DNA from: Candidatus Gastranaerophilales bacterium
GTDB lineage: Bacteria; Cyanobacteriota; Vampirovibrionia; Gastranaerophilales; Gastranaerophilaceae
Length of the DNA stretch: 61,346 bases
Reading direction: 5' to 3'
NCBI GenBank assembly: GCA_944325875.1
Contig: CALVBU010000014.1
Coordinates: 1-61,346, forward strand
Below are positions 1 through 61,346 of the stretch, piece by piece. Under the pieces are notes generated by a model. It saw only the letters and a program-made list of their open reading frames with translations. It was not told where the DNA came from and ran no database searches. Made by a program: the position numbers and the translations under genes. Positions within the stretch are counted from its first letter, which is position 1. Each line of letters begins with the position of its first letter.

Positions 1-1253
1 TGCATCTCTCTATGAAGTTTCTCTCCTCGTTTCATCCACGCAGGCTTGTTTTCAATACTTGTTCCAATGTAGCTTGGCATCATTTTTTCAAATTCTTCTT
101 GAAATTCTCTAAAGAACCTCTCTATTACTTTTGCTCTTGCATTGTATGGTTTTGCAAATACTGATTTTATTCCGAGATTTGCATATACTCCATTAAACCC
201 TTCTTCATCAAAATCACAGGATTGGAAATATTTTGCTTTGAATGCCCTACCATTATCTTGGTAAACTACCTTCGGAATCATACCTAAATTAATGATTGCA
301 TTTCTTAATGCCGAAGCTATACATTGAGTGTTTTCGCTCATCATAATTTCATATCCAACCAGTGCTGTTGATTTCCAATCTAAAAAGCCGACCAAAGTTG
401 CTCTGGTCGGCTTTCCTGTAAAAGGGTTAATTACTTGAAAGTTTAAAGTATGCCCATCAGCAATAAGTACATCTCCAACTTCCAATTTTGAAATATCCCT
501 TTCAATATATGCTTCCACTTTATCGTGGTATGCTTTTTCACCTTCTCTAAATAAAACCCATTGTGCAAAATTATGTTTTTTATAATGTTCTGCGTATCTT
601 CTAAAAGTTAAATCACAAGGAATATTCTCGTATCCTCTTTTTTCTAAAATATGCTTCGTAAGATTTATTGCTTTTCCAATACTAAATTTATTAGGATGCA
701 TAAGATATTTGAAAAATACTTCCTTCATTTCGTTATTTAATATTGAATTATATTCTCCTTGTTTTCTAACTTTATAACCCGGCAATAGAGATTTATAACT
801 ACTATTTTCTTTATATAGATGTAGCCATTGATAAAGTGTTGTCTTACTTATTGAACCTATAAAATTATATACTTTAGGAAGTAACATTCCTGAATTATAT
901 AAATCCAAGAATACTGAATCAGCCTCTTTTTTAGTTGAATATTTACCACGAATATTTAACAAGGCGTGTAAAATATCAACTCTTGCTAAGGCTGTCATTT
1001 TTGCCTTTTCAGAAATAAAAGTTGGTTCTTGGTTTAAAATTGGAACAAGAGATGTTCCTCTGATTTCTTCATCTTCAAGTTTTTCTTGAACTTCTGCCTC
1101 TAAACTTGAATAAAGTATTTCATAGGATTTACCACCTCTAACCTCAACTTCTCTTGCGATATATTTACCTTTTTGTATTGCAAGTCTGATTGAACGGTTA
1201 CTATTTAACCCTTTTATCTTTGCTACTTCATTTATATTTATGTATTTTTCCAT
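1..1253 (-). CDS. Mu-type DDE transposase, partial (C-terminus beyond window)
   Basis: The frame is open from an ATG at 1253 down to the left edge, so the C-terminus is missing. The product resembles MuA-like transposases: an N-terminal winged-helix-like DNA-binding region (MEKYININEVAKIKG, then a GGKSYEI segment) is followed by a retroviral-integrase-type core. Visible catalytic candidates are the Asp in IADGHTLNF, the Asp in YQDNGRAFK and the Glu in AKVIERFFREFQ, in the D-D-E order of the family. It would cut and join the ends of the element whose right end is at 1260-1760. A MuB-like ATPase is expected beyond the edge but cannot be seen. The family call is firm; phage versus transposon is open. 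Confidence 0.82.
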   Translation of the reverse strand, partial: MEKYININEVAKIKGLNSNRSIRLAIQKGKYIAREVEVRGGKSYEILYSSLEAEVQEKLEDEEIRGTSLVPILNQEPTFISEKAKMTALARVDILHALLNIRGKYSTKKEADSVFLDLYNSGMLLPKVYNFIGSISKTTLYQWLHLYKENSSYKSLLPGYKVRKQGEYNSILNNEMKEVFFKYLMHPNKFSIGKAINLTKHILEKRGYENIPCDLTFRRYAEHYKKHNFAQWVLFREGEKAYHDKVEAYIERDISKLEVGDVLIADGHTLNFQVINPFTGKPTRATLVGFLDWKSTALVGYEIMMSENTQCIASALRNAIINLGMIPKVVYQDNGRAFKAKYFQSCDFDEEGFNGVYANLGIKSVFAKPYNARAKVIERFFREFQEEFEKMMPSYIGTSIENKPAWMKRGEKLHREM

Positions 1254-1257
1254 ACTC

Positions 1258-1310
1258 ACACAATAACTCGGAAGTTTGGAAATGGAACACCGTTTCCGAC
1301 TTATTGTGTC
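1258..1310. promoter_or_regulatory. Inverted repeat in transposase promoter region
   Basis: An imperfect 16-bp inverted repeat, ACACAATAACTCGGAA against TTCCGACTTATTGTGT, lies immediately upstream of the transposase start. The arms contain TCGGAA, which recurs at the element end (1419, 1690-1701, 1747-1758). It could be an operator for a Mu-like repressor or an internal transposase-binding enhancer. The repeat is seen; the function is inferred. Confidence 0.5.
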
Positions 1311-1414
1311 GCTTTTGTATCAATTATAATTATTGTTTTTTATGAATAATAAATATATTTATCTACTCTCTGAAGAAAAAAACAAATAACAAATAAAATT
1401 TACTTATGAAAAAT

Positions 1415-1758
1415 ATGAGATTCCGAGTTTCTTTAAAAAACTTCCAACTTATATAATTTAAATTTTATTAAATTTTATTAAACTTTGTTTAATTTTTATT
1501 TAAAAAGTTCCTCTTAAATTTCAACAAATTTTCAACACTGTCCTGTCCCAAAAATCCTGAACTGTCCCAAAATTCCTGAACTGTGCCTAAATTCCCGCCA
1601 TTTAAGGTTTTGAGACACTGTCCTGTTTTAGACATTGACGGACAGTAATCGGACTTTTTTGACAGTTCAGGAATCTTATTTTTAGCAAATTCCGACTAAA
1701 AAAATCAAGATATATTTGAAACACAGCCCTATTGGTTCAAAAAAATCAAATTCCGACA
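1415..1758. mobile_element. Right end of Mu-like element with clustered repeat sites
   Basis: This non-coding stretch holds several repeated short sites. TCCTGAACTGT(C/G)CC occurs twice in tandem with a 19-bp period (about 1555-1592) and once inverted near 1660-1674. ACTGTCC recurs around 1537-1625. CAAATTCCGAC occurs at 1687-1696 and 1748-1757, the outer copy reading inward as TGTCGGAATTTG from 1758. Mu-like elements end in TG...CA and carry arrays of transposase sites, so 1758 is a candidate terminus. The exact boundary and target duplication cannot be fixed from one end. Confidence 0.5.
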
Positions 1759-1811
1759 ATGTCTGTTCAATGGCAACAAGATAACACGAAACTTTCACAA
1801 CTTAATACTAA

Positions 1812-1844
1812 AAAAGGGTTTTAGCAAAAAACTAAAACCCTTTT
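1812..1844 (-). terminator. Rho-independent terminator of tRNA-fMet
   Basis: A 13-bp perfect hairpin (AAAAGGGTTTTAG / CTAAAACCCTTTT) is followed on the minus strand by a T-run, 8 bases after the CCA end of the tRNA gene. Confidence 0.8.
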
Positions 1845-1851
1845 AAATAAA

Positions 1852-1928
<77 letters not shown>

Positions 1929-1965
1929 ATATTATCGCTTACACTTAATTATTATACGCTAAAAA

Positions 1966-2772
1966 TTAAATTGCAACCCCTTCTTTTTTCAAAATTTGAA
2001 ATTTAGGTTTCATTTTCGTAAAAGTACAGAATTTTTCATAGCCGAGATTGATTAATTCTTCCCGACCTTTTTCTAAGTCTGCTATGACATGAGATGGCAT
2101 ATGAGAATCTGTGCCTACAGTTATAATTTCACCACCCAAGCTTTTATACAATTTTAAAATATCTCTTGATGGAGTTAAATCTCCTATTTTATAACGGTAA
2201 CAAGATGTATTTAATTCAATCCCCTTACCTTGTGAAATTACTCTTTTTAGAATTTCTTCTACTATTGGTCTAACTTCCTCAAACGGATAATCTCCAAGCC
2301 TATCATATCGTTTTATAACATCAAGATGCCCCAAAACAGAATAATTATCAAAATTATTTACTAACTTTAGAATCTCTTGATAGTACTGAATATTATATTC
2401 TTCTTGAGTTTTTCCATTCTGGAACTCTTGAGAGAAAAACCATTTATCATCAATTAAATGACATGACATTATGATAAAATCAAAATTTCCACGTCCAAAA
2501 ATCTTTTCAAATATTGGAATTGTTGTATGCTGCATACCAAATTCCATACCTAATTTTAAATTAATTTTATCAGAATACTTTTCTTTGCATCTCAAAAAAT
2601 CAGCTTCATAAGACTTATACGGAAACTTAGGATCAATTCCGGTATAACAATCAATATGATCGGTAATACAAATTTCATCAAGCCCATAGGAAATAGCAGT
2701 TTTTACAACATCTTCCATTTCAAAAACTGAATCTTCGCTATAATTTGTATGCATGTGATAATTTGCTATCAT
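1966..2772 (-). CDS. PHP-family histidinol-phosphatase-like phosphoesterase
   Basis: The 268-residue product has the PHP metal-site motifs: HMHTNYSED near the N-terminus, ITDHID near residue 38, a GHLDVIKRYD segment mid-protein and TDSHMPSHV near residue 225. This length and order match the HisK/HisJ class, which hydrolyses L-histidinol phosphate to histidinol in histidine synthesis. No other his genes are nearby, so the substrate is inferred from the family. It stands alone upstream of the tRNA-fMet gene on the same strand. Confidence 0.8.
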   Translation of the reverse strand: MIANYHMHTNYSEDSVFEMEDVVKTAISYGLDEICITDHIDCYTGIDPKFPYKSYEADFLRCKEKYSDKINLKLGMEFGMQHTTIPIFEKIFGRGNFDFIIMSCHLIDDKWFFSQEFQNGKTQEEYNIQYYQEILKLVNNFDNYSVLGHLDVIKRYDRLGDYPFEEVRPIVEEILKRVISQGKGIELNTSCYRYKIGDLTPSRDILKLYKSLGGEIITVGTDSHMPSHVIADLEKGREELINLGYEKFCTFTKMKPKFQILKKEGVAI

Positions 2773-2815
2773 AATAACGGTTTACTACAAAAATACACAT
2801 AAATCAAAATATATA

Positions 2816-3025
2816 TTGATAAACAACAAAAAATAAATTATAATAACAAATAAGGAGGTGCTATGAAAAACGAAATTATAGCTTTAAAACTCTTATGGGG
2901 GGGGGCTTTACTAACGGTTTAAAATATATTCCTCCTTAAAATTTTGCATTCCAGATGTCTATTGGCTCTGGAGAATTTGAGCTGAATGTTTTATTATAAA
3001 TATAGTATATTAAGCGGAGGATTTT
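2816..3025 (+). promoter_or_regulatory. Poly-G leader of prepilin-like gene, copy 1 (9 G)
   Basis: The promoter is TTGATA (2816-2821), a 17-bp spacer and TATAAT (2839-2844). An SD AAGGAGG precedes a tiny ORF (2863-2922) that holds a run of 9 G (2897-2905). A CCTCCT segment at 2931-2936 is complementary to the pilin SD GCGGAGGA (about 3014-3021). A CCAGA/TCTGG hairpin (2951-2971) ends 54 nt before the pilin ATG. This matches the layout of the leaders at 6.8, 9.9 and 49.5 kb with a different stem sequence. The regulatory role is inferred. Confidence 0.65.
2863..2922 (+). CDS. Leader mini-ORF with in-frame poly-G tract, copy 1
   Basis: This is a 19-codon ORF starting MKNEIIALKL, with an excellent SD (AAGGAGGTG) 2 nt upstream, and it runs through 9 G as W-G-G-A. 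With 9 G it stops at 2920. With 10 G it would run on to a TAA at 2938, immediately after the CCTCC anti-SD. The start resembles the N-terminus of the poly-G glycosyltransferase at 26649 (MQNSIIASKL). It may act as a regulatory ORF rather than as a functional peptide. Confidence 0.5.
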   Translation: MKNEIIALKLLWGGALLTV

Positions 3026-3766
3026 ATGAAATTAAAGGCTTTTACTTTAGCGGAAGTACTTATCACGCTAGGTGTTATTGGTATAGTTGCAGCATTAACC
3101 CTGCCTACATTAATTCAAAAACAACAAGATAAAGTTCTAATTAATCAACTAAAAGTTGCTAATAACACTCTCAACAACATGCTTTTACTAGCTTATAAAG
3201 ACTACGAAACGATTCAATTCTGGTCTAATGACTATATCTACGGAACTTCATATATGGATTATAACCAAGGAAACTTTGAAAAATATTTCTTACCTTATCT
3301 TAAAGTAGCTAAATATTGCAAAAAGAAAGAAGGATGTTTTTCTAAAGATATAACATTCAATAAAAATTATAATCCTGATGATACCATTGACAATAATCAA
3401 AACTATGTAAAGGTTCTTTTGACTAATGGTATGGCATTAGCATTTTCTAGTTTAGACTTTAATACTAAATATCTGCGTGGTGAAATATTAGTTGACGTAA
3501 ACGGCTTCAAAGGTCCTAACACGTGGGGGAAAGATTTATTTTATTTTGCAATCCCAAGTTCAGCCAAAGGAATATATCCATCATTTTCAGATGAGTTTGA
3601 AAAAAACTCTACCGTTGCAGGTTCTTTTTCAACAGATAAAAGATATTCAGACTGCTTAACCGGTACAACAGAAGCATCTAAAGGATATTGCACAGGTTGG
3701 GCATTAAGACAGGAAAACTTTAATTATTTAAAATGCACCAATGCCAACAATTGTGAAGAAAAATAA
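3026..3766 (+). CDS. Type IV prepilin-like protein (WAL-tail class)
   Basis: The 246-residue protein starts MKLKA and then FTLAEVLITLGVIG, a class III prepilin signal: cleavage after Ala, Phe at +1, Glu at +5, then a hydrophobic helix. A prepilin peptidase would process and N-methylate it for assembly in a pilus or pseudopilus. The globular part holds the family signature VDVNGFKGPNTWGKDLFYF near residue 155 and paired cysteines. It ends with a CTGWALRQENFNYLKC tail shared with the 5833-6621 protein. The SD GCGGAGG is a target of the upstream anti-SD. It abuts the convergent gene at 3767 with no gap. Confidence 0.85.
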   Translation: MKLKAFTLAEVLITLGVIGIVAALTLPTLIQKQQDKVLINQLKVANNTLNNMLLLAYKDYETIQFWSNDYIYGTSYMDYNQGNFEKYFLPYLKVAKYCKKKEGCFSKDITFNKNYNPDDTIDNNQNYVKVLLTNGMALAFSSLDFNTKYLRGEILVDVNGFKGPNTWGKDLFYFAIPSSAKGIYPSFSDEFEKNSTVAGSFSTDKRYSDCLTGTTEASKGYCTGWALRQENFNYLKCTNANNCEEK

Positions 3767-4288
3767 TTATTTTTTTATAGCGCCCCAAGCCTTTATCGTA
3801 CCACGCTGATATTTTACAAGATAATAATCACCATCTTTATCATATTCAATACTTGCCTCCATATGAACATAATCCTGTACTGGAGGCATACCTTTTCTTG
3901 CACGTTTTGCGTTAGTTTTTTCTTTTTCTTTTGCTTCTTTTTTTAATTGTTTCTTATATTTAGGATCATTCAAACGCTTTTGCTCGGAATCATCTTCTTC
4001 AATTTTGAATACAGGTATAATAGCAACAGCTTTCTTACTCTGAATCAAAAGTAAAAAATTTCTTTCATCAGACAATGCAAGTTCATAATGCCCTGGTTTA
4101 ATAACATTTTTATCACCATCATAAATTGGATCAACGATAATTAAAGTCGGGTAATCAGACTCTCTTAAAGAATATCGATAAATCATACCTGACCCGACCC
4201 CGAGCCCTGAAGTTTCTTGAGGCTCAATAGGATACGGTCGAATAGTTTCATGCATTAATACTTTATCTACGTAAAGTCCTTCTAGCAT
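3767..4288 (-). CDS. Conserved-looking hypothetical protein downstream of rnpA
   Basis: The 173-residue product has no family I recognise. It overlaps the end of rnpA by 7 bases, is preceded by an SD-like GGAG, and is surely cotranscribed with rpmH-rnpA. The N-terminal two thirds look globular (LIIVDPIYDGD, LLLIQSKKAVAIIPVF). A Lys/Glu-rich coiled segment around residues 105-130 follows, then a short beta-rich end (YYLVKYQRGTIKAWG). In many bacteria yidD occupies this place, but the YidD cysteine and Arg-rich signatures are absent. Confidence 0.7.
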   Translation of the reverse strand: MLEGLYVDKVLMHETIRPYPIEPQETSGLGVGSGMIYRYSLRESDYPTLIIVDPIYDGDKNVIKPGHYELALSDERNFLLLIQSKKAVAIIPVFKIEEDDSEQKRLNDPKYKKQLKKEAKEKEKTNAKRARKGMPPVQDYVHMEASIEYDKDGDYYLVKYQRGTIKAWGAIKK

Positions 4289-4638
4289 TTCAAATCTCCA
4301 AGAAGTTTAACTATTATTGAATTAATTTCTTTGAAAGACTTACCTAAAGCTCTTTCATGACCTACAAATATTAATGACATAAATTTATCAGCACATCCAA
4401 TATTCCCTGATTTTTGGAGCAATCTAAATGATTCTCGCATAAGTCGTTTAAGCCTGTTTCTTTTAACAGCTCTCTTATGAGTTTTTTTACTCACAACAAA
4501 GCCTACCTTGACCGGAGAATCATTTTTACTCAATTTACCAGCAAATAAAGTAATTCCACCACAATGGAAAGAATTTTTTATCCTATATGTAGCTGCAAAA
4601 GCTGACTTATTTTTTAGTCTATACTCTTTCTTTAACAT
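4282..4638 (-). CDS. rnpA: Ribonuclease P protein component
   Basis: The 118-residue basic protein has the RnpA pattern: LKKEYRLKNKSAFAATY at the start, VGFVVSKKTHKRAVKRN and the RNR-type NRLKRLMRES motif that contacts the catalytic RNA. It trims 5' leaders of pre-tRNAs. I chose the internal ATG at 4638 because family alignment starts there and an AGAGAG element precedes it; an in-frame ATG 8 codons upstream is possible. It lies just downstream of rpmH, the usual order. Confidence 0.92.
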   Translation of the reverse strand: MLKKEYRLKNKSAFAATYRIKNSFHCGGITLFAGKLSKNDSPVKVGFVVSKKTHKRAVKRNRLKRLMRESFRLLQKSGNIGCADKFMSLIFVGHERALGKSFKEINSIIVKLLGDLKC

Positions 4639-4721
4639 AATCTCTCTACAACAATACAGCATGCCTCAAAAAAGACCTGCTGTAAAGTTAAATATTTTAA
4701 AACCAATGTGTTAAGCAAGGA

Positions 4722-4874
4722 TTAAGCACGTTTTTTAGCTGTGATAGCTAATTTGTGACGACCACGAGCACGACGTCTGTTCAATACTTCTCTGCCGCCT
4801 GGGGTAGCCATTCTTGCTCTAAAACCGCTTACGCGTTGTCTTTTAATCTTTGTTCCTTCTAGTGTACGTCTCAT
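4722..4874 (-). CDS. rpmH: 50S ribosomal protein L34
   Basis: The 50-residue, highly basic protein starts [20 protein letters not shown] and ends [13 protein letters not shown]. The TLEGT...GFRARM pattern is diagnostic of L34 and closest to the cyanobacterial form. It is the first gene of rpmH-rnpA-hypothetical, transcribed away from proC. Confidence 0.96.
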
Positions 4875-4971
4875 TTTCTTTATTCCTTTTTCATTATATT
4901 TGTCGTATAATTCTAATGTTAAATAAAAAAAATTAAATAGTCAACACTAAAAGAGGGGCAGGTTACAGAAT

Positions 4972-5778
4972 ATGAACAAAAAAATAGGATTTATAGGTTG
5001 TGGAAAGATGGCAAGTGCAATTATAAAAGGGGTTTTATCCGCTTGTGGAAAGCCAGAAGTTGAGATAAAAGGTTCTGAAGTTAATTGCGAAATTGCAGAA
5101 CTTGCACAAAACAGATTAGGAATAGATGTTTTAACTGATAACAGACTTCTTACAATCGACAGCGATGTCATCTTTATTGCGACAAAACCAAATTATGTAT
5201 CACAAGTTTTAGAAGAAATAAAAGATGAAATAACTCCAGAAAAACTTGTAGTATCAATAGCAGCAGGAGTAAGCACCGAAAAAATTGAAAAAGTAATAGG
5301 TCAAAGAAGAGTAATAAGAGTAATGCCAAACACTCCCGCTCTTGTACAAGAAGGTATGAGCGGGGTGTGTAAAGGTGCTTATGCAAGTGAAGAAGATGCA
5401 CAATTTGTTATGAACCTGCTATCTAATATTGGAAAAGTAATAGAAGTAGAAGAATCACAAATTGACATTGTAACCGCCATATCAGGTTCAGGCCCTGCAT
5501 TTTTCTATCAAGTAATCGAAGATATGGCTCGCGCAGGAGAAAAACTCGGACTTGAATACGAAAAATCATTAATGCTTGCAACACAAACCGCAATAGGTTC
5601 AGCTAAAATGGTTTTAAACAGAGGAGAACTTCCTGTACAAACATTAATAGATAATGTAGCAACAAAAGGCGGATGCACATTTGTTGGAATACAGACAATG
5701 AAAGAAGAAAATTCAGAAAAACTCTTCTTTGATGTCATTGACAAAACCGCAACTAAAGCTAACGAATTAGGAAAATAG
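4972..5778 (+). CDS. proC: Pyrroline-5-carboxylate reductase
   Basis: The 268-residue enzyme reduces 1-pyrroline-5-carboxylate to L-proline with NAD(P)H in the cytosol. The N-terminal Rossmann motif IGFIGCGKMASAI is present. The C-terminal dimerisation half has ISGSGPAFFYQVIEDM and the substrate-loop VATKGGCT (PGGTT in many homologues). The SD GAGGGG lies upstream. It diverges from rpmH and ends at a shared bidirectional terminator. Confidence 0.95.
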   Translation: MNKKIGFIGCGKMASAIIKGVLSACGKPEVEIKGSEVNCEIAELAQNRLGIDVLTDNRLLTIDSDVIFIATKPNYVSQVLEEIKDEITPEKLVVSIAAGVSTEKIEKVIGQRRVIRVMPNTPALVQEGMSGVCKGAYASEEDAQFVMNLLSNIGKVIEVEESQIDIVTAISGSGPAFFYQVIEDMARAGEKLGLEYEKSLMLATQTAIGSAKMVLNRGELPVQTLIDNVATKGGCTFVGIQTMKEENSEKLFFDVIDKTATKANELGK

Positions 5779-5783
5779 AAATA

Positions 5784-5823
5784 AAATGTGGCGGTGAATC
5801 ATAAATGCTTCACCGCCACATTT
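5784..5823. terminator. Bidirectional terminator between proC and a pilin gene
   Basis: A perfect 15-bp stem (AAATGTGGCGGTGAA / TTCACCGCCACATTT) sits between two convergent genes, 5 bases past the proC stop codon, with a T-tract on both strands. Confidence 0.85.
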
Positions 5824-5832
5824 AGAAAGCTA

Positions 5833-6621
5833 TCATTTACATTTTGTTTTTGTTTCCCAATTAAGATCATCGCAATATAAATAATCTAGGTTTTCATTAT
5901 ACAAAGCCCAAGCTGTACATTTATACCCTCTAGAAGCACCATCTCCATTAAAAAATGGAGAACATATATTAATCATATCCCCACTAGTAATATCATAACC
6001 TCCGGACGTTTCAAATCCATATGGAACAAATTTATCATTAGCAACTGAAAACATAAAAACATCCTTCCCTAAAGTATTAGGAGGTCTTTTACCGTTGACA
6101 TCTGCCCAAATTTCTATAGAAACTCCACTGTTACCAACAATTCCATTTTCTGCACCACTTAATGCAACCAATGTACCATCTGCTAATATAATTTTATGAT
6201 AACGCGTTTGACGTTCAATATTTCTATCATTTACACCATTTAATCTTTTTATATATACATCAGGAAAACAACCTTCAGCCTTTCTTCCACAATCTTTAAT
6301 GACTTTAAGGTGTTTTACTATTAATGCAGTTGAAGTTCTTTCCATATCTCTATTATTCATAGAATCCGTATCATTATCTCCAGTATCTTGTTCTCCTGAA
6401 TTCACAAAATCATCAGCCCCCCAAACAGTAGGAGAACCATTTTCATTTATAGCTAAAGTAATAGCCTGCGTCATAATTGAGTTAAATTTCTTCAAAGCTG
6501 TGACTATTTGTTTATCTCTATATTTAGCAACAAGCATAGGCATTGTCATAGCGGCAACAACTCCAATTATTCCTAATGTAATCAGCACTTCAGCTAATGT
6601 GAAAGCATTTTTCTTTTTCAT
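5833..6621 (-). CDS. Type IV prepilin-like protein (WAL-tail class)
   Basis: The 262-residue protein starts MKKKNA with an FTLAEVLITLGIIG prepilin signal (cleavage after Ala, Glu at +5) and a hydrophobic helix. The globular domain carries ADVNGKRPPNTLGKDVFMF near residue 178 and ends with a CTAWALYNENLDYLYC tail. It is a secreted, membrane-inserted pilin or pseudopilin subunit by family. The SD CGGAGGA (6626-6632) pairs with a CCTCCG in the upstream leader. Expression is probably governed by the poly-G leader at 6622-6874. Confidence 0.87.
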   Translation of the reverse strand: MKKKNAFTLAEVLITLGIIGVVAAMTMPMLVAKYRDKQIVTALKKFNSIMTQAITLAINENGSPTVWGADDFVNSGEQDTGDNDTDSMNNRDMERTSTALIVKHLKVIKDCGRKAEGCFPDVYIKRLNGVNDRNIERQTRYHKIILADGTLVALSGAENGIVGNSGVSIEIWADVNGKRPPNTLGKDVFMFSVANDKFVPYGFETSGGYDITSGDMINICSPFFNGDGASRGYKCTAWALYNENLDYLYCDDLNWETKTKCK

Positions 6622-6874
6622 TTTATCCTCCGTTCGTTTTTATTATCTGTTTTTCAAAAATTTTGCATCACAAATTGCCGTGTCTGTTGGCACGGCTTAC
6701 TATCAGCTCTTTTCATTCAATCGGAGGTCTAAATCGGAAATGCCTATCCTAACTGTTAGTCGGTAGCCCCCCCCCCCCGAAATCATCTCTATGCTTATCT
6801 TTTGCATATTTGTCTCCTAGTTTAGCTTATTTGCTTTTATATTATTATATTAAACTATTTTTTGAATTTTTCAA
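6622..6874 (-). promoter_or_regulatory. Poly-G leader of prepilin-like gene, copy 2 (12 G)
   Basis: Read on the minus strand: TTGAAA (6874-6869), a 16-bp spacer, TAATAT (6852-6847), SD AGGAGA, the mini-ORF from 6807 with 12 G (6778-6767), CCTCCG (6727-6722) complementary to the pilin SD CGGAGG (6632-6627), and a GCCGTG/CACGGC hairpin (6696-6677) ending 55 nt before the pilin ATG. With 12 G the mini-ORF is translated through the anti-SD to a stop at 6703. The layout is seen; the switch mechanism is inferred. Confidence 0.7.
6703..6807 (-). CDS. Leader mini-ORF with poly-G tract, copy 2 (long phase)
   Basis: The ORF has 34 codons: MQKISIEMIS, four Gly, then YRLTVRIGIS and DLDLRLNEKS. An AGGAGA SD lies 5 nt upstream. 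Twelve G put it in the long phase. With 11 G it would stop 6 codons earlier than the equivalent reading in the 9.9-kb copy, at the conserved GACTAA. The long phase translates across the anti-SD codons CTC-CGA. It is not similar to a protein family I know. Confidence 0.5.
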   Translation of the reverse strand: MQKISIEMISGGGGYRLTVRIGISDLDLRLNEKS

Positions 6875-6956
6875 GGTTTTAATATTTTTGATATTTAATC
6901 ATTACCTAGCTATTTTCAGGACTTTTAAAATATTTAATACCCCCTACCCAATTTAA

Positions 6957-7682
6957 TCATTCATAAAGATATTTACTAGCACAAGTTAAGCCATAATTTG
7001 TACCAACTCCGCAATCATCCTTATAACAAACTTTCTCATCCCCTTCACCAGAACAAGCATAATCAGTAGCGCTTGCATCAGCAGGCATAATTTGGTTTGC
7101 AAAAATAAAAAATAGAAATAAATCTCTTCCCCAGGTATTCGGATTTGAATTAGGCCCGTTTACATCCACAACAACCCAGCCACAACGCTGCTTTACAGGA
7201 TTAAGATAAGAGTTACAATTTACTGTGTCCAGCCAAAAAGCTAAAGAAGCCCCATCATTTAAAACAAGACCTGAAGTCGTATCATTATTAAAATATCCAC
7301 CACCAATTGACACTGGTTTACCGTTCAACTGTTTTGCTTCAGCCTGAGGGACAAAACATTTTGATAAATTTTCACCATTATTTTTATCACACTCTTGAAT
7401 AACATTTAATTTTGCTTTAAAAATATTTTTCAAACAGGCTTCTTTATCAGAAGAATTATCAGAACATACAGATAATGCATTTTTAAAATCAGCATCATTT
7501 TCAGCTGCTATTCTTTGGAACGCTTGCTGAATAACGGAATATTCTCTTTTTAACTTATTAATATTTGCTTTATTTTGTAAATTATTGATAACTGTAGGCA
7601 TAGTCATAGCGGCAACAACTCCAATTATTCCTAAGGTAATCAAGACTTCCGCTAAAGTAAAAGCATTATACTTCAATTTCAT
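6957..7682 (-). CDS. Type IV prepilin-like protein paired with XRE regulator
   Basis: The 241-residue protein has the prepilin signal NAFTLAEVLITLGIIG and hydrophobic helix, then a Cys-rich domain and the signature VDVNGPNSNPNTWGRDLFLF. It lacks both C-terminal tail types seen in its relatives, ending GLTCASKYLYE. SD GAAGGAT precedes the ATG. There is no poly-G leader. A TTGACA (about 7752-7747) lies in the 90-bp region shared with the divergent XRE gene at 7773. Confidence 0.85.
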   Translation of the reverse strand: MKLKYNAFTLAEVLITLGIIGVVAAMTMPTVINNLQNKANINKLKREYSVIQQAFQRIAAENDADFKNALSVCSDNSSDKEACLKNIFKAKLNVIQECDKNNGENLSKCFVPQAEAKQLNGKPVSIGGGYFNNDTTSGLVLNDGASLAFWLDTVNCNSYLNPVKQRCGWVVVDVNGPNSNPNTWGRDLFLFFIFANQIMPADASATDYACSGEGDEKVCYKDDCGVGTNYGLTCASKYLYE

Positions 7683-7723
7683 TATATATCCTTCTTATTT
7701 TATGAAATATAGTTCTATAAAAG

Positions 7724-7767
7724 TATCCTATCATGGATATTAAAATTTTGTCAAGTTGAATAGGATA
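7724..7767. promoter_or_regulatory. Candidate operator between pilin and XRE genes
   Basis: TATCCTAT (7724-7731) and its inverse ATAGGATA (7760-7767) flank the shared promoter region, with a further GGATA at 7735-7739 forming a TATCC-N6-GGATA palindrome. The neighbouring small XRE protein is the obvious candidate binder. Symmetry is seen; binding is inferred. Confidence 0.4.
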
Positions 7768-7772
7768 ACAGA

Positions 7773-7991
7773 ATGAATGAAACAGAAATATTACAAATTG
7801 TCGCCGATAACATACGAATAGAACGTCTAAGAAGACGACTATCACAAGAAAAACTTGCTGAAATGATTGATATTTCAACAAAATATCTAAACATGATTGA
7901 AAACAGAAAAGCTAATCCTACAATTGTTATTGTAGTTAAAATATGTATTGCACTAGGAATAGAATTAAATACAATTTACCCAAATATTTAA
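7773..7991 (+). CDS. Small XRE-family transcriptional regulator
   Basis: The 72-residue protein is essentially one HTH_3 domain: RLRRRLSQEKLAEMIDIS (helices 1-2), then STKYLNMIENRKANPTI (recognition helix) and LGIELNTIYP. It has no sensor domain. It is transcribed divergently from the 6957-7682 pilin gene, 90 bp apart, a pairing repeated at 12 kb and 34.6 kb, so it probably controls that pilin and itself. Confidence 0.85.
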   Translation: MNETEILQIVADNIRIERLRRRLSQEKLAEMIDISTKYLNMIENRKANPTIVIVVKICIALGIELNTIYPNI

Positions 7992-7997
7992 TAAATT

Positions 7998-9062
7998 CTA
8001 TAACTGAACAATATCAGCTTGAGCAAGCAATTCAATTATATTAAGAATTTTAGGAGACTTTTTATTTATAGCAATAAAACCTTGATGAAGTCCCATTACA
8101 CAAGCTGGACAAGAAGTAGTTACGACATCTGCACCAGCATCTCTAATATTTTTAGCCTTAATAGCAGATATTTCTTTTGAAATTTTATGATTTTTAATAG
8201 CAAATTCACCTGCAAAGCCGCAACATTGATCATAATCTTTCATCTCAATATATTCAAGATTTTCACACTTTTCAAATATTGACTTAATAAAAGAATCATC
8301 TTCTAGATGACACGGCTTATGAAAAGTCACCTTAACAGGCTTTTTAAACACAAATTTTAGATTTTTGTTTGCTAAAAATTCCACAGCATTAATAATATTT
8401 TTACAGCCGTAAGATTTCAAAGTATCAGCACAACTTGCGCAATCAGTCAGGATATAATCATACTCACAATCATTGATAAGTTGCAGGTTATGATTTTTAA
8501 CTTCCTCAAATCTTTCCATATTTCCGCTTGATAAGAATGGCAACCCACAGCAATCAAAATCTCGTTCAACAATTTCTACATCTAAATTCAAAAAGACTGA
8601 TTTAAGTGCATTTTCGACTTTAGGAAACACTTCATTCACGCAACCTTTAAAATATAGTAGCTTAGTTTTCCCTTTTTTATCAAAACTTTTTCTTGGAATA
8701 ATTGTCTTAGCTGTTTTAATAAAATTTCCAAAGAGCAATCGAGATTCTAAAAATTTCTCAAATTTTCCATGCAAAGTCTCACTTGCATACTCATACTTGG
8801 CAGTATTTAATATCTCGCATACATCAATATTACTTGGACAAAAGTTTTTACACTTTCCGCATTTCAAACACATATCTAGATACTTTTCAATATTAGCACT
8901 TAGCTCCAAATCACCTTTAAGAACTCCATCAAGCATAACAAATTTTCCACGAGAAACAGCACAATCATTCCCTGTAAGTTTATACACAGGACAAACTGAC
9001 TGACATAAGCCACATTTGGAACATTTATTTATATCATCGGCAAAATCTTTAAGTTTTTTCAT
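7998..9062 (-). CDS. (Fe-S)-binding oxidoreductase subunit, GlcF/LutA-like
   Basis: The product has two 4Fe-4S ferredoxin motifs (CSKCGLCQSVCP near residue 13, CLKCGKCKNFCP near 66) followed by two CCG domains (DFDCCGLPFLSSGNM and YDQCCGFAGEF, with HKPCHLED between). This is the layout of glycolate or lactate oxidase iron-sulfur subunits, also near HdrD. No flavoprotein partner is adjacent, so the electron donor is unknown. I use ATG 9062; a TTG 6 codons upstream would only append MCYYHS. It lies 18 nt after the pilin stop at 9081. Confidence 0.82.
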   Translation of the reverse strand: MKKLKDFADDINKCSKCGLCQSVCPVYKLTGNDCAVSRGKFVMLDGVLKGDLELSANIEKYLDMCLKCGKCKNFCPSNIDVCEILNTAKYEYASETLHGKFEKFLESRLLFGNFIKTAKTIIPRKSFDKKGKTKLLYFKGCVNEVFPKVENALKSVFLNLDVEIVERDFDCCGLPFLSSGNMERFEEVKNHNLQLINDCEYDYILTDCASCADTLKSYGCKNIINAVEFLANKNLKFVFKKPVKVTFHKPCHLEDDSFIKSIFEKCENLEYIEMKDYDQCCGFAGEFAIKNHKISKEISAIKAKNIRDAGADVVTTSCPACVMGLHQGFIAINKKSPKILNIIELLAQADIVQL

Positions 9063-9080
9063 ACTATGATAATAGCACAA

Positions 9081-9734
9081 TTAAAACTTTATAGGGTAAT
9101 CTTCAGGAATTTGCCAATTATTAAGTTGTATCAATTTTCCATACATATTTGCACCTGCCTTAAGGCCTTCTCGAGTTCCATTCCACTTAACATCTAAATA
9201 AGGTTCTACACCTTTATTTAACATATATTTTTCTCTTGGTTTTGAACTATCACCTGTTCCTGTAGGATAAAACATAAACAAAAACGAGTCCCTACCAGCT
9301 TGCGAATTCGGATCAAAAAATTTCTTAGCTTCTGGATAAAATCTAAAATCCTGTCCTCTATAAGCCAATGCAACACCACTCCCATCTGGGAAATATATAT
9401 ATAAGTTTCCACGACCAAGATCATCCGATCCATAAGAAGTTTTTAGAACTTTTAAATTATCTTTTAGGTATTTATTATAAAAACCTTCAAGACACACTTG
9501 ACTATGAGTATCTGTACAATTCTCAGAAAAATCCCAATAACGCTTATCACCATTTTTTACTTCAGCCTGAAGTATTGCTTGGTTGATATTAGTATAAAAT
9601 TTCTTTAGTCTTGTCTCTACAACCTGCTTACGATGTTTTTGTATCAATGTAGGCAAAGTCATCGCCGCAACTATTCCGATTATTCCTAATGTTATTAATA
9701 CTTCTGCTAAGGTAAAAGCGTTTCTCTTTTTCAT
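9081..9734 (-). CDS. Type IV prepilin-like protein (DYP-tail class)
   Basis: The 217-residue protein starts MKKRNA and FTLAEVLITLGIIG (class III prepilin signal). Its signature block is degenerate (FDPNSQAGRDSFLF). The C-terminus LNNWQIPEDYPIKF matches the ends of the proteins at 12136 and 48692. SD CGGAGG pairs with the CCTCCG of its poly-G leader. The leader is nearly base-for-base that of the 5833-6621 gene although the mature domains differ. Confidence 0.86.
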   Translation of the reverse strand: MKKRNAFTLAEVLITLGIIGIVAAMTLPTLIQKHRKQVVETRLKKFYTNINQAILQAEVKNGDKRYWDFSENCTDTHSQVCLEGFYNKYLKDNLKVLKTSYGSDDLGRGNLYIYFPDGSGVALAYRGQDFRFYPEAKKFFDPNSQAGRDSFLFMFYPTGTGDSSKPREKYMLNKGVEPYLDVKWNGTREGLKAGANMYGKLIQLNNWQIPEDYPIKF

Positions 9735-9986
9735 AAATCCTCCGTTTATATACTATTTTCTATTTTAACATTTTTCATACCAAAAATCACCGTGTCACTT
9801 GGCACGGTTTGCTTTTCAGCTCTTTTCGTTCAATCGGAGGTCTAAGTCGGAAATGCTTTTCTCAACTGTTAGTTGGTAGCCCCCCCCCCCGAAATTCTCT
9901 CTATACTTAGTTTTTGCATATCTGTCTCCTATTTTAGCTTATTTGTTTTTATATTATTATATTAAACTATTTTTCAAAATTTTCAA
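9735..9986 (-). promoter_or_regulatory. Poly-G leader of prepilin-like gene, copy 3 (11 G)
   Basis: Minus strand: TTGAAA (9986-9981), 16-bp spacer, TAATAT (9964-9959), SD AGGAGA, mini-ORF from 9919 with 11 G (9890-9880), CCTCCG (9840-9835), ACCGTG/CACGGT hairpin (9808-9789) ending 54 nt before the pilin ATG. With 11 G the mini-ORF stops 28 nt short of the anti-SD, so by the proposed model this copy is in the short phase. Confidence 0.7.
9869..9919 (-). CDS. Leader mini-ORF with poly-G tract, copy 3 (short phase)
   Basis: The 16-codon ORF is MQKLSIERIS, three Gly, then Ala-Thr-Asn and TAA, with SD AGGAGA. One more G would give a frame ending in the same SDLDLRLNEKS string as the 6.8-kb copy, which reads across the anti-SD. 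Both frames are therefore preserved between copies. Confidence 0.5.
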   Translation of the reverse strand: MQKLSIERISGGGATN

Positions 9987-10000
9987 GTAGTAAAGTCTAA

Positions 10001-11650
10001 TTAGACAATAGCCCCGTGAGATGCGTCTTGAACGTTTTTGGCATATTTAGCAAGATATCCGCTCTTTACTTTTGGCTCAAACGGCTTTAGATTTTTACGA
10101 CGAACTTCAAGTTCTGAGTCTTCAACACAAAGTTCTATCAATCTTTTATTAATATCAATTTTTATCTTATCACCGTTTTTAATTAAGGCTATAACTCCGT
10201 CATTCGCAGCTTCAGGACAGATATGTCCAACACAAATACCTCTTGTTGCACCAGAAAAACGTCCATCTGTGATTAGCGCACACTTTTTGCCTAAACCTTT
10301 TCCGACAAGCAAAGATGTAGGTGCGAGCATTTCTCTCATACCAGGTCCGCCTTTTGGCCCTTCATAGCGGATTACTATAACATCTCCTTCTTTTATTTCA
10401 TCCCCTTCAAGAGCCTTCATAGCATCTTCTTCACTATCATAAGTCTTTGCAACACCTTCAAATTCATAGCACTCAGGAGCAACCCCTGAGGTTTTAATAA
10501 CACATCCGTCTTTTGCAAGATTTCCATATAAAACAGCCAACCCTGCTTGGGTGTAAGTCGATTTATCGTAAGGCGGAATAATATTTTCATCTGCGTATGA
10601 CTTTTCAGCAATTTCATTAACTGTAAAACCTGAAACTGTATTAACATTAATCAAGAATTTTTCGAGAGATTTTTCAACAGCTGGAACACCGCCTGCATTA
10701 TGAAAATCTGTCATAGTAAGAGTTGATGACGGGTTAATTTTTACAATCTGATGAATTTTACCGCTTAAATCCTCAAAATCATTCAATGTAATATCAATTC
10801 CACCGGCATTAGCAATAGCTAAAATATGTAAGAAAGTGTTCGTAGATCCGCCCAAAGCTAAATCAGCTGTAATAGCATTTCTTAGACTATCTTTTGTGAT
10901 AATATCTGACGGTTTAATATCTTTTTTAACGAGCTCTACAATTTGCATACCGCTTTCAAAGGCGATTCGTCTTTTTTGAGAAGACACAGCAGATGAAGAA
11001 GAACAATATGGCAAGCTCATTCCCATAACTTCAGTCAAACAGGCCATTGTATTTGCGGTATACATTCCCTGACAAGCACCTGCGGAAGGGCAGGAATTTT
11101 CTTCCAAAGATAGTAAATGTTCCTCAGTAATTTCACCTTTTCTATATCTGCCAACCGCTTCAAATGAACCTGTCACCATCGTAAGCTTATTTTCACCTCG
11201 ACACATACCATCAAGCATAGGCCCTGCTGTAACGATAATTGCAGGGATATTAAGCCTTAATGCTCCAATAAGCATTCCAGGTGTAATTTTATCGCAATTT
11301 GAAAGCAATACAATACCATCAAGCTGATGAGCAGCTGCAACGCTTTCAACACAATCAGCTATCAAATCTCTTGACGGCAAAGAATACCTCATTCCGCTAT
11401 GTCCCATAGCAATTCCATCACAAATTGCGGGAACTCCAAATATAAAAGACTGTCCGCCTGCGGAATGAATTCCCTTTTCAATCTGTCTTTCTAAATCCCT
11501 CATTCCGATATGCCCCGGAACAAGATCTGAAAAAGAACTTGCAATTCCGATAAAAGGTGCATTCATATTTTTTCGGCTTACCCCTGTTGCCATCAAAAGA
11601 CCTCTATGAGGAGTTCTAGCTATCCCTTTTTTTATATTATCGCTTTTCAT
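10001..11650 (-). CDS. ilvD: Dihydroxy-acid dehydratase
   Basis: The 549-residue enzyme dehydrates 2,3-dihydroxy-3-methyl(butanoate/valerate) to the 2-oxo acids in valine and isoleucine synthesis. Family motifs are clear: [29 protein letters not shown] (Fe-S and Mg ligands), GGSTNTFLH and [14 protein letters not shown] near the C-terminus. Length is typical. It begins 27 bases after the XRE gene on the same strand and may be cotranscribed with it. Confidence 0.95.
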
Positions 11651-11677
11651 TTCACAAAACCTCTACTTTTATAGAGA

Positions 11678-11998
11678 TTATATATCAAACTGCTTTATTA
11701 TTCTATAAATAATCTGTTTTTTATCATAAGATAGATTTCTTATAATATCGAACATTTCAGATTCAAGGACTTTTTCATCTTTTAAATATTCAAAATCAAA
11801 AAAATCTGCAGGAGTTGCGCCAAGCTTTTCCATAATCCTGAGCACCGTTTGCATAGAGGGAAAACTTTTACCATTTTCAATATTACTCAAGGATGACGGC
11901 TCTATCCCTATTTGTTCACAAAAGTTTTCCTGCGTAAGATTATTTTTCTTTCTTATTTCTTTTATTTTTTTCCCTATAAGGAACTTGTCATTATCCAT
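11678..11998 (-). CDS. XRE-family regulator, divergent from pilin gene
   Basis: The 106-residue product (from ATG 11998, preceded by AAAGGG) has an N-terminal HTH: KEIRKKNNLTQENFCEQIG, then EPSSLSNIENGKSFPSM. A C-terminal tail of about 40 residues (ESEMFDIIRNLSYDKKQIIYRII) may dimerise. Longer in-frame starts reach 12061 but overlap the promoter region. It is divergent from the pilin at 12136 and upstream of ilvD. Confidence 0.82.
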   Translation of the reverse strand: MDNDKFLIGKKIKEIRKKNNLTQENFCEQIGIEPSSLSNIENGKSFPSMQTVLRIMEKLGATPADFFDFEYLKDEKVLESEMFDIIRNLSYDKKQIIYRIIKQFDI

Positions 11999-12051
11999 TT
12001 CTAACCCTTTATTTTTATTAAGCATAACGACAGATGGGTACAATTTGTATA

Positions 12052-12100
12052 GTGTAAACACGATATTTTATATTGACATATCTACTAAACACGTTATAAT
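12052..12100 (+). promoter_or_regulatory. Promoter and repeat sites of the 12136 pilin gene
   Basis: TTGACA (12073-12078), a 16-bp spacer and TATAAT (12095-12100) form a near-consensus promoter. Direct repeats AAACACG overlap both sides (about 12056-12062 and 12087-12093), positioned where a repressor would block polymerase. The divergent XRE protein is the likely binder (inference). Confidence 0.6.
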
Positions 12101-12135
12101 ATTAATGAGAAGTATATATTTTACGAGGATTTATA

Positions 12136-12849
12136 ATGTTTACATTAAAAAATAATGGTTTTACATTAGCTGAAGTATTAATTACCCTCGGCGTTATAGG
12201 AATAGTTGCTACTATGACTCTCCCAATGTTAATAGAAAATTATCAAAAGAAAGTAACAGCAACTAGTGTAAAAAAAGCATATAGCGAATTAAACCAAATC
12301 ATAGAGAGAGCGAGAGCCGATTATGGAGATACTTCAGGTTGGGAGTATTATGAACAAGATAATCTATCAAAATGGGTTCAAACATATATAGAGCCCTATA
12401 TTGAAGTTGTACAGCACACTGATTCATGTAAGATGAATGTAAAATGCCTAGGTTTAGCTCTACCTGAAGCTTTAAAAGCAAAAACACATGGAAATTCAAC
12501 AGTTGGTCATTACGTTTTAACTAAAAAGGGTGATAGCATTGGGTATGCTTTTTTTAGGTATGATGATTCATGGACCAGAGTAAGAGTATATATTAGGAAT
12601 CCAAGGGGGAAATATGCAACTGCTGGGAAAGATATTTTTACTTGGATTTTTAATATGAAAGATAAAAATCCTACTTTTAAGCCACATACCTTTAATACTA
12701 ACAAATATGATAGAAACGCTGTTTTAGGAACAGCATGGGGAGCATGTAACCCTAAAGCTTCGGGCAGTGGCTACATGTTACCTGGAGATGCCTGTGCAAC
12801 ATTAATAATGATAGACGGGTGGGAAATAAAAGACGATTATCCTTGGTAA
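12136..12849 (+). CDS. Type IV prepilin-like protein (DYP-tail class)
   Basis: The 237-residue protein has an NGFTLAEVLITLGVIG signal with Gly at -1, the classical prepilin residue, followed by the hydrophobic helix. The signature block is weak (IRNPRGKYATAGKDIFTW). The C-terminus MIDGWEIKDDYPW matches the NGW-x-(I/V)-x-x-DYP ending of two other family members. The SD is ACGAGG. It overlaps the convergent nagA-like gene by 13 bases. Confidence 0.86.
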   Translation: MFTLKNNGFTLAEVLITLGVIGIVATMTLPMLIENYQKKVTATSVKKAYSELNQIIERARADYGDTSGWEYYEQDNLSKWVQTYIEPYIEVVQHTDSCKMNVKCLGLALPEALKAKTHGNSTVGHYVLTKKGDSIGYAFFRYDDSWTRVRVYIRNPRGKYATAGKDIFTWIFNMKDKNPTFKPHTFNTNKYDRNAVLGTAWGACNPKASGSGYMLPGDACATLIMIDGWEIKDDYPW

Positions 12850-13742
12850 AAACTCCTGATATTCCACTCATCATCCCACTCTATTGAACCAAATTTTTCT
12901 AAGTTATGGTAAGTATATGGATTTTCAATATATTGAGGATTGAATAAGCCTACATAATTCAAGCGTTTAATAATATCAGGCAAAAACATCGTACTTCCAG
13001 CAAGAGTACCCTCTTTTGAAGTTGCTTTTTTACCATCATAATAAACAGTTTCATCTGCGAATATAAATTCTTTTAAATCACTCTTTGTACAAGGCAGGCA
13101 ATCACTTACAAGAATAACTTTATCTATTGGTTTACATTTAAAAAATAATCTTAGAGCATCATCTGAAACATGAACTCCATCGGCTATAACTTCTGAATAT
13201 AAATTATCATCTATCAAAGCTGAAAGAGCCGTGGATTTACCTCTATGAGAGACACCTTCCATTGCATTAAAGGTATGTGTTGTACCTGTACAATTAGTCA
13301 AATCTCCACCGACACAATGGCCTGCTTGAGCTTTTACCCCTTTAGAAAGCAAATAATCAACCAGCCCCTCATCAAATTCAGGTGCAAGAGTAACTATTTT
13401 TATAAAATCATCCTCTACTAATCTGTAATTATCAACATTTGGCTTTAAAAAATGCTCAGAATTATGAATCCCTTTTTTCTTTTCGTTAATAAAAATTCCT
13501 TCAAGATGAATACCGAGAATTTTCGCCATGTCATCAGATTGCTTTTCTTCTGCTGACTTGATTACAGCAATGGCAGATTTAATATTCTCAACACTATCTG
13601 TTACAAGCGTCGGAAATATTCCGCCAATACCGTATTTTAAAATCTCTTTTGACAAAAATAAAACATCATCAACAGAGGCCTTATTAAAGTCAACTCCAAA
13701 TGCACCATGAAAATGTTGTTCGATTAATAAAGGTGTTTTCAT
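12837..13742 (-). CDS. nagA: N-acetylglucosamine-6-phosphate deacetylase
   Basis: The 301-residue metal-dependent amidohydrolase removes acetate from GlcNAc-6-phosphate in amino-sugar recycling. Motifs in order: QHFHGAFGVDF, LGIHLEGIFIN, AGHCVGG, THTFNAMEG, ADGVHVSDD and LVSDCLP with the catalytic Asp, then GTLAGSTMFL. It is about 80 residues shorter than typical NagA, mostly missing the N-terminal beta-barrel strands. Its 3'-partner murQ is encoded at 55 kb. It abuts murE. Confidence 0.88.
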   Translation of the reverse strand: MKTPLLIEQHFHGAFGVDFNKASVDDVLFLSKEILKYGIGGIFPTLVTDSVENIKSAIAVIKSAEEKQSDDMAKILGIHLEGIFINEKKKGIHNSEHFLKPNVDNYRLVEDDFIKIVTLAPEFDEGLVDYLLSKGVKAQAGHCVGGDLTNCTGTTHTFNAMEGVSHRGKSTALSALIDDNLYSEVIADGVHVSDDALRLFFKCKPIDKVILVSDCLPCTKSDLKEFIFADETVYYDGKKATSKEGTLAGSTMFLPDIIKRLNYVGLFNPQYIENPYTYHNLEKFGSIEWDDEWNIRSFYQG

Positions 13743-15220
13743 TAAATAACACTTCCTTCAAAAACTTTTCTAGCTTCTTCTCTATCGTCGAAATGAATTG
13801 TACGATCTTTTAGAATTTGATAATCTTCATGGCCCTTACCAGCAATCACGACAACATCATTATTTCCAGCTAAAGTCTTTAACAATGCTATAGCATGTCC
13901 TCTATCTGGTTCAACAGTTACTCTATCCGGATTTGTAGACTTCAAACCTGCTATAATATCAGTGATAATTGTCTGCGGATCTTCACTTCTAGGGTTATCA
14001 CTAGTGATTACAATTTTATCTGCAATTTTTTCTGCAATAGCTCCCATTTTTGGACGTTTTGTAGCATCTCTATCACCGCCACAACCAAATAGACAAATCA
14101 ATTTACCGTCTTTAGGAGTAATTTCTCTTGCTGAATTTAACACATTTTCCAATCCATCCGGTGTATGAGCATAATCAACGATTACAAGAGGTTTTTTAGC
14201 AACAACTTCAAATCTTCCTGCAACACCTTTTACATTTTCTAATGCCTTCAACGCAATAGCTAAATCAATTCCCATTGCTAATGATGCTGTTACTGCAGCA
14301 AGAACATTATAAACACTGAACATTCCATTCATATGGAGATTTACCGGATATTCACCATCTTTTGTAACAAGAGTAAATTCAGCTCCGTTCAATGAAAATT
14401 CAATATTTTTTGCCATAACATCGGCTGACTTTTTAACGCCGTAAGTATATTTTCTTACACCCTCTGGTACTGCTTTTAAAAATCTTTCAGCATAATTATC
14501 ATCAGCATTAATTACCGCAAAATCATCTTCTTTTAAACTTTTAAACAATAAAGCTTTTGCCTCAAAATAGTTATCCATCGTAATATGATAATCAAGGTGA
14601 TCTTGAGTCAAATTAGTTAATACAGCTCCATTAAAACAACAACCGCCTACTCTGTTTTGTTCTAATGCGTGAGAACTTACTTCCATTACAACATTGTCAA
14701 TTTTCTCAACATCTTTAATCATTCTCAAAGTTGCTTGTAACTCGGGAGCTTGAGGAGTTGTATGTTTTGCATCTCTATATTCACCGTTTGAAGCAAGTTT
14801 ATAACCTAAAGTCCCGATTAAAGCACATTTCTCACCATTTTCTTCAAATATTTTTTGAATTAAATGAGTAACTGTAGTCTTACCGTTTGTGCCTGTAATT
14901 CCGATTAAATTAATTCCACGTGACGGACTAGAATAAAATCTGTCTGCAATATCTGCAATTTTGTGACGAGTTGAAGAAACTACAACTTGAGGAATTTTCT
15001 TATCAGCATCTACTTTTCTTTCAACCAACAATGCTGCTGCTCCGTTTTCAATAGCATTTTTAGCGTATTCATGCCCGTCAGTATATTCACCTGTCAAGCA
15101 GACAAAAATATCACCTTTTTTAGTTGTTTTTGAATTATAAGAAATTCCTGAAATTTCTACATTTTTAAAATTAATCAAATCTTTGTAGTCTAAATGTTCA
15201 ATCAACTCATCTAATTTCAT
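13742..15220 (-). CDS. murE: UDP-MurNAc-tripeptide synthetase (meso-DAP adding)
   Basis: The 492-residue Mur ligase adds the third amino acid to UDP-MurNAc-Ala-Glu in peptidoglycan synthesis. The ATP-binding loop GITGTNGKTTVTHLI lies near residue 110. The DNPRSEDP motif near the C-terminus is the signature for meso-diaminopimelate specificity, and GKGHEDYQ follows. It shares its stop/start base with nagA and follows the transpeptidase gene by 21 bases, as in dcw clusters. Confidence 0.95.
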   Translation of the reverse strand: MKLDELIEHLDYKDLINFKNVEISGISYNSKTTKKGDIFVCLTGEYTDGHEYAKNAIENGAAALLVERKVDADKKIPQVVVSSTRHKIADIADRFYSSPSRGINLIGITGTNGKTTVTHLIQKIFEENGEKCALIGTLGYKLASNGEYRDAKHTTPQAPELQATLRMIKDVEKIDNVVMEVSSHALEQNRVGGCCFNGAVLTNLTQDHLDYHITMDNYFEAKALLFKSLKEDDFAVINADDNYAERFLKAVPEGVRKYTYGVKKSADVMAKNIEFSLNGAEFTLVTKDGEYPVNLHMNGMFSVYNVLAAVTASLAMGIDLAIALKALENVKGVAGRFEVVAKKPLVIVDYAHTPDGLENVLNSAREITPKDGKLICLFGCGGDRDATKRPKMGAIAEKIADKIVITSDNPRSEDPQTIITDIIAGLKSTNPDRVTVEPDRGHAIALLKTLAGNNDVVVIAGKGHEDYQILKDRTIHFDDREEARKVFEGSVI

Positions 15221-15241
15221 TATATATATCTCCTTAATTAA

Positions 15242-16987
15242 CTATTCTTTTTTCGAAACCGATACTTTATCGGGTTTTAAATTTAAAATTCTTGCAATTT
15301 GTGTTGTAACTTCGTGGAACACAGGACCTGCTACAGTATTACCCCAAATAGCTCCGACTTTTGCACTATCAACCATTACATATACGAGAACTTGCGGGTC
15401 TGAAGCCGGTAAATAACCGATAGTTGAAGTGTACATATATGGCGTATAACCCGAAGAGTTTTCCTTTGGTTTTCTTGATGTTCCTGTTTTTGCAGCAACA
15501 TTATATTTATCCATCTTGATTACTGAACGTCCGTTATTTACGCTAGCTGCCAAAAGTCTTGTAATTGAATGCGCAGTTTCTGGGGATATAACCTGCACTC
15601 TTTGAACTTTTACAGCTTCTTCTTCTGGGGAATATTTAACAACGTGAGGAGTTACTTTAACCCCGTTATTTGCTAATGCTTGGACTGCTGAAATCATTTG
15701 CATTGCTGTAACAGAAGTTCCGTAACCATAAGACATAGTTGCATGAATTCCCTGATCCCAATTACCGTAATAAGGTAAAAGACCTACAGACTCACCAGGC
15801 AAATCTATACCTGTTTTTGAGCCAAACCCGAATTTTTTAAGCATATCATAGAACTCTTTTGGAGTCATTGTTTTAGCAATATTAATTGAGCCGATATTAC
15901 TTGAATGTTCAAATAAATATTCAAGTGAAATATTCCCAGGATAAGGATGAACATTATAATCGTAGTTTTTAATTTCCCACTTACCAATTGTCGTCTTACC
16001 TGTATCTAAAACAGTTGAATGTTCATTAATCTTTCCTAATTCCATTGCACTCGCAACAGTAACTATCTTAAAAGTTGATCCTGGAGGAAATACATCGGTT
16101 AGTGTCCAATTTTTTATCAACTCTGGAGATGCATTTCTAAAATTATTTGGATCATAATTTGGATAAACGGCATAAGCTAAAATTTCACCATTCTTTGGAT
16201 TCATGACTATTACTGTTCCACGAAGAGCTTCTTTTTCTCTTACCATTTTTTCAAGCTCTTTTTCGCATACATGCTGAATCGCAGCATCTATAGTCAAAGT
16301 AACATCCTGTCCCTTTGGATTGGTAGCTGTTGCTACAGGATCTGTCATAAAATCATAAATAATTTTACCTTTTTGAGTTCTTTGAAATTTTACTTCGTTT
16401 TCTACGTGTTCAAGTTTATCTTTCTGAGTATACTCAACCCCATTTGCAATATCAGCATCAAAGTTATAATACCCAAGAATATGTGCAGCTAAAGTTCCTT
16501 GCGGATATTCCCTTGTATTTTTCTTATCAAGACTTATTGCACGTAAATGAAGTTTTGCAATTTCTTTTGCTGTATTTCTATCTATATCTTTTTTGACAGC
16601 TATAATTTGATTGGGACTGTTTAATTTCTTTAGCAATTCTTCTTTTGACATTTTCAAAATAGGAGCAAGTTTTTTTGCAATAACTTCAGGAGATGATTCA
16701 TCTTCATCATAATCAGCACGTCTCGCAAAAACGTTATAAAAAACCTTATCTGTCGCAAGTTTCAGCCCTGTTCTATCATAGATATCACCACGCACTGCAA
16801 AATTTTGTCCTGCACGCTGATTCCTTGCTTTTACCCTATACTTTTTAATATCTATAACCTGTATAAAAAATAAGTGAATTATTAATGCAACTGCAAAAAG
16901 AATAAATAAAATATATAACCAGCTTAATATTCTATCAAAACTTTTTTGCCTTTTATCAACTGCTCTTTCGGCACGTCTATCTCTCAC
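15242..16987 (-). CDS. ftsI: Division/elongation transpeptidase (PBP, FtsI-like)
   Basis: The 581-residue class B penicillin-binding protein has one N-terminal membrane helix (about residues 22-45), a dimerisation domain with RGDIYDRTG, and a transpeptidase domain with the three active-site motifs GSTFK (catalytic Ser), SSN and KTGTS. It cross-links septal peptidoglycan in the periplasm. The position next to murE is the dcw-type arrangement, which favours FtsI over PBP2. Confidence 0.92.
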   Translation of the reverse strand: MRDRRAERAVDKRQKSFDRILSWLYILFILFAVALIIHLFFIQVIDIKKYRVKARNQRAGQNFAVRGDIYDRTGLKLATDKVFYNVFARRADYDEDESSPEVIAKKLAPILKMSKEELLKKLNSPNQIIAVKKDIDRNTAKEIAKLHLRAISLDKKNTREYPQGTLAAHILGYYNFDADIANGVEYTQKDKLEHVENEVKFQRTQKGKIIYDFMTDPVATATNPKGQDVTLTIDAAIQHVCEKELEKMVREKEALRGTVIVMNPKNGEILAYAVYPNYDPNNFRNASPELIKNWTLTDVFPPGSTFKIVTVASAMELGKINEHSTVLDTGKTTIGKWEIKNYDYNVHPYPGNISLEYLFEHSSNIGSINIAKTMTPKEFYDMLKKFGFGSKTGIDLPGESVGLLPYYGNWDQGIHATMSYGYGTSVTAMQMISAVQALANNGVKVTPHVVKYSPEEEAVKVQRVQVISPETAHSITRLLAASVNNGRSVIKMDKYNVAAKTGTSRKPKENSSGYTPYMYTSTIGYLPASDPQVLVYVMVDSAKVGAIWGNTVAGPVFHEVTTQIARILNLKPDKVSVSKKE

Positions 16988-17101
16988 TTTTACATCTCCC
17001 TAGTAATTAGAATTTTAGCACAAGTAATTATCAAAAGAATTAAATATTAACTAATATTTACTTTTGGTTTTGTCTGATAATATCGTTATAATATATTTAT
17101 T

Positions 17102-18472
17102 ATGAAAAAATTTATTTTAGCTTTAATTTTAATAACATTAGCCCAAAGCGCATTTGCCTTAGATGTTGTATATCCAAAATCTAAAACAGTTACAATCAAT
17201 GCAAATTCAACATTTTTTATAGGTTCTTCAGACCCCAAAAAGAAACTAACAATAAATGGGCAACCTGTCGAAATTCATCCTTCAGGTGGCTTTGCTTATG
17301 TCGTACCTCTTTCTGTCGGAGGCAACAATTTCAATATAAAATCAGGAAACGAACAGTTAAATTTTACAATAACAAGACCGGAAATAAGACCTCAAAATAG
17401 TACAGCCTCAACTCAAAATTTCAAAGAATATGACAATATGCGATATGCAGTCATTAAAAATGAAAACACACCACTTAGGTCGACACCTGTAAATGATGGA
17501 ATAAACAGAATTTCACACTTACAAAAAAATATCCCTGTAATAATCGATGGAGAACAGGGAAACTTTTATAGAGTAATATTAGGCTCTAACAAAACTGGAT
17601 GGATCGATAAAAGTAATATAAACTTAGCCGAGAATGGATCCTCGCTTGCAGAACTAAAAGGTTACGACTATATTGATACTAACGAATTTTATATTTTCGT
17701 TTTTCACTTAAATCAAATGACTCCATATGAATTAGTTGAAAATGATCCGTTTTTAATAAAAATTTTCAACATAGCGGATCAACCTGAAAACACTTATATT
17801 ATGAAGTTACCACTTGCTAAATCGCCTAAACCTGCAAAAATCAACGGTTATTCAGCGCGTTTTAGCGGAACAGATTTGATTGTAAAAGTTCGAAAACCAA
17901 TACTTGTAGATAACTCCAAACCTTTAAGGGGCTTAAAAATCGCTATCGATGCAGGACATGGGGGGAATGAAATCGGAGCTATTGGCTGCCTAAGAGATAA
18001 CGAAAAAGATTTAAACTTGGATTTTGCAAAACACCTAGAACAAGAATTAAAAAAAAGAGGAGCTGAAGTCTTTATGACACGTACCACTGATACGACAATC
18101 AGTTTAAGAGATAGAGTTGAAAAAGCTAACGATGAAAATTCATTTATTTTCATAAGCCTCCATGGAAACGCACTCCCAGATGGCCAAGATCCTAACAAAA
18201 TAAGCGGGAGCAGTATCTATTATTATTATCCGCAAGCAAAACCTCTTGCAGATTCAATCCTAACAAAAATGATCTCAGAACTCGGAATGAATAATGATAA
18301 AGTTCACCAAAGAAGCTTTGCCGTAGTTCGTAATACAAACGCTCTAAGTATTCTAATCGAAATCGGATATTTAATTAACCCATCCGATAATGCAAAAATG
18401 CGCAATAAAGATTTCCAAAAGGCTACAGCCAAAGCGATTTCGGATGGAATAGAATCTTATTTAACTAATTGA
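17102..18472 (+). CDS. N-acetylmuramoyl-L-alanine amidase with SH3-like domain
   Basis: The 456-residue exported protein has a signal peptide (residues 1-19, cut near AFA), beta-rich N-terminal domains including an SH3b-like stretch around residues 118-175 (LRSTPVNDG, GNFYRVILGSNKTGWID), and an Amidase_3 catalytic domain from about residue 275. The zinc ligands are visible in IAIDAGHGG, the following Glu, SLHGNA and IEIGYL. It cleaves peptide stems from glycan during cell separation or wall turnover. Confidence 0.9.
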   Translation: MKKFILALILITLAQSAFALDVVYPKSKTVTINANSTFFIGSSDPKKKLTINGQPVEIHPSGGFAYVVPLSVGGNNFNIKSGNEQLNFTITRPEIRPQNSTASTQNFKEYDNMRYAVIKNENTPLRSTPVNDGINRISHLQKNIPVIIDGEQGNFYRVILGSNKTGWIDKSNINLAENGSSLAELKGYDYIDTNEFYIFVFHLNQMTPYELVENDPFLIKIFNIADQPENTYIMKLPLAKSPKPAKINGYSARFSGTDLIVKVRKPILVDNSKPLRGLKIAIDAGHGGNEIGAIGCLRDNEKDLNLDFAKHLEQELKKRGAEVFMTRTTDTTISLRDRVEKANDENSFIFISLHGNALPDGQDPNKISGSSIYYYYPQAKPLADSILTKMISELGMNNDKVHQRSFAVVRNTNALSILIEIGYLINPSDNAKMRNKDFQKATAKAISDGIESYLTN

Positions 18473-18560
18473 AATATATAGTAAACTTTTATTACAAAAC
18501 AATTTCAATATATTATTTTAATGATTAAATATATACATCAAACAAAAAGGAGTTTATATT

Positions 18561-18776
18561 ATGAAAACGAACAAAATTTGTTGGCCTAGTTCAAGAGGCT
18601 TAATTAATTCTTGCACCACTTATACAACAAAGAATAGACAAACTAAAATTATTCGTGAACCAATAGATAATGGTACAGTAGTAAAAAGAATCGATAAAGA
18701 TAAAAATGGAATTATTCAAAAAATAATCACATACATCAGTACTGAAAATAAATTCACAAAAACAGTTGAAAAATAA
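18561..18776 (+). CDS. Small hypothetical basic protein
   Basis: The 71-residue protein (MKTNKICWPSSRGLINS start) has SD AAAAAGGAG at good spacing, and a strong terminator follows 4 bases after the stop. That supports a real single-gene unit. The C-terminal half is a charged beta-hairpin-like repeat (VVKRIDKDKNGIIQKIITY) resembling the KDxNGxI repeats of surface proteins. No family is recognised. Confidence 0.65.
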   Translation: MKTNKICWPSSRGLINSCTTYTTKNRQTKIIREPIDNGTVVKRIDKDKNGIIQKIITYISTENKFTKTVEK

Positions 18777-18778
18777 CT

Positions 18779-18809
18779 AAAAAAGCGGGAAATAAATTCC
18801 CGCTTTTTT
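18779..18809. terminator. Bidirectional terminator after small ORF and pepA
   Basis: The stem AAAAGCGGGAA / TTCCCGCTTTT has A- and T-runs on both sides and serves the convergent 18561 gene and pepA. Confidence 0.85.
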
Positions 18810-18829
18810 AATTTTATTTTTGATTACAC

Positions 18830-20230
18830 CTAGACACTTTTAATGTAATTCAAAATAGTTCTTACACCAGCACCTGTAGATCCAGAAATAAACTCACCTT
18901 GCGGTTTTTCTAAAAATGCAGTTCCGGCAATATCTATATGAGCCCATTTTGGTCCATTCACAAACTCTTTAAGGAATACACCTGCTATAGATGCACCACC
19001 TTGACGTGAACCTGTATTTTTCATATCTGCAATATCTGATTTTAAACTATCTTTGTATTCAGGGTACATAGGCAATTCCCAGAACTTTTCACCACTGCTT
19101 TCTGCAACTCTGATTAAAGTAGAAATCAAATCTTCATCGTTACCCATAATTCCTGAAACATTAGTACCAAGAGCAACAACACAAGCTCCGGTAAGTGTCG
19201 CAATATCAATTACTTCATCTACACCAAGTTCACAAGCATAACATAATGCATCAGCAAGAGTTAATCTACCTTCTGCATCTGTATTATCAACTTCTATAGT
19301 TTTACCATTTTTAGCTCTTAAAATATCACCTGGTTTATAAGATGTACCTGATGGCATATTTTCACAAGCAGCAATAATACCATGGACTTCGATATCAGGT
19401 TCTAACGAACTTAAAGCTCTCATTACACCCAACACACAAGCAGCACCTGACATATCATCACGCATTGTAAGCATTGATGATGCAGGTTTTATATCTAATC
19501 CGCCACTGTCAAAACAAATACCTTTACCGATTATTGCAAGTTTTTTCTTAGGATTTTTACCACAATATTTCATATGAATAAATTTAGGCGCTTGAGCACT
19601 ACCTTTACCTACTGCAAGATATGCCCCCATTCCCATTCTTTCAATTTCTTCTTTATCATAAACTTTTGTAGTAATACCATCAAGATTTGAAGCTATTTCT
19701 GCGAGTTTTGAAGGTGTAGCATATTCGGCAGGTTCATTTGCCAAATCTCTGGTGAATTTCATTGCCTCTCCAAAGATTATACCTTCTCTTACATCTTTTT
19801 CAGAAAATTTTGCAAATGTTATTTCTTCAACTCTAGTAGCTTTTTCAGTTTTATATTTATCAAAAGCATAATCAGCAATCAAAGCTCCTATAGCAGCTGA
19901 TTTTCCGTAATCACAATTTACATCAAAATCAAAACAAGCATTTTTTGCGTGAATTTGTTGGAGTTTTTTTACAGCTTTTGATACTGCAAGACGCATTTTG
20001 TTTGCATCAAACTCTTCTTTTTTACCAAAACCGACAATAAGAATTTTGTCAGCAGGTATCTTACCTAATGTATGTAAAAGATAAGTTTGTCCAAACTTAC
20101 CTTCAAAACCATCTTTTTCGACTGCAAAAGTATTTGCAAGTTCCTGTGAAGTTTTTTCATCTTGAAATTTATTAATAACAAGAACTTCACAAGGAGTATC
20201 TTTAACAGAGTCTAAAACTTTAATTTCCAT
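18830..20230 (-). CDS. pepA: Cytosol (leucyl) aminopeptidase
   Basis: The 466-residue M17 peptidase removes N-terminal residues from peptides in the cytoplasm. Two-metal-site motifs are present: GKGICFDSGGLDIKP, the DDMSGAA ligand and NTDAEGRLTLADAL, the PROSITE signature of the family. The N-terminal macro-like domain covers the first 150 residues. Length is slightly short of the usual 480-500. Confidence 0.94.
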   Translation of the reverse strand: MEIKVLDSVKDTPCEVLVINKFQDEKTSQELANTFAVEKDGFEGKFGQTYLLHTLGKIPADKILIVGFGKKEEFDANKMRLAVSKAVKKLQQIHAKNACFDFDVNCDYGKSAAIGALIADYAFDKYKTEKATRVEEITFAKFSEKDVREGIIFGEAMKFTRDLANEPAEYATPSKLAEIASNLDGITTKVYDKEEIERMGMGAYLAVGKGSAQAPKFIHMKYCGKNPKKKLAIIGKGICFDSGGLDIKPASSMLTMRDDMSGAACVLGVMRALSSLEPDIEVHGIIAACENMPSGTSYKPGDILRAKNGKTIEVDNTDAEGRLTLADALCYACELGVDEVIDIATLTGACVVALGTNVSGIMGNDEDLISTLIRVAESSGEKFWELPMYPEYKDSLKSDIADMKNTGSRQGGASIAGVFLKEFVNGPKWAHIDIAGTAFLEKPQGEFISGSTGAGVRTILNYIKSV

Positions 20231-20340
20231 AAATTACTCTCCTTCTTTCGCTAGTTATTATACCACTTTTAGTCTCTTTTGTAAATTATTATTAAATTAA
20301 TAGAAATTTTTATATTCACAAACGTTAGACTCTTATAAAT

Positions 20341-21348
20341 ATGAAAATTTACGGACCTCAAAACTATCAATATTCATACACCCCTCTAAAAACACAAACA
20401 TCATTTACAAGCCTCAAACTTAAAAATGATGAAAACGATTTTAGTGACACTTGTTTTTATCGAGATATACCAACCCTGCTGCAAACAACAAAACTTCTTA
20501 AAGAAAATTTCCCTAACGGAACGACTATTATGGATTTTGCAGCCTCTAATGGAGAGGAAACAATTTCTTTATACTCTCTCCTTAATAGGAATAACAATAA
20601 TAAATATACAATATACGGTTATGACAAATCTGATAGAGCTGTTAACTTAGGTAAAAAAGGAATTTACACAGTGTTTTCAGAAAAAAGTAATGATTATTTT
20701 CTTATTCCTGAATGCCATTACTCAAAGCAAATAAACGATAAATACGGAATGATAAAAGAACTAAGACGATGTTTTTCTGAAGTTATGGAACCTACAGTTG
20801 AGCCTAACTACAAAATTAACGATCCGCACTACATCAAGATCCTACAAAAATCTCCATATTTTCAATTGAAACATTTCAAATTAAAAGACGAAGTCAAAGA
20901 TAAAATTAAAATAGAAAAAGGTGATATTAATAACATCCAAAACTTGCTTCCTGAAAGAAAAGTAGGGGCAATAATGTTCAGAAATGCAATGTATATTGAA
21001 ACCGGAAATTATGCCATTAACGAATTCAGTCTAAATGAAGATTTAAATATTAATAAAAAAGAAATTATTGAAAAAATTGTAAACAAAGTCTATGACAAAC
21101 TATTGCCAGGCGGGCTTTTTATAATAGGAGATATTGAAAAAGATCACATTTACATTGCGGATAATCACGTTAAAGACAAAGACAAATATTTTATCAGGAA
21201 CTATGGTGTCGCAATATGTAAACAACCACTACTTTGGAATGCTCTGGAAAAAGATGATCGATTTGAGCCTGTTTTCTATAAAAAAGTAGACTCACCATGT
21301 GCTCTTAGAGAAGATATGAAAGTCCCAACCATTTGGCGTAAAAAATAA
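20341..21348 (+). CDS. CheR-like SAM-dependent methyltransferase
   Basis: The 335-residue protein carries CheR-like landmarks: CFYRDIPTLLQTT, the SAM loop MDFAASNGEETISLYSLL, the second acidic motif YGYDKSDRAVNLGKKGIY, IMFRNAMYIE (FRN motif) and LLPGGLFIIGDIE. CheR methylates chemoreceptor glutamates, but no chemotaxis genes are near, so the substrate is unknown. The first 27 residues precede the domain and hold a TSFTSLK motif also seen at the start of unrelated small proteins in this window. Confidence 0.72.
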   Translation: MKIYGPQNYQYSYTPLKTQTSFTSLKLKNDENDFSDTCFYRDIPTLLQTTKLLKENFPNGTTIMDFAASNGEETISLYSLLNRNNNNKYTIYGYDKSDRAVNLGKKGIYTVFSEKSNDYFLIPECHYSKQINDKYGMIKELRRCFSEVMEPTVEPNYKINDPHYIKILQKSPYFQLKHFKLKDEVKDKIKIEKGDINNIQNLLPERKVGAIMFRNAMYIETGNYAINEFSLNEDLNINKKEIIEKIVNKVYDKLLPGGLFIIGDIEKDHIYIADNHVKDKDKYFIRNYGVAICKQPLLWNALEKDDRFEPVFYKKVDSPCALREDMKVPTIWRKK

Positions 21349-21443
21349 ATTAACAAAACTTTACATTTAAACATTTTTAAGCAATTTTCTACTGATATAA
21401 TTTTTTAATAATATATACAAGGAATTAAGAAAGGAAATATTAT

Positions 21444-21875
21444 ATGCCAAATGGAATTATTTCAGTAGGGATTAATCCTGCTCAAAAAGGAGTACCTTAT
21501 TTGCAAAGCAATTTGCAAAAAATAAAAAAAGTTGAGGTAATAAAATTTGATAATGGAAAAGTGGCCACAACTTATAAAGATGCTGATAATAAAAATCTAA
21601 TAACAAAATATACAAATAAAGACAGTAAAGAAATAGAATATATAATTGCAACAAAACAAGAAGGAATGTCAGCAATCAGAGCTTATGATTATGACAGTGA
21701 CGGCAATATCGACAGATACACATATAATAGCAGCTTTACAAAAGATGAAAAAGGAAATATTATAAATAATGAACAAAATTATGTGAGCAGAAACGATAGC
21801 GGAGAAGATGATTTTATAAAATGTTCACCGGCTAAAACCAAAATACCAGTATGGTACAATCCATTTACCTGGTAA
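21444..21875 (+). CDS. Hypothetical protein, 143 residues
   Basis: It starts MPNGIISVGINPAQKG after a GAAAGGAAA SD. The body is beta-rich and hydrophilic with YDYDSDGNIDRYTY, a Ca-binding-like DxDxDGxxD loop, and an aromatic end WYNPFTW. There is no signal peptide or membrane helix. Family and function are unknown. Confidence 0.65.
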   Translation: MPNGIISVGINPAQKGVPYLQSNLQKIKKVEVIKFDNGKVATTYKDADNKNLITKYTNKDSKEIEYIIATKQEGMSAIRAYDYDSDGNIDRYTYNSSFTKDEKGNIINNEQNYVSRNDSGEDDFIKCSPAKTKIPVWYNPFTW

Positions 21876-21944
21876 AAATTACTATTCTAACTTTTATTTT
21901 TGCGTTTTTAATTTGAATATTAAATATTTAAAAATATTTATTCA

Positions 21945-21982
21945 CAAAAATTTCATTTTTTAAATAAAAAATGAAATTTTTG
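21945..21982. terminator. AT-rich hairpin terminator
   Basis: A near-perfect 17-bp stem (CAAAAATTTCATTTTTT and its inverse) lies 70 bases downstream of the 21444 gene, with T-runs on both strands. Confidence 0.6.
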
Positions 21983-22049
21983 CTATACAAAACGCTATTG
22001 TCATGTTAGTATATTAACAGATGTAGTAGTAAATATTTTTTGGAAATAT

Positions 22050-22119
22050 ATGCAATAATGCAACTTTCAATTAAATAGCAAGTTACAGCCCGATAGGATA
22101 TATGTATCGGGAATTGCAT
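22050..22119 (+). promoter_or_regulatory. Possible three-way-junction RNA in rny leader
   Basis: ATGCAAT (22050-22056) pairs with ATTGCAT (22113-22119). Inside it, AACTT (22062-22066) pairs with AAGTT (22080-22084), and CCCGATA (22089-22095) pairs with TATCGGG (22105-22111). The set forms a closed three-way junction 40 bases before rny. It does not match a riboswitch consensus I know. It may be an rny autoregulatory 5' UTR or chance. Confidence 0.35.
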
Positions 22120-22159
22120 GTATTATATAAAAAATAGAAAAGGATAAGGTATAGACTTA

Positions 22160-23680
22160 ATGGAATTTTTATTAATTCTTGCGGTTATTGCAGTAATAGC
22201 CTTAATCGCCGTGCTGATTATCCAGCAAAACAAGATGAAATCAGTGCTACAAAGCACTCAGAAAGACAAGCTTGCACTTGAAGAAAAAGAAAAAATTCTA
22301 TTCAAAGAAGCAAAAATTAAAGCAATAGAAGAACTTCAAGATGACAGAGAGAAATTAAACGAAGAAGAAAGAGAAAGAAGACAAGAATTATCAAGATTAG
22401 AAGCAAAACTAACAAAACGTGAAGACATGCTTGAAGATAAAATTCAAGAATACACGGAAAAAGACATTCAAGTTCAAAGAAAAATCGATGAATTATTAGA
22501 AAAAGAGGATTATCTTGCTGAAATAGTACAAAAACAAACTGCTGAACTTGAAAGAATTGCAGGTATGACAGCAGAAGAAGCTAAAAATATGTTACTTGAA
22601 CAATTAAAACATGATTTAGCTCAAGAACAAATGACATTAATTCGTGAAAACGAAGCAAAGATAAAAGAAACAGCATTAGAAAAATCAAAAGAAATTCTTT
22701 CAACAACAATGCAAAGATGCATGATAGAACAAGTTGTAGAAACAACAGTATCTGTAGTTGCATTGCCTAATGACGAGATGAAAGGTAGAATCATCGGACG
22801 TGAAGGTCGCAACATTAGAGCATTAGAAACACTTACCGGAGTTGATTTAATCATCGATGATACACCGGAAGCCGTTGTATTATCTAGTTTTGACCCTGTT
22901 CGTAGAGAAGTAGCAAAACTTGCTCTTGAAAAATTAATCGTAGACGGTCGTATTCACCCAGTCCGTATTGAAGAGATGGTTGAAAAAGCTAACGAAGAAA
23001 TCGAAAAGAAAATCTGGGATGAAGGTGAAAATGCAGCTCTTGATATGGGCGTAATGGGATTAAATAAAGAATTAATCAAAACTCTAGGACGCCTATATTA
23101 TAGAACAAGTTACGGACAAAATGTTTTAAAACACTCTTTAGAAGTTGGTCATATTGCAGGAATGCTCGCAGCAGAACTAGGCGCAAATGTTGCAGTTGCA
23201 AAACGTGCAGGGCTTTTACACGATATCGGAAAAGCCGTAGACCAAACTCAAGAAGGTACACATATTCAACTTGGAGTTGAACTTGCTGCAAGATATGGTG
23301 AAAAACCTGAAGTGATCCATGCAATAGAAGCTCACCACGACGATGTTGTTGCTAACACCATCGAAGCGGTATTAGTAAAAGTAGCAGATGCAATTTCAGC
23401 AGGCAGACCTGGTGCAAGACGTGATACTTTAGAAATTTATATCAAACGTCTTCAAAAAATAGAAGAGATTGTTAACAGCTTCAACGGCATTAAACAGTCT
23501 TTTGCAGTACAAGCAGGACGTGAAGTTAGAATAATAGTTCAAGCAGAAATGTTTGATGATTTAGCTTCACAAAGACTAGCAAGAGAGGTTGCAAAACGTA
23601 TTGAAGATGAACTGGATTATCCTGGTCAAATCAGAGTAACAGTAGTCCGCGAATTCAGAACAACAGAAATCGCAAAATAA
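22160..23680 (+). CDS. rny: Ribonuclease Y
   Basis: The 506-residue endoribonuclease initiates mRNA decay at the membrane. It has an N-terminal helix (residues 1-23), a long Glu/Lys/Arg coiled coil to about 190, a KH domain ([15 protein letters not shown]), and an HD domain with [20 protein letters not shown] and EAHHDDV. Length and domain order are typical. It heads the operon rny-ymdB-PHP-pilin-like-LOG. Confidence 0.95.
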
Positions 23681-23687
23681 AATATTA

Positions 23688-23721
23688 TTAACCCCTCCCC
23701 TGCAAAGGTAAGAGGGGTTAA
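23688..23721 (+). terminator. Hairpin between rny and ymdB
   Basis: The TTAACCCCTC / GAGGGGTTAA stem lies in the 64-bp gap. There is no strong T-run afterwards, so it may be a partial terminator or an mRNA-stabilising hairpin. Confidence 0.45.
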
Positions 23722-23744
23722 CTTACAAAAGAAAGAACAAAAAA

Positions 23745-24563
23745 ATGGGTGATGGGAAAACTATAAAAATTTTATTTTTTGGAGATATTGTCGGGAAACC
23801 TGGACGTTATGCCGTCAGAGATTTCCTTGCTGAAAATCGTCATAAATACGATTTTATCATCGCTAATGTTGAAAATGCATCCCACGGATTTGGACTTACA
23901 GAAAAAAATTATAATGATATCTCATCTTATGGTGTTGATTGCATGACATCAGGCAATCATATTTGGGATAAAAGAGAAATATTTAACTACATCAATAATG
24001 CAGACAAACTTTTGCGTCCTATCAACTATCCAAAAGGCTCTCATGGAGTTGGTAGCAGAATTTTTGAAAAAGACGGATTTAAAATAGGTGTTATTAGTGT
24101 TTTAGGAAGAGTTTTCATGAGTCTTGTAGACTCACAATGGGATCTTGTTAAAGAAGAGATTTTAAAAATTAGAGAAATCACTCCAATTATAGCAATTGAT
24201 TTCCACGCAGAAGCAACTGCAGAAAAGATTTGTTTTGGACGTTATTGCTCTGAACAAGGGGCAAGTGCATTTTTTGGCACACATACACACGTTCAAACAG
24301 CTGATGAAAGTATTGTTAACAACATGGGATATATAACAGATGTAGGATTTTGCGGAGCATCTGACAGCGTCATAGGTATGGAATACAAAACCTCATTAAA
24401 CAGATTTTTGACATCTATCCCGGAACGTTATGATGTAGCAGACAGCAAGACTTCACAAATTAATGCAGTAGAAGTCGAAATAGAAAAAGAAAATGGATAT
24501 GCTGTTGCTATTAAAAGGATTTTTTGTAGTAGAAATAATATAGAAGAGGAAACAAGTCAATGA
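23745..24563 (+). CDS. ymdB: YmdB-family metallophosphoesterase
   Basis: The 272-residue protein belongs to the YmdB calcineurin-like phosphodiesterases (2',3'- or 3',5'-cyclic nucleotide). Metal motifs: LFFGDIVGKPGR, IANVENASHGFG, TSGNHIWDKRE, IDFHAEATAEK and GTHTHVQTAD. The rny-ymdB pairing is conserved in many bacteria. It overlaps the next gene by 4 bases (ATGA), implying translational coupling. Confidence 0.93.
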   Translation: MGDGKTIKILFFGDIVGKPGRYAVRDFLAENRHKYDFIIANVENASHGFGLTEKNYNDISSYGVDCMTSGNHIWDKREIFNYINNADKLLRPINYPKGSHGVGSRIFEKDGFKIGVISVLGRVFMSLVDSQWDLVKEEILKIREITPIIAIDFHAEATAEKICFGRYCSEQGASAFFGTHTHVQTADESIVNNMGYITDVGFCGASDSVIGMEYKTSLNRFLTSIPERYDVADSKTSQINAVEVEIEKENGYAVAIKRIFCSRNNIEEETSQ

Positions 24564-25414
24564 AAACGGATTTGCACATACACACCTACTATTCAGACGG
24601 TGTGTTCTCACCCGAAAAAATAGTTGATACCGCCATTGATGTCGGACTTCAAGTCATTGCACTTACAGATCATGACAATGTTCTATCATACGGTGTCGCG
24701 AAAGACTATCTAAAAAAAGAAAATAAAGAAGATAAACTTGAAATTATACAAGGTGTAGAAATAAATACTCTGTATAAAAATTATGAAGTCCATATCTTAG
24801 GATATTTTATGGACACAAATAATGCAGAGTTTCAAAACCTATTAAAAACACAGCAACAAGCTCGTGTAAAACAAACAAAAGAAATCATAAATTTACTTTC
24901 TAAAAAAGAAGGTATAAAAATAAAATATGAAGACATAAAAAAACAAGTTGCCGAAGGCGGAAGTATCGGACGACCACACATTGCAAAAGCAATTACAAAT
25001 GCAGGTGGAACAGCAAATGTTATGGAAGCTTATGCAAAATATATCCACGACGACTCTCCTGTATACGTAGCAAGAAAGACCGTATCACCTCATGATGCTG
25101 TAGAAATTATCTATGATGCAGGAGGAATTCCGGTTATTGCACACCCGCATGATATTGATATAGCTGAAACTTTAATCAAAGAACTTATGTCATACGGTCT
25201 AAGAGGAATTGAAGCTTATCACAGAAAACATTCTCCAGCTTGCGTTGAATATTTTTCATCAATGGCAGAAGAACTAGGACTTATTGTGACAGGCGGATCT
25301 GACTTCCACGCTCCAAATATTATGAATGGTCAGATTATCCTTGGGAAAAACTTTGTTCCTGAATGGATTTATGACAAACTTGTACAAGAAAAAAAATTAA
25401 TAGATATGGCTTGA
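24560..25414 (+). CDS. PHP-domain phosphoesterase (nucleoside bisphosphatase-like)
   Basis: The 284-residue PHP protein has DLHIHTYYSDG, ALTDHDNV, GVEIN, GRPHIAKAI, VIAHPHDID and GGSDFHAPN in the order seen in YciV/RnmAM-type 5'-3' exonucleases and 3',5'-nucleoside bisphosphate phosphatases. Its place after rny and ymdB fits a role in RNA-fragment or nucleotide turnover. It starts inside the ymdB stop. Confidence 0.85.
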   Translation: MKTDLHIHTYYSDGVFSPEKIVDTAIDVGLQVIALTDHDNVLSYGVAKDYLKKENKEDKLEIIQGVEINTLYKNYEVHILGYFMDTNNAEFQNLLKTQQQARVKQTKEIINLLSKKEGIKIKYEDIKKQVAEGGSIGRPHIAKAITNAGGTANVMEAYAKYIHDDSPVYVARKTVSPHDAVEIIYDAGGIPVIAHPHDIDIAETLIKELMSYGLRGIEAYHRKHSPACVEYFSSMAEELGLIVTGGSDFHAPNIMNGQIILGKNFVPEWIYDKLVQEKKLIDMA

Positions 25415-25421
25415 GGATAAT

Positions 25422-26051
25422 ATGAAAGATAAAAGATTTTGGAGACTTGAATATTCAATAACTCTTATCGCATTGTTTGGCTTTGCTATGCTTTTTGTAC
25501 CGCTTTCATTACAATCCACAATGCAAGCAAAGTTCATCACAAGATGGAAAGATTGTTTTAATAGAGTATCTTATATGAAAGATGCTATATCAAAACAAGA
25601 AAAAGCCGATATCTTAAAGAGCTTTAAAAGAGCTAAAAATGACGAAGAAAGAGAAGCCCTTTTAATCAATATCATAAAACCATATTTCAGATTAAACGAA
25701 GAAAAATTTCCAAAACATTATCACCCTAAGTATATGAATCAAAAAAGAGTAAAGCACAATGATTTTTACTATTTTGATGAAATATACTATACAGACAGCA
25801 AACTTATAGTAGGAATAAAAGACGTTGATGACGTAACCCCACCGATGTTTATGATGATGTTTGATATTAATGGCAAACTTCCTCCAAATACTTGGGGCAA
25901 AGATATCTACGGTGTGAAAATTTATGAGAATAAAGTCGAAGCCTTCGGCCAATCAGAATCTTTAGAAGATATGAGAAAAGACTGTTCTCCAGAAGGCACC
26001 GGAATTAGCTGTTCATACTATTATAAAATCGGAGGAAATTTCGTTGACTAA
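25422..26051 (+). CDS. Degenerate prepilin-like protein without cleavage site
   Basis: The 209-residue protein has an N-terminal hydrophobic helix (residues 12-31) and, near residue 148, FDINGKLPPNTWGKDIYG, the hallmark block of the prepilin-like family here. The leader reads KDKRFWRLEYSITLIALFG, so Phe at +1 and Glu at +5 are kept but the -1 Ala/Gly is Arg. Prepilin peptidase would probably not cut it, leaving a membrane-anchored relative. It lies in the rny operon and overlaps the LOG gene by 8 bases. Confidence 0.75.
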   Translation: MKDKRFWRLEYSITLIALFGFAMLFVPLSLQSTMQAKFITRWKDCFNRVSYMKDAISKQEKADILKSFKRAKNDEEREALLINIIKPYFRLNEEKFPKHYHPKYMNQKRVKHNDFYYFDEIYYTDSKLIVGIKDVDDVTPPMFMMMFDINGKLPPNTWGKDIYGVKIYENKVEAFGQSESLEDMRKDCSPEGTGISCSYYYKIGGNFVD

Positions 26052-26640
26052 AAATATTTGTATATTTGCATCTTCTTGCAATTATCTTGAGAAAAGCTAT
26101 TACACTGTAGCTGAAGAACTAGGAGAACAACTTGCAAAAGCCGGATTTAATATGGTATATGGCGGCAGTTCTCTAGGATTGATGTGGGCATGTGCTTCAA
26201 AAATGAAAGAAAATGGTGGAAAAATTTATGGAGTTATGCCGCAAAAGCTTCACGATATGGGCGTATCTACAGATGATTGTGTAGAATTAACAATCACACC
26301 ATGTATGCGTTCAAGAAAAGCTAAAATGGATGAATTATCAGATGGACTGATTGCACTTCCTGGAGGCTTTGGAACTCTTGAAGAGCTTTCAGAAATGATT
26401 GTTCAAAAACAATTAGGGTACAATAATAAACCGATTGTAATATTAAATACAAATGGATTTTATACAAAATTAATTGAATTTTTTGGTGTAATAATCAAAG
26501 AAAATTTCGCAAACAGAAAACTAAATGAAGATATTTATTTTATTGCCAACACCCCAGAAGAAGCAATTGAATACTTACAAAAATATGACTACAGTAAAAC
26601 TAACGAAAATATAAAAAAAGAACTTTTGTATAAAAGATAG
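26044..26640 (+). CDS. LOG-family phosphoribohydrolase
   Basis: The 198-residue Rossmann protein has GGSSLGLMWACA and the diagnostic PGGFGTLEELSEMI, with SRKAKM between. LOG enzymes hydrolyse nucleoside 5'-monophosphates (cytokinin ribotides in plants) to free base and ribose phosphate. The start is TTG at 26044, inside the preceding gene and 5-6 bases after GGAGGA; no better ATG exists. It is the last operon gene before the poly-G glycosyltransferase. Confidence 0.88.
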   Translation: MTKNICIFASSCNYLEKSYYTVAEELGEQLAKAGFNMVYGGSSLGLMWACASKMKENGGKIYGVMPQKLHDMGVSTDDCVELTITPCMRSRKAKMDELSDGLIALPGGFGTLEELSEMIVQKQLGYNNKPIVILNTNGFYTKLIEFFGVIIKENFANRKLNEDIYFIANTPEEAIEYLQKYDYSKTNENIKKELLYKR

Positions 26641-26648
26641 GAGGAAAA

Positions 26649-27510
26649 ATGCAAAACTCAATTATAGCTTCAAAACTTAGAGGGGGGGGGGGGCTTAACA
26701 ACCAATAATACAAGTATAACTAACCTTCGCCTCTTAATCCATTTACATTTATTTTATTTAGATCAAGTTGATTTTTTTATAAAAAAATTAAAAAATATAT
26801 ACTATTGCAACATTGATTTGTATGTTACACTTACAAAAAATGACCCAAATGTTATACAAAAAATAAAAGACTCTTTTCCGAATGCTAAAATTATACTCGT
26901 TGATAACTTCGGATTTGACATATATCCGTTTATTAAAATAATCAAAAGAATTAATGCATCAGATTATGACTTAATATTAAAAATACATTCCAAAAAGAAG
27001 CTAAAAGACAGAAAAAAAATATTAAAACCTTTAATATGGAATAAAAAAACTTTTAGAAAAGCAATAAATATGTTTATACAAAATAAACAACTTGGAATGC
27101 TAGGACACAAGATTCTTATCATAGACGGAGGTAGTCCTGAAGAAAATGAATTATTATTACCTATCCTAAAAAAATTAAATATACCATTGTTTATTTATAA
27201 AAATTTTATTCCAGGTTCAATGTTTTTTATAAGAAGCTGTATTATAAAAAAATTACAAGAAATTAATCTTCAAGATAAAGAATTTTATTATATTCATACC
27301 CCCAATATCCACTATGGAACTCCAGCACACGCACTTGAAAGAATCTTCGGAATCGTTACTGAATATGAAGGATACTACATAGACGATACTAAGAATAAAT
27401 TACTCAAATTTATTCATAAACTAATTAATATACAAAATTATAAAAAACATAAAATAATTAAATTTTTTGGAATAAAAATTAAATTAAAAAGAAAGAAAAA
27501 CTTGACTTAA
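26649..27510 (+). CDS. Phase-variable RgpF-type glycosyltransferase (out of frame)
   Basis: SD AGGAGG and ATG 26649 open MQNSIIASKLR, then 12 G (26682-26693). In the present phase it stops at 26706. Deleting one G joins it to a 286-residue frame: TNLRLLIHLHLFYLDQVD, DLYVTLTKN, DNFGFDIYPFIK, ILKIHSKKK, FIPGSMFFIRS, GTPAHALERIFG. These match the rhamnan synthesis F family (PF05045), which modifies surface polysaccharide. The 862-bp span is 3n+1, so one G separates OFF from ON. The shorter internal TTG reading at 26818 would lack the N-terminal domain. Confidence 0.75.
26682..26693 (+). repeat. Poly-G contingency tract (12 G) in glycosyltransferase
   Basis: A run of 12 G lies 33 bases into the coding sequence, in AT-rich DNA. 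Tract changes of -1 or +2 restore the frame. Homopolymer runs of this length in reading frames are the standard substrate for slipped-strand phase variation. Confidence 0.8.
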
Positions 27511-27529
27511 ATTTTGCTTATGTTAAATT
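27502..27529 (+). promoter_or_regulatory. Promoter of the Trp leader unit
   Basis: TTGACT (27502-27507), a 16-bp spacer and TAAATT (27524-27529), overlapping the end of the glycosyltransferase gene, lie 27 bases before the leader-peptide ATG. Confidence 0.55.
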
Positions 27530-27555
27530 AGAAAAGCAAAAGGAAATTAATAATT

Positions 27556-27630
27556 ATGCCAAACTTAAATTTAAACACTCAATCTTGGTGGCACCTGTCA
27601 AAAGAGACAGGTAATTTAAGCTGGCAATAA
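27556..27630 (+). CDS. Trp-rich attenuator leader peptide
   Basis: The 24-codon ORF has SD AAAGGAA and three Trp codons: adjacent TGG-TGG at codons 11-12 (QSWWHL) and one at codon 23. The Trp pair sits directly before arm 1 of the attenuator. Three Trp in 24 residues is far above background in this window. It serves as a sensor of charged tRNA-Trp, by analogy with trpL. Confidence 0.8.
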   Translation: MPNLNLNTQSWWHLSKETGNLSWQ

Positions 27631-27688
27631 TCTGATATTGTTTTGAAATTTTAAATGACCTGTACTCTTTATGTACAGGTCATTTTTT
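27593..27688 (+). promoter_or_regulatory. Transcription attenuator (arms 1-4 and terminator)
   Basis: Arm 1 ACCTGTC (27593-27599) pairs with arm 2 GACAGGT (27606-27612). Arm 2, extended as ACAGGTAATTTAA, pairs with TTAAATGACCTGT (27651-27663) with one mismatch as antiterminator. Arm 3 AAATGACCTGTAC (27653-27665) pairs perfectly over 13 bp with arm 4 (27673-27685), followed by T-run 27683-27688. This is the textbook trp-type layout: a ribosome stalled at WW masks arm 1, frees arm 2 and prevents termination. Confidence 0.82.
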
Positions 27689-27723
27689 GTTGTTATCAGA
27701 TTATTAGAAAAGGAATATTAGAA

Positions 27724-28905
27724 ATGAAAACAGATAAAATAACATTTACCAACTCAAATATAGGATTAGGATTAAAAGCTGCAAGCAAAATTGTAGCAAT
27801 ACAAGAAGGAGGTGCAGGATTATCAAACATTAGATTTATACAGGACACAGCAACAGGGCTTGTTCCAAAAGCTGTTTTTGCAAGAAGCAAAGCTGATTTG
27901 GGCGAAAATTCATTCTTAGAATTATCAGAATCTGCCCTTGTATATTATTGTCCTGCTTTATTAGGAAAAATCTTCAAAAACATTTATGCAAAAAAACTTT
28001 CTCCAGAATTAAAAAAACAACTTTCTACACCTGCCGAAAAGTTGTTAAAAGAAGGAAAAAATACAAAAACACTAATGCCAGTAAAAGCAGCAATTGCTCT
28101 TGGCGCATTTGCTATCCCACTAGTCGAATTCACCCTAAATTACATAAAAAATTTAATGACCTTAAAAGTGTTTAAACAAGGAAATTTTGAAAACATTGCG
28201 AACCTAAATAAAAATAAAAAAGAAGATATAGAATTTAACAAAAAAGTCGAAAAAAGTGCCAAGAAAAATATTTTAACAGCAGCAGGAATTTATGCAGGAT
28301 GTCTTGGCCTTGGAACGTTATTAGCCAGCAAAGGAAAAAATTCCAAAACCCTTCAAAACATTTCTGAACTGATTTTGGCTCCAGGCACAAAACTTTTTAA
28401 GAATAATAAGAAAAAAGCAGACTTTATAAATAAATACTTTAGCATTGATTTTGCAGATAATAATGGCAAGTTCGCACTAAGTAAAGGGCAGCTAACCTCT
28501 TGTGTACTTGTTGGTGGCGCAGGATACTTTGGAGCTTCAAAAGATAGAGGCAAACAAAACTTTTTAGAAACTTTATTCAGATTTCCGTTAGTAGGATTGT
28601 ATATAATTTGCGGAAATGAACTTTTAGAAAAAGGATTTAGAAAACTGCTTTATAAAAACAATAAATGTCGAGATCTAATTAACAAAAAACTTGAAGTTCC
28701 AGCATTAAAAGACCTCAAAAAAATTGCAGAGAACAAAGGTGGAAACGTAAATGAAATCTATAAAAAACTATTAAAACAAAAATGTTTTATCGCTGGAGTT
28801 CCGCTATTATTTGGAATAGGTGTAATGGGATTTTTTATCGCAGGAACATCTAATCTATTTACAAAATACAGATACAATAAAACACAACAAAATAATGTAA
28901 GATAA
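27724..28905 (+). CDS. Membrane protein of unknown function under Trp attenuation
   Basis: The 393-residue product starts MKTDKITFTNSNIGLGLKAA at an ATG with SD AAAGGAA. It has several probable membrane or amphipathic helices (VKAAIALGAFAIPLVEF, ILTAAGIYAGCLGLG, FPLVGLYIICG, FIAGVPLLFGIGVMGFF) separated by Lys/Asn-rich segments. It contains no Trp at all, which fits synthesis during Trp shortage. The N-terminal ITFTN motif resembles that of other small membrane proteins here. No transporter family is recognised. Confidence 0.75.
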   Translation: MKTDKITFTNSNIGLGLKAASKIVAIQEGGAGLSNIRFIQDTATGLVPKAVFARSKADLGENSFLELSESALVYYCPALLGKIFKNIYAKKLSPELKKQLSTPAEKLLKEGKNTKTLMPVKAAIALGAFAIPLVEFTLNYIKNLMTLKVFKQGNFENIANLNKNKKEDIEFNKKVEKSAKKNILTAAGIYAGCLGLGTLLASKGKNSKTLQNISELILAPGTKLFKNNKKKADFINKYFSIDFADNNGKFALSKGQLTSCVLVGGAGYFGASKDRGKQNFLETLFRFPLVGLYIICGNELLEKGFRKLLYKNNKCRDLINKKLEVPALKDLKKIAENKGGNVNEIYKKLLKQKCFIAGVPLLFGIGVMGFFIAGTSNLFTKYRYNKTQQNNVR

Positions 28906-28975
28906 ATATACTGTAAAAAGAAATTCAAAAAGCTTAATTAAAATTAACAATATAAAAAAAATAGCAAAATAATTC

Positions 28976-29095
28976 TTTTACTATTTTTCACACGAAAATA
29001 TTGTATTCCATGCTACCAATACTAAATCTAAGAATCAAGCTAAATTAGACGCTTCTATTCAGGATTTGATAAATAAAAGCTCTTTGGATAAATAA
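28976..29095 (+). pseudogene. Possible C-terminal remnant of a lost gene
   Basis: An open stretch without a start codon encodes HATNTKSKNQAKLDASIQ and ends LINKSSLDK at a stop at 29093. There is no SD, and the region is otherwise non-coding. It could be the decayed 3' end of a gene like its upstream neighbour, or chance. Confidence 0.25.
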
Positions 29096-29133
29096 ATAAT
29101 CAAAAATAAACTAAACTGATAAAATTTTTCAAC

Positions 29134-29162
29134 AAAAAAGAGAGCTTTCAGCTCTCTTTTTT
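29134..29162. terminator. Bidirectional terminator
   Basis: The AAAAAAGAGAGCT / AGCTCTCTTTTTT hairpin lies between the convergent membrane-protein region and the 29201 gene. Confidence 0.85.
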
Positions 29163-29200
29163 ATCATACATAATTTTCCACGAATATAACTTTTCCTAGG

Positions 29201-29596
29201 TTATTCAATCTCAGTCAAATGCAAGGTAACAGCATCATTAATATCATTTACACCATATTTTTTATCTAATTGTTTTGATTTTGAAGAACTGTAAGCCTCA
29301 AATATTTTATAGTCGCATATAAGCCCTGCACTTACCACTGCGGTAGCAGCCAACGTTTTCCCTATATGACCAAATTTTGATTTATAATAAGTTAATACTC
29401 CTGCAAGAATTGACAATACACCAAATGACTTTCGTAAAATAGAGCTTTTGCGATGCATAACACGATTTTGTGCAATAAATTCATCTTGTTTGTCTTTATC
29501 AATAATAACATATCTACCACAACTGGCATCATAATTATCCATATAATATACAACTTTTGAATTATCTATTTTTCCAATTTTTTGTGCATAAAACAT
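29201..29596 (-). CDS. Hypothetical protein with two membrane helices
   Basis: The 131-residue product has a soluble N-terminal part (SKVVYYMDNYDASCGRYVI), then helices SILRKSFGVLSILAGVLTYY and IGKTLAATAVVSAGLI, and a charged tail. SD AAAGGAAT lies upstream. The GKT string is not a P-loop. No family recognised. Confidence 0.6.
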   Translation of the reverse strand: MFYAQKIGKIDNSKVVYYMDNYDASCGRYVIIDKDKQDEFIAQNRVMHRKSSILRKSFGVLSILAGVLTYYKSKFGHIGKTLAATAVVSAGLICDYKIFEAYSSSKSKQLDKKYGVNDINDAVTLHLTEIE

Positions 29597-29851
29597 CGCA
29601 TATTCCTTTTATTAAAGTACACATATAATTAAATACTAAAATATTTTTTTTTGCTATAAATTATTACAAACGTAAAAAATCCTAAAAAATGTCGATAAGC
29701 TCCCGAATATGAAACCCTCAAGTAATAATATATTACAAACAAGTTGCATGAATAACCTCTGCGTTGAACTGATTTCACTAATGAAACAATCCACTCAAGA
29801 ATACTATAATATGAGAATTATTTTGGGGTTGGACAGTGTCTAACCAACTAG

Positions 29852-30259
29852 CTATGTATTTTCTTTATTCAAAATATTATTAATTATGAGTAGAATCAAA
29901 TATGCAACTAACGTTATTAAAATAGGATAGAATGATAACAAATAAATAATCAGCATTAAACCAAGTAGTATTTTCCCTAATAAACATATAAATTTATTTT
30001 CGTAAATTTTATATTCTTTTTCAAAAAAATATAAAGTTAATACCCTATTTTTGTTATATATAACGAATAAATAATATGCTAGTGGTATTGCTAAAACATA
30101 TATTGAAATCAGCATAACTAACAATGGTACAATCCAACCTACCATTCCCCAATTTTCGTCAACAAATACATAAGCATAACTTAACATAAATGACACTACA
30201 ACACTAAGCCAACTCCAAAAAGCATACATTTGTATGAATTTAATACATTTATTATTCAT
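29852..30259 (-). CDS. Hypothetical four-helix membrane protein
   Basis: The 135-residue, Trp- and Tyr-rich protein has about four hydrophobic segments (residues 12-32, 40-67, 90-105, 108-130). It has no recognisable transporter motif. It lies just downstream of tRNA-Leu on the same strand. The preceding 255 bases (29597-29851) hold no convincing gene. Confidence 0.6.
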   Translation of the reverse strand: MNNKCIKFIQMYAFWSWLSVVVSFMLSYAYVFVDENWGMVGWIVPLLVMLISIYVLAIPLAYYLFVIYNKNRVLTLYFFEKEYKIYENKFICLLGKILLGLMLIIYLLSFYPILITLVAYLILLIINNILNKENT

Positions 30260-30308
30260 TGTTATTATTTAATCACCTCAAGATATATCTAATTAAATTT
30301 ATATAATT

Positions 30309-30390
30309 TGTCGAAGAAGGGACTCGAACCCTCAAGGCATTAACCACATGAACCTGAATCATGCGCGTCTACCAATTCCGCCACTTCGAC
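30309..30390 (-). tRNA. tRNA-Leu (CAG)
   Basis: The 82-nt class II tRNA reads GTCGAAGTGGCGGAATTGGT at its 5' end, with anticodon loop TTCAGGT (anticodon CAG), a long variable arm and T-loop GGTTCGAGTCC. The acceptor stem GTCGAAG/CTTCGAC is perfect with A73. CCA is not encoded, unlike the initiator tRNA gene at 1852. Confidence 0.95.
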
Positions 30391-30520
30391 ATTTACTTAT
30401 ATTTCCTTTTTCAAGTTTCAAAATTTTTACGTTGCCTACGTGGCGGATGTATTCGTCCCTCATACCCTCTCGAAAAACGATAATCAATCGTTTTCTCGGC
30501 ACAGTGCCACTTCGACATTT
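30380..30520. repeat. 15-bp repeat of tRNA-Leu 5' end with internal hairpin
   Basis: GCCACTTCGACATTT occurs at 30380-30394 (5' end of tRNA-Leu) and again at 30506-30520, 126 bp apart. Between them is a hairpin AAAACGAT (30474-30481) / ATCGTTTT (30487-30494). The arrangement resembles an attachment-site duplication left by an integrated element that has mostly decayed, or a partial tRNA duplication. No integrase gene is present. Confidence 0.5.
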
Positions 30521-30558
30521 TCAAGCAAACTGCAATACTCAAGATTTTCCTCAGATGC

Positions 30559-31158
30559 TTACTTCACATTTTTGAAAAATTCTTCTGATATTAATTGAGA
30601 ATATTTAGATTTCTCATTTGCAGAAATCAATAATCTGCTTTCACCATCTTTAGTTTCTGCAACTGAAATTATACCAGATATATCTCCTATTGGCAATTTA
30701 CTTACTTTTGCATTAAATCTAACATAAGGACAAGTTTTTCCATATGAATTCATACTTCCACGTTTTGTAACATGCAATTCATCTATCGAAATAGCTTGAT
30801 ATCTCACTTTAGAAATTACATCTTTTAGCTTTGATTCAATGTTTTCTGACTGCAAATCTTCTTTAGTTAGCAATGGTTTCTTATTTGAATCAACTACAAT
30901 TAGTTTTTGTCCAGAAGCTTTATGTTCTGCTACAACAGCATTATAACCAAACATGCCAGCAGCTTTTTCAAGCTCAAATTCTTCGTTAATAGCCGAAAAA
31001 TCCCCAACCTTTTTAGCACGTTCCAAAATAGTTTCTTGAGAAGGATTAAACCACTTAGAAGTGTATTGCATAACCCATTCTTTACCACCTAAAGACAAAA
31101 AGCCCACTACAGCTAAAGCTATAATAATTGCTCTTATTAAATTTCTTAAACATCCCAT
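30559..31158 (-). CDS. Hypothetical membrane-anchored protein, 199 residues
   Basis: It starts MGCLRNLIRAIIIALAVVGF, one N-terminal membrane helix, then an extracytoplasmic or cytosolic globular domain with YVRFNAKVSKLPIGDISGII. Cys3 is close to the start but there is no lipobox. It is divergent from mutS, 39 bp apart. No family recognised. Confidence 0.65.
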   Translation of the reverse strand: MGCLRNLIRAIIIALAVVGFLSLGGKEWVMQYTSKWFNPSQETILERAKKVGDFSAINEEFELEKAAGMFGYNAVVAEHKASGQKLIVVDSNKKPLLTKEDLQSENIESKLKDVISKVRYQAISIDELHVTKRGSMNSYGKTCPYVRFNAKVSKLPIGDISGIISVAETKDGESRLLISANEKSKYSQLISEEFFKNVK

Positions 31159-31197
31159 ATTGATATCCTCTTTTCATGCTATAATCTAATTATAATT

Positions 31198-33774
31198 ATG
31201 ACAAAATCTGAAATCAATAACATTAATACTAAAGATGTCGACATAGCAAAACTAACACCTGTCATGCAACAGTATTTGGAGAATAAGAGATTAAACCCTG
31301 ATGCTGTTTTGTTATATAGATTAGGTGATTTTTACGAAACTTTTTTTGAAGATGCTGTGTTACTCTCAAAAGAGCTTGAACTCACTCTTACAGGAAGAGA
31401 AGCCGGTGCTGAATATGGCAGAATTCCACTTGCAGGAATCCCTGCTAAAGCTATTACTGGATATTTGGAAAAACTTGTCAGCAAGAATATTAAAGTTGCA
31501 ATTTGCGATCAATTAGAAGACCCTAAATTTGCAAAAGGACTTGTAAAAAGAGGAGTCACCCGTGTAATAACCGCAGGAACTCTTACAGAAAGCGACTTTT
31601 TAAAACAAAACACAAACAACTACATTTGTGCAATGTTTAAAGATGAAAAAAGCGATATGTACGGGTTTGCATACGCTGATATTTCTACAGGCGAATTCAA
31701 AACAACCCAAGCTCCACTAAACTTAGTCCAGGCAGAGCTCACAAGAATTTCGCCATCAGAAATTATTGCGCCATCGGTTGCACAAAAAGTAATGCCGTTT
31801 CAGATTGTCCCTGAAGAAAAAATTGATTTACCTGAAAACATTCAAAAACTTTATAACTGCTCAAAAATTCCTGCAAATGTTTTCTCTGCAGAATTTGCTA
31901 GCAACAACCTAAAAGCAGTATTTGAGACAAAAAGTCTTGAGAGCTTTGGATTTTCTAAATACAAACTTGGATTTAGAGCAGCAGGAGCACTCCTTGCCTA
32001 TGTTTGGGAAACTTTAAAAAATAATATTCCTAAATTTGAAAGAATAGAGACCTACGAGCTTTCTGAATACATGATTATGGATGGAAGCACAAGAAAAAAC
32101 TTAGAACTCGTAGAAACATTAAGAGAAAAAAATAAATACGGGTCTCTTCTTTGGGCTGTTGATAAAACAAAAACCAATATGGGGGCAAGACTTTTAAGAA
32201 ATTGGATTTGCCAACCGCTTAAAGATGTTAAATCCATTTTAAAAAGACAAAATTCTATTACGGAATTTGTAGAAAAAACAGATTTAAGAAAGTCTATTAT
32301 CGAATTATTAGAAAGAATCTATGATATCCAAAGACTTTCTACAAGAATCAGTAACAGTTCTGCAAGTCCAAGAGATTTTATCAGTCTTAAAGAATCACTT
32401 TCAATATTGCCAGAACTTTTATCTTGTGCAAATCAACTTGAATATAATCCGCTTAGCAAAATTAATGAATACATAGAAGAAATAAATGACTTCACATCAT
32501 TAATTGAAAGAACCCTACTTGAAAATCCTCCAATTGTAATAAAAGAGGGTGGAATTATCAAACCAGGAGTTAACGGGGAATTAGATTATTTTAGAGATTT
32601 GCTGACTGGCGGAGAAAACTGGCTCAAAGAATTTGAAGAAACTGAAAGAGAAAAAACAGGAATTAAAAATTTAAGAGTAAGTTATAACAAAGTATTCGGG
32701 TATTTCATAGAAGTTACAAATTCCAACTTGAATATGGTTCCTGCTGAATACATCAGAAAGCAGACTCTTACTAACGGTGAACGATTTATTACAGAAGAAC
32801 TGAAAAAACACGAAGATGACGTTCTTTCTGCAAAATTTAAATCAACAGAACTTGAATATAAATTGTACTGTGATTTTAGAGAATATTCAAAAGAGTTTGT
32901 AACTAAAATAAGAGAAATTGCTGAATGTATAGCTAATACAGACGTATTATCATCACTAGCGGAAGTTGCAGTAGAAAATAACTATTGCAAACCGGAAATT
33001 GATGAATCCGATGATTTTATTGTCAAAAACGGCAGACATCCTGTTTTGGAAAAAATTCTACCGCTTGGTGAATATGTTGCAAATAACTTAGAACTAAAAT
33101 GTAATACCACAGACTCAACTCAATTTATGATTTTAACAGGGCCGAATATGGCAGGTAAATCAACTTATATGCGTCAAAATGCATTAATCGCATTACTTGC
33201 ACAAATTGGGTCTTGGGTTCCTGCAGATTACGTAAAACTCGGAGTTATTGACAAAATTTTCACAAGGGTTGGAGCATCTGATGATTTAACCCTCGGTCAA
33301 TCTACATTTATGGTAGAAATGATTGAGACATCTTATATTTTAAACTCTGCAACTGATAGAAGCTTTATTTTGCTTGATGAAATAGGCAGAGGGACAAGCA
33401 CGTATGACGGAGTTGCTATTGCTTGGTCTGTTGCGGAATACATCGCAACTAGAATTAAAGCCCGCACTATTTTTGCAACTCACTATCACGAATTGAATGT
33501 AATGACAAACACATATCCGCAAATTAAAAATTACAGAATTACTATCGCTGAAGAAAATGGTGAAATTGAATTCTTAAGAAAAATTGTTCAAGGCGGAGCA
33601 AGCAAAAGTTACGGTATACAAGTTGCAAAAATGGCAGGACTTCCAAATACAGTCATCAAAAGATCACAAGACCTTATGAATAAAATGCAGCGAGATTTTT
33701 CAAATAACTTATCTACACGCAAAAAATCTTCAGATACAGAATTATCAGTTCCGCAACTTAATTTATTCAATTAG
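31198..33774 (+). CDS. mutS: DNA mismatch repair protein MutS
   Basis: The 858-residue protein has the mismatch-reading motif GDFYETFFEDA near residue 42, connector and lever domains, the Walker A GPNMAGKSTYMRQ, Walker B LLDEIGRGTSTYDG and ATHYHEL. It recognises mispairs and small loops. It bears on this window because mismatch repair limits slippage in the poly-G tracts, and the gene is intact. Full typical length. Confidence 0.97.
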   Translation: MTKSEINNINTKDVDIAKLTPVMQQYLENKRLNPDAVLLYRLGDFYETFFEDAVLLSKELELTLTGREAGAEYGRIPLAGIPAKAITGYLEKLVSKNIKVAICDQLEDPKFAKGLVKRGVTRVITAGTLTESDFLKQNTNNYICAMFKDEKSDMYGFAYADISTGEFKTTQAPLNLVQAELTRISPSEIIAPSVAQKVMPFQIVPEEKIDLPENIQKLYNCSKIPANVFSAEFASNNLKAVFETKSLESFGFSKYKLGFRAAGALLAYVWETLKNNIPKFERIETYELSEYMIMDGSTRKNLELVETLREKNKYGSLLWAVDKTKTNMGARLLRNWICQPLKDVKSILKRQNSITEFVEKTDLRKSIIELLERIYDIQRLSTRISNSSASPRDFISLKESLSILPELLSCANQLEYNPLSKINEYIEEINDFTSLIERTLLENPPIVIKEGGIIKPGVNGELDYFRDLLTGGENWLKEFEETEREKTGIKNLRVSYNKVFGYFIEVTNSNLNMVPAEYIRKQTLTNGERFITEELKKHEDDVLSAKFKSTELEYKLYCDFREYSKEFVTKIREIAECIANTDVLSSLAEVAVENNYCKPEIDESDDFIVKNGRHPVLEKILPLGEYVANNLELKCNTTDSTQFMILTGPNMAGKSTYMRQNALIALLAQIGSWVPADYVKLGVIDKIFTRVGASDDLTLGQSTFMVEMIETSYILNSATDRSFILLDEIGRGTSTYDGVAIAWSVAEYIATRIKARTIFATHYHELNVMTNTYPQIKNYRITIAEENGEIEFLRKIVQGGASKSYGIQVAKMAGLPNTVIKRSQDLMNKMQRDFSNNLSTRKKSSDTELSVPQLNLFN

Positions 33775-33875
33775 TTCTAAATTTTTGTAAAAATATTTTG
33801 AAAACCTAACAAAATAATGTATTTTTTGACTTTAAACTTATATTCATAAGTATGTTTAAACTTTAGGAGTAAATT

Positions 33876-34388
33876 ATGCCTGTAAGTCTTAATCCACATA
33901 TAACATTTAAAGCAGAAAACATTCAAGATAATGTTAAACAAACTCCGAATGAACAGGCTACAAAAACTGAAACACAGCAGGCTATTCAAGAGCAAAATAA
34001 TCAGGATAAATTTTTAAATTCTCAAGACAAAAAAGAACCTGAAACAAAAAAAACACTAAAACAAAGACTTGCATCTATATTAAAGTTTTTCATAGCAACT
34101 GAAGAAATTACAAAAGGGACTGCAAAAGGCGCAATTTACGGAACACTAACCGGAGGATTAATAATGGGTGCAGGCTGGTTCTTTGGAGCTTTACCAAAAG
34201 GAATGAAAAACGTAAATTCTTTAGTCGAAGTATTTAAGCATCCTTTCAGATCTATAAGCAGCAAAACCAAAATTACAGCGGGCATTACGGCTGTAGGAAT
34301 TGCTGCATACCATATAGTAAAAGGGAACTTGCAAGCAAATTTACAAAAAACATTTATTGATCAAAAATTAAAAAATAAAAATAACTAA
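33876..34388 (+). CDS. Small membrane protein with N-terminal TFKA motif
   Basis: The 170-residue protein starts MPVSLNPHITFKAENIQ, followed by a Gln/Thr/Lys-rich linker, a GTAKGAIYGTLTGGLIMGAGWFFG membrane-like segment broken by Gly, and a second helix (AGITAVGIAAYHIV). SD TTAGGAG. The start resembles those of other proteins at 20341, 27724, 41427 and 42012. It overlaps the XRE stop by 4 bases. Confidence 0.65.
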   Translation: MPVSLNPHITFKAENIQDNVKQTPNEQATKTETQQAIQEQNNQDKFLNSQDKKEPETKKTLKQRLASILKFFIATEEITKGTAKGAIYGTLTGGLIMGAGWFFGALPKGMKNVNSLVEVFKHPFRSISSKTKITAGITAVGIAAYHIVKGNLQANLQKTFIDQKLKNKNN

Positions 34389-34606
34389 CTCTGATCTTCT
34401 AACAATTTGCAAATATCTATATTTAAAGCATTAGCTAACTTGTTTAAAGTCTTTATTGTCACGTTTTGCTTACCGTTTTCAATTTTACCAATATATTTTT
34501 CATGCACATCTATTAACTCTGCAAGAGCGGCTTGCGTTAATCTCTTTTTGGTTCTCTCTACTTTGACATTTAACGCAATTCTATCAAAAAGTTCTTCATC
34601 GTTCAT
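34385..34606 (-). CDS. Small XRE-family transcriptional regulator
   Basis: The 73-residue single HTH_3 domain is ERTKKRLTQAALAELIDVH, then EKYIGKIENGKQNVTI and ANALNIDICKLLED. It is close in size and layout to the 7773 regulator. It is divergent from the pilin at 34724 with a clear palindrome between (34619-34638). Confidence 0.87.
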   Translation of the reverse strand: MNDEELFDRIALNVKVERTKKRLTQAALAELIDVHEKYIGKIENGKQNVTIKTLNKLANALNIDICKLLEDQS

Positions 34607-34618
34607 ATTATCATGATA

Positions 34619-34638
34619 AGAGTATTTTGATACTCTTA
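34619..34638. promoter_or_regulatory. Palindromic operator candidate upstream of XRE and pilin
   Basis: AAGAGTA-TTTTGA-TACTCTT is a perfect 7-bp inverted repeat 12 bases upstream of the XRE start. Two direct TAGTATTA copies follow toward the pilin promoter. It is likely bound by the adjacent regulator (inference). Confidence 0.5.
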
Positions 34639-34675
34639 AAACAATATATAGTATTACTAAATGTAGTATTATATA

Positions 34676-34704
34676 TTGACATAAATTATAAAATTATTTA
34701 TACT
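34676..34704 (+). promoter_or_regulatory. Promoter of the 34724 pilin gene
   Basis: TTGACA (34676-34681), a 17-bp spacer and TATACT (34699-34704) form a near-consensus promoter 20 bases before the start codon, with SD GAGGAGG. Confidence 0.7.
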
Positions 34705-34723
34705 TTACATTAGAGGAGGGAAG

Positions 34724-35461
34724 ATGAAACGAGGATTTACTTTAGCAGAAGTCCTAATAACACTAGGAGTTATTGGAATAGTAGCAGCAATGACTATACC
34801 CAATATGATTGCAAAACACAGATTAAAAGTTTTACATACTCAATTTTTAAAAACATATAGCGACCTAAACAACGCAGCAAAAAGGTTTGAGCAAGAAAAC
34901 GGTATAACAGCCTATGAACACAGTCTAAATGGTAATAGTCCTACTGATACATTAAAACTTTTTATGTCTAGCTTTATAGGTTCAAAATATGGTAAACGCA
35001 TTACAAGTGATCCAGATCAAGAAACGGAAGGGAATTTATCATTTGAAAATGCAATTGGATTTACACCGAAAAACCTTGCGGGAAAAGAGCAAAAATCACA
35101 ACCTTGCGATCAATCAATCATAACAGAAGAAGTTGGCGGGAGATTCTACTCTATAGACGATTCTATAAGTGTTTATAAAAATCAACCCGAATATGGACCT
35201 AAAATTTGCATAGACATTAATGGAAGAAAAGGTCCAAATACATACGGATATGACTGGTTTGTCTTTGTGTTTACTAAAGAAGGTGGAGTAAAGCCCTATA
35301 TTGGAGGAGATTTTTTAAATGTAAGCGAAGAAATGAAAACCCCTGAAACTGCTTGCAATTATAAATACAATAAAGTAACTTATACCTGTGCATACTTTGC
35401 ACTAACAGATACCAGCCCAGAAGATTCAAAACAAAAATATTGGACAGATTTTCTTAAATAA
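34724..35461 (+). CDS. Type IV prepilin-like protein paired with XRE regulator
   Basis: The 245-residue protein starts MKRG|FTLAEVLITLGVIG with Gly at -1. The family block is IDINGRKGPNTYGYDWFVF near residue 165. It has paired cysteines and an unusual tail TDTSPEDSKQKYWTDFLK. No poly-G leader; the upstream region holds a standard promoter and XRE operator candidates. Confidence 0.86.
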   Translation: MKRGFTLAEVLITLGVIGIVAAMTIPNMIAKHRLKVLHTQFLKTYSDLNNAAKRFEQENGITAYEHSLNGNSPTDTLKLFMSSFIGSKYGKRITSDPDQETEGNLSFENAIGFTPKNLAGKEQKSQPCDQSIITEEVGGRFYSIDDSISVYKNQPEYGPKICIDINGRKGPNTYGYDWFVFVFTKEGGVKPYIGGDFLNVSEEMKTPETACNYKYNKVTYTCAYFALTDTSPEDSKQKYWTDFLK

Positions 35462-35512
35462 AACAAATTAAAATTCAAAATTTATCAGAACTTAAAATCA
35501 ATCTAAACAAAA

Positions 35513-38500
35513 CTAATCAACAGAGAAAATTTCTTTGATATCATCCATTGTAAGAGATTTTACAATATTTCTGTCAACAGAAATTACGCTATCAACAAGG
35601 TTTCTTTTAACAGTTTTAAGTTTTTGAATTTTTTCTTCAACCGTATTTTTAGTAATAAGTCTATATACAAATACTTTTTTAGTTTGTCCAATACGATAAG
35701 CACGGTCAGTTGCCTGATCTTCAACGGCAGGGTTCCACCAAGGATCGTAATGGATTACATAATCAGCACCGGTCAAGTTCAAACCTGTACCACCAGCTTT
35801 TAAACTTATCAAGAAAATTGGTATCTTACTATTATTGAAGTGTTCAACAGCAGCCTGACGATCTTTTGTCTTACCTGTCAAGTATTCATACTCAATACCT
35901 TCACGTTCCAACCAGCCTTTTACAATGTCCAACATATTAACAAACTGGCTGAATAGAAGTACTCTGTGACCTTCTGAAATAATTTCTTCAAGCATAACTT
36001 TAAGTTTTTCGAACTTACCTGAAGACATAATATGTTTAACATTTTCCTTGTCATAAAGTCTTGGGTGACAACAAATTTGACGTAATCTAAGCAATGCTGA
36101 GAATATTGATAATCGGCTCTTTTCAAGTCCGTTTTGTTCGATACTCTTAAACAATTCTTCTTTTGTACTATCAAGAACTTGTAAGTAGAAGTCTTTTTGC
36201 TCATCAGTCAATTCACAATAAGCGATGTTTTCAACTTTATCCGGCAAGTCTTTTGCAACATCACGTTTCATACGACGTAGAATAAACGGATAAATTTGAA
36301 GTTTCAAACGTTTTTCAACAATCTTATCGCCACGTTCCATAATCGGATTTACATAACGAGCATTAAATTCTGCAGCACTCAACAAGAATCCAGGCATTAG
36401 AAAATCAAATACTGACCATAATTCTTCCAATTTATTCTCAATCGGAGTACCTGAAAGAGCAAGTTTATGAGTAGCTTGCAATTGTTTTACAGCCTGAGCA
36501 GTCTGAGACATAGCATTTTTAATATTTTGAGATTCATCAAGAATCACATATCTGAAATTAATATCTTTAAAATGTTTGATATCACGTCTTATCAAAGCAT
36601 AGCTTGTGATTACAACATCATAATTAGGAATTTCTTTAAATAACGCTTTTCTTTCCACCCCAGAAAGTTTTAGACAAGAAAGTTCCGGAGCAAATTTCTG
36701 AATTTCAGATTCCCAGTTAAACACAACCGTTGTAGGACAAATTACAAGAGTAGGAGCCGGACCATCCTGTTCTTTAGCTTTTTGTAAAACAGTTAAAGCC
36801 TGCAAGGTTTTACCAAGCCCCATATCATCCGCAAGTATTCCGTTTAAGCCATATTTATACATAAACCACAACCAGCCATAACCTTTTAACTGGTATTCAC
36901 GGAATTCTGCAGTAGCATTTTCTGGTAATTCCAAACCATCATGAGTTGAGAATGTAGACATTTGTTCCCAGAATTTTTCAAATCTTTCACTTAATACAAG
37001 TTCTACATCCAAATTCTTTAACTCATTAATTAAACCTGCACGGTATGTTTTTACGGTAAATTTATTTTCGTCATTTCTATACACATCAAATGAGTTGAAA
37101 GCTCGCATCATAGCGTATATATTCTGTGCAGGGAATTCAACAAATCCTAAACTTCTAATTCTACTATATTTTTCACCACTTTGAATAGTATCATACACAT
37201 CATCAAAGTTTATAATTTCTTCTCCCACTCTACCGTAAAGCTGAATTTCAAAACTATCTTGAGATTCTTCGGAAAAGTCGATTTTAGCACACATTCTAAA
37301 AGGTTCATCCATTAGCTTGAAGAAATTCATATCATCTTTTTCTACAAACTTCCAACCTTCTCCAGCTTGTTTTATATAGTAGTTATAAAAATCAATAGCA
37401 TTTTCTTTCTCTAATGCCAAATTATTAGTCTGCATCGGAACAAATCTACATGCCAAAAGCATATTATATGAATCTTGTTCGTGCTTAAAGTTTCGTTTTA
37501 CCCAATAGATAAAATCTTCTCCAGGCTTTTTAACAGTAATATACGGAGATTTTTCACTGGTCTTCGAATATGGAACAACAACACCGTCATATTCAAATTC
37601 TAATTCAGCTTTCAATGACTGATCATAATCAATACCCATTGTGACAATATTCAATGGTGGGCGTTCTTCCAACATTAATTTTGAAATATTTTCATCAATA
37701 TTTACTTCCATTATTTCACGAAGTTTTGGTAATTCTTCGTAAATAAACTTTCCGCCATCAGAATCTTTCAAATCTGTAAATGAAGATTTCAAAATAGATT
37801 GAGGTACAGATTGCATTGCAATATTTGTAGGGAAAATTATATTTTTATATCTGCCCCATTTTAAATGTCTTGAAAAATATCTAACCTCTTCTAATGGATA
37901 CACATCATCTTTATCCGGACGTTTCCACTCCAAAGATAATAATATGGTTCCAGCCTGTGAAAGATTTACATTAAGAACTAATTTCCACTCTTCATCTGTA
38001 AACTTCAATCTCTGTTTTGTTTTTTCATCCAAAACTTCATCAGCGTGCGCCAACAAAGTAAACATTGGTCCGAATTTTGTAATTGGAATATCATACCATC
38101 CGGCTTTTTTGTCCTGTCGTGAGATCGTTAAAAGTTGTTGAAATATTGCAACTTCAACTTTTTGAGAATTATTAAGTTCAAAATTAGGATCTTGCTTTTG
38201 AGCTTCAATTAACGCTCTCAAAATATTTTCAATTTGTCTAACGACTTTGCCTGTCTCTCTGGACATAACAAGAATTGAAAAGAAATTAGCTTTTCGTTTT
38301 GGGTTAAAATGGAAAATATAATTACCGGTTGGTTCCTCTGTCAAATCGGTATTTTCGTCAGGGAAATCAAATTCCATACCGAATTTTGTTTCTAACCAAT
38401 CTTCATAAGCGTGCTCATCAATTGCTTTTAGAGCAACTGCAACAGCGTGTTTACACCATTCTTCTTTCAAAGGGCAATTACAACGAGCTTCAACCTTATT

Positions 38501-38686
38501 CTTTTTAAAGATCAAATCGGTATTATAGTGATCCTGAAAATTTCCTTTTACTTTACCCATATAGAAATTCTTTTCAGGATAAGTATCGAACACCATATCT
38601 TTAAGATGGTATTCATAACCTCTACGCCAGCTACCGGCACTTGCCTTTTCTTTTATATATTTGTAATTAAATTCCTCAACACCCAT
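35513..38686 (-). CDS. SNF2-family helicase with SWIM zinc finger
   Basis: The 1057-residue protein has an N-terminal SWIM motif (CNCPLKEEWCKH near residue 90), a long DUF-type middle region, and a C-terminal SNF2 ATPase: ILADDMGLGKTLQAL (I), VITSYALIRRDI, VILDESQNIKN (II, DESQ), LALSGTPIENKLEELW (III), LISLKAGGTGLNLT (V) and DRAYRIGQ (VI). These translocases remodel protein-DNA complexes, often in RNA-polymerase recycling or repair. The exact role is unknown. Confidence 0.92.
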   Translation of the reverse strand: MGVEEFNYKYIKEKASAGSWRRGYEYHLKDMVFDTYPEKNFYMGKVKGNFQDHYNTDLIFKKNKVEARCNCPLKEEWCKHAVAVALKAIDEHAYEDWLETKFGMEFDFPDENTDLTEEPTGNYIFHFNPKRKANFFSILVMSRETGKVVRQIENILRALIEAQKQDPNFELNNSQKVEVAIFQQLLTISRQDKKAGWYDIPITKFGPMFTLLAHADEVLDEKTKQRLKFTDEEWKLVLNVNLSQAGTILLSLEWKRPDKDDVYPLEEVRYFSRHLKWGRYKNIIFPTNIAMQSVPQSILKSSFTDLKDSDGGKFIYEELPKLREIMEVNIDENISKLMLEERPPLNIVTMGIDYDQSLKAELEFEYDGVVVPYSKTSEKSPYITVKKPGEDFIYWVKRNFKHEQDSYNMLLACRFVPMQTNNLALEKENAIDFYNYYIKQAGEGWKFVEKDDMNFFKLMDEPFRMCAKIDFSEESQDSFEIQLYGRVGEEIINFDDVYDTIQSGEKYSRIRSLGFVEFPAQNIYAMMRAFNSFDVYRNDENKFTVKTYRAGLINELKNLDVELVLSERFEKFWEQMSTFSTHDGLELPENATAEFREYQLKGYGWLWFMYKYGLNGILADDMGLGKTLQALTVLQKAKEQDGPAPTLVICPTTVVFNWESEIQKFAPELSCLKLSGVERKALFKEIPNYDVVITSYALIRRDIKHFKDINFRYVILDESQNIKNAMSQTAQAVKQLQATHKLALSGTPIENKLEELWSVFDFLMPGFLLSAAEFNARYVNPIMERGDKIVEKRLKLQIYPFILRRMKRDVAKDLPDKVENIAYCELTDEQKDFYLQVLDSTKEELFKSIEQNGLEKSRLSIFSALLRLRQICCHPRLYDKENVKHIMSSGKFEKLKVMLEEIISEGHRVLLFSQFVNMLDIVKGWLEREGIEYEYLTGKTKDRQAAVEHFNNSKIPIFLISLKAGGTGLNLTGADYVIHYDPWWNPAVEDQATDRAYRIGQTKKVFVYRLITKNTVEEKIQKLKTVKRNLVDSVISVDRNIVKSLTMDDIKEIFSVD

Positions 38687-38801
38687 TTATTGGAGTATCA
38701 CTTTCTTTCCACAAAGGTTCAACTAACTGATATAGAATTACTCTATAAACCCTTCGTAGCTACATTATTACATGAATAATATAAAAACGCAAGCCCCTTT
38801 A

Positions 38802-39263
38802 TTAACCTACTAAGAGTTTATGGAAACAAATAGTGAAAGCTACACCATAAATTGCACCCATAATAACTTCAAAAGGTGTATGGCCAAGCAATTCTTTTAA
38901 CTTGCCGCCAATAGCTTGAACATCGTGTTTATAGAAATCATCCATCATCTTATTAAGACAAGCAGCAGTCTTACCGGCAGCACGTCTTACTCCAGCAGCA
39001 TCATACATTGTAACCAAAGCATACCCTAATGCAATCGCAAAAGATATTGAATCAAATCCTGCTATTATACCGACAGAAGTTGACAAACCCATAACACCAG
39101 CAGAGTGAGAACTAGGCATTCCACCTGTAGTTGTAAAGATCTTGAAATTAATTTTACGTGATCTTATTGTAAAAATTATAAACTTTATTACCTGTGCAGT
39201 AAAAGCCGATAACAAACCTGTTGCTAAAACTTCATATCCAGTATTAACTATTTTTTCAATCAT
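38802..39263 (-). CDS. Divergent PAP2-family membrane protein (DUF212)
   Basis: The 153-residue membrane protein has TTGGMPSSHSAGVMGLST, the PAP2-like PSSH motif, then MYDAAGVRRAAGKTA and LKELLGHTPFEVIMG, the ordered blocks of the DUF212/YuiD family. It is likely a lipid phosphatase-related protein, possibly acting on prenyl phosphates, which fits the prenyl synthase gene just upstream on the same strand. Confidence 0.88.
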   Translation of the reverse strand: MIEKIVNTGYEVLATGLLSAFTAQVIKFIIFTIRSRKINFKIFTTTGGMPSSHSAGVMGLSTSVGIIAGFDSISFAIALGYALVTMYDAAGVRRAAGKTAACLNKMMDDFYKHDVQAIGGKLKELLGHTPFEVIMGAIYGVAFTICFHKLLVG

Positions 39264-39433
39264 TTCTTACTCTCATAAAACTTACTACAACGAAAATCTT
39301 TCGACATATAAAGAAGTCCTATTCTATTCTACCATAAGCAAAATTTACCGCAAATGATATTACAAAAAGTAAAGTTTTTATATGAGAATCCAGTTTTAAT
39401 ATAAAATTCAGGATAGAAAAAATAAATAAAAAA

Positions 39434-40309
39434 TTATCCTGCTTTTCTAATTTTATTTAAAATTTGCTCAAATATTTCTGATTTAAGATTATTTTGTTTT
39501 AACAACTCTAAACAATCATCGATTAAATCATTTAAATCTTGTTTAGCCTTTTCTAAACCATACAAGCTTGTATAAGTTAATTTACCTGCAGCTTTATCTT
39601 TACCAAGAGTTTTTCCCATCTCTTCAAAAGTAGAAGTTTCATCCAAAATATCATCAGCAATTTGAAACGCAAAGCCTAGCTTACGTCCAAAATCAGAAAT
39701 CATTACCAATTGATTCTCAGAAGCCCCTGCAATAATCGCACCTGAACGAAGAGCCAAATTAAACAAATCTGCCGTTTTATGAATATGAATATATTCAAGA
39801 GTCTTTGCTTTATCACCTTGAACATTACCTTTTTCAGATTCAATATCAACAACCTGACCTGCAATTACGCCATAAGCACCTGCAGCTTGAAAATATTCAT
39901 TTAAAACTTTAAGAATTTTTTCAGCACCTAATGAGCTAGAATGTTTAAAAATAATTTGCGGAGCAAAACTCAACAATGCATCACCCGCCAAAACAGCATT
40001 AGCTTCTCCAAAAACCTTATGATTGGTAGGCTGACCTCTTCTAAAATCATCATTATCCATACAAGGCAAATCATCATGAATAAGAGTTTGAGAATGCAAC
40101 ATTTCTATAGCACAAGCCGTAGGTATAGCATCCGAAATACTTCCACCAAAAATTCGACAACTTTCCATACACATAACCGGTCTTAATCTTTTACCCGGAA
40201 GCATAACCGTATAACGCATAGCTTTGAATATATCTTCAGGATAATTAATCTCCATATATTCATCTAATTTTTTATTAACCGTTTCTATGTACTCATTCAT
40301 TGTCTTCAT
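39434..40309 (-). CDS. Polyprenyl (geranylgeranyl/farnesyl) diphosphate synthase
   Basis: The trans-prenyltransferase has both Asp-rich motifs, DDLPCMDNDD and DDILDETSTFEEMGK (second variant), and GKRLRPVMC. It condenses IPP onto allylic diphosphates for quinones and undecaprenyl phosphate. The FARM region (MLHSQTLIHDDLPCMDN) fits a short-chain FPP/GGPP synthase (IspA/CrtE class). I start at ATG 40309 (SD AAGGAA), overlapping rsgA by 17 bases; ATG 40300 is also possible. Confidence 0.88.
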   Translation of the reverse strand: MKTMNEYIETVNKKLDEYMEINYPEDIFKAMRYTVMLPGKRLRPVMCMESCRIFGGSISDAIPTACAIEMLHSQTLIHDDLPCMDNDDFRRGQPTNHKVFGEANAVLAGDALLSFAPQIIFKHSSSLGAEKILKVLNEYFQAAGAYGVIAGQVVDIESEKGNVQGDKAKTLEYIHIHKTADLFNLALRSGAIIAGASENQLVMISDFGRKLGFAFQIADDILDETSTFEEMGKTLGKDKAAGKLTYTSLYGLEKAKQDLNDLIDDCLELLKQNNLKSEIFEQILNKIRKAG

Positions 40310-41294
40310 TTTCAATTTCCTTATATATATTTTGTTTAATTGTATTTCTGGAACTCTGCCTTTTCCTATCACTAATTTTAGCAATAGTTTTATTGTTTAT
40401 TACTTTTTTAGAATGTTCTTGTTTTCTGCCTTCATACTTAATTTTTTCTTTGTATTCTTTTGCTTCATCAATAAAAGCTAAGTAGCTTTCATACCTGGAC
40501 ACATCAATCTTATCGATATGTTCAAGAACACTACAACCGTCTTCATTTATATGTAAACAATCGGAATATTTACAATCATCACGATAGCAAGCTATATCAC
40601 CAAACAGCAAATCTACATCCGCCGGCAATATAAAATCAAATCTTACATTACTAAACCCTGGAGTATCCACAATCCTTGAATTTTCATTAATCGGAATAAT
40701 CTCAGAATGTCTTGTAGTATGTGTACCACGCTGAGTCTTTTCACTTATCTTTTTAGTTTTAAGATTTAACTTAGGATTAACAGCATTCACTAAACTGGAT
40801 TTGCCGACACCAGAATTTCCGCAAAGTACACTTGTTTTTCCTTCAAGAATTTTCTCAAAAGCCTTTATACCCTTATGCTCGGTAGCTGAAGTATAAGAAA
40901 TTTTATATCCTAAAGGCTCATAAATTTTCTTTATTTTATCTTTTAAATGCCTATCCCATTTCAAATCTTCTTTGTTAAAGCACAAAATTGCAGGGATATT
41001 AAAATACTTTGCCAAAGCTATGTAACGATTAAGCTGATGCAAGTCCAAATCAGGCTCTTTAAGAGCTGATACAATAATAATTTGATCTATATTCGCAACA
41101 CTTGGACGTTTAATAAAATTCTTTCGAGGAAGAATTTTAACGATATGACCTTTATCAAACTCCACAAAATCCCCGACCAAAATCTTTTCTTTTTGTTTTT
41201 TTAAGACTTCTCTAATTTTGCACTCAAAAGTTTCGCCATTAGATACGACGTAATAAAAATCTGAATGAATTTTATAAATTTGCCCTTGTGTCAT
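40293..41294 (-). CDS. rsgA: Ribosome-dependent GTPase A
   Basis: The 333-residue circularly permuted GTPase assists 30S maturation. It has an OB-fold N-terminus, then G4-type FNKEDL, G1 GNSGVGKSSLVNAV, RGTHTTRH (switch) and G3 DTPGFSN, and a C-terminal zinc knuckle CYRDDCKYSDCLH...C. The C-terminus has an extra basic tail. It overlaps the prenyl synthase gene. Confidence 0.94.
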   Translation of the reverse strand: MTQGQIYKIHSDFYYVVSNGETFECKIREVLKKQKEKILVGDFVEFDKGHIVKILPRKNFIKRPSVANIDQIIIVSALKEPDLDLHQLNRYIALAKYFNIPAILCFNKEDLKWDRHLKDKIKKIYEPLGYKISYTSATEHKGIKAFEKILEGKTSVLCGNSGVGKSSLVNAVNPKLNLKTKKISEKTQRGTHTTRHSEIIPINENSRIVDTPGFSNVRFDFILPADVDLLFGDIACYRDDCKYSDCLHINEDGCSVLEHIDKIDVSRYESYLAFIDEAKEYKEKIKYEGRKQEHSKKVINNKTIAKISDRKRQSSRNTIKQNIYKEIENEDNE

Positions 41295-41426
41295 TACAGA
41301 AGTATTTTAACATAAAATAAATTTTATACTAAATTGCTATATTACGAGATACAAAACAACAATAAATAATCTTATAAGTTTAAACAAACATATAAGATTA
41401 CTCAAACATAATAAATAAACGAACTA

Positions 41427-42005
41427 TCATTGAGGCAATTTAAGCTTTTTGTCATTTTTAATGAAGTCTGGCAACTGATTTTTAGCCATCTGCATTTTCA
41501 TATATTGCTCTTTTAGCTTTTGCTTTTCTTCTTCGCTTGCCGATTCAGCCTTCTCATTCATTTGTGTAAGAATTTCTTTTTCAACTTTATTACCCTTTAT
41601 ATAGACATCCATATCCTTGCCTTTTTTAAAGGCATTTATATTTCCTTCGTAATTTATTTTAGGAGCTTTATATAAAGTATAAAGAAGAGCAATACCACCA
41701 ATTGCCGCACCAATAAAACTCAACGTAGTTCCTATAATAAACCATTCTTTCTTCGCACCCTTTAGACCTTTATGATTTTTATTCACATAAGTCTCTGCAG
41801 CTTTACCTAAATCTTCAAATACAAACCCCTCATCAAAGAGTTCACATAAAAGTCTTGCACCAAGACCTAAACCACCCACAAAAGTAGCAACTGCAAGATT
41901 AGTTTTTTCTCCAGTTTTTGAAATAGGGTTTTTATCTGAGTTTTTATTTCTATGATTGCGTGAAGACGTAAATGAGTAATTGCTATTTAGCGCAGAAATT
42001 CGCAT
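41427..42005 (-). CDS. Hypothetical membrane protein, paralogue of next gene
   Basis: The 192-residue product starts MRISALNSNYSFTSSRN and has two membrane-like segments (TNLAVATFVGGLGLG, TLSFIGAAIGGIALLYTLY). A C-terminal domain follows with INAFKKGKDMDVYIKGNKVEKEIL, then KMQMAKNQLP. The same AF-(5)-MDV-x-IL-QMA pattern occurs in the 42012 protein. They are 6 bases apart, so a tandem duplication. Function unknown. Confidence 0.65.
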   Translation of the reverse strand: MRISALNSNYSFTSSRNHRNKNSDKNPISKTGEKTNLAVATFVGGLGLGARLLCELFDEGFVFEDLGKAAETYVNKNHKGLKGAKKEWFIIGTTLSFIGAAIGGIALLYTLYKAPKINYEGNINAFKKGKDMDVYIKGNKVEKEILTQMNEKAESASEEEKQKLKEQYMKMQMAKNQLPDFIKNDKKLKLPQ

Positions 42006-42011
42006 TTGCCA

Positions 42012-42488
42012 TTATGCCCCTTTAATCATCAAACCATTTCCATTATTTGCCATTTGGACAGAAGTATAATGGTCAATTTTTTTATCAAGAGAAACATCTT
42101 CATCTTTAACTTCTTTATCAACTTCAGAAAGAATATTTGCCTTTAACTCTCTATCTCTACTAAAGACATCCATTTCTTTTTCTCTAGTGAAAGCTCTAAC
42201 CTTTGTGTTATATAAATTTGCAGGCAAAGTTAATAGCAAACTAACCGCACCTAGAACACCTCCAATAATACCAGCTTTTCCCATTCTCATTTTTGATGTC
42301 TTAGGAATTAAAAACGATGCAATACCAAACGCGGTACCACCAATCAAAACACTTGTACCTACTGATTGCAAAACTGTAAGACCTTTTTCAGTTTTACGAT
42401 TGATAGGATTTTCATAATCTTTTTGACCATTTCCAGCAAAATTAAGACAAGGTCTAGGACAACGATTAGAAACCGGCGAAATCTTCAT
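42012..42488 (-). CDS. Hypothetical membrane protein, paralogue of 41427 gene
   Basis: The 158-residue product (from ATG 42488, SD AAGGAG) starts MKISPVSNRCPRPCLNFAG. It has TVLQSVGTSVLIGGTAFGIASFL and AGIIGGVLGAVSLLLTLPANLYN as membrane segments, then VRAFTREKEMDVFSRDRELKANIL and SVQMANNG. It is homologous in layout to the downstream gene. No known family. Confidence 0.68.
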   Translation of the reverse strand: MKISPVSNRCPRPCLNFAGNGQKDYENPINRKTEKGLTVLQSVGTSVLIGGTAFGIASFLIPKTSKMRMGKAGIIGGVLGAVSLLLTLPANLYNTKVRAFTREKEMDVFSRDRELKANILSEVDKEVKDEDVSLDKKIDHYTSVQMANNGNGLMIKGA

Positions 42489-42656
42489 TATACACACTCC
42501 TTATTATCTCACATTTATATGATAACTCTTAAATATATTTTTTGCTACTTTGTTAATAATAATAAGCTAAATTGTAACAAATATTTGAAGTTTTAATTGT
42601 TTATGGTAATATCGACTTACAGAAGTTATAATTATGATTTTAATAAGGGGAAAAAT

Positions 42657-43214
42657 ATGATTTCAGTAAACGATTTAAAAACAGGCTTAACTCTTCAATT
42701 AGACAATGGTTTGTGGTCAGTTGTTGAGTTCTTACACGTTAAACCTGGTAAAGGTGCAGCATTCGTAAGATCTAAACTTAAAAACGTAGAAACAGGACAA
42801 GTTGTTGAAAAAACATTCCGTGCTGGTGAAAAAGTTGCAAAAGCAATGCTTGACAGACGTGAAATGCAATACCTTTACAAAGAAGGCAGCGAATATGTAA
42901 TGATGGATAACGAAACTTATGAACAATTACAAATTCCTGAAGATCACATTGGCGACGGAATCAAATACTTGAAAGAAAATATGGTAGTTCAAGTACTTAT
43001 GCACGATAGCAGAATTATCGGTATCGATATTCCAGCTCACGTTGAACTTGAAGTTGTAGACACACCTCCAGCTGAAAAAGGAAATACTGCTCAAGGTGGT
43101 ACAAAACCTGCAAAATTAGAAACAGGTGCAGTTGTAAACGTACCATTCTTTGTACAAAACGGAGATATAATCAGAGTCGATACAAGATCTAACGAATACT
43201 TAGATCGTTGCTAA
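42657..43214 (+). CDS. efp: Elongation factor P
   Basis: The 185-residue three-domain tRNA mimic relieves stalling at polyproline. [20 protein letters not shown] opens the KOW-like domain. The loop [17 protein letters not shown] carries the conserved Lys (PGKG) and no EpmA-type context is needed here. The C-terminal signature [17 protein letters not shown] is clear. ATG 42657 (SD AAGGGG) fits the family; upstream in-frame codons are leader. Confidence 0.96.
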
Positions 43215-43250
43215 TAAACATTAGGTACAAGACCATAAGAAAGGCAAAAT

Positions 43251-43697
43251 ATGAAATTTGATGTTGAATATATTGAAAAATTAGCTAAAGTTATAGCAGA
43301 AAACTCATTAACAGAAATTTCACTTGAAGATGGAGAACAAGCTATTACTTTAAGAAAAGAAGTAGTTGTTGCACCAGCAGCAGTTGCTCCAGTAGCAGCG
43401 CCAGTTGCACAACCAGCACCAGCTCAAGCGACAGCAGCACCAGCTACAGAACCAGCTAAAAAAGGTAAACCATTGACTTCTCCAATGGTAGGTACTTTCT
43501 ACAGTGCTCCATCTCCAGAAGCTAAACCTTTTGTTGAAGTTGGTCAAACAATTTCTCAAGGTGATGTTGTATGTATAGTTGAAGCTATGAAATTAATGAA
43601 CGAAATCGAATCTGAATTTTCAGGCAAAATTGTTGAAATTTGCGTAAAAGATGGTCAGCCTGTAGAATTCGGACAAGTTTTAATGTATATAGAATAG
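43251..43697 (+). CDS. accB: Biotin carboxyl carrier protein of acetyl-CoA carboxylase
   Basis: The 148-residue protein has an N-terminal domain, an Ala/Pro-rich linker (residues 43-75) and a C-terminal biotinyl domain with EAMKLMNEIES, where the Lys is biotinylated. It carries CO2 between AccC and the carboxyltransferase in fatty-acid synthesis. It follows efp by 36 bases, a common order. Confidence 0.96.
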   Translation: MKFDVEYIEKLAKVIAENSLTEISLEDGEQAITLRKEVVVAPAAVAPVAAPVAQPAPAQATAAPATEPAKKGKPLTSPMVGTFYSAPSPEAKPFVEVGQTISQGDVVCIVEAMKLMNEIESEFSGKIVEICVKDGQPVEFGQVLMYIE

Positions 43698-43708
43698 TTT
43701 AAAATCAG

Positions 43709-43740
43709 ATAAGGGTGTTTTTTAACACCCTTATTATTTT
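43709..43740 (+). terminator. Terminator-like hairpin between accB and accC
   Basis: ATAAGGGTGTT / AACACCCTTAT, an 11-bp stem with TTTT loop, is followed by TATTTT. It lies inside the 55-bp gap of an expected operon, so it may lower accC relative to accB. Confidence 0.65.
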
Positions 43741-43752
43741 AGGGAAAAGGAT

Positions 43753-45105
43753 ATGTTTAAAAAAGTTTTAATTGCAAACCGCGGAGAAATTGCGGTTAGA
43801 ATTATTAGAGCATGTAGAGAGATTGGAATTCCAACAGTTGCAATTTATTCTCAAGCTGATGCTAACTCCTTACACGTAAGATTAGCAACAGAAGCATACT
43901 GTATCGGACCTGCTCAAAGTGCTAAAAGTTACTTAAGTATACCAGCGATCATATCAGCAGCACTTGTATCAGGTGCAGATGCAATACATCCTGGATATGG
44001 ATTTATGTCAGAAAGAGCAGACTTTGCTGAAATTTGCGAAAAACACGGAATTAAATTCATAGGTCCTACTGCAGAAGCAATGAGAAAAATGGGAGACAAA
44101 GCTACTGCAAGAAAAACTATGATTGAAAACAATGTACCAGTCACTCCGGGTACTGGAATATTAAAAACACCACAAGAAGTAAAAGAATTTGCTAAAAAAG
44201 CAGGTTATCCGATTATCCTTAAAGCAACTGCCGGTGGTGGCGGAAAGGGTATGAGAATAGTTAGAAGTGATGATGAAGTTGAAACAAATATGAGCCTTTG
44301 CCAATCAGAAGCTCAAAATTTCTTCGGAAATCCTGATGTTTATGCCGAAAAATATTTGGAAAACCCTCGTCACATTGAAGTTCAAATCTTAGGTGACCAA
44401 TATGGTAATGTTGTTCACTTAGGAGAAAGAGATTGCTCTATCCAAAGACGCCATCAAAAATTACTTGAAGAAGCTCCATCTCCTGCTATCGATGAAGCTA
44501 CTCGTAAAGAAATGGGAGCTGCTGCTGTAAGAGCTGCTAAAGCCATCAATTACGAAGGTGCAGGAACTTGCGAATTCTTACTTGATCATGATGGTAAATG
44601 GTATTTCATGGAAATGAATACTCGTATCCAAGTTGAACATTGTGTATCTGAAATGATTTCAAATGTAGACTTGGTAAGAGAGCAAATCATGGTTGCTGCT
44701 GGTGAAAAACTTGATTTTACTCAAGATGAAATTGTTTTAAGAGGTCACGCTATTGAATGCCGTATCAATGCGGAAAATCCGGAAAAAGATTTCATGCCAA
44801 ATCCGGGTAAAATTACAGGGTATGTAACTCCTGGAGGTTTTGGAGTAAGAGTGGATTCACATGTATACCAAGATTACGCAATTCCACCATATTATGATTC
44901 AATGATAGGTAAACTTATTTGTTGGGGCAGAACCCGTAATGAAGCAAGAAGAAGAATGTACCGTGCATTGAAAGAATATGTTATTACAGGAATTGAAACG
45001 ACAATTCCATTCCATCAGTCTATTATAGAAGATCCTGTATTTATTAGCGGTAACTTCAATACTGGATTTATTGAAGACTTCTATAAACGAACTGGAAAAA
45101 ATTAA
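43753..45105 (+). CDS. accC: Biotin carboxylase subunit of acetyl-CoA carboxylase
   Basis: The 450-residue ATP-grasp enzyme carboxylates BCCP-biotin. It has [21 protein letters not shown] loop [36 protein letters not shown], and the catalytic [15 protein letters not shown]. Length and order are typical. It follows accB and ends at a strong terminator (45121-45153). Confidence 0.97.
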
Positions 45106-45120
45106 ATTTAATAAATTTAA

Positions 45121-45153
45121 AGAAAAAGTCTGATTTAATATCAGACTTTTTCT
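45121..45153. terminator. Terminator after accC
   Basis: The AGAAAAAGTCTGA / TCAGACTTTTTCT stem lies 15 bases past the accC stop. Confidence 0.85.
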
Positions 45154-45270
45154 TTATTATAGCCATTTGACTAATTGCATTCATATAGTTTTATAAATTA
45201 TAATAAGTACAGAAAATAGTCGTTTTTGTGACATCTGGCGGTCGACGTTATTGAGTGGTTCGCATATATT

Positions 45271-45486
45271 TTGTGTATGTCAGATTTATTAAGACAATTT
45301 TCACACAAAATAAAAAGAATAAGAAGTCAAAGAGGTTTAACTCAAGAGGGGCTAGCTTTAGTATGTAACCTAGACCGAACTTACATTGGACGTTTAGAAA
45401 GAATGGAACGTTCTCCAAGTTTAGGTACACTAAAAAAACTTGCTGACGGTCTTGGGATGTCATTATCGGAACTTTTAGATGTCTAA
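45271..45486 (+). CDS. Small XRE-family transcriptional regulator
   Basis: The 71-residue single HTH domain is KIKRIRSQRGLTQEGLALVC, then NLDRTYIGRLERMERSPSL and GLGMSLSELLDV. It stands alone with no divergent pilin, unlike the other three small regulators. It might control the MATE gene 160 bases downstream, but no operator is evident. Confidence 0.82.
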   Translation: MCMSDLLRQFSHKIKRIRSQRGLTQEGLALVCNLDRTYIGRLERMERSPSLGTLKKLADGLGMSLSELLDV

Positions 45487-45646
45487 AATTTATCATAAGA
45501 ATATATAATTATAATTACGAATTTAAATAATTATACAATTTTTATAATAGATTACTTTATTCTTTCTCACAAATTTTGATAAACAAATTTAGTAAATAAC
45601 TTAATTTGTTCTAAAATAAAAATTTTTGAGATATAATAGGGGCATA

Positions 45647-46966
45647 ATGAAAAAAACAGTTAAACATTATGCGAAAGAACTTTTAAACATTGCCCTACCC
45701 ATAATTATGGGGAATTTAGGTTTTATTTTAATTGGTGCAGGGGATGTACTTGTTGCTGGAAGACATTCTACAGATACTCTTGCTTCAATAAGTATTGCAA
45801 CAGCAATTACTAACTGTATTATGACCTTTGGAATAGGACTAATAGCAAGCGTATCGCCAATTTTGTCAAACATAAGAGGTGAAAGAAAATCTGCAAAAAA
45901 ATATTTTTTTCCAACAATCAGATTTTCTATGATTTTAGCAATTATTACAACGTTTTTAGTCTTAGCATTCATTCCTGTAATTGATTATATGCATTTTGAA
46001 GCAAGACTTGTCCCTGATATAAAAGAATATATGCTTATTACAGCCTTTTCTACTTTTGGAGCTTATTTACATGCTTCATTGAAAGAATTTCTGCAAGCAT
46101 TTGAAATTGTTGTATTTCCAAACCTTGTGACAGTATTTTGCGTATTTTTAAATATATTATTAAACATTTTACTGGTATTTGGTCTTGGCCCAATTCCATC
46201 ATTAGGTACGGTTGGTTTAGCAATCGCAAGCTTTACTGTAAGATATTTTATGGGATTTGCTCTATTGTTCTATTGCTTAGGTTTAATGAGATTTAGAAAT
46301 TACCATGACAAACGTTATTATAAAAACTTAATGACAATAGGCTTACCAATATCACTTGCGATCCTTGTAGAATTCATTGCCTTTAACAGTATTGCAATAT
46401 TTATGGGAAGAGTTGCCGGAGTATATGCTGCTGCGCAAAACTTGATTTGTACGCTCACAACAGTATCATTTATGGTACCATTAGCAATCTCAAACGCTAT
46501 TGCAGTAAAAGTCGGTTTTGCTAATGGCGCAAAACATTTTGAAGATTTAAAAAACTATTCAATCATTGGAATGGTTATGTGTGTAGGTTTTATGATGTGC
46601 AGTGCCACTGTCTTTTGTTCATTCCCACATTTTTTGGTAAGTCTATTTACTAAAGACTTAACACTTATAAAAATATGCGTTCCTGTTTTATACACAGTAT
46701 CTGTGTTTCAAATATTTGACGGATTACAAGTTGCACTTGCAGGAATTTATAAAGGAATTAAGAAAACTAAAATTGTACTTATTGCAAACTTTGTAGGATA
46801 TTGGCTTATTTCAATACCATTCGGATATTGGCTGGCATTGCAAAAAGGTTTAATGTTAAAAGGTTTTTGGTTTGGGCTCTTCTTTGCCGCTATAATCCTT
46901 TGTATGCTTATGCTTGCAATGCTATTTAGATACATGAAAAAGTTAAGGCTTGAATTTTCAAAATAA
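45647..46966 (+). CDS. MATE-family multidrug efflux transporter
   Basis: The 439-residue protein has about 12 hydrophobic segments in two MATE repeats (ELLNIALPIIMGNLGFILIGAGD start; AQNLICTLTTVSFMVPLAIS; SVFQIFDGLQVALAGIYKG). It exports cations or drugs using Na+ or H+ gradients. I start at ATG 45647. A TATAAT lies only 9 bases before it, so the mRNA may be nearly leaderless. Confidence 0.88.
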   Translation: MKKTVKHYAKELLNIALPIIMGNLGFILIGAGDVLVAGRHSTDTLASISIATAITNCIMTFGIGLIASVSPILSNIRGERKSAKKYFFPTIRFSMILAIITTFLVLAFIPVIDYMHFEARLVPDIKEYMLITAFSTFGAYLHASLKEFLQAFEIVVFPNLVTVFCVFLNILLNILLVFGLGPIPSLGTVGLAIASFTVRYFMGFALLFYCLGLMRFRNYHDKRYYKNLMTIGLPISLAILVEFIAFNSIAIFMGRVAGVYAAAQNLICTLTTVSFMVPLAISNAIAVKVGFANGAKHFEDLKNYSIIGMVMCVGFMMCSATVFCSFPHFLVSLFTKDLTLIKICVPVLYTVSVFQIFDGLQVALAGIYKGIKKTKIVLIANFVGYWLISIPFGYWLALQKGLMLKGFWFGLFFAAIILCMLMLAMLFRYMKKLRLEFSK

Positions 46967-47024
46967 AAACAATAGCTTTTTTCATTAATTTATGTTACAC
47001 TTGCTGTATATGGAGGAAAACAAC

Positions 47025-47495
47025 ATGCAAGTAGAACAAAGAACATTTATTGCCGTAAAACCTGATGGCGTAAAAAGAGGTTTAGTTGGAGAAATTATTA
47101 AACGTTTTGAAACTAAAGGGTTCAAATTGATAGGCTTAAAAATGCTCGATGTTACTCCTGAGTTAGCAGAACAACACTACGGAGAGCACAAAGGTAAACC
47201 ATTCTATCCAAGATTAATCGAATACATCCAAAGCGGACCTATTGTAGCTATGGTATGGAAAGGTTATGACGTAATTTTAGGAGCAAGACAGCTTATGGGT
47301 TCAACCAAACCACTTGAAGCTCAAGTTGGAACAATTAGAGCTGATTTTGCATTAGTAAAAGAATATAACGTTGTACACGGTTCAGACTCAGTAGAAAGTG
47401 CAGAAAGAGAAATTAATATTTACTTCAAACCGGAAGAACTCTGCGATGAATACGAAAACATGGCTGAAAAAGTTATTGAACAATTAGACGATTAA
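47025..47495 (+). CDS. ndk: Nucleoside diphosphate kinase
   Basis: The 156-residue enzyme balances NTP pools. [20 protein letters not shown] is the family start (ATG 47025, SD GGAGGA), followed by [18 protein letters not shown] and the catalytic His in [15 protein letters not shown]. It is followed by a hairpin at 47512-47534. Confidence 0.96.
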
Positions 47496-47511
47496 GAATT
47501 AAATAAAATTA

Positions 47512-47534
47512 CGGCTCGATTTTTAATCGAGCCG
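47512..47534 (+). terminator. Hairpin after ndk
   Basis: CGGCTCGAT / ATCGAGCCG with TTTTA loop; weak T-run (ATTTAT). Probable terminator. Confidence 0.6.
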
Positions 47535-47563
47535 ATTTATGAAAGGATTTACAGGCTTTTAGT

Positions 47564-48691
47564 ATGATTAGAGATAATGCAAACGAATATTTTGATTATA
47601 AACTTGTGCACACCTGTAAGCAAACAGGAGCAAGAGCAGGAATTTTTACAACACCACATGGAGTTATAAAAACTCCAATATTCATGCCAGTAGGAACAAA
47701 TTCTGCTGTAAAGACTCTTACCTCTGACCAAATTATGGACACAGGTGCACAAATAATGCTTTCAAACTCTTATCATCTATACTTAAGAGCCGGAACAAAA
47801 CTTATCAAACAGTTTGGAGGCATTCACAGCTGGATGAACTGGCATAAACCAGTTCTTACTGATTCAGGCGGATTTCAGGTATTTTCACTTGCACATCTTA
47901 GAAAAATTACCGAAGACGGAGTTGAGTTTAGAGATCCAAAAGATGGGAAAAAACATTTTATATCACCAGAAGTCTCAATGGAAATTCAACAAGATATCGG
48001 AGCCGATATTATAATGGCTTTTGATGAATGTGCACCATATCCTTGCGATTATGACACAGCAAAAGCAGCAATGGAAAGAACTCATAGATGGCTGGAAAGA
48101 TGTTTCAAAGCTAAAACTAATCCACGTCAAGCTCTTTTCCCAATCGTTCAGGGAGCATTTTTTGATGATTTAAGAAAAGAAAGTGCAAGAGTTATATCAT
48201 CTTATGATGCAGTAGGCTACGCAATAGGCGGAGTAAGCGTCGGAGAACCAGCTGATATTAAAAACTATTTTACAAAACTAACAGCGCCATTACTGCCTGA
48301 AAACAAACCAAGATATTTAATGGGAGTAGGTACCCCTGAAGACTTACTTGATGGAATAAAACACGGAATAGATATGTTTGATTGTGTACTTCCTACAAGA
48401 AATGCACGTCATGGTTCGTTCTTTACGTGGGAAGGCAAAAAGAATATTAAAAATAAACAGTTCTGGGACGACGACAAACCTCTTGTAGAAGGTTGTGACT
48501 GTTATGCTTGCCGCAACCATTCAAGAGCATATATAAGACATCTATGGCGCTGTCAAGAAGCTACGGCTTCAACTCTTTTATCAATACATAATATAAAATT
48601 CTTAGTAGACTTCTCACAAAAATGTCGCCAAGCAATTCTTGACGACAGATTTGGTGATTTTTATAACGAGCACTATAATAACCTTTTATAA
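47564..48691 (+). CDS. tgt: Queuine tRNA-ribosyltransferase
   Basis: The 375-residue enzyme exchanges the wobble G34 of certain tRNAs for preQ1. Visible: PVLTDSGGFQVFSL (substrate site), FDECAPYPCDY, YAIGGVSVGEP, PTRNARHGSFFTWEG and the zinc site CDCYACRNHSRAYIRHL. The stop abuts the pilin stop at 48692 with no terminator between. Confidence 0.96.
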   Translation: MIRDNANEYFDYKLVHTCKQTGARAGIFTTPHGVIKTPIFMPVGTNSAVKTLTSDQIMDTGAQIMLSNSYHLYLRAGTKLIKQFGGIHSWMNWHKPVLTDSGGFQVFSLAHLRKITEDGVEFRDPKDGKKHFISPEVSMEIQQDIGADIIMAFDECAPYPCDYDTAKAAMERTHRWLERCFKAKTNPRQALFPIVQGAFFDDLRKESARVISSYDAVGYAIGGVSVGEPADIKNYFTKLTAPLLPENKPRYLMGVGTPEDLLDGIKHGIDMFDCVLPTRNARHGSFFTWEGKKNIKNKQFWDDDKPLVEGCDCYACRNHSRAYIRHLWRCQEATASTLLSIHNIKFLVDFSQKCRQAILDDRFGDFYNEHYNNLL

Positions 48692-49405
48692 TTATATCTT
48701 ATAAGGATAATCCTTAGGAACTTTCCAACCATTCAATTTTATTACAGCCCCACATTCTAACATGCCTCCATTTTTACAACGAGATAAAATTTCACTATAT
48801 TTAATTATTTTGTTATAAGAAACACCATATCCTGTTAGCTGTCGTTCTCCAGTCATGAACAAAGTTCCATCATATAGAGAAAATGTCATCTGAAATAAAT
48901 CTAGAGCTACCTTATTAGGATTTTTAGGTCCATTTATATCTATTAGTATTGTAACACTTACAACACCTTGTCGTCCTATATTAACATTACCAAAAATAAA
49001 TACCCCATTATGCAAACGAATTATTTTGTTCACCTGTGCATTTGCAAAACTTCTTATATTATATCCATACTTAGTTAAACCATAACCATCCAAAGTATTA
49101 TACTTAGCATCCACCAAGTATGGAACTAAATAAGTATTAAAAAAAGTATCCATAACATTATGCAAATCATTATTGTCACCATAAGGACCCGCTTTATCAG
49201 ACATCCAATATTTACTATCACCATAATCAACTTCTGCCCTCGTTAAAGCCTGAAAGACCATAGAATAAGTTTCAGCCAACTTTGTCTCGACTATTTTTAC
49301 TTTATATTTATTAATTAAAGTCGGCAAAGTCATTGCCGCCACAATACCAATTATCCCAAGTGTAATTAAAACTTCCGCCAAGGTAAAAGCTTTTTCCTTT
49401 TTCAT
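48692..49405 (-). CDS. Type IV prepilin-like protein (DYP-tail class)
   Basis: The 237-residue protein starts MKKEKA and FTLAEVLITLGIIG. The family block is IDINGPKNPNKVALDLFQM, with the usual Gly-x-Asp partly lost. It ends KLNGWKVPKDYPYKI, the DYP tail. SD TGGAGGA pairs with TCCTCC in its poly-G leader. It is convergent with tgt. Confidence 0.86.
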   Translation of the reverse strand: MKKEKAFTLAEVLITLGIIGIVAAMTLPTLINKYKVKIVETKLAETYSMVFQALTRAEVDYGDSKYWMSDKAGPYGDNNDLHNVMDTFFNTYLVPYLVDAKYNTLDGYGLTKYGYNIRSFANAQVNKIIRLHNGVFIFGNVNIGRQGVVSVTILIDINGPKNPNKVALDLFQMTFSLYDGTLFMTGERQLTGYGVSYNKIIKYSEILSRCKNGGMLECGAVIKLNGWKVPKDYPYKI

Positions 49406-49635
49406 ATATCCTCCATTTATGCACTATTTTTTATTCTAAAAATTTCCAAAACAAAAATCACCGTGACAATTGACACGGTTAATAACTAAATATTTTTTGC
49501 GGAGGAACAAGTTGAAAAGGCTTGTAATACCTTTTAGAAGGCAGCCCCCCCCCCCGAAACGCACATTATATAATGATTTTGCATACATACCTCCATTTCT
49601 TATTTTATTATAAAATATATTTCCAAATATTGCAA
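49406..49635 (-). promoter_or_regulatory. Poly-G leader of prepilin-like gene, copy 4 (11 G)
   Basis: Minus strand: TTGCAA (49635-49630), 17-bp spacer, TATAAT (49612-49607), SD GGAGG, mini-ORF from 49584 with 11 G (49555-49545), CCTCCGC starting 49505, ACCGTG/CACGGT hairpin (49479-49460) ending 54 nt before the pilin ATG. With 11 G the mini-ORF stops 28 nt short of the anti-SD, exactly as in the 9.9-kb copy. Confidence 0.7.
49534..49584 (-). CDS. Leader mini-ORF with poly-G tract, copy 4 (short phase)
   Basis: The 16-codon ORF is MQNHYIMCVS, three Gly, Ala-Ala-Phe, stop; SD GGAGG 5 bases upstream. Same length as the 9869-9919 ORF. With 12 G it would read on through the anti-SD and hairpin to a stop about 105 bases further. 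Sequence outside the MQ start and G-run is not conserved with the other copies. Confidence 0.5.
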   Translation of the reverse strand: MQNHYIMCVSGGGAAF

Positions 49636-49636
49636 T

Positions 49637-49669
49637 AAAAAAGACCCCGCTTCACAACGGAGTCTTTTT
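49637..49669 (-). terminator. Terminator after HU gene
   Basis: AAAAAGAC(C)CCG / CGG-AGTCTTTTT stem with CTTCACAA loop, just past the HU stop on the minus strand, and reading toward the leader of the next gene. Confidence 0.75.
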
Positions 49670-49689
49670 AAACCTGTTTTAAAATTCAA

Positions 49690-49968
49690 CTATTTGCCAT
49701 TAACAACAGTTTTGAATTTTTTACCAGCTGAAAATGCAGGAACTGTTTTAGCAGGGATTTTAATTTCTTTACCTGTTTGAGGGTTTCTACCAGTTCTAGC
49801 AGCTCTTTTTCTAGCTTCAAAAGTACCGAAACCAACCAAAGTTACTTTTTTACCTTTAGCAACTGTTTTTTGAACTGTATCAATCCAAGCTCCGATTACT
49901 TCAGATGCTTCTTTTTGAGTAACATTAGCTTTTTTTGCAACTTCTTGTACTAATTCTTCTTTGTTCAT
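49690..49968 (-). CDS. hup: HU-family DNA-binding protein
   Basis: The 92-residue nucleoid protein starts MNKEELVQEVAKKANVTQK, with GFGTFEARKRAARTGRNPQTG (DNA-binding arm, signature) and KTVPAFSAGKKF. ATG 49968 has SD AAGGAG; longer in-frame starts are unlikely. It bends DNA and compacts the chromosome. Confidence 0.95.
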   Translation of the reverse strand: MNKEELVQEVAKKANVTQKEASEVIGAWIDTVQKTVAKGKKVTLVGFGTFEARKRAARTGRNPQTGKEIKIPAKTVPAFSAGKKFKTVVNGK

Positions 49969-50182
49969 GATTAAACTCCTTCTTCTTATGTACTCCATTA
50001 TTATAGCGAATATTTGAATTTGCGCAAGTGTTTTAACGAAAATTAATATATTTTTACCATAAAAACGTCTATTTGCTGTAATTTGACAATCTTTTTACTA
50101 TACAAAAGTTATAAATTTATGATAATTCCTACAGTTTTTGGTACAATATATTTTGGACATGGAGATATAGCAGGTAATATTT

Positions 50183-51580
50183 ATGAAAGAGAGAATAATC
50201 TTATTTACAATTATTTTCGGGCTAGGAGTGTTTTTATACATTTTCCAAAGCAACTTTAATACAGTATGGGGACTCGCATTTTTGTGTCTATGTATGACAA
50301 TTTATGCTGTATTTACAAATCTTGTACACCTTTTAATTAAACGTAAATTGAGAAAATATCCTCAAGTCATCAATAAGGATTACAAGCCTTTTATAACAGT
50401 TATGATTCCTGCCCATAATGAAGAAGATGTTATTGCGAACACCGTTGAAAATATTCTTCAAATGGATTATGAAAACTTTGAAGTAATAGTTATTGACGAC
50501 AGAAGCACAGATAATACAGCTTCTGTTATAAAAGATTTGGAACAAAAACATGAAAAAGTAAAAGCTTTAATAAGAGAGCAAGGAGCTTTTCCGGGAAAAT
50601 CTGCAGTATTAAATGACGCATTCAAAATCGCAAATGGAGATGCCGTACTTGTTTTTGATGCCGATGCCACTGTCGCACCTGATTTTCTATCAAAACTAGT
50701 ACCTGAACTCGAACCTAAAGATGTAGGAGCAGTTCAAGCTAGAAAAGTTATCCGAAATAAAAATCAAAACCTTTTAACAAGATGCCAAAATAACGAATAT
50801 ACTATGGACACATATTTCCAAGCAGGTAGAGATTCCGTTAAGGGTGCGGTTGAACTTAGAGGAAACGGTGAACTTATAAAAAGAGAAGCCCTTGAAGATA
50901 TCGGCGGATGGAATAATTATACAATAGTCGACGACCTTGATATGTCTACAAGACTTCACATCAGAGGATGGGACGTAAGATATTGTATGGATGCAGTTGT
51001 ATATGAAGAAGGTATAACTTACTTATGGCCACTTTTCCGTCAAAGAAGACGCTGGTTAGAAGGTACTATCAGACGCTATCTTGAATATTCAGGAGCAGCT
51101 CTTACTTCAAAAAAAATGTCACTTAGAGCAAAACTTGATATGACTGCATATATATCACAATTCATTATGCCATTGTGGTTTTTGATGGAGTTAACAATAA
51201 GAATATTTAAAGTCTTTGCAAAAGATGCATCACCCCATATGCTATTTTCTTCAATAATTATAGGTATCGTAATCGGAGCAGGATTTTTCATGGCGGCAAG
51301 ATATTCTCTCAGACGCTATGACTTTATGCCAAGATTAGATGCTACTTTTGAAGCTCTAGAAACTTCTATATACCTTTTTATAATTTGGTTCCCTCTTGTT
51401 TTTTATATCGGTTTTAAAATTCTATTTATGAAAAAGAATATGAACTGGGGGAAAACGGCTCACGGCTTAGTAAAAGAAGAAGAAGCAAGCATTAAAGCAT
51501 TCATAAAAAAAGAATTGGAAAAAACAAAAAAATACACAGATAAATTAAAACAAAAACTTGCAGAAAAAGGAGAAAAATAA
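50183..51580 (+). CDS. Processive GT2 glycosyltransferase, membrane-bound
   Basis: The 465-residue protein has two N-terminal membrane helices (residues 5-45), a GT-A domain with PAHNEEDVIANT, IDDRSTDNTA, FDADATV (DxD), VDDLDMS and QRRRWLEG (Q/RxxRW), then three or four C-terminal helices and a Lys-rich tail. This is the layout of BcsA/PgaC-like synthases that polymerise and export polysaccharide. The polymer is unknown. Its stop overlaps the apt start (TAATG). Confidence 0.88.
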   Translation: MKERIILFTIIFGLGVFLYIFQSNFNTVWGLAFLCLCMTIYAVFTNLVHLLIKRKLRKYPQVINKDYKPFITVMIPAHNEEDVIANTVENILQMDYENFEVIVIDDRSTDNTASVIKDLEQKHEKVKALIREQGAFPGKSAVLNDAFKIANGDAVLVFDADATVAPDFLSKLVPELEPKDVGAVQARKVIRNKNQNLLTRCQNNEYTMDTYFQAGRDSVKGAVELRGNGELIKREALEDIGGWNNYTIVDDLDMSTRLHIRGWDVRYCMDAVVYEEGITYLWPLFRQRRRWLEGTIRRYLEYSGAALTSKKMSLRAKLDMTAYISQFIMPLWFLMELTIRIFKVFAKDASPHMLFSSIIIGIVIGAGFFMAARYSLRRYDFMPRLDATFEALETSIYLFIIWFPLVFYIGFKILFMKKNMNWGKTAHGLVKEEEASIKAFIKKELEKTKKYTDKLKQKLAEKGEK

Positions 51581-52110
51581 TGACTGACACTATTTTAGAC
51601 GTTCGCAGCAAAATCAGAGATGTTGTAGATTTTCCGAAAAAAGGTATTATTTTCAGAGATATCACAACAGCATTAAAAGATTCTGAAACTCTAAAAGTTA
51701 TGATTGATTATTTATGCGAACAATTCAAAGATGTAAAAATAGATTATATCGCAGGAATTGAAAGCAGAGGTTTTATATTTGGTATGCCAATGGCATATAA
51801 ACTAAATGCAGGCTTTGTTCCTATTAGAAAACCAAATAAACTACCTGCTGAAACATATTCACAAGAATACGAACTTGAATATGGAACTGATAAAATTGAA
51901 GTTCACAAAGACGCATTCCCAGAAGGTGCAAATGTATTAGTAGTAGACGATTTGCTTGCAACTGGTGGAACAGCTGAAGCTGCATGCAAATTGGTTAAAA
52001 AGACTGGCGCAAATCTTGTTGGAATGGCATTTTTAATCGAACTATGCGACTTAAAAGGCAGAGAAAAACTTGAAGGAAACGGAAAAATCGTTTCTATGCT
52101 TAAATATTAA
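51580..52110 (+). CDS. apt: Adenine phosphoribosyltransferase
   Basis: The 176-residue enzyme salvages adenine to AMP with PRPP. It has VDFPKKGIIFRDITTAL, AGIESRGFIFGMPMA, RKPNKLPAETYSQEY and the PRPP loop VLVVDDLLATGGTAEA. It is translationally coupled to the GT2 gene by one-base overlap, an odd pairing of unrelated functions. Confidence 0.95.
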   Translation: MTDTILDVRSKIRDVVDFPKKGIIFRDITTALKDSETLKVMIDYLCEQFKDVKIDYIAGIESRGFIFGMPMAYKLNAGFVPIRKPNKLPAETYSQEYELEYGTDKIEVHKDAFPEGANVLVVDDLLATGGTAEAACKLVKKTGANLVGMAFLIELCDLKGREKLEGNGKIVSMLKY

Positions 52111-52114
52111 AAAT

Positions 52115-52146
52115 AAAAAAAGCCTCTTTTAAAAAGAGGCTTTTTT
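52115..52146. terminator. Bidirectional terminator after apt
   Basis: AAAAAAGCCTCTTTT / AAAAGAGGCTTTTTT hairpin between convergent apt and DUF4422 genes. Confidence 0.88.
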
Positions 52147-52147
52147 A

Positions 52148-53065
52148 TTAATAACGTAATTTTATATATATAGTCAAAGCTCTAGGCTTTGATTTCTTTT
52201 TAAATATAAAACTTTTTACAGGATTTTCCGGTTCAAGATGTACAACCGGAAATTCTTTTACTTTTATCCCTTTTTCTGCTATCAAATAATTAAAATAAAT
52301 ATTTGAAATCCGCTCTGCTAAAAAGGCCTCTATTCTTTGTTGATAAATATGTCTTTCACTTCTTTCTGGCAAACGTTTTTCGACTTCAAAAAGAACATCA
52401 AATAAGAATTCGGCATATTTATTAAATAGCTCTTTCTTACACAATAACATATTAAAGAAATAACCACTATGCTCTTCTTTTATAGAATCAGCATATTTAG
52501 ACATTTGCGGATATTTTTCTTTTATAACATCTAAAGCTAAATTCAAATCATTAATATAATGATGTTTTTGATATTGCTGGTAAAGAGTATCATCTCCAAA
52601 ATTTAATTTTTCAGGTAAGATCAAATCATATTCTGACAATATCTTTTTTATTGTTTTTTCGTCAATACAATATTTCAAAGTTGCATCAGAATAATCTTTA
52701 GAAAATCCCAAATTTCTAAAATCAAAAATTCTACGATAATGCATTAAACCTACAATTGGCGACTTACAATTTTTCCATATCCAATAAGTAACGGTAATTT
52801 CATTGAAAAATCTATTTTTCTGAGAAATATTATCATTAATGTTATCACCAATCATATGATGCTCAAGCCACTGATAATCTTCTAAAGTAATATGACCATC
52901 CTTGCTACCTGTAAATGCAACATCTCTACCTGCATGAATAGGTGTTATAAGCTTATTTTTGTATAAAGTAGATGGTTTATGGTATACCATAAACAAATTT
53001 ATACGTTTTTTATTTATCTTACTGACTTCAAAAAAAGTTCTAATATTCTTAAAAATATTCACCAT
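52148..53065 (-). CDS. DUF4422 glycosyltransferase-like protein
   Basis: The 305-residue protein matches DUF4422: NLFMVYHKPS, ITPIHAGRDVAF, DNINDNISQKNRFFNEIT, WKNCKSPIVGLMHYRRIFDF, YDLILPEKLN and ERIAFLAERISNIYF-like end. Family members occur in capsule and LPS clusters. Length is slightly over typical. It is 2 bases after ricT on the same strand. Confidence 0.82.
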   Translation of the reverse strand: MVNIFKNIRTFFEVSKINKKRINLFMVYHKPSTLYKNKLITPIHAGRDVAFTGSKDGHITLEDYQWLEHHMIGDNINDNISQKNRFFNEITVTYWIWKNCKSPIVGLMHYRRIFDFRNLGFSKDYSDATLKYCIDEKTIKKILSEYDLILPEKLNFGDDTLYQQYQKHHYINDLNLALDVIKEKYPQMSKYADSIKEEHSGYFFNMLLCKKELFNKYAEFLFDVLFEVEKRLPERSERHIYQQRIEAFLAERISNIYFNYLIAEKGIKVKEFPVVHLEPENPVKSFIFKKKSKPRALTIYIKLRY

Positions 53066-53067
53066 TA

Positions 53068-53991
53068 TTATACATTCCCCGTAGAACTGTTTTTATCGTC
53101 TTCTAACTGTCTTATATCAATATCAGAGTCATCTGCATAAGCATTATTGATTGCCGGAATATCAATTTCGACATTTACATCGGCATCAACCATTTCAATA
53201 TCACCTTTAGCAAACTCTCTTGTTTTACCATCTTCCATCTTAACAGCAACAGTACCGTTTAAGAATTGCAAGAAACATACCTTACCAAGACCTTCCGGCG
53301 TCATAACAGAAGATCCTACCGGAGGCATACCCTTTGCAGCATCAATGTAATTTGAGTACTCATAAGTAAGACAGCATAACAATCTGCCACAAGTACCTGA
53401 AATTTTTCCCGGAGCTATAGGCATCCCTTGATCTTTTGCGAGCTTTACATTAATTGTTGCAAACTTTCTTAGAAAAGAAGAACAACAAAACGGTCTGCCA
53501 CAAAGGCCTACTCCATCGAGAATAGAGGTTTCATCTCTAACACCTATGTGTCTTAAATCAATTCTAACTCGAGTAAATACTTGGGTTAAATCTTTCAACA
53601 AAGCTCTGAAATCAACTCTTTCAGGAGCTGTATAGTAGAATGTAATTTTCCTTCTGTCAAAAGTTATTCGACATTGAACAAGATTCATATTAAGCTTATG
53701 CTGTCTCACAAGAGCTTGGCATTTAAAAAACGATTCTACCTCCTCTTTTTTTATATCTTCAAGAGTCTGCAAATCTCTTTGCGTACAAACCCGAATTAAA
53801 GGTAACGGTTCAGGTTTATTAGCAGCCTTTTCCCATAATTTAGAGATTTTATGGTTTACTAATTCAACCTTTAAAGCCTCCTCACCTTTTTCAGTTCTGA
53901 CAATAACCAATTGACCTTCTTCAATTTCTGTATTATCAGGAACCTTAAGCGGGTAAAATGTGTTTTTTAAATACTTAACAGCATATTTCAT
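53068..53991 (-). CDS. ricT: RicT/PSP1-domain protein
   Basis: The 307-residue protein has a PSP1 domain with VRTEKGEEALKVE, a conserved central block (YYTAPERVDFRALLKDL), and the Cys-rich CGRPFCCSSFL and CGRLLCCLTYE clusters that bind Fe-S in the YaaT/RicT complex. In Bacillus it works with RicA/RicF and RNase Y in RNA processing; rny is encoded at 22 kb here. Acidic C-terminal tail. Confidence 0.9.
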   Translation of the reverse strand: MKYAVKYLKNTFYPLKVPDNTEIEEGQLVIVRTEKGEEALKVELVNHKISKLWEKAANKPEPLPLIRVCTQRDLQTLEDIKKEEVESFFKCQALVRQHKLNMNLVQCRITFDRRKITFYYTAPERVDFRALLKDLTQVFTRVRIDLRHIGVRDETSILDGVGLCGRPFCCSSFLRKFATINVKLAKDQGMPIAPGKISGTCGRLLCCLTYEYSNYIDAAKGMPPVGSSVMTPEGLGKVCFLQFLNGTVAVKMEDGKTREFAKGDIEMVDADVNVEIDIPAINNAYADDSDIDIRQLEDDKNSSTGNV

Positions 53992-53993
53992 TA

Positions 53994-54995
53994 TTATACG
54001 TATCTCTCTTCTTCTTTCAACTTTCTATTCATTAATTTGCACAACAACTCTTTTGGAGTAATATCTGTATAAACAGCTTCATATATTGCACTTGATACAG
54101 GAACTTCAATATCGAGTTTTTTAGCAAGCTCACATATAGCCTTAGAGGTTTTGACACCCTCTGCTACAGAGCCAAGTTCTTTTAATATATCATCAACTTT
54201 TTTACCTTTAGCGAGCATAGATCCCACTGTATAGTTACGAGACATTGGACTTGAACAAGTTGCAATTAAATCCCCCATACCTGATAGGCCATATAAAGTT
54301 GAAGGATTAGCACCAAGAGTAATACTTACTCTAACGATTTCAGCCATACCTCGAGTTAAAAGAGCTCCAGCACAGTTATCGCCCAAACCCATTTCATGAG
54401 CAAAACCGGAAGCTATCGCAATAACGTTTTTCAAACTACCGCCAAGCTCCACACCGATAACGTCAGTATTTGTATATAAACGGAAACGATTTGGAACATT
54501 GCACGCCTTTTGAACAAACTCAGCAACCACCATATCTTCACAAGCAACACAAGCTGCAGTAGGTTTACCTGCTAGAACTTCTTTTGCTAGTGTAGGGCCT
54601 GATAAAATTGCAAGCTTTTGCTCCGGCAATACATCCTTTATAACTTCTGACATTCTCATCAATGATGGCAATTCAATACCTTTAGAAGCATTTACAAGAA
54701 CTTGCTCAGATTTAATACCTGATTTTTTCAAATTTTCACAAACATTTCTGGTACCAGAGGTTGCAACAACATTCAAAATAATATCTGCACCATCAATAGC
54801 TGAAGCTAAATCGGAAGTAACCTCAACTTTATCTGCAAGTTGAACTTCTAATGGCTTTGAACAATGTTTATTTTTAATCAAGTCTTCTGATAAATCCTGT
54901 TCTCTACCCCAAACAGTTACTTTTTCAAAATTATCGGTTAAAAGCCACGCTAAAGTAAGCCCCCAACATCCTGCACCAATTACTGTTAATTTCAT
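53994..54995 (-). CDS. gpsA: Glycerol-3-phosphate dehydrogenase [NAD(P)+]
   Basis: The 333-residue cytosolic enzyme makes sn-glycerol-3-phosphate for phospholipid synthesis. N-terminal GAGCWGLTLAWLL Rossmann motif, then VNASKGIE, LSGPTLAKEVL, GVELGGSLKNVIAIA and LTRGMAEI with GLSGMGDLIATCSS. It is 2 bases from ricT and 12 from murQ on the same strand. Confidence 0.95.
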   Translation of the reverse strand: MKLTVIGAGCWGLTLAWLLTDNFEKVTVWGREQDLSEDLIKNKHCSKPLEVQLADKVEVTSDLASAIDGADIILNVVATSGTRNVCENLKKSGIKSEQVLVNASKGIELPSLMRMSEVIKDVLPEQKLAILSGPTLAKEVLAGKPTAACVACEDMVVAEFVQKACNVPNRFRLYTNTDVIGVELGGSLKNVIAIASGFAHEMGLGDNCAGALLTRGMAEIVRVSITLGANPSTLYGLSGMGDLIATCSSPMSRNYTVGSMLAKGKKVDDILKELGSVAEGVKTSKAICELAKKLDIEVPVSSAIYEAVYTDITPKELLCKLMNRKLKEEERYV

Positions 54996-55007
54996 CTTAA
55001 ATCTCTC

Positions 55008-55901
55008 CTATACCGCTAATCTTGAGTTCATAAGTTTTCTCAAAACTCCGCCATATTTTTTCAATTCTGCACGAGCCTCGTCAATTTCAAGCCCCATTGT
55101 TAATGATATTATAGCAGTTTTTATTTCCCAATTACATTTCAATAGCGTAGACAAAGCTTCACTATGCTGAACCTTTGCGATTTGAGCAACAATTCTTATA
55201 GCTCTATCTTTCAATTTTTCATTTACTGCTTGTAAATCTATCATAAAGTTTTCATAAGTCTTACCGATTTTTATCATAGAACCGGTAGTCAACATATTCA
55301 AAATCATTTTTTGAGCAGTACCTGCTTTCAAACGACTTGAACCAGCAATAACTTCAGGGCCAACTTCTGCACAAATAACAAGACCAGCTTCTTCTGCTAC
55401 TCTACCCTTGGAATTACAAGTAACGCCGATAGTCTTAGCACCTATTTCTTCTGCATAAGCTAAAACTCCAAGAAGATACTTAGGATTTCCACTTGCAGAA
55501 ATGACAACTGCAACATCTTTATCAGTTAAAACTTTAGCATCCTCTCTACCTAATTCAAAGTCATCCTCGGCACCTTCAACAGACTTTCTGATAGCTCTAT
55601 CACCGCCAGCAATAATACCTTGAACCATAGAAGGATCAACACTAAAGGTTGGAGGGCATTCTGAAGCATCCAAAATTCCAAGACGACCAGATGTTCCTGC
55701 ACCAAAATAAAATAATCTTCCGCCCTTTAAAAATTGTTTAGCAATCAAATCAATTGCTTGAGCGATATCTTCACTTGCATCTTCGACAGCAAGAGCAACG
55801 AGCTTATCCTCGTCATTCATTTTCTTAACCATCTCAATCGTAGGTAGAATATCAATATCCTTGGTATTCTCATTCCTAAATTCTGTGATAATGTCGCTCA
55901 T
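55008..55901 (-). CDS. murQ: N-acetylmuramic acid 6-phosphate etherase
   Basis: The 297-residue SIS-domain enzyme cleaves the lactyl ether of MurNAc-6-P to give GlcNAc-6-P, the substrate of NagA at 12.8 kb. It has FYFGAGTSGRLGILDASECPPT, DVAVVISASGN, EVIAGSSRLKAGTAQK and EIDEARAEL. With nagA it supports peptidoglycan recycling. Confidence 0.95.
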   Translation of the reverse strand: MSDIITEFRNENTKDIDILPTIEMVKKMNDEDKLVALAVEDASEDIAQAIDLIAKQFLKGGRLFYFGAGTSGRLGILDASECPPTFSVDPSMVQGIIAGGDRAIRKSVEGAEDDFELGREDAKVLTDKDVAVVISASGNPKYLLGVLAYAEEIGAKTIGVTCNSKGRVAEEAGLVICAEVGPEVIAGSSRLKAGTAQKMILNMLTTGSMIKIGKTYENFMIDLQAVNEKLKDRAIRIVAQIAKVQHSEALSTLLKCNWEIKTAIISLTMGLEIDEARAELKKYGGVLRKLMNSRLAV

Positions 55902-55928
55902 ACAAACCCCCTTTTATCAAAATAAACA

Positions 55929-56390
55929 CTAAATAGTCTTAATCAAATTAGCCATTTCAATAGCTGCTTTTGCGGCTTCTGAGCCTTTATTTCCAGCTTT
56001 TGTTCCAGCTCTTTCTATTGCTTGTTCAATATTTTCAGTAGTTAACACGCCAAAAATAACTGGAATTTCAGTTTGCAAACTAACACTTGCAATACCTTTT
56101 GAGAGTTCAGCACTAACATAATCAAAATGAGCTGTCGCACCCTTTATAATAGCTCCAAGAGTAATAATAGCATTATACTTTCCTGTCTTAGCACATTTTA
56201 AAGCCAGCAAAGGAATTTCAAAAGCTCCAGGAACTTTAACAATATCAATATTATCAGGATTTACGCCATGGCGTCTTAATTCATCAACAGCTCCTGATAA
56301 CAATTTAGATCCAATAAAATCATTAAATCTTGAAATTATAATACAAAATTTTTCATCTCCTGCTACAAGCTGGCCTTCATAAGTCTTCAT
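55929..56390 (-). CDS. ribH: 6,7-dimethyl-8-ribityllumazine synthase
   Basis: The 153-residue enzyme makes the riboflavin precursor. Motifs: [47 protein letters not shown] with catalytic His, and [16 protein letters not shown]. Length is typical. No other rib genes are in the window. Confidence 0.95.
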
Positions 56391-56441
56391 TTATTTTCTC
56401 CTTAGTGTCCTCTATATGCACATATTGTACAACATAGGCGC

Positions 56442-57146
56442 CTATTTTACAAGCAGAGGAGCAAAAATCTTATAAAAAATATATAATGAAGTAAGGATTA
56501 ATAAGGCCCCACTTATTTTTAACAAGATATCAGAAAGTTTATAAAAATTTTTCCAAGTTTTTAATTTAGAAGTCAAAACACCGGCAAGTACAAGAATCAA
56601 TCCTTGACCTAAAGAAAATAAGAAAAGCATTATAACAGCCTGATACAAACTTGCAGATAAAGAAGCAAAAGCCATTATAGCTGCAAGAATAGGAGTCGAA
56701 CAAGGTGTTCCCGCAATCGCAAAAGCTCCACCTAATAGCACCGGATATAAGAATACACTAGTACCCTCGCATCTTGGCATCTCTTTTAGTAATACAGGGA
56801 TTTCAAAATCCAAAAAACCAACAAGCTTTAATCCCATTATCAATACAATACTTGCGATAACTAAACTAAAATAAGATCCTCCAACTGATACAAATACCTT
56901 TCCGGTTGCAGCGCAAATTATTCCTATTATAGAGAAAACAATTGCAGTTCCAACAATAAAAAAGAATAACTGTAAAAAAGTTTTAAGGGGTTTTTCTTCA
57001 GAATAACCACCCACATAACCGATTATAATAGGTAACATAGCCAACGAACAAGGAGAGACTGATGCTATCAGTCCTCCAAAAAATGATAATGCAAATAATA
57101 ATATTATACTTGTATCACCTGTAAATAAGTCAATATAATTTTCCAT
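56442..57146 (-). CDS. ccdA: CcdA-type thiol-disulfide membrane transporter
   Basis: The 234-residue protein has six membrane helices, with one conserved Cys in SVSPCSLAMLPII and one in AGTPCSTPILAA, the pair that relays reducing power across the membrane. It is next to a thioredoxin-like gene on the same strand, 1 base apart, forming a DsbD-like relay. Confidence 0.9.
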   Translation of the reverse strand: MENYIDLFTGDTSIILLFALSFFGGLIASVSPCSLAMLPIIIGYVGGYSEEKPLKTFLQLFFFIVGTAIVFSIIGIICAATGKVFVSVGGSYFSLVIASIVLIMGLKLVGFLDFEIPVLLKEMPRCEGTSVFLYPVLLGGAFAIAGTPCSTPILAAIMAFASLSASLYQAVIMLFLFSLGQGLILVLAGVLTSKLKTWKNFYKLSDILLKISGALLILTSLYIFYKIFAPLLVK

Positions 57147-57147
57147 A

Positions 57148-57540
57148 TTATTTCAAGCCTTCTAAATATCTTACAAACTCATCTTTAGGAATTGCACCCT
57201 CAATTCTTCTAACTTGTTGACCGTTAGAATCCAACATAATTATTGTTGGGACAAGAGTAACATTATATTTTTTTATTTGTTCTTGAGTAAAAGTTTTTCC
57301 ATCTTGAACAGGAATTTCAGTCAAAACAATTCTATCTTTAAATTGCGGATAAACTTCTTTAATAATCTTGTTCATTTCCTGACAATCAAGACACATAGAA
57401 GATGTAAATTTTATAACCTGAGGCTTGGTCACTTTTGCATCAGCAACACCAACCATACTGCTATTAGAATGATTTAAAAGAATATAAGCAACAATAGGTA
57501 CAATTAAAACTAATAATACAGTAATAATATTTTTCTTCAT
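57148..57540 (-). CDS. Membrane-anchored thioredoxin-like protein
   Basis: The 130-residue protein has an N-terminal signal/anchor helix (residues 4-19) and a thioredoxin fold with CLDC active site (SSMCLDCQEMNK), VTLVPTIIML (cis-Pro), and RRIEGAIPKDEFVRYL. It probably receives electrons from CcdA outside the membrane. Confidence 0.88.
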   Translation of the reverse strand: MKKNIITVLLVLIVPIVAYILLNHSNSSMVGVADAKVTKPQVIKFTSSMCLDCQEMNKIIKEVYPQFKDRIVLTEIPVQDGKTFTQEQIKKYNVTLVPTIIMLDSNGQQVRRIEGAIPKDEFVRYLEGLK

Positions 57541-57605
57541 AAGAAAACTCTCCTTTTCGATTCAATCATATCATAAACGAAAAAGAGAGTTTAGCTATTG
57601 CACGA

Positions 57606-57770
57606 CTAGACATCTTCCGGCACAAAAAAATCAGCCCTTGCTAATAACTCTCTTGTATGTTCATAACAACAAGAATTGTGCGTTATCTGCTGATATTCCC
57701 TCACAATATTCAATACATCATCAACAGACATTTTGATAATTCGTCTTTCACCTTCAATAATTCTAGCCAT
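57606..57770 (-). CDS. Small hypothetical protein, 54 residues
   Basis: It reads MARIIEGERRIIKMSVDDVL then NIVREYQQITHN, a CC pair, and RADFFVPEDV. SD AAGGAAGG lies 5 bases upstream. It is acidic-basic balanced and looks like a two-helix regulator, but no family is recognised. It lies between rpoC2 and the thioredoxin gene in an otherwise empty 390-bp gap. Confidence 0.65.
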   Translation of the reverse strand: MARIIEGERRIIKMSVDDVLNIVREYQQITHNSCCYEHTRELLARADFFVPEDV

Positions 57771-57879
57771 ACTACCTTCCTTTCAAAAAATATTATCGGC
57801 AGAACTTTTTAAAACTTTTGAAATATACATCAAACTATCTATAAATAACTTTTAGAATTTTAATATATAAAATAATTAA

Positions 57880-57914
57880 AAAGGCTCCATCTGAAAATCC
57901 AGATGAAGCCTTTA
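57880..57914 (-). terminator. Terminator after rpoC2
   Basis: AAAGGCT-CATCTG / CAGATG-AAGCCTTT hairpin (one bulge), 16 bases past the rpoC2 stop, T-run on the minus strand. Confidence 0.75.
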
Positions 57915-57929
57915 ATATTTATGCTAGAA

Positions 57930-60900
57930 CTATTCGTTTTCGCCGTCATCCAATGTTAAATCAGGAGCACCGAACATTCCTTCAATTTCTTCCAAAATTG
58001 CAGAAGGTTTTCTAGCCTGATTACGCTGAGCAACAGCACGTTTTCTTTCTTCACGTTCTTTTTCTTCGTTAGCATTTGATAAGTGGTGGAAACCAGTACC
58101 AGCTGGAATCAATCTACCAATGATAACGTTTTCTTTCAAGCCGCGAAGCATATCTTTCTTACCGTCAACTGCAGCTTCTGTAAGAATTCTTGTTGTTTCT
58201 TGGAATGATGCTGCTGAAATAAAGCTTTCAGTATTCAAAGATGCTTTTGTAATACCTAATAACATATATTCGCAAGTAGCAGGAGTTCCGCCTTTTTCTT
58301 CAACAGCTTTATTTTCATTTTCAAAGTGTTGAATTTCAACAAGTTCTCCAGGTAACAATGTTGTATCACCGGCATCAATAACTTTAACTTTCTTAGTCAT
58401 TTGACGAACAATGATTTCAACGTGTTTATCTGCAATTTCAACACCTTGAGAACGATATACACGTTGTACTTCATCTACAAGATATTGTTGAGCTGCTTCA
58501 GGACCGCAAAGTCTGATTACGTCATGCGGATTCAAAGGACCGCTTGTTAAAGGCTGACCTTTTGAAATTTTTTGTTTATCCTGAACGATAATATTTGCAT
58601 CGATTGCATATTTGATTTCAGTTCTTCCGTTTTCATTTACTAAGTATAGTCTTGGAAGATCATCATCAGTAATAATTTCAGCAACACCGTCTTCTTCTGC
58701 TAAGATTGCACAATCTTTTGGTTTACGACCTTCAAGAAGTTCTTCTACTCTCGGCAAACCTTGAACGATATCACCAGTTTTTTGTCTTTCAAATACCAAT
58801 GTCGCAATCATATCACCACGGAGAACCAATGCTCCAGATTCAACTTGCAACATAGTACCTGGGCTGATTAAGTAAGGACGACCAGCTCTGATTGTAACTT
58901 CACCTTTATTTACAGATACAACTTGACCAGAAACTGTTGACTTATCGCCACTTTCAGAAAGAACACCATCTAATCTTACAAAATCACCTTTCTTAACAAC
59001 AGGTTTTGAAGCGATTTTAATAACTGTTTCATAAGTTTCACTAGTTAATAAAAGTCTTCTTGCTTCTTCTGATTCGTTCTTGATAGAAGCAACACCATCG
59101 TTAACTGCTAAAACTTGCGTTTTTGCAATAGGTGTTTTTGGATCGATAGTTTGACCATCTTGTACAAGAAGTTCTGTTTGTAAAGCTGTAGCAGCCTTAG
59201 TGTTGCCTTCTTGTTCACGACGGATAATCAAGTTTTCAAGAACAACAATTCTTAAATTATTCTTTTCATCAAGTTCTACCATACCTTTTAAGTGAGATAG
59301 GTAACCTTGCATTTGAAGAACTAAGCTTGTTCTTGTAATAGTTGATCCATCAAGATTTCTAACTCTTGCACCATCTTTATACTGTAATTGTGTAACAGGA
59401 ACGATATCAATTAAATCATCTGTTGTATTAAATTTAATTGATACTGATTTTTGTTCAACATTAAGTACTTGAACTGGTCTTACAAGAATTTGAATAGGTT
59501 GATTTGAGATGCTGTCTTCATCAAGTGATAGACTAGAATCTAACTCTTCATCCAAATCATCAATATCAATATCATCAGCACTTGAATCCATAATCGTTAC
59601 GATTGAAGTTTCACTTGCCTTGATACCTTCAGCAATTACAGTACCTTTCTTAACAACTTCACCTTCATCAACTTTCAATTCACCAACATTAGCTAAAGTA
59701 TGAAGTTCACCAGGTCTTACTGTAATTTCGTGGATAATGTCATTGTATTCTTTGAATTCAACGATACCATCAATGTGGCAATAAACATCTTTTACGATTT
59801 CAGTACCAGCTGTAACATAAGTACCGTTTTCTACCATTTTCAAAGAACTATCTTTTGAAATTTGGTGGATTTCTTCAGGGATAAATACAACAGCACCTGG
59901 TTTTGTAATAATTTGATTTTCATCAACTTCTACATCTACATATCTGATTTCACCTGAAGAAGTAACTGCGCATTCATCATCGATTAACTCAGCAATGATC
60001 ATACCGTTTTCAACAGGAGTATCTACAGGAGCTTTAACAATGTATTTTTCACCTGTTTTATCTACTGTCCAAATTTGTTCTTTCTTAGTTTGTTCAAAAG
60101 TAGCGTTATCTGGCATCAATGAAGCAATTACAATAGTAATTTCTTTACCTTGTACAACTTTCTTGATATTTTTACCTTCAAATTTTACATCTTCGATAAC
60201 TAAATCTTCACCAAAGCGAACTTCACCACCATGTTCAGAAATAGTTAATGTTTCAGCTAATTTTTCACCAGCATTAACTTTTTGTTCATTTTTAACAAGA
60301 ACTTTTGAACCACCAGGAAGGTTGTATACATCACCTCCAAGAACCCAAATAATACCCTGTTTATTTGTTGTTCTTGAAATGTTCCCTTGTCTGTCTTTCT
60401 TTTCATCAGCTACGAAATCTTCATAAAGAACTTCACCTGACAAATCAGATGTAATATCTTTTGTAGCTTTTTCTGTCAAACGCGAACCATCACCTTGTGA
60501 TACAGGTTCATAAGTTGCAAGTTTAAATCCTTTTTCAACTTTCATTCCATTTTCAAAGAATACAGTTGAACCAGCTGGGATATGATATTTTTCAGTTTTC
60601 TTATCACCTTTAATTTGAATATCAGCTTCGTAGTTAGCAACTCTTACAACATCACCGTGACGAGTTCTTAATTCTCTCGTTTTTACATTTGAAACAACTT
60701 CACCGGCAATAGCTGCTTCTACAGATTTCATCGCACCAGAACCTTTAAATACACCACCGGTGTGGAATGTTCTCATTGTAAGCTGTGTACCAGGTTCACC
60801 GATTGATTGAGCAGCGATAATACCGATTGCTTCACCGATATCAACCATTTTTTGAGTTGTCATTGCCCAACCGTAACATTTTTGACAAATACCGTATTCA

Positions 60901-61346
60901 AGACCGCAAGTTAAACCTGAACGAACTTTTAATTCAGTTAGATTTAAATTAGAGATTTTTCTAATATCTTTACGATCCATTGTAGTTCCGGCTTTTACCA
61001 AAACATTACCTTCAGCATCTTTAATATCTTCTGCAACTGTACGACCTAATAATCTATCAATTAATGGAACAATGATTGTATCACCATCCATAATAGGTTT
61101 CATATTAATTGATTTAGTAGTATGACAGTCATCAGCTCTAATAATTACATCTTGAGCTACGTCTACCAAACGTCTTGTCAAATAACCAGAGTCAGCTGTT
61201 TTCAACGCTGTATCTACAAGACCTTTACGAGCACCATATGATGAAATGATGTATTCTGTAACGGATAAGCCTTCTTTAAAGTTTGATTTAATAGGCAAGT
61301 CGATGATTTGACCTTGTGCGTCAGCCATCAAACCACGCATACCAAC
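57930..61346 (-). CDS. rpoC2: RNA polymerase beta' C-terminal part, partial
   Basis: The frame is open to the right edge, so the N-terminus is missing. [16 protein letters not shown] to DDCHTT matches beta' around the bridge helix, and [20 protein letters not shown] is the trigger-loop region. [16 protein letters not shown] through [12 protein letters not shown] is the conserved C-terminal end. Between about residues 230 and 860 lies a large insertion, as in cyanobacterial RpoC2 (SI3). Whether rpoC is split into rpoC1/rpoC2 here lies beyond the edge; the symbol rests on the insertion. Confidence 0.9.

Follow-up and report, generated by a model that had tools for sequence, protein, structure and literature searches.

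The leader of a prepilin-like gene in the DNA stretch analysed here (the window, 61,346 nucleotides) is best explained as a phase-variable attenuator, a reading that we consider probable: the number of Gs in a homopolymeric run sets the extent of a short leader ORF and thereby whether the pilin is ON or OFF. A short leader ORF with its own promoter-like site and ribosome site crosses a slippage-prone G-run, and this step is directly visible in the DNA. With 11 G (or 10 or 13), the ribosome would halt 11-18 nt past the run, leaving a downstream CCTCCG motif (the anti-SD) free for its predicted pairing with the Shine-Dalgarno (SD) sequence CGGAGG of the pilin, and the intervening hairpin free to form, which would turn the pilin OFF. 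With 12 G, the ribosome would cross CCTCCG and finish just before or inside the hairpin, opening both structures and turning the pilin ON. Slippage by one G would flip dozens of pilin-like genes independently, and cell-to-cell variety in surface fibres would result. A more extended proposal, to which we give somewhat less than an even chance, is that 40-55 near-identical, independently switching translational devices per genome were derived in one genus from coding-region contingency genes by detachment of the leader, and provide a combinatorial pilin repertoire.

Results

Layout of the leader in the window

The earlier note on this DNA had described a fixed layout of promoter, SD, mini-ORF with 12 G, CCTCCG and hairpin ahead of the prepilin-like gene, and every one of these elements is indeed present on the minus strand (Table 1), although the promoter-like site is weak evidence by itself given that four such sites occur in the region versus 2.2 expected in shuffles. 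Most other leader copies have a TATAAT-like box upstream. From the start ATG to the G-run the window leader measures 29 nt, and about the same distance is found across copies. Poly-G is enriched in the window, with 15 overlapping G9 matches where 0.03 are expected, at a GC content of 33%. A scan of the window with Rfam 15 at gathering score found only two tRNAs and left the leader unmatched.

Table 1. Position of the leader, its parts and related layouts in the window
Feature	Position	Strand	Details
Window leader, whole layout	6622-6874	-	upstream of prepilin-like gene
Promoter-like site	6847-6874	-	TTGAAA-16-TAATAT; 9/12 matches
Leader start ATG	6807-6805	-	AGGAGA upstream
Leader ORF	6703-6807	-	with 12 G as assembled; 34 aa, MQKISIEMISGGGGYRLTVRIGISDLDLRLNEKS
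G-run	6767-6778	-	12 G
Anti-SD	6722-6727	-	CCTCCG, about 40 nt 3' of the G-run
Hairpin	6677-6696	-	GCCGTGCCAACAGACACGGC; T-rich tail; terminator-like by pattern
Pilin Shine-Dalgarno	6627-6632	-	CGGAGG
Prepilin-like gene	5833-6621	-	262 aa; N_methyl PF07963; ATG 6621-6619
Second full leader copy	9732-9919	-	11 G at 9880-9890; anti-SD 9835-9840
Prepilin-like gene behind second copy	9081-9734	-	N_methyl and DUF6613
Third leader copy, diverged	49403-49584	-	11 G at 49545-49555; anti-SD 49500-49505
Prepilin-like gene behind third copy	48692-49405	-	
Related shorter layout	2864-3028	+	9 G at 2897-2905; CCTCCT; hairpin; CGGAGG; prepilin-like gene at 3026
RgpF-like protein gene	26648-27510	+	12 G inside N-terminal codons; only 11 G would be in frame

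The shorter layout at 2897, in which a stop codon follows right after CCTCCT in the single crossing frame, has a counterpart in species G011 (L159); in this second layout, where CCTCCT or CCTCCG is followed by an immediate stop, both loci are assembled in a non-crossing frame. The RgpF-like gene, having 12 G, would be OFF as assembled, an ordinary coding-region contingency layout.

Leader copies in related genomes

With a covariance model built on the sequence 3' of the G-run, 39 leader copies were found in the genome of this window (G000, a gut bacterium of the Gastranaerophilales; 2.2 Mb, 41 contigs), a number that is taken as at least 39. The model contained only the last three Gs of the run, and yet all 39 matches have a pure, uninterrupted G-run, of 11 G in 33, 12 G in five and 10 G in one. 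About 45 G-runs of at least 10 exist in this genome, nearly all of which were read and classified. G012 (contigs CASDPF01), a sister species with about 90% identity to G000, has 55 copies, 50 of them with 11 G, and G006 has one; the detached form of the leader was absent by pattern search from the remaining species of the genus that were searched. The reversed pattern, used as a control, gave no match in G000 or G012, and the leader pattern was not found in viral contigs. Matches to the CCTCC pattern outside the genus, across the family, were rejected as leaders, being mostly the reverse strand of poly-C genes with a normal AGGAGG start.

The genome of the window encodes 111 N_methyl prepilin-like proteins, about 40 of which stand behind the common leader. 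Two orthologous leaders, L027 and L228, have no SD and place the ATG a few bases after the TATAAT box, an arrangement that suggests a leaderless transcript; 11 G and the frame are retained in both.

The length of the G-run varies among paralogues (10-13 G) and between orthologous loci of the two species (12 G in L034 versus 11 G in L077; 12 G in L022 versus 11 G in L098), these numbers being the consensus of a metagenome-type assembly and the comparison being of one genome per species. Since 11 G is dominant in both species, most copies would be OFF. This dominance may fit a mostly-OFF repertoire that is one step from ON, and may also reflect a stabilised tract. The pilin ORFs are almost all intact, though their leaders are mostly in the presumed OFF frame.

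Reading frames through the G-run

When recomputed, the frame arithmetic of the earlier note proved correct: with 12 G the window leader encodes 34 amino acids and ends at 6703, past CCTCCG, whereas with 11 G (16 amino acids, end at 6756) or 13 G (19 amino acids, end at 6749) it stops before the motif. All three frames terminate upstream of the pilin and none fuses into it. The layout of the window leader agrees with that note's model of variation through a leader ORF and not in the coding region. The note had overlooked that G000 also contains related genes (window 26682, L006, L014 and others) in which the G-run lies within the regulated protein's own frame and some G number joins an upstream start to that protein.

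Stops in each frame were computed on 97 rows, among them an in-frame-fused gene and a leader that occurs twice; the distinct leaders number 94. The frame read with 11 G (the 11-frame) terminates before CCTCCG in every one of these 94, with the stop at +11 to +20 after the G-run and the hairpin at about +72. The 12-frame is open past CCTCCG in all leaders but L007, L094 and L233, exactly the three that have an open 10-frame, and in L007 and L094 this 10-frame continues into the pilin. Closed 12-frames are found in 4 of the 97 rows (one a duplicate) versus 13.6 +/- 2.1 expected from a column shuffle, a lenient test with haplotypes shared among leaders. In L020 and its orthologue L076, one base fewer before the run is matched by a run of 12 G, so that the reading frame is preserved as an 11-frame. 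As assembled, 33 leaders of G000 stop at +11 or +14 and one at +18, while four (window 6767, L022, L034 and L036) read through and are presumed to be ON; none of the leaders of G012 reads through.

Two alternatives concern the G-run itself. The G-run could be an RNA contact, its length being sensed gradually by an sRNA or by internal pairing, with the leader ORF secondary. Such a case exists in Helicobacter pylori, where the sRNA RepG targets a G-run of variable length in the mRNA leader of tlpB, with a gradual response (PMC8295292), and in our folds the G-run is able to pair with UUUCC or CCUCC. However, L020 and L076 preserve the reading frame, beyond length alone, and the run lies within a protein reading frame in most of the genus; we regard an RNA contact as highly improbable. 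Amino-acid attenuation, in which a ribosome would stall at the three to four consecutive glycine codons of the leader when charged tRNA-Gly is scarce, is scarcely credible. All of these codons are GGG, with no synonymous change in 39 copies, which slippage requires and sensing does not; a stall there would cover neither CCTCCG nor the hairpin, and the regulated genes are pilins and not genes of glycine metabolism. Reinitiation at the pilin by ribosomes that stop at +11 was also considered, and was rejected because the distance is more than 130 nt.

Predicted RNA structure

Folding of 79 leaders from +25, which corresponds to a ribosome at the +11 stop, paired CCTCCG with the pilin SD at a mean probability of 0.977. 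The SD was unpaired with a probability of 0.006 in this state and of 0.76 when CCTCCG was masked, the values for shuffled and anti-SD-mutated controls being 0.35 and 0.30. Folding the leader with and without a ribosome block, as the earlier note had proposed, therefore predicts sequestration with the early stop (P 0.98) and release when CCTCCG is covered, and the predicted sequestration, together with the layout and the frame logic, holds across the leaders of three genomes. Every aligned leader retains the anti-SD, allowing for the minor variants CCTCCT and CCTCTG, and RNAalifold, unprompted, picks the same SD/anti-SD helix and the same hairpin. There is almost no covariation in this helix among the aligned leaders, whose sequences are too conserved, and the helix is thus a prediction from conserved sequence.

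In 35 leaders the stop of the 12-frame lies 8-9 nt upstream of the hairpin. In nearly all others it falls 2 nt short of the hairpin, inside it or past it, and just 3 of 92 have an earlier stop. Given these positions, read-through would disturb both structures. An early stop well ahead of the hairpin combined with a shifted-frame stop close to, within or beyond it, in a leader ORF that has its own start signals and contains a slippage-prone repeat, is the geometry of the pil1 locus of Streptococcus gallolyticus, and we find it in 89 of the 92 leaders. GCAGA repeats in the leader peptide of pil1 and pil3 change where its stop codon falls with respect to a terminator, and pilus transcription is higher when the leader is longer (Danne et al. 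2014, PMC3894217). The earlier note does not mention this experimental precedent.

Pure transcription attenuation as in pil1, in which the hairpin would be a premature terminator averted only by the ribosome of the 12-G leader and CCTCCG would be incidental, draws on exactly this placement of the read-through stops (8-9 nt before, or within or beyond, the hairpin), on the terminator-like pattern of the hairpin and on the likeness to a proven case. The hairpin itself is weak, however, with a stem of 5-6 bp and a short, often interrupted T-tract (the longest T-run is 5 in 45 of the 92 leaders and 3 in 32), and pure attenuation leaves unexplained both the conservation of CCTCCG at a fixed place and its folding onto the pilin SD. 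We consider it unlikely as the whole explanation. Within the phase-variable attenuator, we lean towards release of the pilin SD, a translational effect, as the opening that matters more, and give a lesser but substantial share to antitermination at the hairpin or to both. In many copies the 12-frame stops at about +64 and CCTCCG would be covered only transiently, which weakens pure SD release. The hairpin, overlooked in this role by the earlier note, may be the actual control point, that is, an attenuator.

Genes with the G-run in their own frame

Several genes of G000, and genes of other species in the genus, have the G-run within the prepilin frame itself, in its N-terminal leader (e.g. MKTIAMTEFTGGGQ...AFTLAEVLITLGIIG); the N-terminal leaders of RgpF-like and Stealth-like proteins contain it too. 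The distance from start codon to G-run in these fused genes is about equal to that in the detached leaders. CCTCC at a fixed distance typifies the detached leaders; among in-frame-fused genes it is present only in L007, L094 and L233, intermediates in which the detached layout goes together with a fusion that is in frame at 10 G. We infer from these sequences that leaders became detached from an originally fused form.

Across the genus (L006, L013, L014, L026, L032 and L106-L185), 64 fused tracts were counted with orthologues kept in the count; seven are in frame, 46 exceed the in-frame number by one G, and the remaining 11 have one too few or two too many. Among these tracts +1 G is commoner than -1. 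A single programmed frameshift behind the prevalent frames was rejected: the detached leaders would need -1 and the fused genes +1, so that one frameshift cannot account for both. Transcriptional slippage in both directions is a possible cause of these frames.

In L013, L117 and L170 (and L047), poly-G lies in the N-terminus of a protein with a IDIVYLWVDGNDP motif, which we take to resemble Stealth-type sugar-phosphate transferases. In three other genera of the family (g7, g35 and g51; L188, L190, L193-L196 and L202-L207), genes carry a poly-C run some 10 codons downstream of an AGGAGG-ATG start, in what looks like the same contingency design, with proline codons in place of glycine codons.

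Turnover of leader-pilin cassettes

About one third of the orthologous sites of G000 and G012 share the upstream flank but differ in the pilin (L085/L029, L076/L020, L098/L022 and L101/L033). G012 lacks the leader-pilin cassette at 6767 (window 5782-6956) beside proC, as do the other relatives where the site was found, and at the 9880 site (window 9081-9990) G012 has a different pilin that lacks a G-run. Cassettes missing or swapped between species indicate that they are gained and exchanged often and recently. Because the copies share recent ancestry and exchange cassettes, conservation of the leader is not independent evidence, and cassette exchange alone could conserve it; this is the main rival to functional constraint.

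Taken to its end, this rival holds that there is no regulation: the leader would be kept through recombination of pilin cassettes (gene conversion), and the G-run, kept near 11 by mutational equilibrium, would simply travel with the leader. The different pilins behind shared flanks, the absence of the window cassette from its site in relatives and the dominance of 11 G all agree with it. What it does not account for is the frame-specific openness with its complementary exceptions (L007, L094 and L233), the folding of the anti-SD, and the persistence of pure G-runs before intact pilin ORFs in a genome of 33% GC, and we consider it quite improbable.

Discussion

Phase variation through a leader ORF has been demonstrated for the pilus loci of one streptococcus, and the leaders described here point to the same logic, built from different parts, in an unrelated and mostly uncultured gut lineage, a relative of the cyanobacteria. 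In the literature searched, phase variation was not reported for Gastranaerophilales or Melainabacteria. The principle is known from pil1 and pil3; what differs here is the lineage and the copy number, along with the use of a homopolymer and of a conserved anti-SD with a weaker hairpin. The intermediates L007, L094 and L233 outline a possible route from ordinary frame-switching genes to a detached leader. If the phase-variable attenuator is real, single cells would display different pilin sets according to a simple rule, the G number modulo 3, that is testable on existing metagenome reads.

In coding-region homopolymer contingency genes, a G-run near the start codon switches the frame in or out. 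The fused genes of this genus share this design, with a G-run near the start that would shift the frame, mostly to OFF, whereas the pilin of the window has its own start and SD and is entered by no leader frame. In erm-type translational attenuators, a translated leader ORF unmasks a sequestered ribosome site under the control of drug-induced stalling. Translation of the leader would similarly free a hidden ribosome site in the leaders of G000, but repeat length, and not stalling, would govern it.

The closest likeness is to pil1 and pil3, where a simple repeat also lies within a leader ORF ahead of pilus genes, the majority state stops early, the shifted frame stops close ahead of a hairpin or inside it, and mixed populations are thought to result (PMC3894217). 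The differences lie in the repeat (GCAGA units versus a G homopolymer), in the scale (one or two pilus operons versus 39-55 prepilin-like genes per genome in G000 and G012), and in the structure, a strong terminator there and here a weaker hairpin with a conserved anti-SD that, by prediction, hides the ribosome site of the pilin; the phyla are unrelated, and function is proven in the one and predicted in the other. RepG/tlpB shares with these leaders a length-variable G-run in an mRNA leader that acts after transcription (PMC8295292), but here the leader is a translated ORF with frame-dependent stops. In espR of Mycobacterium tuberculosis, a homopolymer indel in the 5'UTR alters translation of the downstream gene; unlike the leaders of Gastranaerophilales, it works through a changed 5'UTR structure and at a single locus (PMC11898584).
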